This document shows, piece after piece, positions 1 through 64,000 of a stretch of 64,000 nucleotides of DNA. Every line of letters starts with the position of its first letter. The stretch's first letter is position 1. The DNA is taken from positions 3,644,272 through 3,708,271 of the forward strand of contig NZ_CM001775.1 in assembly GCF_000332235.1 (NCBI RefSeq), written 5' to 3'. The notes under the pieces were generated by a model. That model made no database searches. It was given only the letters and a program-made list of their open reading frames with translations, and was not told the DNA's origin. Origin of the DNA: Geminocystis herdmanii PCC 6308 (GTDB taxonomy: Bacteria > Cyanobacteriota > Cyanobacteriia > Cyanobacteriales > Cyanobacteriaceae). The translations under genes and the position numbers were made by a program.

Positions 1-1523
1 GAAATATTGTCTGTAAGTTTAAATACATAAAATGTTTCAATTAAAAAAGGTGTATCTTTTGTCGCCACAACATCCGTAGGAATGTTATTTTTATTGGTTA
101 AAGTACCAGCATAGGGAGGGCTTCCCACGCTTACCGCGCCTAAATTGCCTTCTTTAAATAAATCTGGGAAGGCTAAACTTACTTTCCAATTCCAAATATC
201 CGCATAATCTCCCCTTCTTGCACCGCCTTCGGCTTTAGAGTTGGTGTACATTCCCCAACCTGACACATTAAAACGGGGGCTAATTTGCCATGACCCAATT
301 ACGGCATAATGATCAGAAGATGTGGCATTACCATCAAAGGGATCATCAGTATTAGCTACTCCTGTATAACCTAAAAGGGAAAAATCTTGTAAATCTCCCG
401 TGCCACTATAATCTTTAGCATAGGCAAAGGCGATGCCAGTATTAGCACTAATGTTATAGGTTAATTGGGTGGCAATATTATATTTTCCGTTAAATAAACC
501 ATTGCCACTTTCGGGGTTACTGCCATTAAGCGCAGAGTAAAGAATCCCTAGATTTAGTTTATCGGTGATGTCGAAATAAGCACCAACTCCGGGTCCTTCA
601 TAGTCGTTCATGAGATAAATCGGTGCTAAACTAGGAAAAAATGCCACTGATCCTGTGGCAAAATCTGAGGTATAAGGGGAAAGAGGATCAGAAATATCGT
701 CTAAGGTAATTTTAATTCCTGCTAAGTATAGCTTGACTCGATCGCCCACGGGGAAGCTATATTGAACTTTATTCAAAGATGTATTGTTTTCTCCTCCTGC
801 ACTAAAGTTAAAGTCAGTTAAGTTACTTCCCCCTCTGGCAAAGTAAAAATTACCCATTTGTAAACGTACTTTTAACAAGTCTTCTCCGCTAAAACTGGTA
901 TTCAAATCAAGGCGAGTGCGATAATTAGCGGTAATTTGTCCATCGGTGATGGGTGTACCTTTAGGCGCACCTAGGGCGGCAGTTTCGTTACCTCCTACCC
1001 CTGAAAAAACGATGATATTTTCTCCTCGTAGGGTGGTGGTTGTCGAAAAATTATGCTCCTCCAAAAAGGTAATTCTACCGTCTAAGTTATTAACTCTGGT
1101 GTTAAGGGTGGCTAATTCTGTTTCATATTCTGTGGCTAATTTTTTGAGTTTTTCTAAATCTTCTTGGACTACGATCGAACCTTGTTGTATTAATTTTTCG
1201 ATCGAATTTAAACAGGCATTCAATCCTGCGGCAAATTCATAACGACTCATAGCGCGATTACCCCGAAAAGTTCGATCGGGATAACCTACAATACAACCAT
1301 AACGCTCTACAAGACTTCTCAGAGCTTCAAAAGCCCAATCCGTAGGGGAAACATCCCGTAGTTGCGAGACGCTATTAATTTGATTCATGACATTATTATC
1401 GGAATCATAAGCCATAGTTTCCGAATCAATGATTGATTGAGCTTTAGCTGTATTAGAAACGAAAAAATTGCTGATATTGAAGATAACCGCCAAAAATAAC
1501 AGATATTTAAGTTTATTCATCAT
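1..1523 (-). CDS. SLH-domain outer-membrane porin (iron-uptake/OprB type), 3' end cut off
   Basis: The frame stays open on the minus strand from an ATG pair at 1523/1520, behind an AGAGGTAG ribosome site, to the window edge (about 507 codons). The protein begins with a signal peptide (MNKLKYLLFLAV..., cleavage near AKAQS). An SLH domain follows at about residues 45-110 (motifs DVSPTDWAFEALRSL and GYPDRTF), then a short coiled coil (about 110-150) and a long beta-barrel-like stretch rich in alternating aromatic residues. This architecture is that of cyanobacterial Som/OprB porins, where SLH holds the barrel to the peptidoglycan. The cargo (iron, sugars or general solutes) cannot be read from the sequence. 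The C-terminal strands lie outside the window. Confidence 0.85.
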   Translation of the reverse strand, partial: MMNKLKYLLFLAVIFNISNFFVSNTAKAQSIIDSETMAYDSDNNVMNQINSVSQLRDVSPTDWAFEALRSLVERYGCIVGYPDRTFRGNRAMSRYEFAAGLNACLNSIEKLIQQGSIVVQEDLEKLKKLATEYETELATLNTRVNNLDGRITFLEEHNFSTTTTLRGENIIVFSGVGGNETAALGAPKGTPITDGQITANYRTRLDLNTSFSGEDLLKVRLQMGNFYFARGGSNLTDFNFSAGGENNTSLNKVQYSFPVGDRVKLYLAGIKITLDDISDPLSPYTSDFATGSVAFFPSLAPIYLMNDYEGPGVGAYFDITDKLNLGILYSALNGSNPESGNGLFNGKYNIATQLTYNISANTGIAFAYAKDYSGTGDLQDFSLLGYTGVANTDDPFDGNATSSDHYAVIGSWQISPRFNVSGWGMYTNSKAEGGARRGDYADIWNWKVSLAFPDLFKEGNLGAVSVGSPPYAGTLTNKNNIPTDVVATKDTPFLIETFYVFKLTDNI

Positions 1524-1611
1524 AACTACCTCTAAATTTTTTAAAATAATTACACCTGTTTTCCTGTCTTTCTGTTTTTCTGTCTTCCTGTGTGCCTACT
1601 TTGTCGTTACC

Positions 1612-3162
1612 TTATGTCAAATTGAGATTTTGGGAAGCACTTTTGCGCTTCGCTTGAGCGACGGGATTCATTTTTTGCTCTAACCATTTGAAAGCAAAAG
1701 AGGATAAAGTAGTTAAACATAGATAAACTAAAGCCACCGCAATATAAACTTGAAAGGCTTGAAAAGTACTAGCCACAATTAATTGCCCTTGTCGGAATAA
1801 CTCCGCAAAACCGATAACGGCGACTAAACTGGTATCTTTAATCAAAGTGATAAACTCATTACCCAAGGGAGGCAAAACTCGGCGAAAGGCTTGGGGCATA
1901 ATTACCTCTTTGAGAGTTTGTAATCGATTCATACCCAAGGCTTCACAGGCTTCCCATTGCCCTTTATCGATCGATTCTATGCCCCCTCGGATGATTTCTG
2001 CAAGATAGGCAGCTACATTTAAACTCAAAGCAATTACCGCCGCAGGAAAACGCTCTAAACTCCAATTTAAACCGATACCTTGAAAGAAGGCTGGAAGACC
2101 AAAATAAATAATGAACAGTTGTACTAACATCGGTGTACCTCGGAAAAATTCTACATAGATGCGTAAAATATTTTTCACAAAGGGATTATGGGAAATTAAA
2201 CCAAAGGCGATAAATGAAGCACCAATGAAGCCAAAAAAGATGGAACAAGCGGTTAAAATCAGGGTGACAACTGCACCTTGGGGTAATCTTTGGATAAGTA
2301 AACTTAATACCGATTGACGATTACTATTATTAAGGGGATTCGTGGCGAAATCTGTGGAAGTAGTGCCGATTAAAGAAGGTGCAATTAAGGGCAAAACAAA
2401 AGGCTCACCTGCAAACCATTTTTGATAGATTTGGTTATAACTGCCGTTGCGTAAAATTTGAAACAACCCATAATTAAGCAACATTACTTTTTCGGAGTTG
2501 AAGGGTAAGGCAATGCCATAAAATTCTTCTGTGACTAATTCCCCCACTACTTTAACCCCTTGTAATCCTGCCTCTTTAATGGCAAACAGTGTCACGGGCG
2601 CATCGTTAACTACTGCGTCAACTTTTCCGTTAACCAATTCTTGTAAGGCTAAAACCACAGAATCAAAGGAAATTACTTGAGCATTAGGGATTTTATCCGC
2701 TTCCATCGCTCCTGTTGTGCCTATTTGTACAGCAATTTTAAGCCCTTTCAAGTCATCAAAATTTTTGATGGTATCATTATTTTCTTGCACTGCGATCGCC
2801 AATCCTGCCTTAAAATAAGGACTAGAAAAAGCTACGGTGCGCCCCCTTTCGGCAGTAATCGTCATGCCACTTATGGCTGCATCTAAAGAACCCGTTTGCA
2901 ATGCTGGAATAATACCATCAAAGGGCATGGATTCAAATTGTACATCTAAACCAACTTCGTTACCGATGGCTTTCATTAAATCAATGTCAAAACCTTGTAA
3001 TCCGCTACCGTCTTCTGAGGGCATTTCAAAGGGGGGAAAAGTTGGCTCTGTGCCTACTCTGAAAGGGATTGATTGACTTTGTGCCGATATAAAAGGGTTA
3101 AAAGTTGTAAAAATTATCGTAATAAAAGCAATTATTCCCAATATATAGCAATCAGGAATCAT
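1612..3162 (-). CDS. bgtB: Fused substrate-binding/permease subunit of polar amino-acid ABC transporter (BgtB-like)
   Basis: The N-terminal half is a type-3 periplasmic amino-acid-binding domain (GTEPTFPPFE..., GFDIDLMKAIG, DAAISGMTIT). The C-terminal half is a GlnP-type permease (EFFRGTPMLVQLF, EACEALGM...LP EAA-type loop, several membrane helices). Synechocystis BgtB has the same fusion and serves basic amino acids and glutamine. The frame can open further upstream at a GTG (3258). That extension is encoded by an AAGGCAAAAGGC-type simple repeat, whereas the ATG at 3162 gives a clean signal peptide (MIPDCYILGIIAF...), so I prefer 3162. Its ATPase partner lies divergently at 3686. Confidence 0.85.
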   Translation of the reverse strand: MIPDCYILGIIAFITIIFTTFNPFISAQSQSIPFRVGTEPTFPPFEMPSEDGSGLQGFDIDLMKAIGNEVGLDVQFESMPFDGIIPALQTGSLDAAISGMTITAERGRTVAFSSPYFKAGLAIAVQENNDTIKNFDDLKGLKIAVQIGTTGAMEADKIPNAQVISFDSVVLALQELVNGKVDAVVNDAPVTLFAIKEAGLQGVKVVGELVTEEFYGIALPFNSEKVMLLNYGLFQILRNGSYNQIYQKWFAGEPFVLPLIAPSLIGTTSTDFATNPLNNSNRQSVLSLLIQRLPQGAVVTLILTACSIFFGFIGASFIAFGLISHNPFVKNILRIYVEFFRGTPMLVQLFIIYFGLPAFFQGIGLNWSLERFPAAVIALSLNVAAYLAEIIRGGIESIDKGQWEACEALGMNRLQTLKEVIMPQAFRRVLPPLGNEFITLIKDTSLVAVIGFAELFRQGQLIVASTFQAFQVYIAVALVYLCLTTLSSFAFKWLEQKMNPVAQAKRKSASQNLNLT

Positions 3163-3685
3163 TTGTGAGAAATAAATTATTAGAAAAAATATCGAAGATA
3201 CGACTAATCTTGCCTTTTGCCTTTTGCCTCTTGCCTTTGATGATAAGATAATTTTCACAACTCATAACTGACTGCTATAATGGGTTTGCTCGATCGATGA
3301 CGAAGGTATTTAATCATTATTTTTAAGCATATTTATCGATAAAATCTCGGTTGCGTAGCGCCACTTTGCGATCGTGCAGTACCACTGAAGGTGATCTACA
3401 ACTTTTTTTATTTAACTTAATCTTAAATATGACTGGCAAAATCGAGATAGTATGTTATCTAAAATACATTTTTTAAGGATTAAATTCAGTAACTTAAAAT
3501 ATATACTTAAAAGTCGCCTTATCGTCTTTTGATGAAGCTAGGAGACAGGAGATAAGAAAAATACTGAAAAATCAAGGTTTCGATCGAGAAAATATACCTT
3601 TGCTAAGTATAACTACAGTTACCTAAGTTCGATCGATTTTTTACCTAACACCTATTACCTAATACCTAATACCTAAAAAATAGTT
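3163..3685. other. Divergent intergenic region with simple repeats
   Basis: This gap between the two divergent transporter genes must hold both promoters. It contains AAGGCAAAAGGC-type low-complexity DNA (3205-3240), several CGATCG cores and a run of ACCTAATACCT repeats ending just before the ATPase start codon. I found no open frame with coding character and no convincing NtcA box (GTA-N8-TAC). Confidence 0.5.
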
Positions 3686-4441
3686 ATGTCTCAACCACAA
3701 CCAGTTATTATCAGTGACAATTTACATAAAAGTTTTGAAGATTTAGAAGTATTAAAAGGGGTAAATGTAGCCTTGCATAAAGGGGATGTGGTATCAATAA
3801 TTGGGCCTTCTGGTTGTGGCAAAACGACTTTTATTCGTTGCTTAAATCGTCTTGAAACCGTGACATCAGGAAGGTTAGAAGTGATGGGAGTGGAGATGTC
3901 AGCCCATAAAATTGGGGAAAAATCTCTCCGGCAATTAAGAAGTAAAGTAAGCATGGTTTTTCAACATTTTAATTTATTTCCTCATCTGACAGTTTTACAA
4001 AATTTGATGTTAGCGCCCCAAAAAGTTCTCAAAAAAACTACCCCAGAGGCAAAAGAAAAAGCCTTACATTACTTAGAAAAAGTAGGGTTATCTACTAAAG
4101 CTAATTTTTACCCTGAGCAACTTTCAGGAGGACAAAAACAAAGGGTGGCGATCGCACGAAGTTTATGTATGCAACCTGAAATAATCTTGTTTGATGAACC
4201 TACAAGCGCGCTCGATCCTGAATTGGTAGGGGAAGTGCTTTCTACTATGAAACAGTTGGCAGAAGAAGGTATGACGATGGTAGTTGTCACCCATGAAATG
4301 CAGTTTGCAAGGGAGGTTTCTAATTTGGTATTGTTTTTTAATGAGGGAATAATCGAAGACATGGGAAAACCTGATTATATTTTTTCTAATCCTAACAGCG
4401 ATCGATTGAAAACATTTTTAAAACGGACTAATTCTTTTTAG
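3686..4441 (+). CDS. bgtA: Polar amino-acid ABC transporter ATP-binding protein (GlnQ/BgtA-like)
   Basis: At 251 residues this is a standard GlnQ-family ATPase. Walker A is GPSGCGKTT, the Q-loop lies in [16 protein letters not shown], the signature is [13 protein letters not shown], Walker B is [13 protein letters not shown], and the switch histidine is in VVVTHEMQF. It energises uptake through the fused binding/permease protein encoded divergently at 1612-3162. In Synechocystis the bgtA and bgtB genes are unlinked, so this pairing supports the assignment. The exact substrate is inferred from the family (glutamine and basic amino acids). Confidence 0.9.
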
Positions 4442-4513
4442 TTAACTTTCGATAAATCACCTAAAATATTAGTTAAAATTAGGTTACTTTTTATTTGAAG
4501 AAAAAAAAATCAG

Positions 4514-4816
4514 TTGAAAAAAATACATATTGCTCTATCTACTCATAATTTAAAAGAAAGTATTGAAGACTATAGTCAACGTTTATCGGCACAACCAACC
4601 ATAATAATTGAGGAAGAATATGCTTTATGGAAAACGGAAACAATGAATTTTTCCGTCAGACAAGATAAAAATATGGACAATGGGAGTTTAAGGCATTTAG
4701 GTTGGGAAGATGCCGAAGCCACTGAATTTAGTCAAGATATTGACGTTAACGGTATTTTATGGGAAAGATTTAATTCACAACATCAGTTAGATGAAATTAA
4801 TGATTTGTGGAATTGA
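4514..4816 (+). CDS. Short glyoxalase/VOC-like protein
   Basis: A 100-residue protein beginning IHIALSTHNLKESIEDYSQRL, the usual first beta-alpha unit of the vicinal-oxygen-chelate fold. A second strand pair (WKTETMNFSVRQ, LRHLGWED) follows. The start is a TTG at 4514 with no ATG near it and only a purine-rich stretch upstream, so the N-terminus is uncertain. It could be a cyanobacterial CadI-like small VOC protein. The metal ligands are not clear enough to assign a reaction. Confidence 0.6.
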   Translation: MKKIHIALSTHNLKESIEDYSQRLSAQPTIIIEEEYALWKTETMNFSVRQDKNMDNGSLRHLGWEDAEATEFSQDIDVNGILWERFNSQHQLDEINDLWN

Positions 4817-4956
4817 CTAAAATTCACATCTTGATTTATCAATATTTCTCTTAGTCTCAAACGTCTTCTTGTCTTTTATCTTCATCAAAACACTATGAGA
4901 CAACCCCTAATTAAGCTAAAATAAGAGGTTACATAAAATTATTATATAAATTAATC

Positions 4957-6393
4957 ATGTCCGTTAGAGTTAGAATCGCACCGTCTCCTACAGGAAATTT
5001 ACATATCGGTACAGCGCGCACAGCCGTATTTAACTACTTATTTGCTCGTCATCATCAAGGTACATTTATATTGAGAGTTGAAGATACTGATTTAGATCGA
5101 TCGAAACCCGAATATACTGATAATATTAAATCTGGATTGACTTGGTTAGGGTTAAACTGGGATGAAGGACCTTTTTTTCAAACTGAGAGATTAGATTATT
5201 ACCGTCAAGCTATCCAAACTTTACTGGATAAAGGGTTAGCTTATCCTTGTTATTGTACTTCCGAAGAATTGGAGGCAATGAGAGAAACCCAAAAAGCCCA
5301 TAATCAAGCGCCTCGTTATGATAACCGTCATCGTAACTTATCGGCGGAGGAGATTGCCAATTTTGAAGCCGAAGGACGAAAACCCGTCATTAGATTTAAA
5401 ATTGAAGATCATGAACAAATTATCTGGAATGATTTAATTAGGGGTAAAGTGTCATGGCAGGGAAGCGACTTAGGCGGTGACATGGTAATCGCGCGCACTC
5501 CTGAGAAAGATGCCGATACTTTTGGGCAACCATTATATAATTTAGCGGTAGTTGTCGATGATATTGATATGAATATTAGCCATGTGATTCGTGGAGAAGA
5601 TCATATTGCTAATACTGCGAAACAAATCTTATTATATCAAGGATTAGGGCAAAAAGTGCCAGAATTTGCCCATACTCCCCTGATTTTGAACTCTGAAGGC
5701 AAAAAATTATCGAAACGTGATGGGGTGACTTCGATCGATGATTTTCGTAAAATGGGATTTATTGCCCCAGCCTTAGTTAATTATATGACGCTATTAGGAT
5801 GGACTTCTCCTGACTCTGAAGAAATTTTTACCTTAGCAGAAGCATCAACAAAATTCAGTTTAGAAAGAGTAAATAAAGCAGGCGCAAAATTCGATTGGGA
5901 TAAGCTAGATTGGTTAAATAGTCAATACTTACATAAAATGCCTTCCGAAGAATTGTTACCTTTATTAACTCCCTATTGGCAAGAGGCAGGTTATCAATTT
6001 AACGTTGATAATGATAAGGATTGGTTATTACAATTAACCGCTTTAATTGCACCTACTTTAACTCGTTTAACTGATAGTGTGAAGGAGGTAAAATTATTCT
6101 TTACTGATGGTATTAGTTTAGGGGAAGAAGCCCAAGAATTTTTAACTCAAGAGGGAGTAAAAGAGGTTTTACAACAGGTAATTAATGCCCATAAATCTGA
6201 CTTGACTTCTGAGGAAGCTAATGGTATCATCAAACAAATTACTAAGGATTTAAAAGTGAAAAAAGGTTTAGTAATGCGATCGATCCGCTTAGGTTTAACA
6301 GGAGAGTTACATGGTCCTGATTTATTGCAAACATGGGTATTGTTAAATCAAAAAGGTATTGATATGACAAGGATTCGCTCGATCGTTTCTTAG
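4957..6393 (+). CDS. gltX: Glutamyl-tRNA synthetase
   Basis: 478 residues, the normal length for bacterial GluRS. The class-I signature HIGT is at residues 16-19 and the KMSKS equivalent KLSKR at 250-254. The VEDTD motif for glutamate binding is at 41-45. In cyanobacteria this enzyme is normally non-discriminating and charges both tRNA-Glu and tRNA-Gln, with the amidotransferase GatCAB correcting the latter; a gatC gene is in this window at 9591. Glu-tRNA also feeds tetrapyrrole synthesis. Nothing unusual is seen. Confidence 0.97.
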
Positions 6394-6397
6394 ATTT

Positions 6398-6475
6398 TTT
6401 ATATAAGTTTGTAGTAAGCCTTTTAAGGCTTATTAATTAATGGCTAAAGCCATAACTACAAACTTTCTAATTAAA
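6398..6475. repeat. Dispersed hairpin repeat (GTTTGTAGTAAGCC family)
   Basis: The outer arms AGTTTGTAGT and ACTACAAACT are inverted copies. They enclose two smaller palindromes, AAGCCTTTTAAGGCTT and ATGGCTAAAGCCAT. It lies between convergent gltX and the glycosyltransferase gene and could act as a bidirectional terminator. A close copy is at 11199-11262, and shorter relatives lie at 18163, 19112, 29881, 31353 and 55170. Confidence 0.75.
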
Positions 6476-6491
6476 CTTAATATTAGCTCTT

Positions 6492-7970
6492 TTAATTATG
6501 TTTAATTCCGAAAGTTTTTTTGACTTTAAACCAACTTTGACGTAGTTTCCAAAATTTACTACTTTCCATGGCTTCAATTTGTTGTTGTACAGTATTAATT
6601 TGATGATTTTTTTCCTCTAATTGTAGGTGTAAATCATTAATTTGATGATTTTTTTCATCTAATTGTTGTTGTAAATTGTAAATTTGATGATTTTTTTTAC
6701 CTAATTGTTGTTGTAAATTGTAAATTTGATTGTTTTTTTCATCTAATTGTTGTTGTAAATTATTCATTTTTTTAGTTTTATCTTCAAAATGCCATTCTAC
6801 GGCGTATAAATCATTATTTTTTTCGTCTAACTTTTGCTGTAAATCATTAATTTGTTTGGTTTTATCTTCAAAATGCCATTCTAAGAAATATAAACGATTA
6901 TTTTTTTCTTGTTTTTCTAACTCTTTTTTCTCTTCTTCTAGCTTATAGTTTTGATACCAATTATAATAAGAATCGTCACTATTTTTTGTGTCAAAGGGAT
7001 TGAGATATTTTTCTTGTAATTCTATATTTTCTCGATACAATAATCTTGCTTGTTTTTCGATTAATTCTCCATTGTCAAAATAATTATAAAAACAGGACAT
7101 TTTACTATACTCTTTTTGTCCCATTTTTTCGCATTCTTCTTCATACCATTTTAATAAAGATTCGATCGAACTATTGATGAGATCATACTTTTGAGGCATA
7201 ATACCCTGAGAGCTAGAAAAATGATAAAAACATAATGGTTGCTCATTAACCCATATTATATAATCAACATCTCCTGTGATGTGACGATTGCTCAGATTCC
7301 AATTAGCAACGTTATAACCCGAATGCCTTAAAATAGCTATATCAGAAAAGAAAGAAGGTACAAGATCGATCGATCGTTGATCAGTATATAAACCATTAGC
7401 AGGATCATCATAACAGAAATTAAGACAACGGGAAGACCACCACTGCAAAAACTTAATACCTTCCTGAGAATTTTTGACTCCTAAAAATCCTAAATTAAAA
7501 GTACCATATCGTAAAAAACAAATCTCATTATCAATCACCATTTCCTTAGTTTTTTCTGGTTCTAATTGATGGGGAGTAAGTAAAATACTGCTATGATTAA
7601 AATTGTCTAAAAGTTCATTTAATGGATAAAAAATTGCCATATCAGGATCAAAATAAATCACATTATCACAATTATAACGCTTAAATATTTCTAAAAATCC
7701 TAAACCTTTAACCGCAGTACACATTTCCACTAAATTATGTTTAAAAACCCATGATTTAAAATTAGGAATCGGTAATTGTTCGATCGAAATAATAGAATCA
7801 AAAGGCTCATTTTCTAAATTAATTTTATCACTAATTTCATCACATAAAATCACATGAAATGGTAAATTATGATGAAACTTTTTAAGAGAATTACCTAAAA
7901 CTCTAGCTAAGGGAAGATAGTTGTTTGTACAACTGGTAAAAATATGTGTATTTTGAATATCTTGTAGCAT
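6492..7970 (-). CDS. Glycosyltransferase-like protein with C-terminal repetitive coiled coil
   Basis: The first ~300 residues look like a GT-A-fold glycosyltransferase. There is an early HIFTSCTNNYLPLARVLGNSL, a nucleotide-sugar DxD-type motif in YFDPDMAIF, and a later NLGFLGV/TDQRSIDLVPSFF block. The last ~150 residues are a coiled coil built from near-perfect 14-residue units such as QQLDEKNHQIYNLQ, encoded by 42-bp tandem repeats. It may modify surface glycans or proteins, with the coil serving for oligomerisation or tethering; the acceptor is unknown. No Shine-Dalgarno is visible upstream of the ATG. Confidence 0.7.
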   Translation of the reverse strand: MLQDIQNTHIFTSCTNNYLPLARVLGNSLKKFHHNLPFHVILCDEISDKINLENEPFDSIISIEQLPIPNFKSWVFKHNLVEMCTAVKGLGFLEIFKRYNCDNVIYFDPDMAIFYPLNELLDNFNHSSILLTPHQLEPEKTKEMVIDNEICFLRYGTFNLGFLGVKNSQEGIKFLQWWSSRCLNFCYDDPANGLYTDQRSIDLVPSFFSDIAILRHSGYNVANWNLSNRHITGDVDYIIWVNEQPLCFYHFSSSQGIMPQKYDLINSSIESLLKWYEEECEKMGQKEYSKMSCFYNYFDNGELIEKQARLLYRENIELQEKYLNPFDTKNSDDSYYNWYQNYKLEEEKKELEKQEKNNRLYFLEWHFEDKTKQINDLQQKLDEKNNDLYAVEWHFEDKTKKMNNLQQQLDEKNNQIYNLQQQLGKKNHQIYNLQQQLDEKNHQINDLHLQLEEKNHQINTVQQQIEAMESSKFWKLRQSWFKVKKTFGIKHN

Positions 7971-8090
7971 AATAATGAATAATTAATAATGAATAATTAA
8001 TAATGTTGCCCCCTTCAATAATTTAGAGTTCAATTCATTGAACGTCAAACCATTAGCCGTGCAATTTATTACACGGAGAGCTATTGATTA
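7971..8090. repeat. Short tandem repeat plus double-palindrome element
   Basis: An AATAATGAATAATT tandem tract is followed by a unit holding two palindromes, GTTCAATTCATTGAAC and a CCGTGCAATTTATTACACGG pair. The same composite occurs at 62600-62712 and, inverted, at 17170-17240. It fills most of the gap between the divergent glycosyltransferase and clpP genes. The rest of the gap (8091-8212) is TTCTCAATTC-type simple sequence and presumably holds the clpP promoter. Confidence 0.7.
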
Positions 8091-8212
8091 ACACCTTAAT
8101 TCTCGATTCTCCATTTTTCATTCTCATTCTCAATTCCCAATTCTCTGTTAATTATTGCCTATATTAGCTACAATCAAGATTATTAAGAATAGTCAAAAAA
8201 TCGGAAATAAGA

Positions 8213-8797
8213 ATGGTACCAACAGTTATTGAAACCTCTGGCAGAGGTGAGCGCGCTTTTGATATATACTCCCGTTTACTCAGAGAACGTATTGTCTTTT
8301 TAGGACAACAAGTAACTGATGAGTTAGCAAATTCTCTTGTGGCGCAACTGTTACTATTAGAAGCAGAAGATCCAGAAAAAGACATTTATCTTTACATCAA
8401 CTCCCCCGGAGGCTCGGTATCCGCAGGATTAGGTATTTTTGATACCATGAATCAAATTAAACCAGATGTTTGCACTATTTGTGTGGGATTAGCCGCCAGT
8501 ATGGGAGCTTTTTTATTGAGCGCTGGTGCGAAGGGTAAAAGAATGAGTTTACCTAATTCTAGGATTATGATCCATCAACCCTTGGGAGGGGCGCAAGGAC
8601 AAGCTACAGACATCGAAATTCAAGCGAAAGAGATACTTTACCTCAAAAAACAACTAAATCATTATATGGCTTCCCATACAGGGCAAACTTTGGAAAAAAT
8701 TGAACAGGATACCGAAAGAGATTTTTTTATGTCTTCCGAAGAAGCTAAAGATTACGGTTTAATTGATCAAGTAGTTATTCGCGCTCCCAAGCCTTAA
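8213..8797 (+). CDS. clpP: ATP-dependent Clp protease proteolytic subunit
   Basis: 194 residues, typical of ClpP. The catalytic serine lies in [11 protein letters not shown], the histidine in IMIHQPLGG and the aspartate in the [16 protein letters not shown] region. The oxyanion-forming SPGGSV motif is also present. Cyanobacteria carry several clpP paralogues, and which one this is cannot be settled from the sequence alone. It works with ClpC/ClpX unfoldases in the cytoplasm. Confidence 0.95.
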
Positions 8798-8963
8798 GTA
8801 AAAAGTAAGAAGTAAAAAGTAAAAAGTAAAATAGAATTTATAGATGTTAATTCTGCATTCTCCTTGTCCGAAGCGAGGCAAGAAGCAATCTTGAAGTCTA
8901 TAGTCAAAGCCCTTAACAACTATCAATTCTCAATTTTCAATTCTACATTCTCAATTCTAATAT
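8798..8963. repeat. Simple-sequence gap with GTCCGAAGCGAGG repeat phrase
   Basis: An AAAAAGTAAAAAGT tandem tract is followed by GTCCGAAGCGAGGCAAGAAG, a phrase that recurs almost unchanged at 23822-23845. TTCTCAATTC-type sequence follows up to the ycf3 start. No gene is seen. Confidence 0.5.
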
Positions 8964-9485
8964 ATGCCTAGATCACAAAGAAACGATAATTTTATTGATA
9001 AAACTTTTACCGTCATGGCGGATATTATTTTAAAAGTCCTTCCTATTGATGCTAAAGCAAAGGAGGCTTTTGTTTATTACCGTGATGGAATGTCTGCTCA
9101 AGCGGAGGGAGAATATGCGGAGGCTTTAGAAAATTATCAAGAAGCCTTGACATTAGAGGAAGACCCCAACGATCGAAGTGAGATATTTTACAATATGGGG
9201 TTAATTCATGCTAGTAATGGCAAGTTAGAAGAAGCCTTAGACTATTATCATCAGTCTTTAGAGTTAAATCCCCGTAAACCTTCTGTTTTAAACAATATTG
9301 CCGTGATTTACCATCATCAAGGGGAAAAATGTCGTCAAGATGGTGATGAGGATGGCGCTGAGGGTTTTTATGATAAAGCGGCGGAATATTGGAAACAAGC
9401 CATTAGAATTTCTCCCAATAGTTATTTAGAGGCTCAAAATTGGCTCAAAACTAGCGGTCGATCGGAAATGGATGTATTCTTTTAA
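8964..9485 (+). CDS. ycf3: Photosystem I assembly protein Ycf3
   Basis: 173 residues, collinear with the cyanobacterial and chloroplast Ycf3 family. The N-terminus [20 protein letters not shown] is the conserved family signature. Three TPR units follow ([62 protein letters not shown]). Ycf3 acts as a thylakoid-associated chaperone for PSI assembly. The gene stands alone between clpP and gatC. Confidence 0.95.
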
Positions 9486-9590
9486 TAAGGGGAGGTGTTA
9501 GGTTTTAGGTATCAGGTTTTAGGTTTCAAGAATGAAAAATCTGATTTATTCAGCAAACCTAATGATTACGATTATTACTAATAAATAACT

Positions 9591-9878
9591 ATGAGTTTAA
9601 GTAAAGAAGAAGTTAAAAAAGTAGCAAATCTAGCTCGTTTAGAAATTACGGAAAAGGAGGAGGAGGAGTTTGCACCGCAATTAAATGCAATTTTAGATTA
9701 TTTTGAACAACTAAAAGAGTTGGATACTGAGAATGTACAACCTACCACAAGGGCGATCGAGGTTAGTAATATTACTCGTACGGATACTCAAGTCACCTAT
9801 GAAGATAGGGAAAGTTTATTAAATTCTGCACCTGAAAGGGAAGATGATTTTTTCCGAGTACCGAAAATTTTAGGTTAA
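9591..9878 (+). CDS. gatC: Glutamyl/aspartyl-tRNA amidotransferase subunit C
   Basis: 95 residues with the GatC pattern: [18 protein letters not shown], then [22 protein letters not shown] and a C-terminal [13 protein letters not shown]. GatC stabilises the GatA-GatB complex that converts misacylated Glu-tRNA-Gln to Gln-tRNA-Gln, which complements the gltX gene upstream. gatA and gatB are not in this window. Confidence 0.95.
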
Positions 9879-9950
9879 AGTTCGATCGAATCTATTAAAA
9901 AGAGGAAGATAGTATAAATTCCTTCTTCCTTCTTCCTTCGGTCGATCGAG

Positions 9951-10277
9951 TTAATTTGTACCTGCGAAAACCACAGAGGGGAATTTTTGCTGTGCTTGAA
10001 GCATACTGGTTACTCTACCTTTTTCTTGCCAGAAATTAATAACCTCTGTAGCTTGGTTAAGTAATTCAATTTTCTCATGATCAGTGATCCAATTTTTCTT
10101 GTCTAACTCGTCTTTTAATTCCTGCCAAGCATCGCTACGAGGCCAGAAATAATAAGCGGTTAAAGGACTTGTACCTTTGCTGATTACATAATCAACGGCT
10201 AAGGCTACGTCTTTGTCTAACCAAACTACTTTTAATACAAACCTAGAATCAATTTTTGTTTGAACGGCGGATTCCAA
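9951..10277 (-). CDS. 30S ribosomal protein PSRP-3 (Ycf65)
   Basis: 108 residues with the PSRP-3/Ycf65 core: [36 protein letters not shown] and [16 protein letters not shown]. It is a small-subunit ribosomal protein shared by cyanobacteria and chloroplasts. The start is a TTG at 10277: a perfect GGAGG lies five bases upstream and there is no competing ATG in frame nearby. The gene is convergent with gatC. Confidence 0.92.
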
Positions 10278-10351
10278 TTAAACCTCCAAATAACAGTTTT
10301 AATACATAATAATTTGACATATCGATCGATTATAACCTAATATGTGCAAAT

Positions 10352-10445
10352 ATCTAGTTCGACAATAGAAAAATGATGAAGACGAGACAGAAGACAAGTG
10401 GACAAGTAGAAAAATTCCGAATACTTTTTTAAGAGAATGTGATTT
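10352..10445. repeat. Dispersed ~95-bp repeat, copy 1
   Basis: The block running from TAGTTCGACA through AATGATGAAGACGAGACAG, GACAAGTGGACAAGT and AGAAAAATTC to AGAGAAT matches a second block at 49429-49580. That copy carries about 45 extra bases in the middle. It lies immediately upstream of the HAD gene and covers its likely promoter region. Confidence 0.6.
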
Positions 10446-10451
10446 CTTATC

Positions 10452-11195
10452 ATGATTAATGTTATTTGTAAACAAAAGACTTTTAAAAATATAGAAGCGA
10501 TTATATTTGACAAAGATGGCACATTAGCCGATTCTGAAAATTTTTTACGAGAATTAGCCTTAAAAAGAGCAAGATTAATTGATGCACAAATACCCGGTAT
10601 TTATGAACCATTATTAATGGCTTTTGGAGTAGAAAATGACTATCTCAATCCGACTGGATTAATGGCGGTAGGCAGTAACAAAGAAAATCAAATTGTAGCG
10701 GCAGGTTATATTGCGGAAACAGGGAGAAGTTGGTTTGAATCCTTGTCGATCGCATCTGAATCCTTTAATAATGCAGAAAAATCCTTTCCTATTCGTGGTA
10801 AAACCTCCCCCATTTTTGCAGGAAGTCTTGAAGTATTGCAAGAATTAAAACAACAAGGATTAAAAATAGCAATTTTATCAGCAGATACCACCGAAGGAGT
10901 CAAAGAATTTGTGAAAACCCACGAATTAGATGACTATATCGATTTAATTATGGGGGTTGACAGTGGCTTATTTAAACCCGATCCTCGTTTATTCTTACAA
11001 GCCTGTGACATATTAAGGGTAAAACCAGAAAACAGCTTAATGATAGGGGATTCTCAAGGAGATATTTCTATGGCGAAAAATGCTCAAGCAGGGGGAGTTA
11101 TCGGCATTTGTTGGAAATATCCCGAAGCGCCTCATTTACAAACGGCGGATGTAGTAATTTCTGATTTAGCACAATTACAATTAGAAATTAAATAA
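10452..11195 (+). CDS. HAD-family phosphatase (phosphoglycolate phosphatase-like)
   Basis: 247 residues with all four HAD motifs: DKDGTLADSE (motif I, DxD nucleophile), LSADT (II), FKPDPRLF (III lysine) and MIGDSQGDISMA (IV). The alpha-helical cap sits between motifs I and II. This fits a small-molecule phosphatase such as phosphoglycolate phosphatase, but HAD sequence alone does not fix the substrate. A dispersed hairpin repeat begins directly after the stop codon. Confidence 0.8.
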   Translation: MINVICKQKTFKNIEAIIFDKDGTLADSENFLRELALKRARLIDAQIPGIYEPLLMAFGVENDYLNPTGLMAVGSNKENQIVAAGYIAETGRSWFESLSIASESFNNAEKSFPIRGKTSPIFAGSLEVLQELKQQGLKIAILSADTTEGVKEFVKTHELDDYIDLIMGVDSGLFKPDPRLFLQACDILRVKPENSLMIGDSQGDISMAKNAQAGGVIGICWKYPEAPHLQTADVVISDLAQLQLEIK

Positions 11196-11198
11196 TAA

Positions 11199-11262
11199 GT
11201 TCGTAGTAAGCCTTAAAAGGCTTATACAATGAAATGGCTAAAGCCATCACTACAAACTTTTT
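11199..11262. repeat. Dispersed hairpin repeat (GTTTGTAGTAAGCC family)
   Basis: AGTTCGTAGT at the left pairs imperfectly with ACTACAAACT at the right, around AAGCCTTAAAAGGCTT and ATGGCTAAAGCCAT. It is a near copy of the element at 6398-6475 and is followed by a T-run, so it may terminate the upstream HAD gene. Confidence 0.75.
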
Positions 11263-11306
11263 TTTTACGCCTTTGCGTCTTTGCGTGAGAAAAAAAGAAG
11301 CAATTG

Positions 11307-11927
11307 TTAATTGATTTGTTGTTTGATTAAATCAATAATACTTGAACCTCCCCAAATTGCCGCCAAAATAATGGATGTGGAAACAATACCTGCTAATAAA
11401 CAGATGGTTAACCCTCCAAGGGTGATAAATCCATCGTCTTCTTGTAATCCAAACGCCGTGACAAAAATTCCCATAGCTGGGGCGGTGTTTGTACCCGGAA
11501 TTGGTATCATCATAGATATTGCCATGAGTGCGATCGCAATTCCGATGACGATGCGCCCTCCTAAACTGGTACAAATAATGCTTAAACGAGGTTTAGTAAT
11601 CGCTTCAATGCGTTTTAACCAAGGCAACCCCATTTTGACAAATTTTCGAGCGGTTTCTACATTCATCGCACCATTCATCATTTTTTTAGGCAACCAAGGA
11701 GTTGTTGCACCACCGATTAATTGTATTGCCAATAAAAATATCAAAATACCGAAGGGAATAGAATAACCGGGGGCGGGAATTGGTAAAGCCGAAGGTAATG
11801 ATAAGATAAGCAATAAAAAACCAAAAATTCGCTCTCCTGCTAAGGTTAAAATTTCTGATAAAGTAACTTTTTCTCCTCTTTCTTCTTCAAAAAAATAACG
11901 ATTTAATTCAACAGATAATTTTGCCAT
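11307..11927 (-). CDS. ExoD-family membrane protein
   Basis: This matches the exopolysaccharide synthesis protein ExoD family: LSEILTLAGERIFGFLLLILSLPSALPIPAPGYS followed by further hydrophobic helices (about 4-5 segments) and TLGGLTICLLAGI. The frame opens 30 codons further upstream (12017), but the ATG at 11927 (MAKLSVELN) gives the usual family N-terminus. The longer reading runs to the edge of the GC-rich repeat at 12001-12040. The function of ExoD is poorly defined; the rhizobial homologue affects exopolysaccharide production. Confidence 0.8.
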   Translation of the reverse strand: MAKLSVELNRYFFEEERGEKVTLSEILTLAGERIFGFLLLILSLPSALPIPAPGYSIPFGILIFLLAIQLIGGATTPWLPKKMMNGAMNVETARKFVKMGLPWLKRIEAITKPRLSIICTSLGGRIVIGIAIALMAISMMIPIPGTNTAPAMGIFVTAFGLQEDDGFITLGGLTICLLAGIVSTSIILAAIWGGSSIIDLIKQQIN

Positions 11928-12000
11928 AAATTTATATAGTGAAACAGGGAGAAAATGAGTAATTAACTCTAATTTTTTATAATTAGAAAGTTTAGAAAAT

Positions 12001-12040
12001 CGCCCCCTAACCCCCAAAGTTGGAGGAATTAAAGGGGGAT
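12001..12040. repeat. CCCCCTAACCCCC...AAAGGGGG hairpin repeat
   Basis: A GC-rich inverted repeat in AT-rich DNA between hisZ and the ExoD gene. A related element with the same C-run/G-run arms is at 32695-32735. It may terminate hisZ transcription. Confidence 0.6.
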
Positions 12041-12056
12041 TGTCTATAAATAATTT

Positions 12057-13268
12057 TTATAATTGTTCGATCGAAACTTGACCATTTTCATCAATCCAAG
12101 CTAAATTTAAAATACCTTCATTGTGGGCGTATTTTCTAATATCTTCAGCAGTACGAAATTCTAAGTCAATTTCGACTCTCACAAGGTTTTCACTACTTCT
12201 TAATTGTTGAGCATAATCAAATGCCTTTTTTGTGGAAGCAGAATTTTTCGGAATTACTAACCAATCGCTGGGGGGAGTTATTTTGGGTAAATTAGGAGTG
12301 TTTAATAAACAACTGTGTAAGTCTTCGATATTAAAAGAAAAACCGATACCCGGAGATGATTTTTTCTGGGGATGATAGAGGCTTAAAAGTTGATTATAAC
12401 GCCCTCCTTGTGCCAATATATAAGGTTTATTATCTTTTAAACTGACAGCTGAAAAGGTTATTCCTGTATAATAATCAAAGGTTTGGATTAAACTTAAATC
12501 TAAAATTATTGGTAGCTTTTTATTGTTATTATGATTAACTAAATCTATTAAAGATTTTAAATGATTAACTGCGGATATTCCTTGTTCATCTAAGTCTAAT
12601 TTGCTCACTTTTTCTAAGACTTCTAAAGGATTTCCTCTTAAATCAAATACTTGTAAAGCCTTCGTTTTTAATTCTGATTCTAAGGGTAAATTTTCAAGGG
12701 AAACTCGATCGAGATTAGCAATACATTTTAAGATTTCTGATTGCAAATTAACAGGAAAACCTTGTAATAAATTTCTGGTTAAACCCGCATCACCTAAGAG
12801 TAATTGCCAAGATTCTACTCCTAAAGATTGCAAACAATTTGCTAATAATAAGAGAATTTCACCATCAGCTAAAACTCCATCGGTGAATAATAACTCCACC
12901 CCAGCTTGATAAAATTCTAACTGTCTTCCATGATGCCCTTGGGGTGGATTACGAAAAACATTGGCACGATAACAAAGTCTTTGGATAGTTTGATTGGTAA
13001 GACGATTAACTGCCGCCCTAGCGATGGAAACCGTTAACTCTGGGCGCAATCCTAGTCGCCCTTCGGAGGTATTTTGTAACTGTATTACTGTCGAAGGGTC
13101 GATCGCCCCTCCAGCCATGAGAGTATCAACCCATTCAATAGTGGATGTGACAATTCTTTTATATCCCCAACGTTGAAATACGTCTTGAAGACGATCGTTT
13201 ATCCAACTTTTTTGAGCGACTTCTAAGGGTAATAAATCTCTTGCGCCTGCGGGTGCTTGATGAATCAT
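12057..13268 (-). CDS. hisZ: ATP phosphoribosyltransferase regulatory subunit
   Basis: 403 residues of class-II HisRS-like fold: PAGARDLLPLEVAQK, GLRPELTVSIARA (motif-2 region) and GIGFSFNIEDL (motif-3 region). It has no anticodon-binding extension of full HisRS length, and the C-terminus is divergent. This is the pattern of HisZ, the regulatory partner of short-form HisG in histidine synthesis. No hisG is in this window. A degenerate HisRS is the alternative, less likely given the missing HisRS signature RGLDYYTG (here TFDYYTGITF). Confidence 0.85.
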   Translation of the reverse strand: MIHQAPAGARDLLPLEVAQKSWINDRLQDVFQRWGYKRIVTSTIEWVDTLMAGGAIDPSTVIQLQNTSEGRLGLRPELTVSIARAAVNRLTNQTIQRLCYRANVFRNPPQGHHGRQLEFYQAGVELLFTDGVLADGEILLLLANCLQSLGVESWQLLLGDAGLTRNLLQGFPVNLQSEILKCIANLDRVSLENLPLESELKTKALQVFDLRGNPLEVLEKVSKLDLDEQGISAVNHLKSLIDLVNHNNNKKLPIILDLSLIQTFDYYTGITFSAVSLKDNKPYILAQGGRYNQLLSLYHPQKKSSPGIGFSFNIEDLHSCLLNTPNLPKITPPSDWLVIPKNSASTKKAFDYAQQLRSSENLVRVEIDLEFRTAEDIRKYAHNEGILNLAWIDENGQVSIEQL

Positions 13269-13313
13269 ACTCGGATGGTGATTTGCATTATCGATGACGG
13301 ATCATCGTTAATC

Positions 13314-14339
13314 CTACCATAAAGGAATACCAAAAATTTTCGGAGCTTCTTTTTTACCATCCTTAGATTTTTCCTTACCCTTATCCTTTGATTTATCAGG
13401 TGGTTTTCCTCCTCCCTTCGTGGGTTGACTTGATTTTGTCTTGCTTCCTTCTGTTGATTTATCTTTTTTATCTAACTCTTTGAGTTCTTTTTGTGCTTGA
13501 ATAGCAACTGGATCACTACCATTAAGAGTCATTGCCTTATTTATATGAATTTTGGCATAGGTGGCATTATTTTGTTTGAGATACAAAGAACCTAGTAGTG
13601 CGTGAGCAGTACTACTACTAGAATCAATTTTGACGGCTTCCCTTAAATCAATAATACCTTGCTCATAATTTCCATCTTCTGCGTGTTGTTTAGCGGATTC
13701 AATCAATTTATCAAGACGAGAAACTTTCACTTTAGGAGCATTTTCTGACACGGGAGGATTATCGGTGTTGATAGGAGGAGTATTGTTTTGTGTTTGACTA
13801 ATAGCACCCTCACTAGCAAAGATTTGAGATGGGCTAGATGCACTTTTAAAATTAGGATTTTTTTGACGCATCAAATAAACCATATTTAGTTCACTGATGA
13901 GAGAAATTTTAATGGATAATTTGTTTAAATCTTGATATTGTTCAGGGGCTAATTTTTCTAAAGTTTCAAGATAGATTTTATCTACGTTTCTTTCTTCTTC
14001 TAATAATTTTTTAGCTGTATCACTGCTAATAGTAATTTTATACTGATCTGAAGCTAATCTACGACTAATTTCTGAGAAGATAAGTTGGCATTCTTTCCTA
14101 AGATTGTCTTTGTATAAATTTTCATAGGCTGGATTAACTAATTTTGAAAGAATAGTACTGGCTTTTTTTTTCTCTTCTTCGGTTTCAGCTCGATTGGTGT
14201 CAGGATGAAGTTGATAGGCGATTTTGAGATAACGTAATCTAATCTCTTTCGGAGTTGCAGAAATGGGGACTCCTAGAATTGCATAATAGTCTTTAACATC
14301 ATATTTGAATAAACCGTGTTTTAAGTCAGAAATAATCAT
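13314..14339 (-). CDS. J-domain protein with TPR repeats
   Basis: An N-terminal J domain (DYYAILGVPISATPKEIRLR, HPD motif in YQLHPDTN) is followed by a linker and two TPR-like units (AKQHAEDGNYEQGIIDLREAV; STAHALLGSLYLKQNNATYA). The tail is very basic and lysine/glycine rich (about residues 300-341). It is a DnaK co-chaperone by family; the client is unknown. I prefer the ATG at 14339, behind AAGGT, over a TTG at 14360. Confidence 0.85.
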   Translation of the reverse strand: MIISDLKHGLFKYDVKDYYAILGVPISATPKEIRLRYLKIAYQLHPDTNRAETEEEKKKASTILSKLVNPAYENLYKDNLRKECQLIFSEISRRLASDQYKITISSDTAKKLLEEERNVDKIYLETLEKLAPEQYQDLNKLSIKISLISELNMVYLMRQKNPNFKSASSPSQIFASEGAISQTQNNTPPINTDNPPVSENAPKVKVSRLDKLIESAKQHAEDGNYEQGIIDLREAVKIDSSSSTAHALLGSLYLKQNNATYAKIHINKAMTLNGSDPVAIQAQKELKELDKKDKSTEGSKTKSSQPTKGGGKPPDKSKDKGKEKSKDGKKEAPKIFGIPLW

Positions 14340-14543
14340 TGTTACCTTACTCTCTCCCAAATAATTAAATTATACTTAAATATTTACCAGAATACCTTTT
14401 TGACACTCCCAACGTTAACCTTCTGGTGTACCAAAGAATTGATAATGACTTTTTAACTTTTCCACCACCGTTAGAAGAATCTTGGCTAGTATTGTGAGGG
14501 GGTATAGTTAACGTTATTTTCCCGTACTTATACCCAAAATATT

Positions 14544-15464
14544 CTAGCCCTTGCCTAAGCTATCTGTTTCCACGATCGAACCGATACCGTGTAGAGTAGA
14601 GACAATACTATTGGGATCAATAAATAAAACCTTACTGCTTTCGCTACTACCAATCACCTTACCCATTTCCAAATATTGTTGAGTCAAAAGAAATTGTAAC
14701 GCCTTTTCGGCACTAGGATCACTCTTTACCTGATTAACAATAATATCTAAAGCCTCCGCCGTAGCTTGAGCTTGAAGAATCTGCTGTTGTTTTTTACCTT
14801 CAGCCTCTAAAATGGCAGCTTTTTTCATAGATTCCGCTTCTAAAAGTTTCGCTTCTGCCCTACCTTGTGCCGAATTTATCGCTGAGTCTCTTTCCCCTTC
14901 GGAGTTTAAAATAGAAGCCCGTTTTCTTCTTTCCGCCGTCATTTGCTGTTCCATAGACTGTTGTACTGCACTTGAAGGGGTAATATCTTTCAGCTCTACC
15001 CTTAACACTTTCACTCCCCAAGGGTCTGTAGCTATATCTAATTCTCTGAGAAGTATGTTGTTTATTTCACTACGAGCAACAAAAGTTTCATCTAATTCTA
15101 GCTTACCAATTTCCGCCCTAATTTGAGTTAAAACAAGGTTTTCCATGCCTAATTGTAAATCTTCAATTTTGTAATAGGCTTTTTCCATATCCACAATACG
15201 CCAATAAATCACCGCATCGACGCTTATAGAAACATTGTCTTTTGTAATACAAGATTGAGGTGGTACATCTAAAATTTTATCTCTAGTGGTATCTTTGTAA
15301 ACAACCTTGTCTAAAAAAGGCATAATAAAATTCAATCCGGGTGTCAATTTCTTGTTATAACTACCCAATCTTTCTACTAAAAATTCATTTTTTTCATTAA
15401 CAATTTTTACACTCCCAAAAACTGCTGAACCGGCTAAAAAAATTAGAATAAATAAACTTTCCAT
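14544..15464 (-). CDS. SPFH/Band 7 stomatin-like protein
   Basis: 306 residues: one N-terminal membrane helix ([16 protein letters not shown]), then the PHB domain ([41 protein letters not shown]). A long Ala/Glu-rich coiled coil follows (about 180-245) and a short C-terminal segment. It is a paraslipin that assembles membrane microdomains. It sits 24 bp downstream of an nfeD gene, the classical NfeD-stomatin operon, so the two products probably act together in the membrane. Confidence 0.9.
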
Positions 15465-15488
15465 AATATTATTTTTTTGACTAAATTA

Positions 15489-15914
15489 TTAAACAAATTT
15501 TTTTGGTAAAACCGATAAAATATTACCTTTCCTACTAACAATGTAAACGGCTTCTTCGGGGGGGATTTCAAGACTTTCATCACTACAAATAGCTGACCAA
15601 GAACTTCCCTCATACATGACTTGACCTATTTTACCCGGTTCGATCGAGCTAATAGTTATCGCCTCACTTTCTTCTAATAATAAGGTTTCTTTTTTGTTAG
15701 TCAAAACATATTTTTTAGTTAGAAAAATAAGCCCAACAGAAAACAGCATCCAAAGAATAATTAATACATTATCATAAGGAATAAATAAGGCAAAACCTGC
15801 CACTAAAATAGCACTTAAACCCATCATTAATTCCACAAAAGCTGTAGGAAAAATCAACTCCATGATACAAAAAATAGAGCCAATTATTAACCAAACTAAT
15901 ACGGGAGATAACAT
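15489..15914 (-). CDS. NfeD-family membrane protein
   Basis: 141 residues. Two to three N-terminal transmembrane segments (LVWLIIGSIFCIMELIF; ILVAGFALFIPYDNVLIILWMLFSVGLIFL) precede a C-terminal OB-fold-like beta domain (GKIGQVMYEGSSWSAICSDES). It is the short NfeD form without the ClpP-like protease. It is the first gene of the operon with the stomatin-like gene at 14544. Confidence 0.88.
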   Translation of the reverse strand: MLSPVLVWLIIGSIFCIMELIFPTAFVELMMGLSAILVAGFALFIPYDNVLIILWMLFSVGLIFLTKKYVLTNKKETLLLEESEAITISSIEPGKIGQVMYEGSSWSAICSDESLEIPPEEAVYIVSRKGNILSVLPKKFV

Positions 15915-16120
15915 ATATTATCGTTATTATTTAGGACTATCTATATTAATCATTATAACGATAGGAATATTAAATCAACTGTAAACTTTTCTTTCTCCAA
16001 ATCTTGAGTCTGTTAACCCTAATTTGAGGGGAAATTGACTCATGATTATTCATTATTCATGATTAAATGGTATAATTCTCCCTTGGCATTATTGTTATAT
16101 CTCATTTTGAAGCGAAAATC

Positions 16121-17131
16121 ATGACGAAGAAGCGTGTCTTATCAGGAGTACAACCCACAGGAAATTTACACATCGGCAATTATTTGGGAGCGATTCGTAA
16201 CTGGGTGGAATTACAACCTAATTATGATAACTTTTTCTGTGTCGTTGATTTACACGCTATTACTGTACCCCATAATCCCGCTACTTTAACACAAAATACT
16301 TATACGATCGCCGCCTTATATTTAGCTTGTGGTATCGACTTAAATCACTCAACCATTTTTGTGCAATCTCATATTAGCGCCCATAGTGAACTAACATGGT
16401 TATTAAACTGTGTCACTCCTTTAAACTGGTTAGAACGGATGATCCAATTTAAGGAAAAAGCCGTTAAACAAGGGGAAAATGTCAGCGTTGGGTTGTTAGA
16501 CTATCCCGTTTTAATGGCTGCTGATATATTATTATACGATGCGGATCAAGTGCCAGTAGGGGAAGATCAAAAACAACATTTAGAGTTAACTAGAGATATA
16601 GCTATTCGTGTTAATGATAAATTCGGTAGTGAGGAAAAGCCCATATTAAAAGTACCCGAACCCTTAATACGCAAGGAAGGTGCTAGAATAATGAGTCTTG
16701 CTGATGGTACGAAAAAAATGTCTAAGTCTGATCCTTCAGAGTTGAGTAGGATTAACTTATTAGATAGCCCCGATGAGATTAAGAAAAAGATTAAGAAATG
16801 TAAAACTGATCCTATCATGGGTTTAACCTTTTCGATCGATCGACCTGAGTGCAATAATTTATTAGGGTTGTATGGTATTTTTACAGGGAAAACTAAAGAA
16901 GAAGTTACCGCCGAATGTAGTGATATGGGGTGGGGTAAATTTAAACCTTTGTTAACGGATGCGACGATCGAAGCCTTGACTCCTATTCAAACTAAATATA
17001 ATGAGATTATGACAGAAAAGGGATATTTAGATCAAGTATTAAAAGAGGGTAAAGAAAAAGCGGAAAGTGTCGCCAATGTAACCCTGCAACGAGTTAAGGA
17101 TGCGCTTGGTTATCTAAGAATTAAGAATTAA
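16121..17131 (+). CDS. trpS: Tryptophanyl-tRNA synthetase
   Basis: 336 residues. HIGN is at 17-20 and KMSKS at 199-203; [15 protein letters not shown] and LMAADILLYDADQVPVGEDQ are the conserved active-site blocks. The last codons (reading RIKN then TAA) and the stop lie inside the AATTAAG heptamer repeat that follows, so the natural C-terminus appears to have been overwritten by repeat sequence after the conserved ALGYL. Confidence 0.97.
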   Translation: MTKKRVLSGVQPTGNLHIGNYLGAIRNWVELQPNYDNFFCVVDLHAITVPHNPATLTQNTYTIAALYLACGIDLNHSTIFVQSHISAHSELTWLLNCVTPLNWLERMIQFKEKAVKQGENVSVGLLDYPVLMAADILLYDADQVPVGEDQKQHLELTRDIAIRVNDKFGSEEKPILKVPEPLIRKEGARIMSLADGTKKMSKSDPSELSRINLLDSPDEIKKKIKKCKTDPIMGLTFSIDRPECNNLLGLYGIFTGKTKEEVTAECSDMGWGKFKPLLTDATIEALTPIQTKYNEIMTEKGYLDQVLKEGKEKAESVANVTLQRVKDALGYLRIKN

Positions 17132-17166
17132 GAATTAAGAATTAAGAATTAAGAATTAAGAATTGA
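17116..17166. repeat. STRR heptamer tract (AATTAAG)n
   Basis: About seven uninterrupted copies of AATTAAG begin inside the last codons of trpS and run into the intergenic region. The unit carries TAA, and its seven-base period puts a stop in every frame. Similar tracts follow other genes at 21462, 23778, 49312, 51285, 60632 and 62600. Confidence 0.9.
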
Positions 17167-17169
17167 AGG

Positions 17170-17240
17170 AGTTAATCAATAACCCACCGTGTAATGAATT
17201 ACACGGACAACATTATCCCGTTCAATAAATTGAACTCAAA
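17170..17240. repeat. Double-palindrome element (inverted copy)
   Basis: It contains CCGTGTAATGAATTACACGG and GTTCAATAAATTGAAC and is the reverse complement of the elements at 8003-8090 and 62628-62712. As in those places it lies directly beside a short tandem repeat. Confidence 0.8.
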
Positions 17241-17292
17241 ATTCCTCATTACCTAACCTCATCAGAAAACTTTTTCATCAACCTAATTAATT

Positions 17293-18174
17293 ATGATAAG
17301 CCATTTTCAAAAAGCGATCGAGCATAAAGAATTTTTAATCACGGCAGAAATTACTCCCCCCAAGGGAGGCAACCCGGAAAGAATGCTAGAAGTGGCACAA
17401 CTGTTGAAAAATCGTGTCCATGCTGTGAATATTACTGATGGTAGTCGTGCTGTACTTAGGATGTCTTCGATCGCATCTTGTTATTTATTATTACAAAGAG
17501 GAATTGAGCCTATTTGTCAAGTAACAGGGAGAGATAGAAATTCTATTGGAATACAAGGGGATTTAATGGGGGCTTATAGTTTAGGAATTAGAAACATTTT
17601 AGCCTTAACAGGTGATCCCATTAAGGCGGGAGATCATCCCCAAGCAAAAGCAGTTTTTGAACTAGAATCCGTCAGATTATTAAAGTTAATTGAAAAATTA
17701 AATGATGGTTTTGATATTAATAATAAAGCCTTAACTGATGGTAATTTAGACTTATTTGCTGGAGGAGCAGTTGATCCTCAATCTAAGAGTTTATCAGGGT
17801 TACAGCGTCGTTTTGAAGCAAAAATTAACGCAGGAGCAAAATTTTTTCAAAGTCAATTAATCACCGATTTTGATAAATTGGATAAGTTTATGAATCAGAT
17901 TGCCCTAGGGTTCGATCGACCTATTTTAGCAGGAATTTTCTTATTAAAAAGTGCAAAAAATGCTTTATTTATTAATAAAAATGTGCCAGGGGTAGAGATA
18001 CCAGAACATATAATTAAAAGACTAGAAAAAGCGGAAAAACCCTTAGAAGAAGGCATGAAAATTGCTGCCGAGCAAATTAATTTGGCTAGAGATATTTGTC
18101 AGGGGGTACATTTAATGGCGGTGAAAAAAGAGGAGTTAATTCCCCAAATTTTAGACTTGGCAAATAAGGGTTAA
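17293..18174 (+). CDS. metF: Methylenetetrahydrofolate reductase-family protein
   Basis: 293 residues with the MTHFR TIM-barrel pattern: FLITAEITPPKGGNPERML (catalytic Glu region), VNITDGSRAVLRM, PICQVTGRDRN, NILALTGDP (FAD site) and FDRPILAGIFLL. It would reduce methylene-THF to methyl-THF for methionine synthesis. It is of the short FAD-domain form common in cyanobacteria. The last codons AAT AAG GGT TAA belong to a dispersed hairpin repeat, exactly as at the end of cobU. Confidence 0.85.
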   Translation: MISHFQKAIEHKEFLITAEITPPKGGNPERMLEVAQLLKNRVHAVNITDGSRAVLRMSSIASCYLLLQRGIEPICQVTGRDRNSIGIQGDLMGAYSLGIRNILALTGDPIKAGDHPQAKAVFELESVRLLKLIEKLNDGFDINNKALTDGNLDLFAGGAVDPQSKSLSGLQRRFEAKINAGAKFFQSQLITDFDKLDKFMNQIALGFDRPILAGIFLLKSAKNALFINKNVPGVEIPEHIIKRLEKAEKPLEEGMKIAAEQINLARDICQGVHLMAVKKEELIPQILDLANKG

Positions 18175-18192
18175 AACCCTCACTACGAACAT
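18163..18192. repeat. AAGGGTTAAAACCCTCACTAC hairpin repeat
   Basis: A short hairpin (AGGGTTaaAACCCT) followed by CACTACGAAC. It includes the metF stop codon. Copies occur at 19112-19142 (inverted, at the cobU stop) and 55170-55200. Confidence 0.75.
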
Positions 18193-18233
18193 GATATAAT
18201 TTTTGGCAAATATCACCAGTTTATCCCTTAAAT

Positions 18234-19097
18234 ATGACAAAAATTATCGCTCATTTAGGTCCTAATGGTACTTATTCCGAAGTTGCTAGTCTGTGTTATG
18301 TGCAGTATTTACAAGAGAAAGAAGGTATAGAATCACAGTTAATTCCTATTCCTAGTATCTCTCAAACTTTGCGCACTTTAGCACAGGGAAAGGCTGATTT
18401 GGCGATCGTACCTGTAGAAAACTCCATAGAAGGCACAGTGGCGATAACTCTCGATACCCTTTGGGAATTGGAAGGGTTGCATATTAAACAGGGTATAACC
18501 ATCCCCATTGTACATAATTTGTTATCGAAAGCTCGATCGAACTCAGACATAAAAACCGTTTATTCTCATCCCCAAGCCTTAGCGCAATGTCAGAAGTGGC
18601 TAGAAAATAATCTTCCCCAAGCGGTGTTAATTCCGTCTAACTCCACCACGGAAGCCTTACACCATCTCAGTCATGAGTCTTCTTCTGGTGCGATCGCATC
18701 TTCGAGGGCGGCTCATTTATATGATTTACCCATCAAAGAAAAAAACATTAATGATTACCCTGATAATTGTACCCGTTTTTGGGTGGTAAGTAGAGAAGAA
18801 TGCCATCACGGGGATTATGTGTCTTTAGGATTTTCTTTTCAGGCAAATATTCCGGGGGTTTTGGTAAAACCGTTACAGATTTTTGCCGATAAACAGATAA
18901 ACTTAACTAAGATCGAATCAAGACCAACTAAACGATCGTTAGGGGAGTATTTATTTTTTGTGGATTTAGCAGGAGATGTGTCTCAATTTGCCATTAAATC
19001 AGCGTTACAAGAGTTAGCAACGGTGACTAAAAATTTAAAAGTGTTAGGTAATTATGACATCATGACGATCGATCGTCAAGAATTAAGTCAATTTTAA
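18234..19097 (+). CDS. pheA: Prephenate dehydratase
   Basis: 287 residues, the monofunctional form. The catalytic domain (HLGPNGTYSEVASL, ADLAIVPVENSIEGTV, NCTRFWVVS with the essential TRF) is followed by an ACT domain (VLVKPLQIFADKQINLTKIESRPTKR), which normally binds phenylalanine for feedback inhibition. It converts prephenate to phenylpyruvate. The start ATG is 60 bp after the metF-like gene, on the same strand. Confidence 0.95.
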   Translation: MTKIIAHLGPNGTYSEVASLCYVQYLQEKEGIESQLIPIPSISQTLRTLAQGKADLAIVPVENSIEGTVAITLDTLWELEGLHIKQGITIPIVHNLLSKARSNSDIKTVYSHPQALAQCQKWLENNLPQAVLIPSNSTTEALHHLSHESSSGAIASSRAAHLYDLPIKEKNINDYPDNCTRFWVVSREECHHGDYVSLGFSFQANIPGVLVKPLQIFADKQINLTKIESRPTKRSLGEYLFFVDLAGDVSQFAIKSALQELATVTKNLKVLGNYDIMTIDRQELSQF

Positions 19098-19111
19098 CAA
19101 CACCATGAGCG

Positions 19112-19142
19112 TAAGTTTGTAGTGAGGGTTTTAACCCTTATT
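19112..19142. repeat. Hairpin repeat at cobU stop codon
   Basis: GTTTGTAGTGAGGGTTTTAACCCTTATT is the inverted copy of the element at 18163. Read on the minus strand it supplies the final codons AAT AAG GGT TAA of cobU. It lies between convergent pheA and cobU and may serve as a terminator. Confidence 0.75.
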
Positions 19143-19682
19143 TTTTGTGTTTAATTTAACGCCAATTTGACTAACATCCACAGCATAACCGCCGATGGTG
19201 AGATAGACTTTATTCGCATCCATACCTATAACACGGGTAAGTTTTCCTAGACGACTACGAAATAATCGCCCTAATTCATAGGCAGGTATCACACCCCATC
19301 CTGTTTCTTCTGCCACGATAATAATTTGACAGCTACTATTTTTTAAGCTCGATCGAAACTTATTTATTTCTTCTTGCCAGAGTAATTCATCTTTGTCTAA
19401 CCAATTAGCTACCCATGTACCCAGAGAATCGATTAAGATACATTTATCATCCTTTATTTGTGCGATCGAATCTCCTAAAAACAAAGGAATTTCAAGATTT
19501 TGCCAAATTTTTGGTCTTCTGGCTTGATGTGCTAATATTTTTTGTGTCCATTCTTCATCAGCCTCATTTTTCATCGCTGTAGCAATATAAATCACTGGTT
19601 TTTTACTTTGAATAGCTAGAGATTCTCCCCATTCACTTTTACCAGAATTTGCTCCTCCAGTAATTAAAATAACCTCCCTCAT
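19131..19682 (-). CDS. cobU: Adenosylcobinamide kinase / cobinamide-phosphate guanylyltransferase
   Basis: 183 residues, CobU length. The P-loop is GGANSGKSEWGESLA at residues 8-22; HQARRPKIWQNLE, ILIDSLGTWVANWL and VAEETGWGVIPAYELGRLFRSRLG are the family blocks. It acts in nucleotide-loop assembly of cobamides (pseudo-B12 in cyanobacteria). The ATG overlaps the DUF2288 stop by ATGA, and its GGGAGG-type region lies in that gene's end, so the two are co-translated. Confidence 0.93.
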   Translation of the reverse strand: MREVILITGGANSGKSEWGESLAIQSKKPVIYIATAMKNEADEEWTQKILAHQARRPKIWQNLEIPLFLGDSIAQIKDDKCILIDSLGTWVANWLDKDELLWQEEINKFRSSLKNSSCQIIIVAEETGWGVIPAYELGRLFRSRLGKLTRVIGMDANKVYLTIGGYAVDVSQIGVKLNTKNKG

Positions 19683-19972
19683 GAAGCTAAAGGGGAAATT
19701 AAGACAAAGGGTTTTACTATAATAGTATTAAACTTGTTTGTTTCATCTTGATTCCATAAACTTAATTGTTGTGCCGTTGGTTTCTGAATTAATTGCTCAC
19801 TTATCCACCGTTGCACTAATTCAGTTTTATCTTCGGCTATGGCGTACCCTACTTCAATTAAGTCTAAATTTCGATCGACTACGATAATAGCATCTCGTTG
19901 GGCATGGGGAATTAAATCTTTCCAATCCATCGGTGCTACTTGTTCTTGTAATTGAGCTTTTAAATCTGACAT
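19679..19972 (-). CDS. DUF2288 family protein
   Basis: 97 residues matching the cyanobacterial DUF2288 pattern (VAPMDWKDLIPHAQRDAIIVVD, LIEVGYAIAEDKTELVQRWISEQLI). The function is unknown. It is translationally coupled to cobU through a 4-bp overlap, so a link with cobamide metabolism is possible but unproven. Confidence 0.8.
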   Translation of the reverse strand: MSDLKAQLQEQVAPMDWKDLIPHAQRDAIIVVDRNLDLIEVGYAIAEDKTELVQRWISEQLIQKPTAQQLSLWNQDETNKFNTIIVKPFVLISPLAS

Positions 19973-20078
19973 GAAAAAATAATCATTGAAAATTCACTAT
20001 TCATTATCAAATGTTCATTGTTAATTGTCAACTCTTGTGCGCTACCTTGATCAAAAATTTTTTCGTATATTTTAATTC

Positions 20079-20735
20079 TCAATAACGAGCATAAATCTTC
20101 ATTAATTGTAAGCGCAAATCTAAGAAAATATCTCGACGAATATAAGGATAATCTCCTAACCACAGTTTATGACGAGGCAGATAAACATCGGTGATTTGTG
20201 CGATATTCATAAAATCAGGATCATTAGATAATAATAACCCTTCTACGGCTTGACCTCGATCGACTACTTTATGAATCCGTTGTCTGGGAGTAGTAATCGT
20301 TGCTCGAAATCCGCTTTTATCCCCTATCTCAATATTAAACAGTTTACGGCGATTTTCTACAATAATAGCCCTACCTAGTCGATCGATCGCCGATTCTTCC
20401 TTGACTAATTCTTCCGTCAAATAAACATCTAAAACTTTGCCACGCCAAAAACTAAGATAACGATAACGGCGAAATTTGCCATTGCGAACACTTGCCCAAT
20501 ATATCGGACTCCATAACCAATATAACCCCGCAATCATCCTAAATATTAAAGACACATTATCACCTGATCGACCAAAAAATGATCCCAAAAGCCAAAAAAA
20601 TAAAATTCCCACAAAGGAAATAAACAAATTCTTTAAAAGTGTCGCAAAATTTGCCCAATAATAACCATATTGACTTCCCGTTGCTATAGGCGGAATCAAG
20701 TCGTTAATAGCTTCTTGTTTTAGTGGAATTAACAT
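20079..20735 (-). CDS. Conserved cyanobacterial membrane protein
   Basis: 218 residues. A hydrophobic hairpin occupies about 30-85 (NLFISFVGILFFWLLGSFF; IFRMIAGLYWLWSPIYW). A soluble C-terminal part follows with a conserved look (YRYLSFWRGKVLDVYLTEE, DYPYIRRDIFLDLRLQLMKIYARY). Relatives are sometimes labelled phosphate ABC transporter permease, but I see no permease motif here. The function is unknown. Confidence 0.7.
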   Translation of the reverse strand: MLIPLKQEAINDLIPPIATGSQYGYYWANFATLLKNLFISFVGILFFWLLGSFFGRSGDNVSLIFRMIAGLYWLWSPIYWASVRNGKFRRYRYLSFWRGKVLDVYLTEELVKEESAIDRLGRAIIVENRRKLFNIEIGDKSGFRATITTPRQRIHKVVDRGQAVEGLLLSNDPDFMNIAQITDVYLPRHKLWLGDYPYIRRDIFLDLRLQLMKIYARY

Positions 20736-20784
20736 ATATTACTAGGGAGTAAGAACTTAACATTTTACCATTAATTCTATTATT

Positions 20785-20897
20785 TACAGGCGAGACAAAA
20801 ACAGATGTCGTGAGAGAGTTTATTCCTTCTCTTAAATATCCTGAAAACCAATGGGGATGAATTACCGACTACGACTCTAAAGAGGGATGAGGTATTC
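20785..20897 (+). mobile_element. Possible remnant of an IS200/IS605-type right end
   Basis: An open stretch without a start reads TGETKTDVVREFIPSLKYPE followed by NQWG and TGA at 20858-20860. It is followed at once by an imperfect hairpin whose outer arms are GAAT(t)ACC (20859) and GGTATTC (20891-20897), with CTCTaaAGAG inside. A TnpB-like tail followed by a subterminal hairpin is the expected right end of IS200/IS605 elements. This is inference from layout; I do not see the zinc-finger or nuclease part. Confidence 0.35.
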
Positions 20898-20962
20898 TTA
20901 CGCCCATTTTGATAAGATAAGAAACATTATCCATTATTTCCTGAGCAATTATTATTTTTACG

Positions 20963-21460
20963 ATGAATTATTTAATCGCAGTTTTGTCCGATCGAATTCA
21001 AGCAGAAGAAGCCTATACTATTTTAGAAAAAGGAGGAATCTCTCTTAATAAATTATCCATTGTGGGAAAAGGTTATAAAAACATTTCTGATTTTAGTTTT
21101 CTCGATCGAAGTGGACAAGGACGCAAAAATGCTATAAGAATGGCTTATTGGTTAATTCCCTTCGGTTTTTTCGGCGGTTTTACTTTTGATGCCATTACTA
21201 CCATTGACACTTTTGGGTGGGCAGGTGTCCCATTCAATCATATCATAGGGGGTATTTTGGGGGCGATCGGCGGAGCAATGGGCAGTTTTTTTGTGGGGGG
21301 TAGTGGCTTTTTAGAAAATAGTGGCGACACGATTCCTTTTCTTAATCGTGTTAAAGCAGGAAAATATCTCCTGATTATTCAAGGGGATGAATCTATGGTG
21401 AATAAAGGTAAAACCATGTTACGAGGTTTTAAGTTTGAAAGTATGGAAACCTACCAATAA
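20963..21460 (+). CDS. Hypothetical glycine-rich membrane protein
   Basis: 165 residues. The N-terminal ~45 residues form a ferredoxin-like beta-alpha unit (YLIAVLSDRIQAEEAYTILEKGG). A glycine-rich double hydrophobic segment follows (about 70-125: LIPFGFFGGFTF; IIGGILGAIGGAMGSFFVGG) and a soluble tail. This resembles the general-stress-protein-17M-like layout found in cyanobacteria. The function is unknown. Confidence 0.65.
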   Translation: MNYLIAVLSDRIQAEEAYTILEKGGISLNKLSIVGKGYKNISDFSFLDRSGQGRKNAIRMAYWLIPFGFFGGFTFDAITTIDTFGWAGVPFNHIIGGILGAIGGAMGSFFVGGSGFLENSGDTIPFLNRVKAGKYLLIIQGDESMVNKGKTMLRGFKFESMETYQ

Positions 21461-21461
21461 A

Positions 21462-21496
21462 AATTAAGAATTAAGAATTAAGAATTAAGAATTAAT
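21462..21496. repeat. STRR heptamer tract (AATTAAG)n
   Basis: About four copies of AATTAAG begin a few bases after the stop codon of the preceding gene. The rest of the gap to 21746 is AT-rich and shows no convincing gene. Confidence 0.8.
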
Positions 21497-21746
21497 ATTC
21501 TTCTGAAGGTCATAATTTGATGTTATAAAAAATTATTCCCTATTGCCCATTCCTTACTCTAATCGATCGAGATGATAAAGCAATCCTCAAGGGAGATGAA
21601 TATTCAAGAAATGAATATTAAAAAATCTAAAGATATTGTTACAATAGTTAACAAACTGATGGTTGAGAAAGAATAATTATTTATGATTTTCAATCATTAT
21701 GTTTATATACATTGTTAAAAATCAATAGATAATATTAAGTAAATTC

Positions 21747-23777
21747 ATGACTCAAACCATTACACCCACAGAAATTAGTGAAAATGCCGAGAATATTATC
21801 AACGTTCACTCTCAACCAGTGGTAATACCGAAAAAACATCAAGAAGATATTGGGCCAATTAGTGATATGTCTCCTGATAGTTGGCGTTATCATCCTGATC
21901 TGATCATAGAGTATTATAACAAACGATCGATCCAAGTTTTTAATCGACTGTTGAATATTATTTTTCCCGTGTTGGGGTTAATATTTGATAATTGGTGGGA
22001 TTCTCTGTGGGGTAATTCGGCAAAAAATGAGTCAAAAAGAGCGGTTAAACTGAAAAAAGTATTAACGAAGTTGGGACCAGCTTACATTAAAATCGGTCAG
22101 GCTTTGTCCACTCGCCCTGATTTAGTATCCCCTGCCTATCTCGAAGAATTAACCACATTACAAGATCAATTACCGCCTTTTCCTAACGACATCGCCTATC
22201 AATTTATTACGGAAGAATTAGGGGCAACTCCCGATCAAGTTTACGCTGAAATTTCGGAAAATCCCATTGCGGCGGCTTCTTTAGGACAAGTGTATCGGGG
22301 GCGACTCAAAACAGGAGAAGAAGTCGCTATTAAAGTTCAACGCCCTGATTTAGTGAGACGCATCACCCTTGATATTTATATTATGCGATCGATCTCTGGT
22401 TGGGTTAAGCAAAATGTCAAACGTGTTCGATCGGACTTAGTCGCCATTACCGATGAATTAGCAGAGCGCATTTTTGAAGAAATGAACTACCTTCAAGAAG
22501 GCAAAAACGCAGCTAAATTTAAAGAATTGTATGGGCATATCGAGGAAATTTATGTGCCAAAAATCTATTGGGAATACACTGGCAGAAGGGTGTTAACCAT
22601 GGAATGGATTAACGGCACAAAATTAACGGAAATTGAGGAAATTCAAGCCCAAGGCATCGAAGCTACTCACTTAGTAGAAGTGGGAGTGCAATGTTCTTTA
22701 CGACAATTACTAGAACATGGGTTCTTCCATGCTGATCCCCATCCGGGTAACTTATTAGCAATGCCAGACGGGCGATTAGCTTATCTCGATTTTGGCATGA
22801 TGAGTACGATTTTACCCTATCAACGCTATGGATTAATTGAAGCCATCGTTCACCTCGTAAATCGTGATTTTGAGGCTTTAGCTCAAGATTATGTCAAATT
22901 AGACTTTTTAACTCCCGATACTGACTTAAAACCAATTATACCAGCCTTAACAAACGTTTTTAATAATGCCTTGGGAGCTAGTGTAGCTGAGTTGAACTTT
23001 AAAAAAATCACTGATGAAATGTCGGCGATGATGTATGAGTTTCCCTTTCGAGTACCTGCTTATTATGCTTTAATTATTCGATCGATGGTGACATTAGAAG
23101 GTATTGCCATTAATATTGATCCGAATTTCAAAGTATTAAGTAAAGCCTATCCCTATGTTGCCAAAAGATTGTTAACAGATCAATCCCAAGAATTGCGTAA
23201 TTCTCTCAAGGATTTGTTATTTAAAGATGGTAGTTTCCGTTGGAATCGCTTAGAAAACTTATTAAGAAATGCGAAAGATTCTCCTGATTATGATTTCGAT
23301 CGAGTTATAAATCAAGGAGTCGATTATTTATTTTCTGAAAGAGGAGAATTTATCAGAGATAGATTAGCAAATGAAATCATCAATTCTTTGGATCATTTTG
23401 GTCAAAAAACATGGTTAAATATTTCTACTGCCGTTAGACAAACTTTAGGCTTAGAAACCCTTAATTCCACTGTTAATAATAATGGCAATGGTAAAGGTGT
23501 AATCAATGAAGAATCGATCGAACATTTAACCAACATTCTGCAAATTTTACAGGAAACAGACGGTTATGATCCTTTTAAATTAATTCCCATTATCACCAAT
23601 ATTTTACAAAACAGTGAAACCCAAAAATTAGGACAAAAAATAGCAGGAGGATTAGCCCAAAAAGCTACTGCTAGAATGATTCGCAGTATTTTATTAGACT
23701 CAAATAATCAGAATGGTAACAGTAACAATGGCTATAAATCTAATCCTAAATTATCTTTACCATCTGCCGTAAAATAA
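21747..23777 (+). CDS. ABC1/UbiB-family atypical kinase
   Basis: 676 residues. The ABC1 kinase core is intact: KxGQ motif in GPAYIKIGQALSTRPDL, AAASLGQVYRG (ATP loop), VAIKVQRP lysine, EMNYLQEGKNAAKF, the catalytic FHADPHPGNLLA and YLDFGMMS. A long C-terminal extension ends in an Asn/Gly-rich tail. Cyanobacterial members influence prenyl-lipid (plastoquinone, tocopherol) metabolism. The substrate is not shown by the sequence. Confidence 0.9.
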   Translation: MTQTITPTEISENAENIINVHSQPVVIPKKHQEDIGPISDMSPDSWRYHPDLIIEYYNKRSIQVFNRLLNIIFPVLGLIFDNWWDSLWGNSAKNESKRAVKLKKVLTKLGPAYIKIGQALSTRPDLVSPAYLEELTTLQDQLPPFPNDIAYQFITEELGATPDQVYAEISENPIAAASLGQVYRGRLKTGEEVAIKVQRPDLVRRITLDIYIMRSISGWVKQNVKRVRSDLVAITDELAERIFEEMNYLQEGKNAAKFKELYGHIEEIYVPKIYWEYTGRRVLTMEWINGTKLTEIEEIQAQGIEATHLVEVGVQCSLRQLLEHGFFHADPHPGNLLAMPDGRLAYLDFGMMSTILPYQRYGLIEAIVHLVNRDFEALAQDYVKLDFLTPDTDLKPIIPALTNVFNNALGASVAELNFKKITDEMSAMMYEFPFRVPAYYALIIRSMVTLEGIAINIDPNFKVLSKAYPYVAKRLLTDQSQELRNSLKDLLFKDGSFRWNRLENLLRNAKDSPDYDFDRVINQGVDYLFSERGEFIRDRLANEIINSLDHFGQKTWLNISTAVRQTLGLETLNSTVNNNGNGKGVINEESIEHLTNILQILQETDGYDPFKLIPIITNILQNSETQKLGQKIAGGLAQKATARMIRSILLDSNNQNGNSNNGYKSNPKLSLPSAVK

Positions 23778-23848
23778 TTAACAATTAACAATTAATAATT
23801 AACACCGATAACAAAAAAGACTGTCCGAAGCGAGGTACGAAGCAATCT
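23778..23848. repeat. STRR (AATTAAC)n and GTCCGAAGCGAGG phrase
   Basis: Three copies of AATTAAC start at the stop codon of the ABC1 kinase gene, followed by CTGTCCGAAGCGAGGTACGA, a near copy of the phrase at 8864. Confidence 0.7.
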
Positions 23849-23932
23849 TAACAGCCTTAATTTTTGTTGTAAATCAAGTAGATAAGTACTATATTTTGTA
23901 TCTTATCTGTCTGATTGCTTTCATGGAAAAAT

Positions 23933-24430
23933 TTATGATTCACGGATGGTAACATTAATTTGTTTCATTAAAGTAGCCATTTCGATCGCATTCATGGCAT
24001 AACCCCAACCGTGATTACTTTTAATTCCCGCTCTTTCTAAGGCTTGTTGCATGGTATCTGTAGTTAAAATACCAAATACGATGGGAACTCCCGTTTGTAA
24101 TCCTACCGAAGCAATACCTTTAGCCGCTTCATTGCAAACATAGTCAAAATGAGGAGTATCACCCTTAATGACAGCACCTAAACAGATAATGGCATCATAA
24201 CACCCCGTTAAAGCCAATTTTCGAGCAACTAAAGGCACTTCAAAACTACCCGGTACCCACGCATAATCAACTTGACTACCTTCTGGGTTAATATCGATAC
24301 CGTGTCTTTTTAAACAATCCTGACAACCCGCTAAAAGTTTATTGGTGATTAAATCATTGAAACGCCCAATCACTAAAGCAAAACGAAGACTTGATATATC
24401 TTGATTAAAATTTCCTTCAAAAACTGCCAT
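23933..24430 (-). CDS. ribH: 6,7-dimethyl-8-ribityllumazine synthase
   Basis: 165 residues from the ATG at 24430 ([11 protein letters not shown]). A longer frame from 24472 has a TTG start and an uncharacteristic N-terminus. Conserved blocks are [47 protein letters not shown] (catalytic His region) and [22 protein letters not shown]. It makes lumazine in riboflavin synthesis as an icosahedral assembly. Like Synechocystis, it follows psbZ on the same strand. Confidence 0.95.
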
Positions 24431-24555
24431 GTATTCTAATAAATATTTTATTTCTAATAATGTGGTGAGCAAAAATACTGATAATCTTTTTTGAACTTTT
24501 GCCCACCTCGATAAATCTCAAAATTGAGTATTAATATTTGTTAACAAAAAGTTTT

Positions 24556-24744
24556 TTAAACTACTAAAAAGTTTAAGACGGCTACTGCTACCACTAAAAT
24601 AAGCCATAATCCAGAACCTAAATACAGTAAAGACTTAGACTGTTCCCAATTTTGGGGTGACGCATAGGCAACGGGTACATATACGATCATCACAAAAGAG
24701 AAAAAGACTAAAGCGGTTAACAGTAATTGGAATAATATTGACAT
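24556..24744 (-). CDS. psbZ: Photosystem II protein PsbZ (Ycf9)
   Basis: 62 residues, exact PsbZ length. Two transmembrane helices ([48 protein letters not shown]) are joined by [10 protein letters not shown]. It sits at the PSII core-antenna edge near CP43. ribH lies downstream on the same strand. Confidence 0.95.
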
Positions 24745-24993
24745 TTTCTGTAATCTCCCAAAAATATATTATTTTATTAAGTGAACTTTCTTTGATTAGT
24801 TTATGCTAATTTGTACCTTTGTGATTAATTAAATTAACTGATCAGATAACTTTCGATTTTACGACAATAAAAATGTATATAAAATGTCATAACAATAACC
24901 TTCATCCTATCTCCATACTTACACTAATCAAATAGTTATAGTATTAATTGGAAGATAATCGATCGAACTTTTAATAATAAAATTTAGTAAATT
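24745..24993. other. Divergent promoter region of psbZ and an SDR gene
   Basis: 249 bp of very AT-rich DNA between divergent psbZ and the epimerase-like gene. I see no open frame and no repeat other than a single CGATCG core near 24960. Confidence 0.4.
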
Positions 24994-25959
24994 ATGACGG
25001 CAATTTTAATCACCGGTGCAACAGGATTTGTAGGACAAGTTCTTTGTCAACATTTAATAAAAAATAATGATCAGGTGTATGCTACTATTAGAAATATTAA
25101 TAGTCGTGAAAAATTGCCTAGAGAAATTAATACTATTCCTATTAATTCTATTACAGAATCTTTACCCTCTGAATCACTGGAAAAAATAGAAGTGATGATA
25201 TATTTAGCGGCAAGAGTGCATCAAATGAACGATCGATCTCCATCAGCCATTGAAGCCTATCGGGAAATTAATACCTATGCCCCTATATCTTTAGCTAAAG
25301 ATGCTATTAAAAATGGAGTAAAACGGTTTATTTATCTTAGTTCCATAAAAGTAAATGGAGAAGGCACTGTTAATACACCCTATAAAGAAGATGATATAGT
25401 AAATCCTATGGATCCTTATGGACAAAGTAAATGGGAAGCCGAACAAGAATTATTCAAACTAGCTCAAGAGACAGATTTAGAAGTTGTTATTATTCGTCCT
25501 CCCCTTATTTATGGTGCGCAAGTTAAAGCTAATTTTTTACAATTAATGAAAATTATTGATAAAGGTTTACCCCTTCCCCTTGGTGCAATTAATAACTCTC
25601 GTAGTCTTGTTTATGTTGGTAACTTAATTGATGCCATCCTCACCTCCATTCATCACCCCAACGCCAAAAATCAAACCTTTATTGTCAGTGACGGAGAAGA
25701 CTTATCAACTCCCGAATTAATTAGACGCATCGGCAAAGCGATGGATAAATCACCCTTACTATTGCCCTTTCCTCCCAATCTCTTAAAATTAGGAACAAAA
25801 TTACTAGGAAAAGGAGATGTGGGCGATCGACTTTTAGGCTCATTACAAGTTGATAGTAGTAAAATCAGAAAAACGTTAAATTGGACTCCTCCTTATACCC
25901 TCGATGAAGGTTTAAAAGTAACAGCCGATTGGTTTAAAAACTCCAGAAAAGATATTTAA
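24994..25959 (+). CDS. NAD(P)-dependent sugar epimerase/dehydratase (extended SDR)
   Basis: 321 residues. The Rossmann motif is TGATGFVGQVLCQHL. The catalytic serine is in FIYLSSIKVNGEG, and the YxxxK motif is in DPYGQSKWEAEQE, with Tyr and Lys present. The motif IIRPPLIYGAQVKANF fits UDP-glucose-4-epimerase-like enzymes for surface polysaccharide. The precise sugar cannot be told. Confidence 0.8.
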   Translation: MTAILITGATGFVGQVLCQHLIKNNDQVYATIRNINSREKLPREINTIPINSITESLPSESLEKIEVMIYLAARVHQMNDRSPSAIEAYREINTYAPISLAKDAIKNGVKRFIYLSSIKVNGEGTVNTPYKEDDIVNPMDPYGQSKWEAEQELFKLAQETDLEVVIIRPPLIYGAQVKANFLQLMKIIDKGLPLPLGAINNSRSLVYVGNLIDAILTSIHHPNAKNQTFIVSDGEDLSTPELIRRIGKAMDKSPLLLPFPPNLLKLGTKLLGKGDVGDRLLGSLQVDSSKIRKTLNWTPPYTLDEGLKVTADWFKNSRKDI

Positions 25960-26039
25960 CCTATTTGTCTTCCCCCTCTCCCCCTCCTCCACCTGTCACC
26001 CCCATGTACCCACAGTGTTTCAAGGTACTGATAACCGTA

Positions 26040-26066
26040 TTAGCACTCAGTCCCTAAGAGTGCTAA
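26040..26066 (+). promoter_or_regulatory. CIRCE operator (HrcA binding site)
   Basis: A perfect CIRCE inverted repeat, TTAGCACTC-N9-GAGTGCTAA, 40 bp before the groEL start codon. It predicts heat-shock control by the repressor HrcA. Confidence 0.95.
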
Positions 26067-26094
26067 ATTTATATATGGTGAATCAATATATTAA

Positions 26095-27780
<1,686 letters not shown>

Positions 27781-27793
27781 TCCATATTTGTAG

Positions 27794-27817
27794 GGTGGGC
27801 ATTGCCCACCTTTTTTA
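27794..27817 (+). terminator. Rho-independent terminator of groEL
   Basis: GGTGGGC-ATT-GCCCACC forms a 7-bp GC-rich stem with a 3-nt loop, followed by TTTTTTATTTT. The hairpin belongs to the dispersed GTAGGGTGGGCAATGCCCACC family (other copies at 34551 and 56555). Confidence 0.9.
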
Positions 27818-27845
27818 TTTTCGGATGCAACCTCAGTCTTGACAG

Positions 27846-29296
27846 ATTTACGTCCCCTTACGGGGTAAAGATAGAGTTTAACCCCAAAAAGGATCAAAGA
27901 GCATTTATACTCATTACCTACAGAGAGTTTCCGTCCCCTTACGGGGTAATGGTGGAGTTTAACATGAAGAGGATTCTTGCTATGTCTTCTATGGTGACAA
28001 GTTTCCGTCCCCTTACGGGGTAATGGTGGAGTTTAACCTATGACCAATTAGCACAAGAATCCCTAATCCCTACTGCAAGGTTTCCGTCCCCTTACGGGGT
28101 AATGGTGGAGTTTAACGGAGCTAAGTGCAGAGTTTGGGTTAACACCTTCTCGAGTTTCCGTCCCCTTACGGGGTAATGGTGGAGTTTAACGAATCATTCT
28201 ATTTCGCTCTTGCCCTTGAAGAAAATGTTTCCGTCCCCTTACGGGGTAATGGTGGAGTTTAACATGGCTTATCGCTATTTTCGGGGCTTCTTTCCAAACA
28301 ATGGTTTCCGTCCCCTTACGGGGTAATGGTGGAGTTTAACACGAATAAGATAGCCGTTAATCCGTTGCCCTAAAAGTTTCCGTCCCCTTACGGGGTAATG
28401 GTGGAGTTTAACTGGTTCTGCTTTAGTGGTGGGCGATCGCTGGTGGAAGGTTTCCGTCCCCTTACGGGGTAATGGTGGAGTTTAACTATGAAAAAGACCC
28501 AGATCATATGGCTTATACAATCGGGATGTTACGTTTCCGTCCCCTTACGGGGTAATGGTGGAGTTTAACTTTGAAAAGGTTAAAACAATTAAGGGCATAA
28601 ACAAAGAAGAAACACGTTTCCGTCCCCTTACGGGGTAATGGTGGAGTTTAACATAAGAGTAGTTTATTAAAAAAGAACAATGATTGATTTAAGTTTCCGT
28701 CCCCTTACGGGGTAATGGTGGAGTTTAACCATTTTTTACCTTCCTGATCATTTTCAATAAACCCTTAAGTTTCCGTCCCCTTACGGGGTAATGGTGGAGT
28801 TTAACAACCAACCGATCCAACAACGTTGGTATGGGGGGCGTTTCCGTCCCCTTACGGGGTAATGGTGGAGTTTAACACCATCATCCCGTGGCAGGTGTCG
28901 AGCTGGTCGCACGTCTTCAGTTTCCGTCCCCTTACGGGGTAATGGTGGAGTTTAACCCGGGCAGGACGTCGGCATGACGAACTCCCGCACCGCTGCCTCG
29001 TCGCGCAGGTTTCCGTCCCCTTACGGGGTAATGGTGGAGTTTAACCCGGCTTCGACGGCGAGTGGCTGGTGGTCGCCAACCCCGACGTCGTCTGGTCACC
29101 CGGGTTTCCGTCCCCTTACGGGGTAATGGTGGAGTTTAACCCAAAAAGCATCCCTCGCACCAGAGATAACTAGAGGTTGGGCAAGGTTTCCGTCCCCTTA
29201 CGGGGTAATGGTGGAGTTTAACCCCGTCGAGCGGGCCGTGGTCGCCAACGCGGAGGTGCGTTTCCGTCCCCTTACGGGGTAATGGTGGAGTTTAAC
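27846..29296 (-). CRISPR. CRISPR array 1: 19 repeats of 37 nt, 18 spacers
   Basis: The repeat on the plus strand begins GTTTCCGTCCCCTTACGGGG and ends TAATGGTGGAGTTTAAC; CCCC-TTAC-GGGG forms the stem. Spacers are 34-58 nt. The array is read on the minus strand: the repeat then ends in GGACGGAAAC, a type III-like 5' tag, and the leader shared with array 2 lies at the right. The repeat at the left end (27846) is degenerate and carries the TAAAGAT variant. Spacers 14-16 and 18, close to the leader, are strongly GC-rich; the older ones are AT-rich. Confidence 0.97.
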
Positions 29297-29552
29297 CCTA
29301 CCCTTGGAAACCGTTGCCCTACCTTGCTTGTACAAGATGTCTGCGAGAAACTACAGTTTTACACTTTACATTTCTTAACATTATTAAGTTGTCAAGGTAA
29401 AGAAGCTCTTTTAAGGACAAAAACTGAGGTTAACTCAAATATCAGAGTGAATCTGCACAAAAAAATTAACTTATCTCGTTGTTTATCTTTTAAACTCTCT
29501 GTTACTATTATTTGCTAACTGCGACAGATTGACAAGTAAACTTTACATTTCT
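29297..29552 (-). promoter_or_regulatory. CRISPR leader 1
   Basis: 256 bp between the newest repeat of array 1 and the cas2 stop codon. It is nearly identical to 42702-42957 beside array 2, with only scattered substitutions (for example GAGGTTAAC versus GACGTTAAC, and ATTGACAAGTAAAC versus ATTGACAAGTTAAC). It should hold the array promoter and integration signals. An open frame across it has no coding character. Confidence 0.85.
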
Positions 29553-29843
29553 TTACAAAATAAGATAGTCGGGAGATTCATAGGGAGGGTTGTCTTTGAC
29601 TCCATAAATTTTTGTTTTTTGCTTTGCTGAGGCATCGAGGGGATAAATCCGCAGACTATCCTCCTGTAAATTCAACACTTTTAGCCATCGGGTAGATAGG
29701 AGATGTTCTAATTTTTTTGTATCTAAAGGGCATTCAAACACGGAATATTGCACTCTTTCGCAGTGTTGCTCTAATAATTTCGCCAGTTGAGTACGTCTTT
29801 TGTCGTCTCGTACGTCATAACAAATTAGCCAAAGTTTAATCAT
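29553..29843 (-). CDS. cas2: CRISPR-associated endonuclease Cas2
   Basis: 96 residues of ferredoxin fold. WLICYDVRDDKRRTQLAKLL includes the conserved early Asp, and RVQYSVFECPLDTKKLEHL follows. Cas2 dimerises with Cas1 dimers in the spacer-integration complex. It lies downstream of cas1 on the same strand. A hairpin repeat separates the two genes. A decayed copy of its 3' end is found at 42958-43052. Confidence 0.95.
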   Translation of the reverse strand: MIKLWLICYDVRDDKRRTQLAKLLEQHCERVQYSVFECPLDTKKLEHLLSTRWLKVLNLQEDSLRIYPLDASAKQKTKIYGVKDNPPYESPDYLIL

Positions 29844-29880
29844 GAGATATTTTTTGTTAAAAGCCCCTAATTCTGATTAG

Positions 29881-29905
29881 AAGGGCTAAAGCCCTCACTA
29901 CAAGC
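29881..29905. repeat. AAGGGCTAAAGCCCTCACTAC hairpin repeat
   Basis: A member of the dispersed family with a GGGCTaaAGCCC stem and a CACTACAAGC tail, between cas1 and cas2. A near copy is at 31353-31379. Confidence 0.7.
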
Positions 29906-29928
29906 CTATATTAATATTTTATGAGGGT

Positions 29929-30936
29929 TTATTTAACGAAAAAGGGTTCATAGTCTAAACTTGATTCTAGTAAACATCGGGCTAACATTCGGGCTTGTTC
30001 GAGAAATATTTGATTGAGTTTCAGTTTACGATTTTGAGGAGGATATAATAAGTATTGGTTCATCCTTTCTTCTAATTCTCGTAATAATAATTTTTTGGCG
30101 GTAATGCCTAGCCAGATTCCCTCTCCATCAGGGGAAGGTTGAAAATCAGCTATGTCTAAGGTGTGGGATTGAATGAGGGAAATAACCGCATAATCCACTA
30201 AAACGGGGCGAAATTCCTCCATCAAATCTAAAACTAGGTTGGGGCGATAGGGTTGTATGGAATGAAAAAAGCCTAAATAGGGATCTAATCCAGCTTTGAC
30301 ACAGACGGCGAAAATACGGGCTAATAAAACGCCATAACCCCAACTGAGTAAGGCGTTGATGGGATCTTTGGGAGGACGACGATTTCTACCGTTGAATTGC
30401 CATTGGCTAGGGAAAAAGTGTTGTAAGGCTTGATAATAGTTTCTGGCGGAAATTCCTTCAATACCCATTAATTCGTCTCTGGTTAGGGGAGTAGTAATGT
30501 TTTTCAGTTGTAGTTGATAAGCATTGATGGTGTCTATGGATTCTGATAATTGAGGGATTTTTCCTTTGGTTGCTCGATTTTTGATTTGTAATAATGAACG
30601 TTGATTGCGAATTTTACCGTAGGCGAATTTTTGGGCAAATCCTAAACCGAAGGATGTTTCTACGGTGCGATATTGTGCTAGACGAATGAGGGGATTGGAG
30701 GCAAAACCGCTTTGTAATCTTCCTCGAAATTGTCCATCTTGTCTGAGGAAAATGGCTTCTATACCTTGATCTAATAAAATAGCAATGACGACATCGGTTA
30801 ATTGTACGCCGGGTAATACTACGACTAATTCTAACTCACTAAGACGACAAGTATAGGTGTTATTTTTTTTGATGGTAAAGGTTTGATTTTTATAGTGTAC
30901 TTTTGTACCGGGTTCGGTTAAATATAGGGCTGTCAT
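29929..30936 (-). CDS. cas1: CRISPR-associated endonuclease/integrase Cas1
   Basis: 335 residues. The metal-binding triad is present: Glu160 in LMGIEGISARNYYQ, His225 in GFFHSIQPYRPNLVLDLMEEF, and the acidic pair Glu240/Glu241 in the same block. The N-terminal beta domain (TALYLTEPGTKVHYKN) is complete. No reverse-transcriptase domain is fused and none is nearby, so spacers should be taken from DNA. It acts with the adjacent Cas2. Confidence 0.97.
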   Translation of the reverse strand: MTALYLTEPGTKVHYKNQTFTIKKNNTYTCRLSELELVVVLPGVQLTDVVIAILLDQGIEAIFLRQDGQFRGRLQSGFASNPLIRLAQYRTVETSFGLGFAQKFAYGKIRNQRSLLQIKNRATKGKIPQLSESIDTINAYQLQLKNITTPLTRDELMGIEGISARNYYQALQHFFPSQWQFNGRNRRPPKDPINALLSWGYGVLLARIFAVCVKAGLDPYLGFFHSIQPYRPNLVLDLMEEFRPVLVDYAVISLIQSHTLDIADFQPSPDGEGIWLGITAKKLLLRELEERMNQYLLYPPQNRKLKLNQIFLEQARMLARCLLESSLDYEPFFVK

Positions 30937-31024
30937 TTTTTTTCTTTGATTGTCTTTAAAAATACAACATATTCATTAAAAGACTTTTATTATAGTAATC
31001 ACATCATTATTGAGGAGTGTTTTT

Positions 31025-31333
31025 ATGAATTTTGCATTAGTTAGAACTATTGTGCGTTTTCGTAGTGTATTGATTTCGATCGTCAATGCTGGAATTACTT
31101 GGATTATTTTAATTATTGCTCCATTGGGATTATTTACGGTAATTGTTTGTACAGTGGCGGTGTTTTTGAGTACTTTGACTTTAGGTTTAGTGGGAGATTT
31201 TTTCTTATTGAGGATGTTGAGACAGGGGAGATTTAATGGTGTAAATGGTGGTGAGGAAGAGCTTCCATTTGCAGATTCCGAGTTACCTTCGGTGAGATAT
31301 TCTGAGTCTATAAGAAGGAGAAATAATTATTAG
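31025..31333 (+). CDS. Small two-helix membrane protein inside the CRISPR locus
   Basis: 102 residues from the ATG at 31025, preceded by GAGGAG at a proper distance; a TTG at 31010 overlaps that site and is less likely. Two hydrophobic segments (about ISIVNAGITWIILIIAPLGL and FTVIVCTVAVFLSTLTLGLV) are followed by a cytosolic-looking polar tail with many Arg and Glu. It is transcribed opposite to every surrounding cas gene. I recognise no family. It could be an accessory of type III signalling or simply a resident host gene. Confidence 0.65.
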   Translation: MNFALVRTIVRFRSVLISIVNAGITWIILIIAPLGLFTVIVCTVAVFLSTLTLGLVGDFFLLRMLRQGRFNGVNGGEEELPFADSELPSVRYSESIRRRNNY

Positions 31334-31352
31334 ATGTATCAATTTTGATTTA

Positions 31353-31379
31353 AAAGGGCTAAAGCCCTTACTACAAACA
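31353..31379. repeat. AAAGGGCTAAAGCCCTTACTAC hairpin repeat
   Basis: A GGGCTaaAGCCC stem followed by TTACTACAAAC, lying between the convergent membrane-protein and csx1 genes. It may act as a terminator for both. Confidence 0.7.
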
Positions 31380-31381
31380 AA

Positions 31382-32605
31382 TTAAGTTAGGTGAAGTTGC
31401 GGAAATAAATCCGCTAAAATTTGCGGTAATTTTTGGGCGTATTGATGTAAAATTTTACTAGAAAATTGTTCAGCATTCATTTGACAATGGGCGATATTAT
31501 TTCTATTTCTTCCTAATTGTGACCAAGTATCATCTAGTTGTTTAATATCGGCAACGTGTTTAGTTATTTTTTGCTCATAAAGTTTGAGTCGATCGGGATT
31601 ATTCCCACTAATAGCGTTTAGTTGATTTTCGATATTTTTCCGCTCATCTTTATCTAAATAATTGGTATTTTCTAAGATGGCTAAAGTTGTTACTAACCAT
31701 TCTCTTGACAATAAAATTGCTTGAGTGCCTAAGCCTTTTTCTACATACCATTTGATTAATAAGTAGTGTTTTTTGATGATTAGTTGATAGTCTGATTCGG
31801 CGGATTTTTCGATGGCAAATTGGGCGTAATCTTGTTCAATTTTATCGATAATTAGTTCAAAGGGTTTGGCAAAAATACCAACTTCTTCTCTTATTTCTTT
31901 CCCTGACATTCTTTTAAGTTTCTGGGCGGATTCTAACAATTCTACGGGGCGAATAAACTCTATATTTTCTGAAATAGTTGCGATCGCACTGCCAAAATTT
32001 CTTAATTTGTTGGGTTTTATTTCTTCTTTTTTAGCTTTACCTGATTTGAAAAAATCTATCTGAATATCTGCTAATAATTGTCCTAATTTTTGCGATGATC
32101 CCGTATTAATAAATGTATCGGTAGCGGTTAACCAATCTAGTAGTTTAATGGCTGGGGTTAAGTCAAATATAGGGGATTCATTTTTTTCTTTGTTATATTG
32201 TCCATAATAAACGCCTTTTATGTTTACATTTCGGGCTTTTTCGAGGAAGGCGGCGGCGAGTAAAACAATGACGGGGATCGATCGAAAAGCATGAGTAATA
32301 TCAAAGATAATTTCGCTATCTTTTTCCACTGATTCTACTACTTTATCAAATAACTTCCATAGATCATCTTCTTCTGTACCTGATGGTATCTCAATATAAG
32401 ATAATTTAAATTTATTATTGATTTTATTTCTTAGTTGCTCTCCATGAGCTTTTGTTGCTTCTTTAGTAGTAAAAACTTTAATTTCTTTTACCTTCATAAA
32501 AGATGCGATCGCTTCTATAACATATTCAGTTTCATACTGTTGATCTTGCCATGTATAGGAGGTTAATTCGTATTTGCCAGTACCGAGAAAACTTAGTAAA
32601 ATCAT
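31382..32605 (-). CDS. csx1: Csx1/Csx2-like CARF-HEPN effector
   Basis: 407 residues. The N-terminal CARF domain begins MILLSFLGTGKY and contains the DxTHG-type motif DITHAFRSIP (102-111), as in the TIGR02221 (Csx2) group. The C-terminal HEPN domain has the RNase motif RNNIAH (Arg368, His373). Such proteins bind cyclic oligoadenylate made by Cas10 and then cleave RNA non-specifically. The Cas10 gene in this operon keeps GGDD, so the signalling pair is complete. Confidence 0.88.
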   Translation of the reverse strand: MILLSFLGTGKYELTSYTWQDQQYETEYVIEAIASFMKVKEIKVFTTKEATKAHGEQLRNKINNKFKLSYIEIPSGTEEDDLWKLFDKVVESVEKDSEIIFDITHAFRSIPVIVLLAAAFLEKARNVNIKGVYYGQYNKEKNESPIFDLTPAIKLLDWLTATDTFINTGSSQKLGQLLADIQIDFFKSGKAKKEEIKPNKLRNFGSAIATISENIEFIRPVELLESAQKLKRMSGKEIREEVGIFAKPFELIIDKIEQDYAQFAIEKSAESDYQLIIKKHYLLIKWYVEKGLGTQAILLSREWLVTTLAILENTNYLDKDERKNIENQLNAISGNNPDRLKLYEQKITKHVADIKQLDDTWSQLGRNRNNIAHCQMNAEQFSSKILHQYAQKLPQILADLFPQLHLT

Positions 32606-32694
32606 GATAAAAAATGGTTGTTAAATTGATAGTATTTGTTGTATTTTTTAGGTCGATCGTTATATAACAATTCTAAATGAATTATGAAACCTTG

Positions 32695-32735
32695 CTTGAT
32701 CCCCCCTAACCCCCCTTAAACAAAGGGGAGAACTT
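32695..32735. repeat. CCCCCCTAACCCCCC...AAAGGGG hairpin repeat
   Basis: A GC-rich inverted repeat related to the one at 12001-12040, in the 184-bp gap between the two CARF genes. The remainder of the gap is AT-rich without a gene. Confidence 0.55.
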
Positions 32736-32789
32736 AGTCTAAATTTATCACAAATGATTTAGGACTGCTATATAATCACGAATATCTCC

Positions 32790-33719
32790 CTAAAATAAAT
32801 GTCCTAAACGCTCTCTTAATTCTCGTATGGCTTCTTCTAAATGTCTTTCATTATAGCCTGTTGTTTCGATCGAAACTCCCATTGTATTATTTTCATCTTG
32901 GTATAAATAAAGCCAAAAAATATAACAATTATTTTGAGTTTTATAGTTAGATAATTTAAAATTATTACGAGGAGCAGAAAAGGCTTTTTTATCGAAATAA
33001 ACGTTATCAATCCAAGGAATTTCTGAAAGAATTTTTTTAGCTTTATTCCATGTTCTAGGGCGATGATGTTGTACCCCTTCTTGAAGATTAAAAATATCGT
33101 TTCTATTCCTTGTAGAATGGGGTAATTCTGCCTTATAATTACCATAACTCACTTTACCATCAGACGATAAAAAAGGAAGGTAAATTAAGCTCTTATACTG
33201 CTCATGAATATAGCAAACAGGCACTTGATAAATATTTCCTGCCAATGCCATAATCATCGATTCAGCTTTAAATCCTCCCGTTGCCGCAAGGGTGACATTG
33301 CCTTTGGCATTTTTGATTAATTCGGCTAGTAAATTAGCCATTTTTTCTAGGATATTACCATTAACATCTATCTCATAATTAACCTCTGGTATTTGTATAA
33401 TTTCAACGTCTTTTTGACCTAATTCAGTGAAAAATAAACGTAAAATTTTAGCACATTCTTCTCCTGATTTAGTGGCGGAGTGTAATAAAATTATCTCATC
33501 TTTTTCTTGTAAATTGAGATGAAAAAATGTGTTAGTTTCCGCACTAATTAAATCTAAATCTGTGGCTTTCATCCATGCGATCGCACCTTCGATATTTTCG
33601 ATTACTAATTCATTGCTAAAAGTATTTTTGTTATGCCAAGGGCGTTTTTTGTCAGGTGTTAAGTTAATATCTTTATTAGTTCTTAAAGATGTACCTACTG
33701 TCATGATAATTGTTTCCAT
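32790..33719 (-). CDS. Crn1-like CARF protein (putative ring nuclease) with extra C-terminal domain
   Basis: 309 residues. The first ~190 form a CARF domain of the APE2256/Crn1 type. The beta-1 loop is TVGTSLR with Ser11, and the beta-6 loop is ATGGFKAE with Lys151; these match the ligand-handling Ser and Lys of Crn1 ring nucleases. Residues ~200-309 form a distinct domain (RPRTWNKAKKILSEIPWIDN, VSIETTGYNERHLEEAIREL) that I cannot name. The likely role is degradation of cyclic tetra-adenylate to shut off the neighbouring HEPN effector. An alternative is a second cOA-activated effector through its unknown C-terminal domain. Confidence 0.7.
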   Translation of the reverse strand: METIIMTVGTSLRTNKDINLTPDKKRPWHNKNTFSNELVIENIEGAIAWMKATDLDLISAETNTFFHLNLQEKDEIILLHSATKSGEECAKILRLFFTELGQKDVEIIQIPEVNYEIDVNGNILEKMANLLAELIKNAKGNVTLAATGGFKAESMIMALAGNIYQVPVCYIHEQYKSLIYLPFLSSDGKVSYGNYKAELPHSTRNRNDIFNLQEGVQHHRPRTWNKAKKILSEIPWIDNVYFDKKAFSAPRNNFKLSNYKTQNNCYIFWLYLYQDENNTMGVSIETTGYNERHLEEAIRELRERLGHLF

Positions 33720-33736
33720 AATGATAGTATTTAAGA

Positions 33737-34504
33737 TTAATTAAAAGTAGTTAAAAATGTGTTACCCATACCTAAACGAGTTTTTATGCCCGTACCACAA
33801 TAATCAGCATAATGAATTAAAAGATTAGCGACATTAGCTAATAAATCATCAATTTTTAAGGGAATTTTGAGCTTAATTTCGCCTGTAAACCCCGTTATTT
33901 TTTGTTGACTGATATAATGTTGACGACTATATAAACGATAATAATTAAGATAAATATTTTCTGATAAATATTGTGTTAATTCGTCTCCACCTAAATAAAT
34001 ATTGCAAAAATAATTCCATTTATCTAACCAACTACGAAACATTAAACTAGGGATAGGTAAAGGTAATTTTGTTTTGCCTTGGGCGAAGGAAGTAGGGCTT
34101 AAAAATTGAATATTATATTCCTTAATTCCTTGGGGATCATTTGCTACTAAATTACTATATAATTCTTCATAAGAAGTTATCTGATTTTCTCTATTAATTA
34201 TTTCAAAATTCACTCCTAAAAAGTCTAAAGATGAATTTAACTGTAAATTTTTAATGGCATGACTAGCATTAGTTTCTAAACCAGATAATGAAAAATAATA
34301 TTCTTCATCGGGAGATAAACAGTAAAAATCTCCTTCCTTTTTATAGTTGCCAATTATCCCCGAAAAAGTTATCTCAGGAATAGCAATATTGACAAAATCT
34401 AAGTACATTTTTTGATATAAATTTTTAACCAAAACCACATTATAAGCACAAGGTAATAGGGTTAATTTATTTACTTTTAATGTCCATTTTGATTTGATTA
34501 ACAT
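33737..34504 (-). CDS. cas6: Divergent Cas6-family RAMP protein
   Basis: 255 residues. The C-terminal RAMP of Cas6 is clear: FLSPTSF, KITGFTGEIKLKI and the glycine-rich loop YCGTGIKTRLGMGNT. All are shared with the second Cas6 at 43073. The N-terminal RAMP is shortened. The segment that in the other Cas6 reads GLHAWFLDQV...ARLHD-like, with histidines, is here LVKNLYQKM without His. It may process crRNA with different catalytic residues or be a binding-only paralogue. It follows csm5 in the operon. Confidence 0.8.
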   Translation of the reverse strand: MLIKSKWTLKVNKLTLLPCAYNVVLVKNLYQKMYLDFVNIAIPEITFSGIIGNYKKEGDFYCLSPDEEYYFSLSGLETNASHAIKNLQLNSSLDFLGVNFEIINRENQITSYEELYSNLVANDPQGIKEYNIQFLSPTSFAQGKTKLPLPIPSLMFRSWLDKWNYFCNIYLGGDELTQYLSENIYLNYYRLYSRQHYISQQKITGFTGEIKLKIPLKIDDLLANVANLLIHYADYCGTGIKTRLGMGNTFLTTFN

Positions 34505-34550
34505 TTATATTTTTTGTTTAATTTTTGATTAAGTATAGTTTTATAATTTC

Positions 34551-34570
34551 GTGGGCAATGCCCACCCTAC
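34551..34570. repeat. GTGGGCAATGCCCACCCTAC hairpin
   Basis: A perfect GTGGGCaatGCCCAC stem between csm5 and cas6 on the operon strand. It is a copy of the groEL terminator hairpin family, here without a long T-run on the minus strand, so it may only attenuate. Confidence 0.65.
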
Positions 34571-34572
34571 GT

Positions 34573-35847
34573 TTAAATAATTTTTAACTTTGCCCAACCC
34601 GGTATATAACGAATATCTGCCTCACGATTAAGGATGGTGCGACGGGATTTTGGTGCTTGAAAATTAGGGGCTTTTAAACCACAAGTATCTCTTATTTCGC
34701 CTCTTAAATCATCATCGATTAACCAATTAATTGTCGTACCTCCCATACCAGTACCCCATCCTAATCTTAGTTGATAAGGACATTTTTCTTCTTCATAAAA
34801 ATTTCTAATTAACTCAAAATCTAAGTCTTTTCCTTGATGTTTATTATCGTTAATATTATTCCAATAATCATATTCTCCATCCCATTGAGTTTGACTAAAT
34901 TCCTGACAAATGTTCATTAATTCTTCCAAATTATTAAAGGGTAATCTCATATTCTGATTATGGTTAAACCAAGATAACATTTCTAAGTCAAGATTAATCG
35001 TAAATTCAGTACGCACATTAAATATCATTTCTGTATATAAGGAGGCTTTATATTTAGCATTATTATCTTGAAAATGACTGGAAACAATTACTTCGGTGGT
35101 AACAGGAATATTATAAGTTTTGCTTTTTCCTGTTTTTTTATTAGGTATTTTTTCCTCTAGTAATGGTAAAGAATCACTAATATTTAAAGCTCTTAAAAAG
35201 TCGGTATTGGGTCCTGTTCTTGGGTTATAATTTTTATTGTTATATTTGAGGGAAAAATTCTCAAATAAATCGCTCATAAATAGTCTATCATCGGCAAATT
35301 TTGCTTGTCTTCTTAATTCTCCATTATCGATTTTTTCTCTTAATCGGGCTTCTATTTGACTAATTCTTATGGGAGTATTATAGGTTTCTTGATGTTTTAA
35401 TAAGAAAAATGCGATCGAACTTCTGATTGCACCTTTAATACTACTACCGGGTATATAAGGCTCACCAAAACCGTTGCGAATCATAGGGCGTAAGTCAGTA
35501 ATTTTACCATCAACCCATTTACGACTAATACCAATAGGGGGAAAAATCAGATTACCGTAATCATCGGTTAAATTATGCCAATTTTCGTCAATATCGTCTA
35601 AAAGGGGTTTAATATCTTCTTTATCTTCGATTTTTTGGATATACTGGTGTAATTTACCCCTCTGTAGTAAAACTCTGGCTAAGGCTTCCTGATTAGGCAA
35701 ATAAACCTTGCTTGATGTCTGTATATATTCATAGGGATTAAGTTGAGAGACAGCGCCACCAATTCTTAAAATGGGGGTGGTTAAACGTATCTTGGCGGTT
35801 TGATAGTTTTTGGTGAAGGTTAGGGGTTGTAAAGTGGTTGTAGTCAT
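34573..35847 (-). CDS. csm5: Type III-A RAMP protein Csm5
   Basis: 424 residues. RLTTPILRIGGAVSQLNPYEY starts the first RAMP, EPYIPGSSIKGAIRSSIAFFLL is the family motif, and a C-terminal glycine loop reads LGWGTGMGGTTINW. Csm5 caps the 3' end of the crRNA in the Csm complex and helps recruit trimming nucleases. It is 5 bp downstream of csm4, so the two are translated from one mRNA. Confidence 0.92.
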   Translation of the reverse strand: MTTTTLQPLTFTKNYQTAKIRLTTPILRIGGAVSQLNPYEYIQTSSKVYLPNQEALARVLLQRGKLHQYIQKIEDKEDIKPLLDDIDENWHNLTDDYGNLIFPPIGISRKWVDGKITDLRPMIRNGFGEPYIPGSSIKGAIRSSIAFFLLKHQETYNTPIRISQIEARLREKIDNGELRRQAKFADDRLFMSDLFENFSLKYNNKNYNPRTGPNTDFLRALNISDSLPLLEEKIPNKKTGKSKTYNIPVTTEVIVSSHFQDNNAKYKASLYTEMIFNVRTEFTINLDLEMLSWFNHNQNMRLPFNNLEELMNICQEFSQTQWDGEYDYWNNINDNKHQGKDLDFELIRNFYEEEKCPYQLRLGWGTGMGGTTINWLIDDDLRGEIRDTCGLKAPNFQAPKSRRTILNREADIRYIPGWAKLKII

Positions 35848-35852
35848 AATTA

Positions 35853-36929
35853 CTAGGATATAGACGTTAGTTGGGCTTGAATCGGTAAAGATAGGCTGAT
35901 ACCGCTACGATAGACTGTGTGAACTTTTTTGAAGTCAAGAGGGGTTACATCTGCTAATTCCCCTTGAGGCATAGACGAAAAGACTGAACCTTCTGTAAAC
36001 ATTCGTATCATTTTCCGCCTTAATTGTCTTCCCGAAAAAGGTGAGGCTATCCATCCTCCTCTTTCTTGTATTTCGTAATAGCTTTGAGCGGTAATTTCTG
36101 AATAAATAGAGGAATCCCAAAATAGACTCATTAAACTGTAAAAATCACCACTATTAAAATGAATAATTTCTTGCCATTGTAAGGGTAATTCTAACCATTC
36201 AGGAGTAAATCTTCCTGCACCACTTGATCTTTCTCCGCCTATTCCTTCTTCTGCTAAAAGGTGTAAAGCGGCACATATTTTTATCTCTAATTCTTTAGTA
36301 TTTTCGTCAAAATTAATCAGAAAATATAAGCCTGAATATTCTTGATCATTTTCATAATTGTACTGGACAAAACCTGTATGATAAAAGTTTGTACTGCTAT
36401 CATTTCGATCGACTGCCACTTTCGGAAATTTCTGAATATTAAAGTTATTTTGATAATCAAATAATCCCTGTTGATGTAAATATTGAGTATCTATTTTTTT
36501 TGCTTGAGTTTTGTCGATTAACTCCTGTTGATCTTTTTGAGTAAAACCTTCTTTTTGATACCATTTTTGCCAAATTATCAAGGGTAAATATTTGATTTTT
36601 TTATAGGTTTTAGTAAAATCTAAATCATTGCCTACAGGATAATTTTGCGGAAATAATAAAGGTTTTGGTAAATAATAAGTAAATCTATCGTTATTCCTTC
36701 GATAAATAAAAGTAGAACTATGACGAAATAAAGTAGGATTTTGATTAAGTTGAGTCAATAAATCTTCTACTTCTTTTTTTCCGAATAAACGGGCGTAGGA
36801 GATAATTAAGGCACTAAAGAGAGTATCTGATTTAACTCTTTCTTGAGTTTCTTCTAAGCCAATACCTACCTCGCCAAAATGGGCTAAGTGTTTACCAAAA
36901 TTGAGATGAATGAGTTTCCAATTAGACAT
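35853..36929 (-). CDS. csm4: Type III-A RAMP protein Csm4
   Basis: 358 residues. The start WKLIHLNFGKHLAHFGEVGIGLEET resembles the Csm4 RAMP and DTLFSALI the conserved following helix. The glycine-rich loop is GIGGERSSGAGRFTPEWLEL. Csm4 binds the crRNA 5' tag and contacts Cas10 at the base of the complex. It lies between csm3 and csm5. Confidence 0.92.
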   Translation of the reverse strand: MSNWKLIHLNFGKHLAHFGEVGIGLEETQERVKSDTLFSALIISYARLFGKKEVEDLLTQLNQNPTLFRHSSTFIYRRNNDRFTYYLPKPLLFPQNYPVGNDLDFTKTYKKIKYLPLIIWQKWYQKEGFTQKDQQELIDKTQAKKIDTQYLHQQGLFDYQNNFNIQKFPKVAVDRNDSSTNFYHTGFVQYNYENDQEYSGLYFLINFDENTKELEIKICAALHLLAEEGIGGERSSGAGRFTPEWLELPLQWQEIIHFNSGDFYSLMSLFWDSSIYSEITAQSYYEIQERGGWIASPFSGRQLRRKMIRMFTEGSVFSSMPQGELADVTPLDFKKVHTVYRSGISLSLPIQAQLTSIS

Positions 36930-36999
36930 ATTTTTTCATAATATTATGAGTAGGAGAAGTTCAATAAATTGAACTACTACAAACTTGAGTGACTACAAA

Positions 37000-37950
37000 C
37001 TAATTTTGTCTTGGATTTAATAATCCTTTTACTTCTTGAAATCTCTCTAATAAATTGTCTGTATTGCCAATATTATCAAGGAGAGATTGATCATCTTTTT
37101 GCCCTAAAATCGCTTGACGATAAAAGTCGAGGGTGCGATATTTTATGTTAAAGTTAGTAAAGTCTATTTTGCCGTATCCCCTCGAACCATGCCCCCCTAG
37201 AGCATCATCTTCTAAAATTTTAAGGGCGATGGCAAGGTTGCCTAAATCTTGTTCAACTTGGGTTTCGTCTTCTACGGTATAAACCATTTCAAACTCAAAC
37301 ATAGCACCAGCAGGTACACGCTCTAGTTGACGAGGGTTGGCGGCGGAGGTAACTCGATCGATGCCATTTTCAAATTTCCACTCAGTCATATATAAGCCAG
37401 TGTCGATACTTTGTAAACGTTGAGCTGAATCTGCTTTTAAATGGGCATCTCTGACGATTAATCGAGCGCTGTAATTTCGCCCTTTGATTTTGACGTATTC
37501 TTTACCCTCGATGGTTTTTGTCGTCTTATAATCGAGTTGTTGACTATCGGCAACGGTTTTTTCAATCCAACAATCCTTCCCCGTTGAGCCAAAAACTCTA
37601 CTTAATTCGCAGGTTTTCGCCCCTTGAAACAAGACTAAATTACCTTGCACATCACTATAACCAGTTTCTACATCATCACTTTCATAACGGTATGTACCAC
37701 TTCCTCCCGAACGGTTGAGGGGTTTATTCAACATTCTTTCTAAGAGCGATCGCAATTTTCCCTTAATGGATGAACCGGGTAAATATGGTTGTAAAGTAAT
37801 AGGATCTCGAATCACTGGTTTATCTAAACCGCCTATATCAAGGTTTTCTGCACCGCCTCCGATATGTAGTCCAGTCTTAACAACAATGTCACTTTTGATG
37901 ATAATTTTACCTAATAAATTTCTTTGGGGTTTGTTGATAACTTGTGCCAT
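37000..37950 (-). CDS. csm3: Type III-A backbone RNase Csm3
   Basis: 316 residues. LHIGGGAENLDIGGLDKPVI contains Asp43, which corresponds to the catalytic Asp33 of the well-studied Streptococcus thermophilus Csm3. YLPGSSIKGKLRSLLER, RLIVRDAHL, NPRQLERVPAG and GGHGSRGYGKI follow. The protein is longer than most Csm3 (about 220-260). Extra sequence sits around residues 75-160, before RLIVRDA, with cysteines. Each Csm3 subunit cuts target RNA at 6-nt steps, so RNA interference should be functional. Confidence 0.95.
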   Translation of the reverse strand: MAQVINKPQRNLLGKIIIKSDIVVKTGLHIGGGAENLDIGGLDKPVIRDPITLQPYLPGSSIKGKLRSLLERMLNKPLNRSGGSGTYRYESDDVETGYSDVQGNLVLFQGAKTCELSRVFGSTGKDCWIEKTVADSQQLDYKTTKTIEGKEYVKIKGRNYSARLIVRDAHLKADSAQRLQSIDTGLYMTEWKFENGIDRVTSAANPRQLERVPAGAMFEFEMVYTVEDETQVEQDLGNLAIALKILEDDALGGHGSRGYGKIDFTNFNIKYRTLDFYRQAILGQKDDQSLLDNIGNTDNLLERFQEVKGLLNPRQN

Positions 37951-37953
37951 GAT

Positions 37954-38367
37954 TTATTTTCCTCCTGCGGCTTTATGATAGGCAATGATAGACTCGATAA
38001 ATTGAACTAAACGATCGAAATCATCTAAGGATTGAACCTTGTCGATGACTTGTGCCATAACGTCACTTAAGGGTTTAGCGGCATCCACCCTAGCGGCGGC
38101 GTAGGCTAATTTGGGCTTAAGCAAGACAATTTCAGGTTCAACTAATTGAAATAAATCTGTTTCACTCTTGTTTTCTCCTCCTTGAGTTAGTTTAACTTTG
38201 AGACGATTAATTGCGTCTAAAAACTTGCGAATTTGGTTAGTTTCTAAACGTTGATTTTTTAAAAATCTTCCAAATTCTTCTGAATGATTAACTAAATCTC
38301 GGATAGGATACTCTTTAAATGTTTTTGCTTGTTTTAAAGAATTTAAAATTGCTTCTTTGCTATTCAT
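37954..38367 (-). CDS. csm2: Type III-A small subunit Csm2
   Basis: 137 residues, all helical. LVNHSEEFGRFLKNQRLETNQIRKFLDAI and LLKPKLAYAAAR are the Csm2 signatures. Csm2 forms the second filament of the complex and contacts the target RNA. It stops 3 bp before csm3. Confidence 0.9.
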   Translation of the reverse strand: MNSKEAILNSLKQAKTFKEYPIRDLVNHSEEFGRFLKNQRLETNQIRKFLDAINRLKVKLTQGGENKSETDLFQLVEPEIVLLKPKLAYAAARVDAAKPLSDVMAQVIDKVQSLDDFDRLVQFIESIIAYHKAAGGK

Positions 38368-38391
38368 ATTTGTAGTATTTTGAGGAGAATT

Positions 38392-38478
38392 TTACCCCTG
38401 ATTATAACTTGTTGATGGTGGATTTTCCATTCCCTTTTTCGGTTTATTAGGTGGCAGATTTAAGTTAGGTTTATTCAT
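38392..38478 (-). CDS. Possible 28-residue peptide between the Uma2-like gene and csm2
   Basis: An ATG-to-TAA frame encoding a Pro/Asn/Lys-rich peptide (MNKPNLNLPPNKPKK...YNQG) in the 127-bp gap. It has no clear ribosome site. It could be a decayed gene end or a random frame. It is listed because it is fully open and in operon orientation. Confidence 0.2.
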   Translation of the reverse strand: MNKPNLNLPPNKPKKGMENPPSTSYNQG

Positions 38479-38494
38479 ATTTTATGATGATTAA

Positions 38495-39052
38495 TTAAAG
38501 GTTAAAAAGATTTTCAGGTTTAATCTGAATTTCGGGGAAAACTCTTGAGGAAATTTGTCCCGTATCTAGGACTGATATTTGTTCATACATCCCCTCTTGT
38601 AACTGCAAAATAGTCATTGTTTCTCTATTAGGATCGACAATCCAATATTCAGGAATACCCATAGCACTATACTCACTTCTTTTATAGCGATAATCTCTAA
38701 TTTCCGATTCTGGACTAACAATTTCTATGACTAATAAAGGAGGTGTTTCTAATACCGCAGAAATTTTTAAAATTTCCTTCAGTTGTGGTTGATTAATAAT
38801 AGTTAAATCGGGCAACCGAGAGCGTCTAATTCCTGTTCTTATTCCGATGCCCTGTAAGCCATACCAATCTAAATTTAAGCGATTTATTTCTTCTTCAATT
38901 AATTTGGTTAATCGATTAATAATTAAGGCATGAAATCCTGTCGGGGGAGTCATTAAATTTAATTCTCCTTCAAACAATTCATATTTATTATCTTCATTAT
39001 CATACTTTAAATAATCTTCAAAACTAACTTTCTTTTCTACTAAAATTTCCAT
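38495..39052 (-). CDS. Uma2-family (DUF820) putative nuclease
   Basis: 185 residues with the Uma2 PD-(D/E)xK pattern: VSFEDYLKYDNEDNKYELFEGEL, LPDLTIINQ (Asp), LLVIEIVSPES (ExV) and YSAMGIPEYWIVDPNRETM. Such genes are numerous in cyanobacteria and their role is unknown. Here it is placed inside the csm operon, 13 bp after the cas10 stop and upstream of csm2, so it is probably co-transcribed. Whether it takes part in immunity or was inserted by chance is open. Confidence 0.85.
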   Translation of the reverse strand: MEILVEKKVSFEDYLKYDNEDNKYELFEGELNLMTPPTGFHALIINRLTKLIEEEINRLNLDWYGLQGIGIRTGIRRSRLPDLTIINQPQLKEILKISAVLETPPLLVIEIVSPESEIRDYRYKRSEYSAMGIPEYWIVDPNRETMTILQLQEGMYEQISVLDTGQISSRVFPEIQIKPENLFNL

Positions 39053-39065
39053 TATTACCTCCTTT

Positions 39066-41315
39066 TTATGATGAACGATTTAATAACTCTAACCAAGTTG
39101 CGATCGCACTGTAATAACGAGCATTGTAAGGACTTTTCAAAGAACTTTTAATAGGTTCAAATTGTGGATTATTTTGAATATGACTAGGCAATCTAGCCAA
39201 AGTATAAGCTATTTTTGGTAAGTGTAAAAAATATTTGACATCATCAATTTCTTGAGGATAAGTAAGAGTTGCTTTTTTCTTTTCTACTTCTTTAATTTTC
39301 TGTTCTTGTATTTTAGCAGTTGCCAATAAATTTTGAACAAAATTGCGAGAATAGCTATCTTTTATGTTTTGTAAAGCATCGACAAAAGGCTTAACACCGA
39401 ATAAACTTAAAGAAACATTACCCCCTAAATATTCCCTCAAATTATCATCTATTTCTAACTGATTAACATTAATATTTTCTTTCCCTAACCATTCTTCCCA
39501 CTTAAAAACTTCCCCAAATAAACCTAAACTATCTCTACCATTTCCCTTAGCTTTTTCTTCCGCTTCTCCCGACTCATTAGCAGATTGATAGAGAGGGTAT
39601 TTTGCCCCTGCAAAACTAATTCCTGCCGATAAAGTAACGCTAGAATTATAACCCGTATATTCTCGAAAAGATTCATAAATTTGAAAGGCAAAGTCTATCA
39701 CTTCATCCCAAACACCGCTAATAAATAAATCATCTCCTCCTGCATAAATAAATAGTAAATTATAATTTTTTTCCGTTGCTAAAGTATTCAAATAAACCTT
39801 GAAAAAATAAGTCATTTGACGGGATAAACTAGCTAAACGAGGTAAGTTTAATTTCTCAGCTAAACCTTGAGCAAAAATTTTACCTAAATTGTCAACATCC
39901 ATGCGTAAATAAGCAACCCTCGCAATTTTGCCCGATTTTCTGGCAATTTCCGTCATTTCACTGGCAGACATAAAACCTGATTCATTTTCTAACTCAGTTT
40001 TTTTGCCATAGTTACCTAGTAAAATAGGCTTAATTTTCTCCTCTTTATAGTTAGCTAAATCCCAATTATTAATTAGAAAAATTGTCTCTGCATTATCCAC
40101 AGATAAAGCCTTATTTATACTCTCATAAAGATAATATTCATAACCGGGTAAAACAATTTTATTCACCCTTTCGGTTCGATCGAATGTTCTATTTTTAGCT
40201 CTTTTTACTCGTACGATCGCCTTAACTTTAAATAAACGACTGCCCAACTCAAACATCGTGCGACACACCCAACAAGCGGAGGAAGAATCGAGATTATGGG
40301 GATTTAATGGTTTTAATTTTACTTGATCATCTCGATGGCAAACTTGGCAAGATTCATAACTAGGTTTTGGGGCTAAAAAATCTCTGATTTGATTACTAAA
40401 TTTTTGTTGTTTCTGACTTCCTAATTTTTGAGGAATTTTCTGCCAATATTGGGATAATTGATCACTACTTAAACTATCCACAGGTAAAGTTACATAGTCT
40501 AAAGCTAAAAACATTTTACCCTGATAACTTTTGCTAAACCAATCATTAAAACGAGCTTTAATAACATTACTTATTCTTTGATTTTCTTCATGATTATCAT
40601 TCGTTAAAATATAAAGATTTCCTCCTCCAGCATAAATGATATTAGTGGGAGGTAAATTTAATTCTGTTAATAATTGTTGAGTTATTTCTGCGGTAACTAA
40701 TTCAAGGAAAAAACTTCTTGCGCGTAAAGATTTTAATGCACCATCGGCAGAAATTGTATAGATAAAATTTTGAATACCTGATAAATCCCCACCTATTAAA
40801 CCGATGTTATCAGCAGAAGGATTATTATTTAAACTAACAGCTATCATTGCTAGAGATTTAATGAAATCACTATAAGCAATATCATTTTCCCCATAACTAA
40901 TGTGAGATCCAATTTTTTCTAAACATAAATTTAATAAAGATAAATTGCTTAAATCTTCATGGTTAAAATTACTAATTATCTCTTTTACCTGCGTTTTAAA
41001 ATCAGCCATTTCAGGAATATTTAATACAGGTGAAGGAAGAATCGGAAAACTATTTTTGAGAACAATAGATGGTGAATAATGAGTTTTTTCTTGTGATTTA
41101 TAATTCTGAATATGAATAGAATCAAACAGTAAATTTAAAGGTTTAAATTCTGATTCTTCTTTCCATGAAATAATCTCTTTAGCCTTGATAATTGACTGGT
41201 GTTGTATCAATGGTAACGAAGGAAAATCTAACTCTAGCCACTGGGCTAATTTTTTTATCCCTTCTTGTAAAACTGAAAGGGCAATCTGATGATTTGTTAC
41301 TTCTGTATTATTCAT
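39066..41315 (-). CDS. cas10: Cas10/Csm1 with intact cyclase palm but degenerate HD domain
   Basis: 749 residues. The active palm motif YAGGDDLF (GGDD 526-529) should make cyclic oligoadenylate. A zinc ribbon lies between (Cys323/326 and Cys348/351), and the first palm contains GGDLSGIQNFIY (175-186). The N-terminal HD nuclease is degenerate. Where LLHDIGK is expected the sequence is SVLQEGIK (14-21), and where the YDH motif is expected it is AYSDFIKSLAM (147-157). No HD copy lies upstream. The ssDNA cleavage activity is therefore probably absent. Confidence 0.95.
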   Translation of the reverse strand: MNNTEVTNHQIALSVLQEGIKKLAQWLELDFPSLPLIQHQSIIKAKEIISWKEESEFKPLNLLFDSIHIQNYKSQEKTHYSPSIVLKNSFPILPSPVLNIPEMADFKTQVKEIISNFNHEDLSNLSLLNLCLEKIGSHISYGENDIAYSDFIKSLAMIAVSLNNNPSADNIGLIGGDLSGIQNFIYTISADGALKSLRARSFFLELVTAEITQQLLTELNLPPTNIIYAGGGNLYILTNDNHEENQRISNVIKARFNDWFSKSYQGKMFLALDYVTLPVDSLSSDQLSQYWQKIPQKLGSQKQQKFSNQIRDFLAPKPSYESCQVCHRDDQVKLKPLNPHNLDSSSACWVCRTMFELGSRLFKVKAIVRVKRAKNRTFDRTERVNKIVLPGYEYYLYESINKALSVDNAETIFLINNWDLANYKEEKIKPILLGNYGKKTELENESGFMSASEMTEIARKSGKIARVAYLRMDVDNLGKIFAQGLAEKLNLPRLASLSRQMTYFFKVYLNTLATEKNYNLLFIYAGGDDLFISGVWDEVIDFAFQIYESFREYTGYNSSVTLSAGISFAGAKYPLYQSANESGEAEEKAKGNGRDSLGLFGEVFKWEEWLGKENINVNQLEIDDNLREYLGGNVSLSLFGVKPFVDALQNIKDSYSRNFVQNLLATAKIQEQKIKEVEKKKATLTYPQEIDDVKYFLHLPKIAYTLARLPSHIQNNPQFEPIKSSLKSPYNARYYSAIATWLELLNRSS

Positions 41316-41514
41316 TTATTAGCTTGAGAACTTTAATCAAATTATTCAAGGTTGGCTTTCTGAAGATAAGTGAAGAAAAAACACTATTCAAATTTTACAA
41401 AAAAAAGTATATTTTCAATTATTATTGTAAGATTTCTTAATATTTAATAGGGATTATGACACAGATATAGTTAAAATCATCCAATTTGTTCGATCGTACC
41501 ATCGCCACCATAGC

Positions 41515-42701
41515 GTTTTCATCCCCTTACGGGGTAATGGTGGAGTTTAACAATCTTCAAGGAAGATGCCTATACCATTGACACTACTGCGGTGTTTCCG
41601 TCCCCTTACGGGGTAAAGATGGAGTTTAACTATGATGAAAGAATCACCGACTTGTACGAATACATGAAGTTTCCGTCCCCTTACGGGGTAAAGATGGAGT
41701 TTAACCCTTGATCTTTTCTGGGATATGGGATATAATAGATAGTTTCCGTCCCCTTACGGGGTAAAGATGGAGTTTAACCCGGCGCTGCTCGCCCGCCTGC
41801 TCGAGATCCCCTCCGTTTCCGTCCCCTTACGGGGTAAAGATGGAGTTTAACGCCAGCGGGTGCGGATCGAGGTCCGACAGGTTCGTCAAGTTTCCGTCCC
41901 CTTACGGGGTAAAGATGGAGTTTAACGCGCACCTCGTGCTCTACCCGATGGGCGTGCTCGGCGTTTCCGTCCCCTTACGGGGTAAAGATGGAGTTTAACC
42001 CCCGTCTCCGAGGTCATCAGCCAGGCACTGCCCTGGTTTCCGTCCCCTTACGGGGTAAAGATGGAGTTTAACCCCTGCATGAGCGCGTAGTCCTTCGCGT
42101 TGGTGGCATCCAGTTTCCGTCCCCTTACGGGGTAAAGATGGAGTTTAACTCTCGTACTTCTCGCTGGTCTTCAGCGAGCTGGCGCCCAAGGTTTCCGTCC
42201 CCTTACGGGGTAAAGATGGAGTTTAACCCGGCCTCTACCCGCTGGCGACCGTCGCGCTGTGCCTGCGTTTCCGTCCCCTTACGGGGTAAAGATGGAGTTT
42301 AACAGCACGGACCGACCTGCACCACGACGGGCGTCCCGCAGGCGTTTCCGTCCCCTTACGGGGTAAAGATGGAGTTTAACCTCGTCGTCGCCGACGCCAA
42401 GGACAAGGCCGTCAAGGCCGCCGCCCGCCGTTTCCGTCCCCTTACGGGGTAAAGATGGAGTTTAACCACCCCCAGTGGTGACACGAGTCCGCTGAGGGTG
42501 GGGAGTTTCCGTCCCCTTACGGGGTAAAGATGGAGTTTAACCGGCCGGGTCGAGACGAACAGCACCGTGCCGTCGGCGGCGAAGACCGGGTTTCCGTCCC
42601 CTTACGGGGTAAAGATGGAGTTTAACCCTGACGTTCCTCGGCTCTTGGAACAACTTCCTGTGGCGTTTCCGTCCCCTTACGGGGTAAAGATGGAGTTTAA
42701 C
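41515..42701 (-). CRISPR. CRISPR array 2: 16 repeats of 37 nt, 15 spacers
   Basis: The repeat begins GTTTCCGTCCCCTTACGGGG and ends TAAAGATGGAGTTTAAC, differing from array 1 at the TAATGG/TAAAGA site. The left-most repeat (41515, GTTTTCATCC...) is degenerate and has the TAATGG form of array 1. The leader is at the right, so transcription is leftward. Spacers 1-3 are AT-rich; spacers 4-15 are all GC-rich, most near or above 60% G+C. Spacer length is about 36-49 nt. Confidence 0.97.
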
Positions 42702-42957
42702 CCTACCCTTGGAAACCGTTGCCCTACCTTGCTTGTACAAGATGTCTGCGAGAAACTACAGTTTTACACTTTACATTTCTTAACATTATTAAGTTGTCAA
42801 GGTAAAGAAGCTCTTTTAAGAACAAAAACTGACGTTAACTCAAATATCAGAGTGAATCTGCACAAAAAAATTAACTTATCTCGTTATTTATCTTTTAAAC
42901 TCTCTGTTACTATTATTTGCTAACTGCGACAAATTGACAAGTTAACTTAACATTTCT
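42702..42957 (-). promoter_or_regulatory. CRISPR leader 2
   Basis: 256 bp, the same length as leader 1 and almost identical to it, ending exactly where the cas2 stop codon would stand. It is divergent to the Cas6-HTH gene that starts about 115 bp further right. Confidence 0.85.
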
Positions 42958-43052
42958 TTACAAAATCAAGCATTCGGAGGATTGGTAGAGAAGGTTATCT
43001 TGGACGGATAAAATTTTTTCTGGAAAATGGTATAAATTCTTAAAGTATGTTC
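42958..43052 (-). pseudogene. Remnant of a second cas2 (3' end only)
   Basis: Read on the minus strand the segment gives EHTLRIYT, then after one frameshift PEKILSVQDNLLYQSSECLIL and a TAA at 42958-42960. The intact Cas2 ends DSLRIYPLDASAKQKTKIYG then VKDNPPYESPDYLIL with TAA at the same distance from its leader. The match in order, spacing and stop position shows a decayed cas2 copy. Nothing upstream of this part of cas2 is left. Confidence 0.8.
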
Positions 43053-43072
43053 GATCGAACTTTATTTTTTAG

Positions 43073-44218
43073 TTGTTTGTGAATATAACATTATCGCCAT
43101 TAGGAAACTTAGACTGGACAAATAATAGTGATTTAGTTATTCTCGAATTTGAGTTAATAGCAGAGAAAGACTATCATCTATCGTTAGACTATAGTAAAGG
43201 ATTACACGCTTGGTTTTTAGATCAAGTACGACAATTATCGCCAGAATTATCAAAAAGACTTCACGATTATCCCGAAGAAAAAGCCTTTAGTATTTCTCGT
43301 TTAGAGGGTAATTTAATAGCGTTAAAAAATAAGATTTTTGTCAAGCAAAATAGTTTTTATAGTTGGTATTTGTCGATTTTCTCCTGCGAATTAATCCAAT
43401 GGTTAAAGGAATGGTTTAATAATTTTCCTTCCCATTTAGCTTTATATCACACCCCATTATTAATTAATGAAGTTAGGTTTTTTTCTCCTCCAACTACCTA
43501 TGAAAAGTTATGGCAGGAAAACATAGAAACTAATTTTTGTTTTACTTTTCTTTCCCCTACCAGTTTTCGCCGTAATAATCATCACTATCCTTTACCTCAT
43601 CCCCCTAATTTATTTCACAGTTACTTGAGACGATGGAATCAATTTTCCCACAAGGTATTTTCTCAGGATGATTTTGGTGATTGGATTGATAAATTTGTAA
43701 TTATTCGTGGGTATTGTCTGGAGTCAAAAAAGGTGGCTGGAGGGAAAAAAGGTAGCGTGACGGGGTTTATGGGGTGGTTAGAGTTATCTTTAGGGCATAA
43801 TTACCAAGATTATCCCGATTTTACTCAACTTTACTCGACTTTATGCCGATTTGCTACTTATTGCGGTACAGGACATAAAACTACTTTTGGTTTAGGGCAT
43901 ACTATACTTAGTAAGGGAAATGAAAATACTGATGAGGGGAGGCAACAGATATTTACCCAAGCGTCAAATTATAATAACGACTGTCTCGAAGATAAGTTAG
44001 TTACTAGAATCGATGAGTTAACAGGTATTTTTCTCAAACAGAAAAATGGAAAAGGGGGAAATCGTGCAGAAAATGTTTGTCTTAGTTATGCTAATATTCT
44101 TGCTAGAAGGGAGTTGGGAATGGCTTTGAAGGATATTTCGATCGAGCTTGAAATGCCTTATGAAACGGTGAAAACTTACTCAAAAAGGGCAAAAAAACTT
44201 TTAATTAACGGTAGTTAG
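43073..44218 (+). CDS. cas6: Cas6 endoribonuclease with C-terminal helix-turn-helix
   Basis: 381 residues. The N-terminal RAMP is canonical (GLHAWFLDQVRQLSPELSKR then LHDYPEEKAFSISRLEG, with the usual His residues). The C-terminal RAMP has FLSPTSF, VTGFMGWLEL and YCGTGHKTTFGLGHT. After about residue 285 there is a linker and an HTH resembling sigma-70 region 4/LuxR (ARRELGMALKDISIELEMPYETVKTYSKRAKKLL). The start is TTG 43073 or GTG 43079. It should cut the repeat RNA; the HTH may bind the adjacent leader or its own promoter. Confidence 0.85.
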   Translation: MFVNITLSPLGNLDWTNNSDLVILEFELIAEKDYHLSLDYSKGLHAWFLDQVRQLSPELSKRLHDYPEEKAFSISRLEGNLIALKNKIFVKQNSFYSWYLSIFSCELIQWLKEWFNNFPSHLALYHTPLLINEVRFFSPPTTYEKLWQENIETNFCFTFLSPTSFRRNNHHYPLPHPPNLFHSYLRRWNQFSHKVFSQDDFGDWIDKFVIIRGYCLESKKVAGGKKGSVTGFMGWLELSLGHNYQDYPDFTQLYSTLCRFATYCGTGHKTTFGLGHTILSKGNENTDEGRQQIFTQASNYNNDCLEDKLVTRIDELTGIFLKQKNGKGGNRAENVCLSYANILARRELGMALKDISIELEMPYETVKTYSKRAKKLLINGS

Positions 44219-44224
44219 ACAAAA

Positions 44225-44262
44225 ATTTACTCACCGTGTAATGAATTACACGGCTAATATCG
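44225..44262. repeat. CCGTGTAATGAATTACACGG palindrome
   Basis: A partial copy of the double-palindrome element (see 17170) between the convergent cas6-HTH and ldh genes. The GTTCAAT palindrome is missing here. Confidence 0.7.
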
Positions 44263-44275
44263 ATCGTTCTACGAA

Positions 44276-45271
44276 CTAAAAAGTAACTCGATCGAACACT
44301 TCCCGTAAAACCCTAGCAGATTCCACCAATAATTTTTCTTCCTCCTCACTCAAAGTCAAGTTAACGGTTTTTAAAATACCCCTCTCATTAATTACACGAG
44401 GCACACTTAAACAAATATCTTCAATACCGTATAACCCCGTCATCAAACCGCTAACAGTTAAAACGCGCTCTTGAGAATTGAGAATCGCCTTCACAATATC
44501 CGTTGTAGCTAGTCCGATCGCATAAGAAGTATAACCCTTCCGTTGAATAATCTCATAAGCTGCATTTTTTACATTAAAGTAAATTTCTGATAACTTATCC
44601 TGCTCATCTTTTGCTAAATTATCCCAACCATCAGGCACAATTTTCATACCCCCCACGTTGGCACTACTCCACACCGCCACTTCACTGTCTCCATGCTCAC
44701 CAATAATATAGGCATGAACACTACGAGCATCAATACCCATCTCCTGAGCTAATAAAGCCCGAAAACGAGCGCTATCTAACACTGTACCAGAACCGATGAC
44801 CCTAGAGCTAGGAAAACCAGTTATTTTTAAAGTTACATAGGTAAGAATGTCCACAGGATTACTCACCACTAAGATAATGCAATCAGGACAATATTTCACC
44901 ACATCGTGTAAAATACTTTTATATACAGATATATTGCGTTCTACCAAGCTCAAACGAGTTTCCCCGTCTCTTTGGGCGACTCCTGCGGTAATAATCACGA
45001 TGTCGGCATTTTGTCCCACATCTGCCACTGTACCAGCTTTTAAGTCCGTAGGCGCAAGAAAAGGCATTCCGTGAGAAAAATCCATCACTTCCCCTGCCAA
45101 TTTTTCTTCGGCTATATCCTGTAAAATCAATTCATCAAAGCAATCTTGAATCAGGAGAGAATAAGCACAAGCTAAACCTACTTGCCCTAAACCGATGATA
45201 ACTCCTTTACGGGGTTTTAAAGAGGAGGGTTTTTCTGCACTGGGATTAGGTATTAATATTTTTTCAAACAT
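44276..45271 (-). CDS. ldh: L-lactate dehydrogenase
   Basis: 331 residues. The NAD site is GVIIGLGQVGLACAYSL. The specificity loop is AGVAQRDGETRLSL, with Gln at the position that favours lactate over malate (Arg in malate dehydrogenase). The active-site His is in IIGEHGDSEVAVWS and the substrate Arg in SGTVLDSARFR. A lactate role is thus more likely than malate, though the cyanobacterial enzymes are often annotated as either. Confidence 0.88.
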   Translation of the reverse strand: MFEKILIPNPSAEKPSSLKPRKGVIIGLGQVGLACAYSLLIQDCFDELILQDIAEEKLAGEVMDFSHGMPFLAPTDLKAGTVADVGQNADIVIITAGVAQRDGETRLSLVERNISVYKSILHDVVKYCPDCIILVVSNPVDILTYVTLKITGFPSSRVIGSGTVLDSARFRALLAQEMGIDARSVHAYIIGEHGDSEVAVWSSANVGGMKIVPDGWDNLAKDEQDKLSEIYFNVKNAAYEIIQRKGYTSYAIGLATTDIVKAILNSQERVLTVSGLMTGLYGIEDICLSVPRVINERGILKTVNLTLSEEEEKLLVESARVLREVFDRVTF

Positions 45272-45351
45272 GATTTCGATCGATATTCTATATAATTTTT
45301 ACACAATTTCAGTATAAAGCTAAAAATGATTACTGTGAGGTTAATAGAAGA

Positions 45352-45738
45352 TTAAGTTTCAAAACTTTGTTTAATAATAGGCGGAATTTCTTGGGTTTTT
45401 CTAGTTTGTGGATTGATACAAATATGTCTAGTTAAAGCCTTAGCAATTAATTCGTTATTTTTTAAAACTTGATATTGTATTTCAAAAACTTTTTCATTAA
45501 TTAATGTTGCTTCAAGATTTATACTAATTATATCCCCACAAAAAAGAGGTTTAAAAAAGTCAATTTCTGCATGAATAATCGGAATTGCTATTAATTTATT
45601 TGAAAAAAAATCTGGTAAATTAATGTTTAAATTAGATAAAAAATCTTCGTAGGCTTCATGACAAATAGAGAGTAAATTGGAAAAATAAACTACTCCAGCC
45701 GAGTCAGTATCCGCAAAATAAATTGTTCTTTGGTACAT
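45352..45738 (-). CDS. menI: 4HBT thioesterase, 1,4-dihydroxy-2-naphthoyl-CoA hydrolase-like
   Basis: 128 residues of hotdog fold with the 4HBT active-site motif FADTDSAGVVYFSN, Asp in the catalytic place, and HAEIDFFKPLFCGD. Length and motif match the cyanobacterial DHNA-CoA thioesterase used in phylloquinone synthesis (Slr0204 type). A generic YbgC-like acyl-CoA thioesterase is the alternative. Confidence 0.75.
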   Translation of the reverse strand: MYQRTIYFADTDSAGVVYFSNLLSICHEAYEDFLSNLNINLPDFFSNKLIAIPIIHAEIDFFKPLFCGDIISINLEATLINEKVFEIQYQVLKNNELIAKALTRHICINPQTRKTQEIPPIIKQSFET

Positions 45739-45861
45739 AAAAAATAATGACTCTCTTAATTTGAATATGATAGATAAATTATGTCTTAAAAAAGTTTTAG
45801 ATATTAAGTATTTGATTCTAAAAAATAAATATAGTTGCTTTCCTTCTGTTCATCTTTTTTT

Positions 45862-46629
45862 TCATAATTTTTTTAAAAATATCAGTGGATTATTCATATT
45901 TTCAGCAAATCCTAATATTCCTTTATCTCGATATTCATAAATTAACTCTCCTTCTTTGTTAAAAAGAAAAGTACCTCCTCTTTGAGTCAAATATTTATTA
46001 TTTGGTATATAAGTATTCCAATGTTTTAAAACCTCAATCATATTCTGAAGACGTAATGTAGCCAATTCAAAAGGACGTTGATAATTTTTTCCTACACGGT
46101 TAAATAATGAGCCTTTCATCATCGGTAAGGGTTTAATATTGATTGATTCATTTTCTTTAAATAAAGATGGTGCATTTTTGTCTCCTATATAACCTCGAAA
46201 AACCTCTGTCAAAGTGCCTTTACTTCCAATTCCTGCACACATTAATAATAGATTTAACCAAGCATTTTGTGACTCTGAAAAGAAACTTAAATTCCAATTT
46301 AAACCTTGATATAATTGTAATTCTCTATGAAGTTCTGCACTAGAATCAATGAATAAATTTTCTTCGCAAAATCCTGTATATTCACAAAACTTTTTCCCTG
46401 ATTCTCTATTGCCAATGGCAATGGCTTTTACTGTTATATTTTTAGTTTTAAGTAAATCTGTTTCTTTTTTTAACCACCAAGTATATTCGAGACTGTCAAA
46501 GTCACCGAGATTCGATAAAACAAGAATTAAAGTATAACTAGATGGCTTATCAGAAAAAATTGAAGTAATCTTACCGTCACTAACTTTCTGTTTTTCTATG
46601 GTACTCAAAATCGAATAAGGAGATAACAT
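45862..46629 (-). CDS. Peroxiredoxin-like (AhpC/TSA, PRXL2-type) protein
   Basis: 255 residues. The N-terminal half shows a thioredoxin-like order (SYTLILVLSNLGDFDSLEYTWWLKKE...VKAIAIGNRESGKKFCEYTGF). The peroxidatic CxxC of classical peroxiredoxins is not in its usual place. The second half (RGYIGDKNAPSLF, GTFLFNKEGELIYEYRDKGI) matches the C-terminal part of AhpC/TSA-like proteins in cyanobacteria. The function is uncertain. Confidence 0.6.
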   Translation of the reverse strand: MLSPYSILSTIEKQKVSDGKITSIFSDKPSSYTLILVLSNLGDFDSLEYTWWLKKETDLLKTKNITVKAIAIGNRESGKKFCEYTGFCEENLFIDSSAELHRELQLYQGLNWNLSFFSESQNAWLNLLLMCAGIGSKGTLTEVFRGYIGDKNAPSLFKENESINIKPLPMMKGSLFNRVGKNYQRPFELATLRLQNMIEVLKHWNTYIPNNKYLTQRGGTFLFNKEGELIYEYRDKGILGFAENMNNPLIFLKKL

Positions 46630-46964
46630 CTTTATAATTGATATTTATTTACTTATATAACCTATTTGGTATCTTAACAAACTGCTACCCTATTGAACAG
46701 TCATTTAATATTTGCTCTAATTCTTGGGAAAGTTTTAAAGTTTTTGCCCACTTTTGAAGATAAATAAAATCAAGATTTGATCGAAAATAAAACCATTTCC
46801 GATATAATATCTGTATCTTCGGATTGAGTTTTATAAGTGCTAGTTGTGATCATGAAAATTTATGTTCGATCGAGCTTTGATTAAAAATATTTTAAAATCT
46901 TGAGGAATTTCTTGAGTTTTTCTAGTCTTTTAACTAAATTTCTTTTCATAAACTCCAAAATATT
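46630..46964. other. AT-rich intergenic region
   Basis: 335 bp upstream of the peroxiredoxin-like gene and downstream of the DUF5615 gene. I see only short frames, a CGATCG core at 46868 and no repeat family member. Confidence 0.4.
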
Positions 46965-47291
46965 TTATTTTTTTATAAAAACTATTTTTCCTGAACTAAT
47001 ATTGGTAAGAGTTTCCTTAATTTTTGGTACTAACGGTTTTAATGTTTCTAACCGATTATTTGGAGCAAATAAAACAATAATAGCTAAATCAAAATTAGTG
47101 ATATTTTGTTGGGCTGATAAATTATTATCAATGGTGATAAATACATCAAATTCTGTTTGAGCAAGTTGTAATAATTTACCATTTTTTGTTCCTGCCCAAC
47201 CTTGTTCTGGAACGGTAATTATAGTATAGTTATTATCTGCTATTTCTCGTTTCAGCTTTTTAGGTAAACATTCATCAAGCAACACTTTCAT
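46965..47291 (-). CDS. DUF5615 PIN-like toxin candidate
   Basis: 108 residues. MKVLLDECLPKKL, the glycine/tryptophan block PEQGWAGTKNGKLLQLA and VFITIDNNLSAQQN are the DUF5615 pattern, with the acidic residues of a PIN/Mut7-C-like RNase. The ATG overlaps the 3' end of the upstream DUF433 gene by 17 bp, the usual layout of this toxin-antitoxin pair. Confidence 0.82.
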   Translation of the reverse strand: MKVLLDECLPKKLKREIADNNYTIITVPEQGWAGTKNGKLLQLAQTEFDVFITIDNNLSAQQNITNFDLAIIVLFAPNNRLETLKPLVPKIKETLTNISSGKIVFIKK

Positions 47292-47505
47292 AATAATATT
47301 TAACAGAAAGATTTAAAAACATCAGTAAATTTTCTCTTTTTACACTAGGAAAATCATCTAAAAATTCTTCGATTGAATCCCCAGCTTCCAGATAATCAAG
47401 TAGATTTTTAACAGGTACACGAGTACCTTTAAATACTGGTATTCCTGAGAGGATTTCTGAATCTTTGACAATTAATTGATTGTTCATTTTTTCTACCTCA
47501 TTCAT
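47275..47505 (-). CDS. DUF433 antitoxin candidate
   Basis: 76 residues. ILSGIPVFKGTRVPVKNLLDYLEAGDSIEEFLDDFP is the classic DUF433 HTH-like domain. It would bind the DUF5615 partner and repress its own promoter. It is first in the two-gene operon and overlaps the partner. Confidence 0.82.
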   Translation of the reverse strand: MNEVEKMNNQLIVKDSEILSGIPVFKGTRVPVKNLLDYLEAGDSIEEFLDDFPSVKRENLLMFLNLSVKYYYESVA

Positions 47506-47658
47506 TAATATTATCTCATTTATTTATCTAAATTAATCATACATTAAATTTCTAGTTGATAAAATAGTTTTATCTCTTTTATTTTATAGAAAATCACTTA
47601 CTGTCGGCACTGGTAACAATCCATCAACTATTTTTATCATTTTGAGTTAAAACCCAGA

Positions 47659-47832
47659 ATGTCGATGTTTGATGTCAAGAAGTTATTGTATAACGGTGGA
47701 TTTAGAATAGTTGAAGTACCAAATTTAGCTCATACCATTAATACTAATTTATGTGATACTCAAAAACCTTGTGTGAATTATACTATAAATGGTATTGGAC
47801 ACATAATTTTCTACAATAAAAAAACTCTTTAA
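47659..47832 (+). CDS. Possible 57-residue protein of unknown function
   Basis: An open frame (MSMFDVKKLLYNGGFRIVEV..., with two Cys in LCDTQKPCVNY) in the 489-bp gap between the toxin-antitoxin pair and murA. It has no good ribosome site. Open sequence continues 14 codons upstream of the ATG to a TAA, so it may be a fragment of a longer decayed gene. I do not recognise it. Confidence 0.3.
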   Translation: MSMFDVKKLLYNGGFRIVEVPNLAHTINTNLCDTQKPCVNYTINGIGHIIFYNKKTL

Positions 47833-47994
47833 GAAAGTCATGCTTGTAATCTTTTTATTTTATCAACGATCGAACCGATGAGTAAAAACAAAAAAATTGC
47901 TCTAAATTGAAAAAAAATGTAACAAAAGGGATTTTATCAGGTAGAATCAAAACGAAAATGTAACATTATATTAAAATTTGATTGGGAGGATAAG

Positions 47995-49311
47995 ATTATA
48001 AATACTACTACACAGGTTTCGATCGAAAACGACATTTCCTTAAATAATACTGCTCAACCAGCGCTAGAAATTATCGGCAGAAATCCCCTCAAAGGAGAAG
48101 TTAAAATTAGTGGTGCGAAAAACTCCGCTTTAGCCATTATGGCAGGTACACTTCTCTGTAGCGATGATTGTCGTTTAAATAATGTCCCTTCCTTAGCAGA
48201 CATTAATACCATGGGACAAGTTTTAGCTTCTTTAGGGGTTAAAATTAAGAAAAGTGGTAATACATGGGAATTTGATGGACAAGATTTAAAAGGTGTCAAA
48301 GCACCCTATGAATTAGTCTCTCAACTACGAGCAAGTTTCTTTGTAATTGGACCTATTTTAACCCGTCTAGGATACGCTCAAGTGCCTTTACCCGGGGGGT
48401 GTGCCATCGGATCACGTCCAGTTGATCTTCATGTGCGAGGATTACAAGCTATGGGCGCTACGGTGATTATTGAGCATGGGGTTGTCAATGCTTCTGTCAA
48501 TAATCGCTTGAAGGGAGCAAAAATTTTCCTCGATTATCCCAGTGTGGGCGCAACGGAAACCATCATGATGGCGGCAACCTTAGCCGAGGGTGAAACGGTG
48601 ATTGAAAATGCCGCCAGAGAGCCTGAAATTGTTGATTTAGCTAACTTCTGTAATAGCATGGGGGCTAAAATTACGGGGGCTGGTACAGATTCCATCGTTA
48701 TTCAAGGAGTCGATCGACTACATACCACTGACTATGATATTATACCCGATCGCATTGAAGCAGGTACTTTTTTAGTAGCAGGAGCGATTACTCAATCAGA
48801 AATCTTGGTAACTTCCGTTAACTATGATCATCTTACCCCTATTATTGCCAAATTAGCAGAAATTGGTTGTCAAGTAGTCAGAGAAGATGAAAACACCCTA
48901 CGCACCCTCCCCGGAGAATTGAAAGCTAGTGACATTGAAACCTTACCTCATCCGGGTTTTCCTACGGATATGCAAGCGCAATTTATGGCATTGTTAACCG
49001 TTAGTGAGGGTAATAGTTTAGTTACCGAAACCGTGTTTGAAAATCGTTTGCGTCACGTTGCGGAATTAAAACGCATGGGGGCAAATATCAAAGTCAAAGG
49101 AAATTCTGCCCTTGTATCTGGTGTGCATCAGCTTTCGGGTGCGCCCGTGATGGCAACGGATTTGAGAGCATCTGCCGCCCTTGTTATCGCAGGTTTAGCC
49201 GCCGATGGTAAAACCATTGTACAAGGTTTACAACATCTCGATCGAGGTTATGAAAACCTAGAGCAGAAATTCCAAAAATTAGGTGCAAAAATCCAACGCA
49301 TTTCCTATTAA
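47995..49311 (+). CDS. murA: UDP-N-acetylglucosamine 1-carboxyvinyltransferase with non-AUG start
   Basis: The first ATG in frame (48139) would remove the essential N-terminus. In-frame codons before it encode [20 protein letters not shown] then NSALAIMAG, the conserved MurA start with the substrate-binding Lys/Asn. Between the stop at 47920 and 48139 there is no ATG, GTG or TTG in frame. A strong TGGGAGGA ribosome site (47983-47990) points to ATT 47995 or ATA 47998 as the start. The rest is normal Mur[26 protein letters not shown] (active-site Cys), [11 protein letters not shown] and [12 protein letters not shown]. Confidence 0.9.
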
Positions 49312-49387
49312 GAATTAAGAATTAACAATTAACAATTAACAATTAACAATTAACAATTAACAATTAACAATTAACAATTAACAATTT
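49312..49387. repeat. STRR heptamer tract (AATTAAG/AATTAAC)n
   Basis: About ten heptamer copies start directly at the murA stop codon: two of AATTAAG, then eight or nine of AATTAAC. Confidence 0.9.
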
Positions 49388-49428
49388 TCTCCCCCATCCT
49401 CCCCATCTCCCCCATCTCCCACCTCAGT

Positions 49429-49580
49429 TCGACATACAGAAAATGATGAAAACTAGACAGGAGGACAAGTGGACAAGTGGACAGGCGGCGCACTGAGCGT
49501 AGTCGAAGTGAAGTGAAGTTAAGTGGAGAAAAATTCTTAATATTTGATGTACTTTTGAGAGAATTTTATTCATTCACAAG
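49429..49580. repeat. Dispersed ~95-bp repeat, copy 2 with insertion
   Basis: Matches 10352-10445 at both ends (AGTTCGACATACAGAAAATG; AGAAAAATTC...AGAGAATTTTATTC). It carries about 45 extra bases in the middle, including GGCGCACTGAGCGTAGTCGA. The 430-bp gap from murA to malQ holds this, the STRR and CTCCCCCATC-type simple sequence; no gene is seen. Confidence 0.6.
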
Positions 49581-49741
49581 AAATACAATCTTCCTGTCTC
49601 CCTGTCTGCCTGTCTTCCAAGTCAGCCCTCATCTATTTTTATAGTTCACTCAGGTATCTCCCCTTCCTCGAAAATTTCTGATTAATGCTAGAACTAAGTA
49701 TAATAAAGGAAAATCAATGATGACCCTATCAACTATACTTT

Positions 49742-51259
49742 ATGTTCGATCGAAGACTAAGTGGTATATTACTTCATCCCACATCCTTACCTAGCGCTTA
49801 TGGTATCGGTGACTTGGGTAGTGGTGCTTATGGTTTTGTGGACTTTCTGGCACAGGGGGAACAACAAGTATGGCAAATACTTCCATTAGGCCCTACAGGA
49901 GCAGGAAATTCCCCTTATTTAGCCTATTCTGCCCTAGCTGGAAACCCTTTAATGATTAGCCTTGACATTCTTTTTGGAGATAAATTATTACAAGAAGAAG
50001 ATTTAGAAGTTATTAAAAAAGTTTTTGAAAAAGAAAATCCCCAACGAGTCAATTTTGATGCAGTCATCAAAGAAAAATATCCTCTATTGCGTAAGGCTTT
50101 TGAGGCTTTTCAAGGAAGTGATAATGATGAATATAAACAAGAATTTGACCAATTTTGTGAGGATTATGGTTATTGGTTAGAAGATTATTCTCTTTACATG
50201 GCACTCAAAGATTATCATGACGGTAAACCATGGTTTCAGTGGGATGAATCGATCGCAAAACGTAACCCAGAAGCAATTCATACATGGCAAATAAAACTAG
50301 GTCATGAAATGTATTATCATAAATTCTTACAATTTAGCTTCTTTAAACAATGGCGCAATTTGAAAGAATATGCCAACGAAAAGGGAGTTAAAATTTTTGG
50401 GGATATTCCCATTTATGTCGCTCACGATAGCGTTGATGTGTGGGCAAATCAAGAGATATTTTGTTTAGATGAAGAAACAGGGGCGGCGGCATTAATGGCG
50501 GGTGTACCCCCTGACTACTTTAGTGAAACAGGGCAATTATGGGGTAATCCTGTCTATAACTGGGAAGTATTAGCAGAAAATAACTTTGCATGGTGGATAC
50601 AACGTATTAAGGGAATGTTAGAATATGTTGATATTATGCGCATTGATCATTTTCGAGGTTTTGAAGGTTATTGGGCTGTGCCTGAAGGGGAAACCACTGC
50701 TATTAATGGTGAATGGTTAAGCGCCCCCGGAGATCAGTTTTTTACTATCCTAGAGCAAGAATTAGGGGTTTTACCAATTATTGCGGAAGATTTAGGGGTA
50801 ATTACTCCCGAAGTAGAAGCATTGCGAGATAAGTATAACTTTCCGGGTATGAAGGTTTTACATTTTGCCTTTGATTCCGATCGAGCTAACGGTTTTCTAC
50901 CTTATAATTATGTCGATCGAAACTGGGTTGTTTACACTGGTACTCATGATAATGATACCACTGTGGGTTGGTTTGAAAAACGATCGTTCGCCGAAAGAAA
51001 AAGAGTTGTGGACTTTTTAGGTAACATAGATAATGAAGGTATCCACTGGAGTTTAATTCGTTTAGCTTTAGCCTCTGTAGCTAACTTAGCTATTTTTCCC
51101 GTGCAGGATTTGTTAGGATTAGGATCAGAATCGAAAATGAATACCCCCGGTACGATCGTCGATAACTGGAGTTGGCGTTATTTAGACGGTGTTTTAACCG
51201 ATGATATTAGTGAGCATCTCAAATATTTAACTTATCTTTACGGCAGAAAACCCCATTAA
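49742..51259 (+). CDS. malQ: 4-alpha-glucanotransferase (amylomaltase)
   Basis: 505 residues, GH77. LHPTSLPSAYGIGDLG starts the protein; VWQILPLGPTGAGNSPY, IMRIDHFRGFEGYW (nucleophile Asp), IIAEDLGVITPEV (acid/base Glu) and YTGTHDNDTTVGW (third acid) are the family regions. It disproportionates maltodextrins in glycogen turnover. Confidence 0.96.
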   Translation: MFDRRLSGILLHPTSLPSAYGIGDLGSGAYGFVDFLAQGEQQVWQILPLGPTGAGNSPYLAYSALAGNPLMISLDILFGDKLLQEEDLEVIKKVFEKENPQRVNFDAVIKEKYPLLRKAFEAFQGSDNDEYKQEFDQFCEDYGYWLEDYSLYMALKDYHDGKPWFQWDESIAKRNPEAIHTWQIKLGHEMYYHKFLQFSFFKQWRNLKEYANEKGVKIFGDIPIYVAHDSVDVWANQEIFCLDEETGAAALMAGVPPDYFSETGQLWGNPVYNWEVLAENNFAWWIQRIKGMLEYVDIMRIDHFRGFEGYWAVPEGETTAINGEWLSAPGDQFFTILEQELGVLPIIAEDLGVITPEVEALRDKYNFPGMKVLHFAFDSDRANGFLPYNYVDRNWVVYTGTHDNDTTVGWFEKRSFAERKRVVDFLGNIDNEGIHWSLIRLALASVANLAIFPVQDLLGLGSESKMNTPGTIVDNWSWRYLDGVLTDDISEHLKYLTYLYGRKPH

Positions 51260-51265
51260 AAATAA

Positions 51266-51325
51266 TGGAGAATGGAGAATGGAGAATGGAGAATTAAGAA
51301 TTAAGAATTAAGAATTAAGAATTAA
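51266..51325. repeat. GGAGAAT and AATTAAG tandem tracts
   Basis: Four copies of GGAGAAT merge into about five copies of TAAGAAT shortly after the malQ stop. The rest of the gap to the next gene is CTCCCTAATCTC-type simple sequence. Confidence 0.8.
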
Positions 51326-51422
51326 TTATCTTCTAGTCTCCCTAATCTCCCTAATCTCTAGTCTCCTAAAACCCTAACATCCTAACCAAATCAATTTGTC
51401 TTTATGGTCAAATTTCAATACT

Positions 51423-53822
51423 ATGAAAACCTTACAGTCCATTCGTCACCATTTTAACCAATGGCAAAACAAACCTTCTCCAGACAATGTTATTAACAAT
51501 TCTAAGGTAAAAAATTCTTCTTCCTCGATCGACAAAAATAAGCCATTGATATTTCAATGGATATGTAAAATTCATTCTCCAGTGATGGTGTTATTGTCCA
51601 TTTCTACCATTACAGGATTAGTTAGTTATCGTTTCTATAATCAGCCAGAATTAGCCGTTGGCACAATTTCCCCTACAAAAATTATTGCACCCGCCGATGG
51701 AGATTTTTTAGACGAAAAAACCACCGAAGAATTGCGTCGAAAAACTCGTAGTGGTTTATTGCCTGTTTTACAACAGGATATTACTTTAACTCAAACTATT
51801 CGTAACAGAATTAACCGTAAGTTAGAAGAAATTGACACTCTGCGTCGTTTAATTAATGAAATTCCCGTCATTAATCAAAATATTCTTCCTTTAGCTACTC
51901 AAAAATATTTATATTCTATTTCTACTTCAGAATGGGAACAAATGATCACGGATATAAATAACTCCCCCTCATCCTTGTCAGAAAATCCAGAAATTAAACC
52001 ATTGTTAGCTTATAAACAAAAAGTTAATAATGATGAGTTTCAACAAACTTTCACTACATTACAGCAATATCGCCATCAGTATCAAAATTCTCTGAAAGAA
52101 TTTAAGCAACAAAATATACATCATTTAACAGATGATGACATCAAAATTCTCTTAAATGTAGATTCCCAAACTTGGCAGAAAACCAAGATTGCTATGGAAG
52201 ATACTTCTAAAAAAATTCTGACTCAAGGAATTTCTCCCGGATTACCAGAAGAAATAAAATATCGTACTTTACAAATTCACCTTGAGAATAATGTATCACC
52301 AGAAGTGAAAAATCTTGCTATAGATTTACTTTCAAAAAATCTTGACTCTAATCTAACTATTGATGAAGAAGAGACAAAAATAAGAGGAGAAAGAGCGGCT
52401 TTAGCCATACAACCCGTAGTGGTATCTGTGCGCAAAAATGAAGTCATTGTGGATGCAGGAGAAAAAATTACTCAAACGGATTTTGTTTTATTAGATAACT
52501 TTAATTTGAGTCGTCGCAGTATTAATTGGACGGGAGTCGCTGGTTCATCTGTTCTGGTCACTATATCTGTATTTTCTTTTATGTCGATCGCCAATAAGAT
52601 AAAAGGAAAACTGAGGAGACGAGATCAAGTATTATTATGGTTATTAAGCCTTTCAGTGCCAATAATTAGTATCTTTGATGTGGGTTACAACTCTTTACCC
52701 GCCTTGGGATTTTTAGTAAGTAGTTTTTATGGACCTAGTTTAGCCTTAACTAATGTTACCCTGATGACAGGATTAACCCTATTTCAAATAGAAATGATTG
52801 GGTGGGAATATTTGATTTCTTCCTTTGCTGGGGGAATATTAGCTTCTTTCATGGCAAGTCGTCTTCATTCAAGGGAAGAATTAGCTTTACTTGGTGCGGG
52901 GGTAGGATTAACTCAAGGAAGTACTTTTTTTATTGTGCAGTTAATTAGTACGGCGGCAACGGGTACAGTTTGGTACACTCTTTTACCTCCAGCTATTTGG
53001 CATGGTACGGTAGGCTTGACTTATAGTATCTTAGCTTTGGGTATTTCTCCTTATTTAGAAAGATTTTTTGATCTGATTACCCCTATACGTTTAGCGGAAT
53101 TATCTAATACTAATCGCCCATTATTAAAAAGATTAGCAACGGAAGCACCGGGTACGTTTCAACATACAATGTTTGTGGCTAGTTTAGCGGAAGCGGCGGC
53201 TCGTCAACTTCACTGTAATATTGAATTAATCAGAGCTGGGACACTTTACCATGATATAGGAAAAATGCACGATCCTTTCGGTTTTATCGAAAATCAGATG
53301 GGAGGACCGAATAAACATGATATGATTAATGATCCCTATGAAAGTGCTAATATTATCAAAAAACACGTTAGCGAAGGCATTGTGATGGCGAAAAAATGTG
53401 GTTTACCTCAAGCTATTATTGACTTTATACCTCAACATCAGGGTACTTTGTTAATCTCATACTTTTACTATCAAGCCAAAACTCAAGCTGAAGGGGAGGG
53501 AAAAAATCTTCAGGACATCGATGAAACGATTTTCCGTTATGATGGTCCTATTCCTCAAACCAGAGAAACGGCTATTGTGATGTTGGCAGATGGTTGTGAA
53601 GCGGCTCTTCGATCGCTCAAGGATGCTACCCCAGATCAAGCTATGGCAATGGTTAACAAGATTTTTAAAGCTCGTTGGCGAGATCATCAATTAGATGATA
53701 GCGGTATTAAATACGAAGAATTACCGATCGTTGCAGAGGTTTTTGTTAACGTTTGGCAACAATTCAACCATCAAAGAATTTCTTATCCCAAAGGTGCATT
53801 AGAGATGAGAAGTAGTAAGTAA
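51423..53822 (+). CDS. 7TM-HD family membrane phosphodiesterase (PgpH-like)
   Basis: 799 residues from the ATG at 51423; a TTG 27 bp upstream is unlikely. An N-terminal helix is followed by a large extracytoplasmic 7TMR-HDED domain with a helical TQ-rich section, about seven membrane helices (about 385-560) and a C-terminal HD domain (HTMFVASLAEAAAR, YHDIGKMHDPFGF, PQHQGT). PgpH-type proteins hydrolyse cyclic-di-AMP. All HD metal ligands are visible, so it should be active. Confidence 0.88.
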   Translation: MKTLQSIRHHFNQWQNKPSPDNVINNSKVKNSSSSIDKNKPLIFQWICKIHSPVMVLLSISTITGLVSYRFYNQPELAVGTISPTKIIAPADGDFLDEKTTEELRRKTRSGLLPVLQQDITLTQTIRNRINRKLEEIDTLRRLINEIPVINQNILPLATQKYLYSISTSEWEQMITDINNSPSSLSENPEIKPLLAYKQKVNNDEFQQTFTTLQQYRHQYQNSLKEFKQQNIHHLTDDDIKILLNVDSQTWQKTKIAMEDTSKKILTQGISPGLPEEIKYRTLQIHLENNVSPEVKNLAIDLLSKNLDSNLTIDEEETKIRGERAALAIQPVVVSVRKNEVIVDAGEKITQTDFVLLDNFNLSRRSINWTGVAGSSVLVTISVFSFMSIANKIKGKLRRRDQVLLWLLSLSVPIISIFDVGYNSLPALGFLVSSFYGPSLALTNVTLMTGLTLFQIEMIGWEYLISSFAGGILASFMASRLHSREELALLGAGVGLTQGSTFFIVQLISTAATGTVWYTLLPPAIWHGTVGLTYSILALGISPYLERFFDLITPIRLAELSNTNRPLLKRLATEAPGTFQHTMFVASLAEAAARQLHCNIELIRAGTLYHDIGKMHDPFGFIENQMGGPNKHDMINDPYESANIIKKHVSEGIVMAKKCGLPQAIIDFIPQHQGTLLISYFYYQAKTQAEGEGKNLQDIDETIFRYDGPIPQTRETAIVMLADGCEAALRSLKDATPDQAMAMVNKIFKARWRDHQLDDSGIKYEELPIVAEVFVNVWQQFNHQRISYPKGALEMRSSK

Positions 53823-53979
53823 AATATTTATGAGTATTATTTGTTAGTTTCAGAAATTAACATTTTCCATAGACACGAGTGCAAAATAAAAAGTAAAATC
53901 TATTTTAGAGTGGAAAACAGAAATTTCTTATTACTCATTACTCGACTTCTTGCCGAAGTCTAATAAACCCGAATTATTT

Positions 53980-55056
53980 ATGAATCGTCGATCGTTTTTA
54001 TGGACTCTCAGTAGTTTAAGTGTTGCGTCTATGTTGTCAAGTTGTGAAAACCAATATGATTTACAAGTAGCGTTACTGCAAGGCTCACTTCCAATACAAT
54101 TAATTGCCTCTTTACAAAAACAGGGATTGGGGAAAATTAATTTTAAACCTCAAAGTTCGATCGAAGATATATATAAATTATTGATCAAAGAAGAAGAAGA
54201 AAAAGATAAAAAGAATACTCCCTCCGATTTAATGACGTTAGGACATTATTGGTTAAAAGATGCCATTAGTAAAAATTCCATCGAACCTTTAGAATTAGAT
54301 AAGTTCAGTAATTGGCAAAATATTCCCCCTCGCTTTCAACAGTTAGTAAACAGGGATAATCAAGGAAAATTAACAGAAAATGGACAGTTATGGGGTGCTC
54401 CTTACCGTTGGGGATATACCATGATTGCCTATCGTCAAGATAAATTTGAGGAGTTGGGATGGCAACCGCAGGATTGGCAAGATTTATGGCGATCGCAACT
54501 GCAAGGGCGTATATCTTTACTGAATCAACCGAGAGAGATTATCGGATTAATCTTAAAAAAATTAGGACATTCTTACAATACTCAAGATATTAATTCGATG
54601 CCTGAAGTTGCCAAAGAGTTAAAAAGTTTACATCAACAAGTCAAATTTTATGATTCCACTAACTATTTACAGCCTTTGATTATGGGTGACACATGGTTAG
54701 CAGTAGGTTGGTCAGCCGATATATTACCAGTTTTAGCAACTCGATCGAACATAAAAGGCATTATAGCTCGATCGGGTACAGCATTATGGGCGGATGTGTG
54801 GGTAAAACCAAAACAAGATAAGAATGAAGAAGACAAATTAAAGAGAATATCAGAGTTAATCAACTTTTGTTGGGATACAGCATCAGGAAAACAAATTAAC
54901 TTATTTACCAATGGAATATCACCCTTAAAATTATCGGGAAAAACTAATCCGAAAATTCCCAGAATGTCCGAGGAAATCTTTGCTAAAAGTGATTTTATCG
55001 AGCCGTTATCTCCCCAAGATTTAGAGCAATATCACGAATTATTGCTCAAATTATAA
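53980..55056 (+). CDS. Tat-exported solute-binding lipoprotein
   Basis: 358 residues from the ATG at 53980. MNRRSFLWTLSSLSVASMLS has a Tat-like RRSFL and ends in a lipobox with Cys in LSSC. The mature part has a PotD/AfuA-like binding-protein order (WGAPYRWGYTMIAYRQDKFEELGW). An upstream TTG (53950) would add ten residues before the Tat motif and is less likely. No permease or ATPase gene is adjacent, so the ligand (polyamine, iron or other) is unknown. Confidence 0.8.
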   Translation: MNRRSFLWTLSSLSVASMLSSCENQYDLQVALLQGSLPIQLIASLQKQGLGKINFKPQSSIEDIYKLLIKEEEEKDKKNTPSDLMTLGHYWLKDAISKNSIEPLELDKFSNWQNIPPRFQQLVNRDNQGKLTENGQLWGAPYRWGYTMIAYRQDKFEELGWQPQDWQDLWRSQLQGRISLLNQPREIIGLILKKLGHSYNTQDINSMPEVAKELKSLHQQVKFYDSTNYLQPLIMGDTWLAVGWSADILPVLATRSNIKGIIARSGTALWADVWVKPKQDKNEEDKLKRISELINFCWDTASGKQINLFTNGISPLKLSGKTNPKIPRMSEEIFAKSDFIEPLSPQDLEQYHELLLKL

Positions 55057-55270
55057 TGTATACTTGGCGAGGGTATAACTTGAGTTTGGTGAAGGTAGGC
55101 AAAAGGCAAGTAGGCAAAAGGCAACTGTACATTTTGCAACATCAGATTATAACCTTGATGAGTATAATCGAATAAGGGTTAAAACCCTCACTACAAACAG
55201 AGAAAAAATAAATTTTGGAAAAATTCTCAAAATTGCTATGATAATTAATTGCTGATACTTCATTATTGTC
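55057..55270. repeat. Intergenic region with simple repeat and hairpin
   Basis: GGTAGGCAAAAGGCAAGTAG is tandem-like simple sequence (55093-55125). A GGGTTaaAACCC hairpin element occupies 55170-55200. The gap must also hold the promoter of the GT4 gene. Confidence 0.55.
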
Positions 55271-56539
55271 ATGGTACAAGAAAAAACTAGAGTCTTATTT
55301 ATTCATCCCAATTTTCCTGCACAATTTCGTCATTTAGCGATGGTTTTAGGGAAAGACCCCAAATTTGAGGTAATGTTTGCCACAAAGCGTGAGGAAGGGC
55401 AAATAGAGGGAGTTAAGAAGATAATTTATGAGGTATCCAGAGAAGCAAGACCAGAAACTCATCACTACGTTAGAACTTTAGAGAATGCTGTATTACAAGG
55501 TCAAGGTTTATATCGTGTAGCCACAGAATTAAAAAAACAGGGTTTCTATCCTGATATTGTATATGGTCATTCGGGTTGGGGGCCAACTTTATTTATTAAA
55601 GATATTTTTCCTCGGGCGAAATTTTTATGTTATTTTGAGTGGTTTTATAATGCTCATGGTAGTGATGCAGATTTCGATCCCAGTGATCCTCTTTCTGCCG
55701 ATGATGAAGCGAGGATTAGGGTAAAGAATGCTCCTATTTTAATTGATTTGTACAGTTGCGATCGAGGTTTATCGCCGACAAAATGGCAACAACAGCAATT
55801 TCCTCCTGAACTTCGATCGAAAATAACCGTCTTACATGATGGAGTCGATACAGAATATTTTAAACCAAATCCAGACAAAAAATTAGTACTTCCCCGAATT
55901 AACCTAGATTTAAGTAACGCTTCAGAAATTGTAACCTATTTAGGTAGAGGAATGGAACCCTATCGAGGATTTCCACAGTTAATTGAGACTATCAGCATTT
56001 TACAAAAACGTCGTCCGAATACTCATTTTATCATCGTCGGTCAAAATAGAGTTGCCTATGGTAAACAATTACCAGACGGACAAAATTATAAAGATTTAAT
56101 GTTACAAAAATTTCCCCTTGATTTAAGTCGAGTCCATTTTACAGGATTACTCGCTTATGATGAATACCTCACGGTGATTCAAAATTCCTCTGCCCATATT
56201 TATTTAACTCGTCCTTTTGTTTTATCATGGTCAATGTTAGAAACTATGTCCACCGGTTGTGTTTTAGTTGCCTCAGATACGCCTCCCGTCAAAGAGTTAA
56301 TTCAAGATAATTATAATGGTTTATTAGTGCCATTTTTCTCCCCAGAAATTATCGCCGATCGAGTAGAATATGCCTTAGATAATCCTGATATGATGACAAA
56401 AATTCGAGAGAAAGCTAGAGAGACGATCGTCAAAAATTATAATCTTCAAGACTTATTAAACCAACATTTAGAATGGATAAAAACAGGAGAAGTGAAGAAA
56501 AAATCTACTCGTAAAAGTAAAAAAGGTTTTAGCTTTTAG
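55271..56539 (+). CDS. Family 4 glycosyltransferase
   Basis: 422 residues of GT-B fold. The N-terminus VLFIHPNFPAQFRHLAMVLG and HSGWGPTLFIKDIFPRAKF resemble the N-domain of GT4 proteins from cyanobacteria. The C-domain has VTYLGRGMEPYRGFPQL, IIVGQNRVAYG and the E-x7-E-type SWSMLETMSTGCVLVAS. It probably builds a surface or cell-wall glycan; donor and acceptor are unknown. Confidence 0.88.
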   Translation: MVQEKTRVLFIHPNFPAQFRHLAMVLGKDPKFEVMFATKREEGQIEGVKKIIYEVSREARPETHHYVRTLENAVLQGQGLYRVATELKKQGFYPDIVYGHSGWGPTLFIKDIFPRAKFLCYFEWFYNAHGSDADFDPSDPLSADDEARIRVKNAPILIDLYSCDRGLSPTKWQQQQFPPELRSKITVLHDGVDTEYFKPNPDKKLVLPRINLDLSNASEIVTYLGRGMEPYRGFPQLIETISILQKRRPNTHFIIVGQNRVAYGKQLPDGQNYKDLMLQKFPLDLSRVHFTGLLAYDEYLTVIQNSSAHIYLTRPFVLSWSMLETMSTGCVLVASDTPPVKELIQDNYNGLLVPFFSPEIIADRVEYALDNPDMMTKIREKARETIVKNYNLQDLLNQHLEWIKTGEVKKKSTRKSKKGFSF

Positions 56540-56918
56540 GCGAGACGCTATCTATGTAGGGTGGGCAATGCCCACCAAATTCCTCTATCGTATTTTGATG
56601 AGACAACTGTTATATAAAACTTACTCATAGTTACCTATGACGTTTACTTCTTGCTTCTACCAGTCAAGTCGGCTTGATACTGTCCACAAGCGTTGATTCG
56701 GGTGTAACCCACCCTACTTTTATTATTCTAATTAATTGATTAATCTTGAATAATAACTAATTTTTATTTAATTTAATCTTTAAATTAAATAGTTTTAACA
56801 GTCTTGGTTATCGACTTCATTAAAAGCTAACATATTTTAAAAAAAATGTCAACCTTTATCCCGTGAGTAGGTATAAACAACTATAATAAACTATTAGTTA
56901 ACAGTTAAAAGCTCCTAA
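56540..56918. other. Intergenic region with hairpin and TnpB-like remnant
   Basis: 379 bp. It contains the GTAGGGTGGGCAATGCCCAC hairpin at 56555-56576, a fragment resembling a TnpB C-terminus (56644-56715, listed separately) and otherwise AT-rich DNA without a gene. Confidence 0.6.
56644..56715 (-). mobile_element. Possible TnpB C-terminal remnant (IS200/IS605)
   Basis: The minus strand reads RVGYTRINACGQYQADLTGR followed by SKK and TAA. A VTRINACG-type block followed by a short tail is common at the C-terminus of cyanobacterial TnpB proteins. No upstream nuclease part is left. The start of the block overlaps a GGGTGggttaCACCC hairpin, so the match could in part be chance. Confidence 0.45.
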
Positions 56919-59627
56919 TTAATGGGAATAAATCGCTGTGACTAAATCGGCAGTTTTCTCTAAAGTAAAGCCTAATTTTCGGCATAAATTCTGCATTCCG
57001 ATATTATCAGGCAGTATTTCCGCAATAATTGTCTTAATTCCTTCTTTTTTAGCTATTTTAAGCAAATCTTGCCCTAAAAGTGTCCCTAATCCTTGTTTTT
57101 GATAGCTGTCTTTCACTAATAAGCCTAATTCTGCTTGTTCTGTATTCCCGTGTACTCTACTCAGACGTGCGATCGCAAGGATTTGTTTTTCGTCAGTGTC
57201 AGGATTACGATAACTGGCAACTAAAGCAATTTCTTGATCATAATCCACAAAGCAGATACGAGTTAATCTTTCATGGGAAATCAAGGATTGATAGCTGATA
57301 GAGTGAAAAAACCGTAGGTAAACACTTTGTTCTGATAACTCCTTACAAAAAGTTACGACTTGCGGTTCATCTTCAGGGCGAATAGGACGAATTTTGAGCA
57401 GTTTACCATCTTTTAAGGTGATTTTCGAGATATATTGAGAAGGATAAGGACGAATAGCAGGAGGTACAATATCCTTTTTATCTGTGTTAGGCTCGTATAA
57501 TAACACCCTTGCATCTAAAGCGATAAGGTTGTATTCTCCGGCAACTAGGGGATTGATGTCGATTTCCTTGATTAAGGGTTGCTCGATGACTAATTGACTA
57601 AATAACACCAAAATTTGTTCTAATTGAGCTAAATTAACGGGTTTTCGTCCTCTAACTCCTTGTAAAGCCGTATAAATCTTGGTTTGCTCCATTAATCGTC
57701 GTGCGAGGGTACTATTTAAAGGAGGAAGCCCCATGGATTGATCTTGATACACTTCTACTAATTGCCCCCCTGTACCAAATAGTAATACGGGCCCGAACTG
57801 CGGATCGATCGTACTACCTAAGATTAATTCATAGCCTTCTAAGTTAATCATCGGTTGAATAGTTACTCCTAAAAAGTCACTATCACTAACACCTTGTTGA
57901 ATTGCCTCAAAGGCTTGTTTAATATCTTCTTCACTGGTTAAATTTAACCTCACCCCACCGACATCAGTTTTATGGGTGATTGTCTCAGAATGGAGTTTCA
58001 TCACCACAGGATAACCTATTTTTTTGGCAGATTCGATCGAACTTTCCACCGTTTCAGCAATTTGGGTGGTGACGGTAGGGATACCATAAGCCTGTAACAA
58101 CTGCTTAGATTCATATTCCGTTAATAAAGTGCGGTTAGTTTGATGCGCATGGGTGATAATGTTATCAGCTAAATCCTTATCAATGAAGTTATCAGATTGA
58201 GCAAAACTAGGAATTTCATACAATCCCCGTAAGTTATAGCTATAACGCCACATCAAATTAAATAAACGAGAAGCATCATCAGGGTAGGGTTGAGTATAAA
58301 TATTGGCACGATTCAGGATTTCGACTCCTGTGGCAACACCACTTCCTCCCATCCAACTAGCTAATACTGGTTTATGACTAATTTTGCTGGTAATTTTGGT
58401 TAATTCTTCGGCGGTTTTAGTGGGATCAGTCATGTCTTGGGGAGTTAAAATAACTAATAATCCGTCACTATTTTCATCTTTGGCAGTAATTTCTAAGGCT
58501 TGAGCATACCGTTGAGGGGGGGCATCTCCCAAAATGTCCACAGGGTTACTGTGACTCCAATGACTAGGCAAAATCTTGTTTAATTCTTCGATCGTACTGT
58601 CACTCAAAGAAGCCAATTCTCCTTTACCCCATGTTAGCGCATCGGTGGCTAATACTCCCGGTCCTCCTGCATTGGTTAAAATGGTTAAACGTCTTCCTTT
58701 CGGGCGCGGTTGTTTTGCTAATAAATCCGCCATGTTAAACACTTCTTTAATGGTATCCACTTGTAAAACCCCACAGCGACGAAAAGCGGCGGCTAAGACT
58801 TTATCACTGCTACTCAATGCCCCAGTGTGAGAGGCGGCGGCTTTGGCGGCTTCTTCTGTGCGCCCTCCTTTGATGACGATAATGGGTTTTGATAAGGCGA
58901 CTTCCCTAGCGGCAGAAATGAACGATCGAGCATTACTGATCGATTCCATATAGATAACAATACTTTTAGTTAAAGGATCATCACCAAAATAATAGATCAA
59001 ATCACCCCAATTAACATCCAACATCGAGCCAACGGAGATAAAACCGCTAAAACCTAGATTTTCTTTGATACTCCAATCAAGGATAGAAGTACAAAAAGCA
59101 CCACTTTGACTAATAAAAGCCACATTGCCCGATCGAGCGCTTGTACTAGCAAAACTAGCATTTAATCCCGTAGGAGGACACATTAAACCCAAGCAATTTG
59201 GACCTATAATGCGTAAATTGCCCTTACGAGCTAATTCTAAGATTTCTTGTTCTAATTTAACCCCTTCCGCCCCAATTTCCTTAAATCCTGCGGAAATAAT
59301 AATTGCACCTTTAACACCAGCTTCTACGCATTCCCTAATTACATTCGGCACACCCACAGCAGGAATGGCAATCACCGCCAGATCGATCGACTCAGGTAAT
59401 TCTCTTATACTAGAATAAGCCCTAATGCCTAAGACATTGTTTCGTTTAGGATTAATGGGGTAAACCGTACCCCCAAAGGGATGACTAATCAAATTCCATA
59501 ATAAAGTGCGCCCCACACTATTTTCTTTTTCCGATGCACCAATCAAGGCAACGGATTTCGGTGCAAACATAAAATCCAGAGGATTATAGTTATACCGCAT
59601 GATGTCATGAACTTTATCTGTAGCCAT
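56919..59627 (-). CDS. ADP-forming acyl-CoA synthetase fused to GNAT acetyltransferase (Pat-like)
   Basis: 902 residues from the ATG at 59627, which has GAGGAT upstream; a TTG at 59642 is less likely. The order is: CoA-binding domain ([20 protein letters not shown]), succinyl-CoA-ligase-like part ([31 protein letters not shown]), ATP-grasp (about 490-700) and GNAT (about 745-902; [15 protein letters not shown] acetyl-CoA loop). This is the layout of protein-lysine acetyltransferases such as Pat. The [11 protein letters not shown] block keeps the His that some acetyltransferase-only homologues lose. Confidence 0.88.
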
Positions 59628-59642
59628 AATTTTTATCCTCAA

Positions 59643-59904
59643 ATACGATCGTTTATGATCATTGTCATCGTATTTACCATTATTGCAACAGATTTTTAAG
59701 CTATTTTTAAGAATTTATACTTGACTTCTTCCGAAAAGATATTTTATCTATGATTTTATCATAAAACTGAAAAAATATTATTGCCATGAGAGGAATTATT
59801 TATTTTAAATTTCTTTTATATCATGTACAATCTAAAAACCTTTATTTTTCCGTATTTCTCCTATCTCCTGTCTCCTAACTCCTAACTCCTATCTTCATCA
59901 ACCT
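59643..59904. other. Gap between nblB and the synthetase-GNAT gene
   Basis: 262 bp, AT-rich, with CTCCTATCTCCTGTCTCC-type simple sequence near 59855-59895. I found no gene. Confidence 0.4.
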
Positions 59905-60567
59905 CTAATTAAGCAGATAGTGTTTTGCTTCTTCGGATACCGCTACAGATTTATCTTCCGCAAGAATTGTTAAAACTTCTCGCGCTTTTTCCCCTCCAAA
60001 TCTGCCTAATGCTTGGGCGACTCGATGACGAATTTGCCAGTCATCATTATTGGCAAAAGGTATTAATAAATCGATGGCTCGATCGTCCCCTAACTCCCCT
60101 AAAGCACCGATAGCAGAGGTTTTGAGCAATTCATTATCAGAATTTAAAGCATCTTGAAGTAAATCAAAGCCTTCGGGATGTCCTAATTCTCCCAAAGCTG
60201 AAACAATACTAAATTGAATTAACCAGTCTTCTGTCTCATAATAGACTTTTTTCAAGTCGGGAAAAGCCTTCGTTATTTTTAACCCTGCGATCGCATCCGC
60301 CGCCGCCGCTCGAACATCCGACTCAGAGTCATTATAAAGGGTGTCTAATAAAACTTCTAAGGATTTTTCAAGATTAAAATCTCCAAGGGTGTCTAGTTGA
60401 GAAATCGCTGCATAACGCACTCTTACATTAGGATCACTAATTATGGAAATTAATAATTCATAGGCAGTTTCTTTGTCTAACTGTCTTAATTCATTAATCC
60501 CTCGAATGCGCTCACCAAAATTCTCCGAATGTATCAATGCGTTTACTGATTCAGGTGTAATCGTCAT
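59905..60567 (-). CDS. nblB: HEAT-repeat phycobilisome degradation protein NblB
   Basis: 220 residues. Five to six HEAT/PBS-lyase-like repeats cover the whole protein (NVRVRYAAISQLDTLG, ESDVRAAAADAIAGL, WLIQFSIVSALGELGH, LLKTSAIGALGELGD, WQIRHRVAQALGRFGG). Length and the start NALIHSENFGERIRGINELRQL fit NblB. It takes part in chlorophyll/phycobilisome turnover in stress. It lacks the catalytic residues of a true lyase. Confidence 0.85.
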   Translation of the reverse strand: MTITPESVNALIHSENFGERIRGINELRQLDKETAYELLISIISDPNVRVRYAAISQLDTLGDFNLEKSLEVLLDTLYNDSESDVRAAAADAIAGLKITKAFPDLKKVYYETEDWLIQFSIVSALGELGHPEGFDLLQDALNSDNELLKTSAIGALGELGDDRAIDLLIPFANNDDWQIRHRVAQALGRFGGEKAREVLTILAEDKSVAVSEEAKHYLLN

Positions 60568-60619
60568 AATTTAGTTAATTTTCAATAAGTGAATAGAGTC
60601 TAGTGAATAAGTATTGTTT

Positions 60620-60702
60620 CTCAATTCTGCATTCTTAATTCTTAATTCTTAATTCTTAATTCTTAATTCTTAATTCTTAATTCTTAATTCTTAATTCTTC
60701 AT
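60620..60702. repeat. STRR heptamer tract (CTTAATT)n
   Basis: About ten copies of TTCTTAA (AATTAAG on the other strand) lie just after the CBS-gene stop as read on the minus strand. It is the longest heptamer tract of the AATTAAG type in the window. Confidence 0.9.
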
Positions 60703-60708
60703 TCACAA

Positions 60709-61167
60709 TTAATCCATTGCCATAGCTCGGAGAATATCACCTTGAGTTATAATACCGATTATTTTGCCATCATCATTGACCACAGGAAGACGGCGCACTG
60801 GTTTATCATGGAGTAATTGAGCCGCTTTTTTCACTGATTCAGTAGGTTCGATCGTGATTATTTTATCATTCATCACCTCTCCTACGGTTTGCCCTAATGC
60901 TTTATGTATCTCTTTTTCGTAACGATTCAAATTTTGTAAATAAATAATGCTATCTAAAATCATGATATAAGGTGGTGGTTCAACTCCTGTTTCTTGCCAC
61001 ATTAAATCAGTTTCAGAAATTATCCCCAGCAAGTTTCCTGTTTCATTAATAACAGGTAATCCACTGATTTTATTTTCAACTAAAATACTAATAGCTTCTT
61101 TTAAAGGAGTTTGAGGTGTAACAGTAATAGGATTAGGTGTCATCACCTCAGCAACAGTTTTATTCAT
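60709..61167 (-). CDS. Tandem CBS-domain protein
   Basis: 152 residues made of two CBS domains (VAEVMTPNPITVTPQTPLKEAISILVENKISGLPVIN...; VGEVMNDKIITIEPTESVKKAAQLLHDKPVRRLPVVN...). CBS pairs bind adenosine nucleotides and control partner proteins. In cyanobacteria single-CBS-pair proteins may regulate redox or carbon enzymes; the partner here is unknown. Confidence 0.9.
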   Translation of the reverse strand: MNKTVAEVMTPNPITVTPQTPLKEAISILVENKISGLPVINETGNLLGIISETDLMWQETGVEPPPYIMILDSIIYLQNLNRYEKEIHKALGQTVGEVMNDKIITIEPTESVKKAAQLLHDKPVRRLPVVNDDGKIIGIITQGDILRAMAMD

Positions 61168-61453
61168 AATTTTATTAATTTTAGTTTGTTAATAATGGTA
61201 ATTGTATCAAAATTCACCGTCTGAATTTTTTATTTGTTTCAAATCTTTAGTAATTCTCCATTCTCAATTTTCCATTCTCCATTTACTAATAGCAACTGAG
61301 CAAATTAATTGTATATTGAATGAACAGCACTCTTACCTTTAGTAATAGGTTGAATAAAATAGAACATAGCCTAATCATACTGACAATAGACAATTAACCT
61401 AAAAGAGTACTTATTTTTAATTAATATTATAATTCGATCGTAGAGGAATCAAA
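61168..61453. other. Promoter region of gltA and of the CBS gene
   Basis: 286 bp between divergent genes. It contains a TTCTCCATTCTCAATT simple tract and AT-rich DNA. A lone AGCACTC near 61327 is half of a CIRCE-like word without its partner. No gene is seen. Confidence 0.4.
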
Positions 61454-62599
61454 ATGACACAACCCGCCTGTCAATATCAACCCGGTTTAGAAGGAATCCC
61501 CGTCGCCCAATCCAGCATTAGTTTTGTCGATGGTAAAAACGGGATTTTAGAATATCGAGGTATAAATATTGAAGAATTAGCCCAAAAAAGTACATTTTTA
61601 GAAACAGCTTACTTATTAATTTGGGGTAAATTACCCACCAAAGAAGAATTAGCCACCTTTCAAGATGAAGTCACTCGTCATAGACGCATTAAATATCATA
61701 TTCGAGATATGATGAAATGTTTTCCTGAAAGTGGACATCCTATGGATGCACTACAAACATCCGCCGCAGCTTTAGGGTTATTTTATTCTCGTCGTGCCTT
61801 AGCCAAAGAAGAATATATTAGAGATGCAGTCATTAGATTATTAGCGAAAATTCCCACCATGGTGGCGGCATTCGCTCAAATGCGCAACGGAAATGATCCC
61901 ATTAAACCCAGCGAACATTTAAACTATTCTGCTAATTTTCTTTATATGTTAACGGAAAAAGAGCCTGAGCCTTTAGAAGCAAGAATTTTTGATGTATGTT
62001 TAATGCTTCATGCTGAACATACTATGAATGCTTCTACTTTTTCCGCTATGGTGACAGCATCTACTTTAACTGATCCTTATGCCGTAGTTGCTTCAGCTGT
62101 AGGTACATTAGCCGGTCCTTTACATGGTGGCGCGAATGAGGAAGTTTTGACCATGTTGGAGCAAATCGGTACGATCGAGAATGTTCGCCCTTATATTGAA
62201 GATTGTATTAAACATAAAAAGAAAATTATGGGTTTTGGTCATCGGGTGTATAAAGTAAAAGACCCCCGTGCTAAAATATTACAACAGTTAGCAGAGCGTC
62301 TATTTGAACTAACGGGCTATGATGATTACTATGAGATTGCTTTAGAAGTGGAAAAAGTTGTCGGGGAATATTTAGGGGAGAAAGGTATTTATGCTAACGT
62401 GGACTTTTATTCTGGTTTAGTCTATCGTAAGCTAGGTATTAAGTCTGATTTATTTACTCCGATGTTCGCCATTTCTAGGGTTGCTGGTTGGTTAGCGCAT
62501 TGGAAGGAACAATTAGCAGTTAATCGTATTTTCCGCCCTACTCAAGTTTATATAGGTGAACATAATCAAGTATATATTCCGATCGAAGAAAGAAGCTAG
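61454..62599 (+). CDS. gltA: Citrate synthase
   Basis: 381 residues, the shorter Gram-positive/archaeal-like type. Active-site His residues are in LHAEHTMNAST and GPLHGGANEE, and the GFGHRVYKVKDPRA block has the third catalytic His and the Arg contacts. AEERLFELTGYDDYYEIA-like and RPTQVYIGE complete the family. It starts the oxidative branch from oxaloacetate and acetyl-CoA that supplies 2-oxoglutarate for nitrogen assimilation. Confidence 0.95.
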   Translation: MTQPACQYQPGLEGIPVAQSSISFVDGKNGILEYRGINIEELAQKSTFLETAYLLIWGKLPTKEELATFQDEVTRHRRIKYHIRDMMKCFPESGHPMDALQTSAAALGLFYSRRALAKEEYIRDAVIRLLAKIPTMVAAFAQMRNGNDPIKPSEHLNYSANFLYMLTEKEPEPLEARIFDVCLMLHAEHTMNASTFSAMVTASTLTDPYAVVASAVGTLAGPLHGGANEEVLTMLEQIGTIENVRPYIEDCIKHKKKIMGFGHRVYKVKDPRAKILQQLAERLFELTGYDDYYEIALEVEKVVGEYLGEKGIYANVDFYSGLVYRKLGIKSDLFTPMFAISRVAGWLAHWKEQLAVNRIFRPTQVYIGEHNQVYIPIEERS

Positions 62600-62712
62600 A
62601 AAATAATTAACAATTAACAATTAACAATGTTGCCCCTCTTCAAGAATTTAGAGTTCAATTTATTGAACGTAAAATTGTTAGCCGTGTAATTCATTACACG
62701 GTGGGTTATTAA
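62600..62712. repeat. STRR (AATTAAC)n plus double-palindrome element
   Basis: Three to four AATTAAC copies follow the gltA stop and run into the two palindromes GTTCAATTTATTGAAC and CCGTGTAATTCATTACACGG. This is the same composite as at 7971-8090. Confidence 0.85.
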
Positions 62713-62758
62713 TTAACTTCTCAATTATCAATTATCCATTACCAATTATTTTATAATT

Positions 62759-63085
62759 ATGACTGATACTAATGATCGATCGATCGAACCTCAAGAGGAA
62801 AATCAAGAGAAAATAACCCCTTTTCGTTGTTTTACGGGGGCTTCCATTTCTGCGGGATTAGCTGTTGCGGCTTATTTGTTGACAAAATCAGTGATTTTGA
62901 CTTATAGCACCATGCCCATAAAATTTAATAATCAAATGGCAATGAGTATCGCCTCCACCGTGAGAACATTAATTATGGGTATTACCACTATGGCAACCTT
63001 TCTTTTTGTCATGGTGACAGTCGGTTTAGTGGCTTTGGGTATTAAGTTAATTATTGATAATTATAAGTCGGTTAAATCGCTTTAG
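62759..63085 (+). CDS. DUF3082 membrane protein
   Basis: 108 residues. A polar N-terminus and FRCFTGASISAGLAVAAYLL are followed by a second hydrophobic helix (TLIMGITTMATFLFVMVTVGLVALGI). This is the DUF3082 pattern found in cyanobacteria and plastids. The function is unknown. The start ATG is directly after an AT-rich stretch. Confidence 0.8.
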   Translation: MTDTNDRSIEPQEENQEKITPFRCFTGASISAGLAVAAYLLTKSVILTYSTMPIKFNNQMAMSIASTVRTLIMGITTMATFLFVMVTVGLVALGIKLIIDNYKSVKSL

Positions 63086-63186
63086 CAGATTTTCGCTGTT
63101 AGCTTTGTCAATTTATTACAAAGCGGTTTATTGGTGAAAAATATCACAGTTTTTTTTGGCTTGAGGATACGAAACCCAAGCTACCG

Positions 63187-63957
63187 TTAAAGATTAACAA
63201 AGTCTGTTACTTTTGTAACAACCCGATCAGCTCCGACTTTCAATAATTGATTCGTATAGTTTTGACGGAGAATTTCATCATTTTGCACATGGGGGGGTAA
63301 AACTCCGATCGAACTCCACTGTCTTTGAGGTTTAATGTTTTTAGCATTGGTAATCGTGGTTATATCCGCAACGGTATCCCCTAAATATACTACTGGTAAT
63401 AATTCAGGTAAGGAGAATTTTTGTTCTATTAATTCTAGGGCTAAAAATAACCCCGTAGGATCAGGTTTTCCCGGTGCGTCTTCCATTGCCACTAAAATCG
63501 GATTCTCTAACCCTAAACGGTGTTTTAAGATATATTCGGCTGAACCTTTCGTTGCACCACTAAAAAAACCCCATGCTAAGTTATTATTTGTTAAAGTGTC
63601 GAAATAGGCTCGATCGACCAATAAAGGCTCAGTAGTAATATAACCTTCCCATGTTTCAGGTTGATCAAGCTGACTACCCCGATAAAGTCGTTGAAAAAAA
63701 TTAACAATTTCTGGATAAGTATAACTAATTTCGCTTCTTAACTTACCTTGACTTTCATAGTAACGATAAATCAATTCTTGAGAGCATTCCCAATCATTAT
63801 TCCAGATACCTTCTGCTTTCAGATTATCTATATCTTCCATAGTCGGACGATAAAAATTATTGGTAAAATGTTCTACAGTATCCGCTAATGCTCTACGATA
63901 AGAATTGGTTACATCTCGAATTACTCCGTCTATATCAAAAATAACGATCGATTTCAT
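63187..63957 (-). CDS. HAD hydrolase (TIGR01548-type)
   Basis: 256 residues. Motif I is FDIDGVIRDVTNSYRRALADTVEHF, motif II SGATKGS, motif III GKPDPTG and motif IV VYLGDTVADI. The start IVIFDIDGVIRDV and the long cap match a cyanobacterial HAD family of unknown substrate, sometimes misnamed imidazoleglycerol-phosphate dehydratase. Confidence 0.82.
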   Translation of the reverse strand: MKSIVIFDIDGVIRDVTNSYRRALADTVEHFTNNFYRPTMEDIDNLKAEGIWNNDWECSQELIYRYYESQGKLRSEISYTYPEIVNFFQRLYRGSQLDQPETWEGYITTEPLLVDRAYFDTLTNNNLAWGFFSGATKGSAEYILKHRLGLENPILVAMEDAPGKPDPTGLFLALELIEQKFSLPELLPVVYLGDTVADITTITNAKNIKPQRQWSSIGVLPPHVQNDEILRQNYTNQLLKVGADRVVTKVTDFVNL

Positions 63958-64000
63958 TAAATTTAGGGATTGTCTGATTAGTATTTTGGTTAGGGAATTA
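63958..64000. other. Window end, no gene
   Basis: The last 43 bases are AT-rich. They precede the HAD start and show no open frame of their own. Confidence 0.5.

Follow-up and report, generated by a model that had tools for sequence, protein, structure and literature searches.

Most of the GC-rich newest spacers in two CRISPR arrays of a cyanobacterium match chromosomal genes of Actinomycetota

Introduction

CRISPR arrays are usually read as virus histories. Turgeman-Grott et al. reportedly described in 2019 that, during inter-species mating of haloarchaea, chromosomal DNA of the other species becomes spacers. In such mating, related archaea exchange DNA by cell fusion, as described in the passages available from one source (PMC12814878). 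The locus reported here, from the cyanobacterium Geminocystis herdmanii PCC 6308, differs in that it is assigned to type III-A on its gene content, involves unrelated phyla, and is without known mating. In a further case, Esser et al. are said to have found in 2023, for Ca. Altiarchaeum and Ca. Huberiarchaeum, that host CRISPR spacers are directed against the genome of a co-occurring cell, and to have predicted a CRISPR-mediated symbiosis. The present locus is like that case, as reported, in having spacers against the genome of another cell; unlike it, the present case is known from sequence alone, and a mix of target strands (see below) gives no sign of selected targeting. Ca. Huberiarchaeum is an episymbiont that lives on its host, according to the passages available from PMC12133352.

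Among archaeal spacers are matches to the housekeeping genes of cells other than the host, mostly without viral genes nearby, and transduction, conjugation, or transformation have been proposed as routes by which such chromosomal spacers arise, as stated in the passages available from Brodt, Lurie-Weinberger, and Gophna (2011; PMC3285040). In the same passages, the matches are usually within the family, with ten non-archaeal matches, of which nine are eukaryotic and one is bacterial; within archaea, one match alone crosses orders. The locus examined here is like the archaeal case, as far as those passages describe it, in that spacers match chromosomal genes of other cells, and unlike it in that a consecutive block of spacers crosses bacterial phyla, from Cyanobacteria to Actinomycetota (PMC3285040). 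Among the titles and abstracts listed from the open-licence PMC literature, none described spacers from an actinobacterial chromosome in an array of a cyanobacterium. Chromosomal spacers are already known in archaea; to the best of the authors' knowledge, a consecutive block that crosses phyla in a cyanobacterium is new.

The newest part of the two arrays seems to be a record not of viruses but of chromosomal DNA from distantly related, soil-type bacteria of another phylum, and would then preserve, in the manner of a fossil record, the movement of DNA between phyla. If this is true, arrays can log the entry of DNA from another phylum that leaves no other genomic trace, which raises the questions of how such DNA is delivered and whether type III adaptation prefers it. 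It would also be a warning that the linking of spacers to a "phage host" can mislead when the source is the chromosome of a neighbor.

The CRISPR-Cas locus

The window, i.e., the whole stretch of 64,000 nucleotides that was analyzed, has a G+C content of 35.7%, close to the one-third that the first-pass annotation had given for host DNA, and belongs to a genome assembled as one contig of 4,263,418 bases (99.98% complete, 0.02% contaminated). Within the window, a cas locus sits between two CRISPR arrays, whose 37-nt repeats are closely related to each other, and another cas6-like gene lies past array 2. The features are as follows:

27846..29296, minus strand: CRISPR array 1, 19 repeats and 18 spacers
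29297..29552, minus strand: leader of array 1, 256 nt, 97.7% identical to the leader of array 2
29553..29843, minus strand: cas2 (PF09827)
29929..30936, minus strand: cas1, 335 aa (PF01867 as sole Pfam match)
31382..32605, minus strand: Csx1/Csm6-type CARF-HEPN effector (PADLOC; without a Pfam match)
32790..33719, minus strand: CARF7-family protein (PADLOC, Pfam)
33737..34504, minus strand: cas6 (PADLOC, Pfam)
34573-35847, minus strand: csm5 (PADLOC)
35853-36929, minus strand: csm4 (PADLOC)
37000-37950, minus strand: csm3 (PADLOC)
37954-38367, minus strand: csm2 (PADLOC)
39066..41315, minus strand: cas10/csm1 (PADLOC, Pfam)
41515..42701, minus strand: CRISPR array 2, 16 repeats and 15 spacers (crRNA strand taken to be minus from the leader at the right)
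42702..42957, minus strand: leader of array 2, 256 nt, 97.7% identical to the leader of array 1
43073..44218, plus strand: second cas6-like gene, adjoining array 2 (PF10040)

All five members of the type III-A set (Cas10/Csm1, Csm2, Csm3, Csm4, and Csm5) were recognized by PADLOC, with Pfam support from Cas10, Csm4, and RAMP domains, and the locus also encodes a CARF-HEPN ancillary ribonuclease (Csm6/Csx1) and Cas6 (both by PADLOC, Cas6 also by Pfam). Judged by this gene content, the system is a type III-A (Csm) CRISPR-Cas system. An insertion is present in the cas operon, a Uma2-family gene (PF05685, 38495-39052) with csm2 on one side and cas10 on the other.

The Cas1-Cas2 adaptation module is co-located, cas1 and cas2 adjoining array 1, and Cas1 has a single match in the whole genome. 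Given the 97.7% identity of the leaders, the same adaptation complex probably feeds both arrays. When up to 3 mismatches are allowed, the genome holds 35 copies of the repeat, every one of them within arrays 1 and 2, and 39 relatives hold none (among 40 genomes searched, the strain's own was the sole match). An origin of spacers from RNA via an RT-Cas1 fusion was ruled out for this strain, whose Cas1 of 335 aa carries PF01867 only; no reverse-transcriptase family was among the Pfam matches of the cas-locus proteins scanned. In relatives, Cas1 matches at five loci (L108, L101, L114, L113, and L111) lie in open frames of 567-739 aa, which leaves room for fusions such as RT-Cas1.

Spacer G+C content by position

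Degenerate repeats at the left ends of both arrays, together with a near-identical leader that abuts the right ends, indicate that the right is the newest end in both, as the first-pass annotation had held. Spacers are numbered here from the oldest end of array 1 (A1s1 to A1s18) and of array 2 (A2s1 to A2s15), and all 33 are distinct. The G+C contents in array 2, from A2s1 to A2s15, are 43, 34, 33, 78, 66, 72, 69, 62, 61, 77, 75, 76, 68, 75, and 58%. In array 1, they are 18-57% for A1s1 to A1s12, 56% for A1s13, 60, 73, and 72% for A1s14 to A1s16, 51% for A1s17, and 78% for A1s18. The spacers that delimit the change are as follows:

28877..29103, no strand assigned: array 1 spacers 14-16, GC-rich; s15 ligA-like, s16 glycosyltransferase-like, s14 a weak match without a gene
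29141..29185, no strand assigned: array 1 spacer 17, self-derived
29223..29259, no strand assigned: array 1 spacer 18, the newest, 78% G+C; RsgA GTPase-like gene
41552..41741, no strand assigned: array 2 spacers 1-3, the oldest, AT-rich (33-43% by G+C count)
41779..42664, no strand assigned: array 2 spacers 4-15, GC-rich (58-78%); most with actinobacterial chromosomal matches, s13 with none, s4 and s12 with weak ones

If the order were random, array 2 would have its 12 GC-rich spacers in precisely the last 12 places with p = 1/455, and array 1 would have its four as far to the right as observed with p = 0.0023. It should be noted that A2s15 has a G+C content of 57.9%, so a script with a 58% cut-off counted 11 rather than 12 GC-rich spacers; the value of 1/455 refers to 12. 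Rank correlation of G+C content with position is weaker (rho = 0.51, p = 0.03 for array 1; rho = 0.39, p = 0.15 for array 2) because the change is a step and not a slope. Among segments of 36-48 nt sampled from the window, 0.7-1.4% reach a G+C content of 58% or more. For comparison, 875 spacers were collected from arrays in 19 loci around cas1 of relatives with an array finder that discarded candidates with short or mostly repeated spacers. In the same family, 9 of 476 spacers have a G+C content of at least 57.5%, in runs of no more than 2; in other families of the order, 47 of 399 spacers do, in runs of no more than 3. One relative (G009; loci L127 and L128) carries isolated GC-rich spacers of 58-73%.

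The first-pass annotation had described three AT-rich spacers followed by twelve GC-rich ones in array 2 and a change at the same end of array 1 (s1-12 versus s14, 15, 16, and 18), and had argued against chance; the composition bears out both arrays, with the correction that A1s13 and A1s17 are intermediate and that A1s17 is self-derived, and the order statistics and the comparator runs of no more than 3 likewise speak against chance. Its further claim of an ordered change in time in both arrays stands as far as leader polarity, the sole basis of the time order, goes, and has to be amended for array 1, where the newest block includes one host-derived spacer.

Matches in actinobacterial genomes

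Of the 16 GC-rich spacers, 15 (all except A2s13) have at least one of six frames with a third-position G+C content of 92% or more. A wobble-degenerate pattern built on A2s9 matched four stretches in a one-genome-per-species collection, all of them in Frankiales/Frankineae metagenome-assembled genomes (MAGs). One of these four genomes, AVDCRST_MAG07 (G042; the genome of stretch L034), belongs to a family of 24 genomes, and contiguous stretches of the arrays were used as queries against the four genomes and then against this family. At E≤1e-4, 10 of the 16 GC-rich spacers match the Frankiales-related G042 family: A1s15, A1s16, and A1s18 from array 1, and A2s5, A2s6, A2s9, A2s10, A2s11, A2s12, and A2s14 from array 2, with A2s12 the weakest of the ten. 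The best match is 93% identical over 56 nt (E=7e-17), and A1s14 and A2s4 reach E values of about 2e-4. A match to the array 2 stretch was found in 15 of the 24 genomes (E≤1e-4) and to the array 1 stretch in 23 of the 24 (E of 1e-3), and a reversed array 2 stretch, used as a control, matched 0 of 24 at E≤1e-3. In G042 alone, nine GC-rich spacers match on seven contigs with 81-92% ungapped identity, and for all nine, reversed and codon-shuffled versions score worse in 118 kb of G042 stretches that were chosen for holding matches; the seven other GC-rich spacers, including A2s12, score no better than the controls in those 118 kb.

For 14 spacers (A1s14 and A2s13 omitted), mismatches were counted by codon position at whichever locus, among all genomes fetched, matched best. 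They number 18, 13, and 41 at the first, second, and third positions, and the encoded residues agree in 165 of 188 cases, which overall indicates orthologous genes under selection rather than chance composition; the third-position excess is missing in A2s4 (0 at the third position) and A2s12 (3/4/3). Most of the GC-rich spacers match chromosomal genes of another organism as orthologs, mostly at 81-97% identity, and not as the exact source, and a perfect match was absent from every genome searched. The proposal of the first-pass annotation that the source of new spacers had become a high-GC genome in both arrays is supported by these matches, which point to actinobacterial chromosomal DNA, most likely of one Frankiales-related lineage. 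A2s13 (42467-42504) is GC-rich but hairpin-like in appearance; none of its frames has a high G+C content at third positions, no match to it was found, and it is possibly intergenic DNA of the same source.

Targeted genes

As judged from the annotation of the matched loci, the targets are mostly chromosomal genes. In array 1, A1s15 matches an NAD-dependent DNA ligase gene (ligA), A1s16 a glycosyltransferase 2 (GT2) gene, and A1s18 the gene of an RsgA GTPase (rsgA), and the frame tested at the A1s14 match had no Pfam match. In array 2, the targets encode an M48 peptidase (A2s5), an alpha/beta hydrolase (A2s6), a CNNM/CorC protein (A2s9), an Na/H exchanger (A2s10), a nucleoside phosphorylase (A2s11), a PD40-repeat, S9-peptidase-like protein (A2s14), a carbohydrate ABC permease (A2s15, by annotation on an Arthrobacter plasmid) and, less surely, a histidine kinase (A2s4) and an M17 aminopeptidase (A2s12). 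The array neighbors A2s7 and A2s8 match one dipeptide-type ABC permease gene at sites about 0.58 kb apart, which hints that a single incoming fragment gave more than one spacer; the identity of A2s7 is only 78%. In G042, the protospacers of A1s18 and A2s11 are 2.1 kb apart and those of A2s6 and A2s9 about 15 kb. A clustering of protospacers on fragments was considered and found to be weak, and the linkage was not seen to be conserved in the stretches fetched from other members of the family.

Nine spacers are in sense and five in antisense orientation to the target among the 14 assigned (p = 0.42 in this small sample). The crRNAs thus show no bias toward binding of target mRNA, and the mix of strands, as would be expected without selection on the target strand, gives no sign that the spacers were selected for it.

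Origin of the GC-rich spacers

The reading to which we give a probability of about 0.72 is that the DNA sampled by the type III-A system shifted to an actinobacterial chromosome, most likely that of one unsampled Frankiales-like species. One Cas1-Cas2 pair would serve two arrays with a common leader, and the DNA reaching it would have changed from AT-rich sources to actinobacterial chromosomal DNA, most likely of a single species in or near the Frankiales-related family. Both arrays would have received protospacers from genes scattered over that chromosome, with either strand in use, and the host's own chromosome would have been sampled once. The DNA presumably entered as linear chromosomal fragments, for which natural transformation would be the first guess because many cyanobacteria are competent, followed by generalized transduction, vesicles, or contact transfer. 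Sampling would have proceeded without selection for useful immunity, Cas1-Cas2 taking whatever DNA was accessible.

That the spacers instead came from several actinobacteria of the habitat or culture, as environmental DNA, and not from one species, is possible but rather unlikely. In its favor, the best matches of A2s4, A2s8, A2s10, A2s14 (a short one), and A2s15 lie outside the G042 family: A2s8 is matched at 95% in G169 and G211 and A2s15 at 92-97%, neither having a match within the family at 1e-4; A2s10 is matched at 95% in G516, better than within the family; G270 matches A2s4 at 97% over 30 nt, and G094 matches A2s14 over 27 of 27 nt. A2s15 is moreover 94.7% identical to the carbohydrate ABC permease gene on the Arthrobacter plasmid. 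These outside matches, however, are mostly short stretches or fall in widely conserved genes, and a single MAG, G042, matches nine of the 16 spacers. In samples of the class, 394 genomes per array with two candidates scored per genome, so that counts are lower bounds, at least 56 genomes (array 2) and at least 26 (array 1) had a match at 1e-5, most of those for array 2 being to A2s12 and A2s15, which fall within coding sequence that is repetitive or widely conserved. In the array 1 sample, G042 was the best of the 394 (5.8e-14 versus 6.7e-10 for the next) and, with two candidates scored per genome, the sole one with two matches; for array 2, the lowest E values were those of G169 and G211 (both A2s8), with G042 third, and G194, G286, G378, and G403 also had two matches each. 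A search of 101 genomes of the order found four matches in G042, two in its relative G060, and one in each of ten others. Less likely again is that the order reflects retention, chromosomal spacers being acquired at all times and lost with age so that they are visible only near the leader. Virus-matching spacers of archaea are enriched away from the leader and selective retention was proposed, in the passages available from PMC3285040, but neither end of the comparator arrays from the same family carries a GC-rich block, and array 2 passes sharply from AT-rich to GC-rich spacers.

A direct source in a mobile element of high G+C content (a phage, a plasmid, or an integrative element) with actinobacterial genes on it, the spacers being ordinary immunity against such elements, appears distinctly improbable, even if mobile elements are the usual source of spacers. 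Against 50,697 phage records, matches were weak only, for example in the regions of A2s12 and A2s14 and over 30 nt mostly within A2s9, with best E values of 2e-2 for the GC-rich stretch of array 2 and 3e-2 for that of array 1; no GC-rich spacer matched a cyanophage in the searches made, the kind of match that the first-pass annotation had set against its own reading. Exact or wobble patterns from five of the 16 GC-rich spacers (A2s9, A2s13, A1s14, A2s10, and A1s16) had 0 matches in IMG/VR. Three of eight target proteins (ligase, CNNM, and glycosyltransferase) match PHROGs families that phages also carry, so these three alone would not exclude phage, while five of the eight have no PHROGs match. 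The targets are nevertheless chromosomal genes by annotation (ligA, rsgA, the Na/H exchanger) and are spread over seven contigs of G042. Among the plasmid matches listed, the strongest is that of A2s15 to the Arthrobacter permease gene (E=3e-6), and the others are actinobacterial, proteobacterial, and Deinococcus matches, mostly weak; Synechocystis records match one 43-nt piece (E 0.9), and Nostoc, Pseudanabaena, and Phormidium records match in many pieces or over repeats, without an annotated gene, and are read as CRISPR arrays. The source of the AT-rich spacers was not found either: A1s1 to A1s13 reached a best E of 1 against phage, patterns from A1s9, A2s2, and A2s1 had 0 matches in IMG/VR, and plasmids were also searched. 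An assembly artefact or contamination within the arrays is the least credible alternative, to the point of being very improbable; repeats are hard to assemble, but the genome is one nearly complete contig with 0.02% contamination, every GC-rich spacer is flanked by intact repeats, and the repeat is confined to the two arrays.

Beyond the preferred reading of one Frankiales-like source, a more speculative scenario, which we hold as doubtful though not far-fetched, is lasting close contact with one actinobacterium in a biofilm, in a crust, or as an attached partner, whose chromosome would be received piecemeal and repeatedly. The arrays would then be a time-ordered, gene-by-gene log of inter-phylum DNA flow, in which neighboring spacers stem from one incoming fragment, and might also act as an immunity barrier to the partner. 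The name of G042 (AVDCRST) suggests the Avdat biocrust study (PMC7901476), the label itself being absent from the main text in the passages available from that source. Going by this name, the G042 family may live in cyanobacteria-dominated crusts.

The self-derived spacer and minor features of the arrays

Of the five newest spacers in array 1, A1s17 (29141-29185) alone is not GC-rich. The strain's own chromosome (C1:2388028-2388071) matches it at 44 of 45 nt. The protospacer is inside a gene of 605 aa with Proton_antipo domains, an NADH-dehydrogenase-type subunit. From the orientation of the array, the crRNA of A1s17 would be in the sense of this mRNA and would not target it, and a type III system that depends on transcription should tolerate a spacer of mRNA sense, so that tolerance of A1s17 is expected. 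Host DNA as the source of the GC-rich block was considered and rejected: searched against the strain's own genome, array 1 matches only itself, array 2, the A1s17 protospacer, and 18 nt at E 0.4.

The leader-distal degenerate repeats (27846-27882 and 41515-41551) each carry the variant letters of the other array (AAAGAT, array 1; TAATGG, array 2), a swap that suggests an old recombination or duplication between the arrays. On the strand displayed, 9 of the 17 newest spacers (the 16 GC-rich spacers and the self-derived one) start with CC, as against 2 of the 16 others, a bias that may reflect either an adaptation motif or simply the composition.
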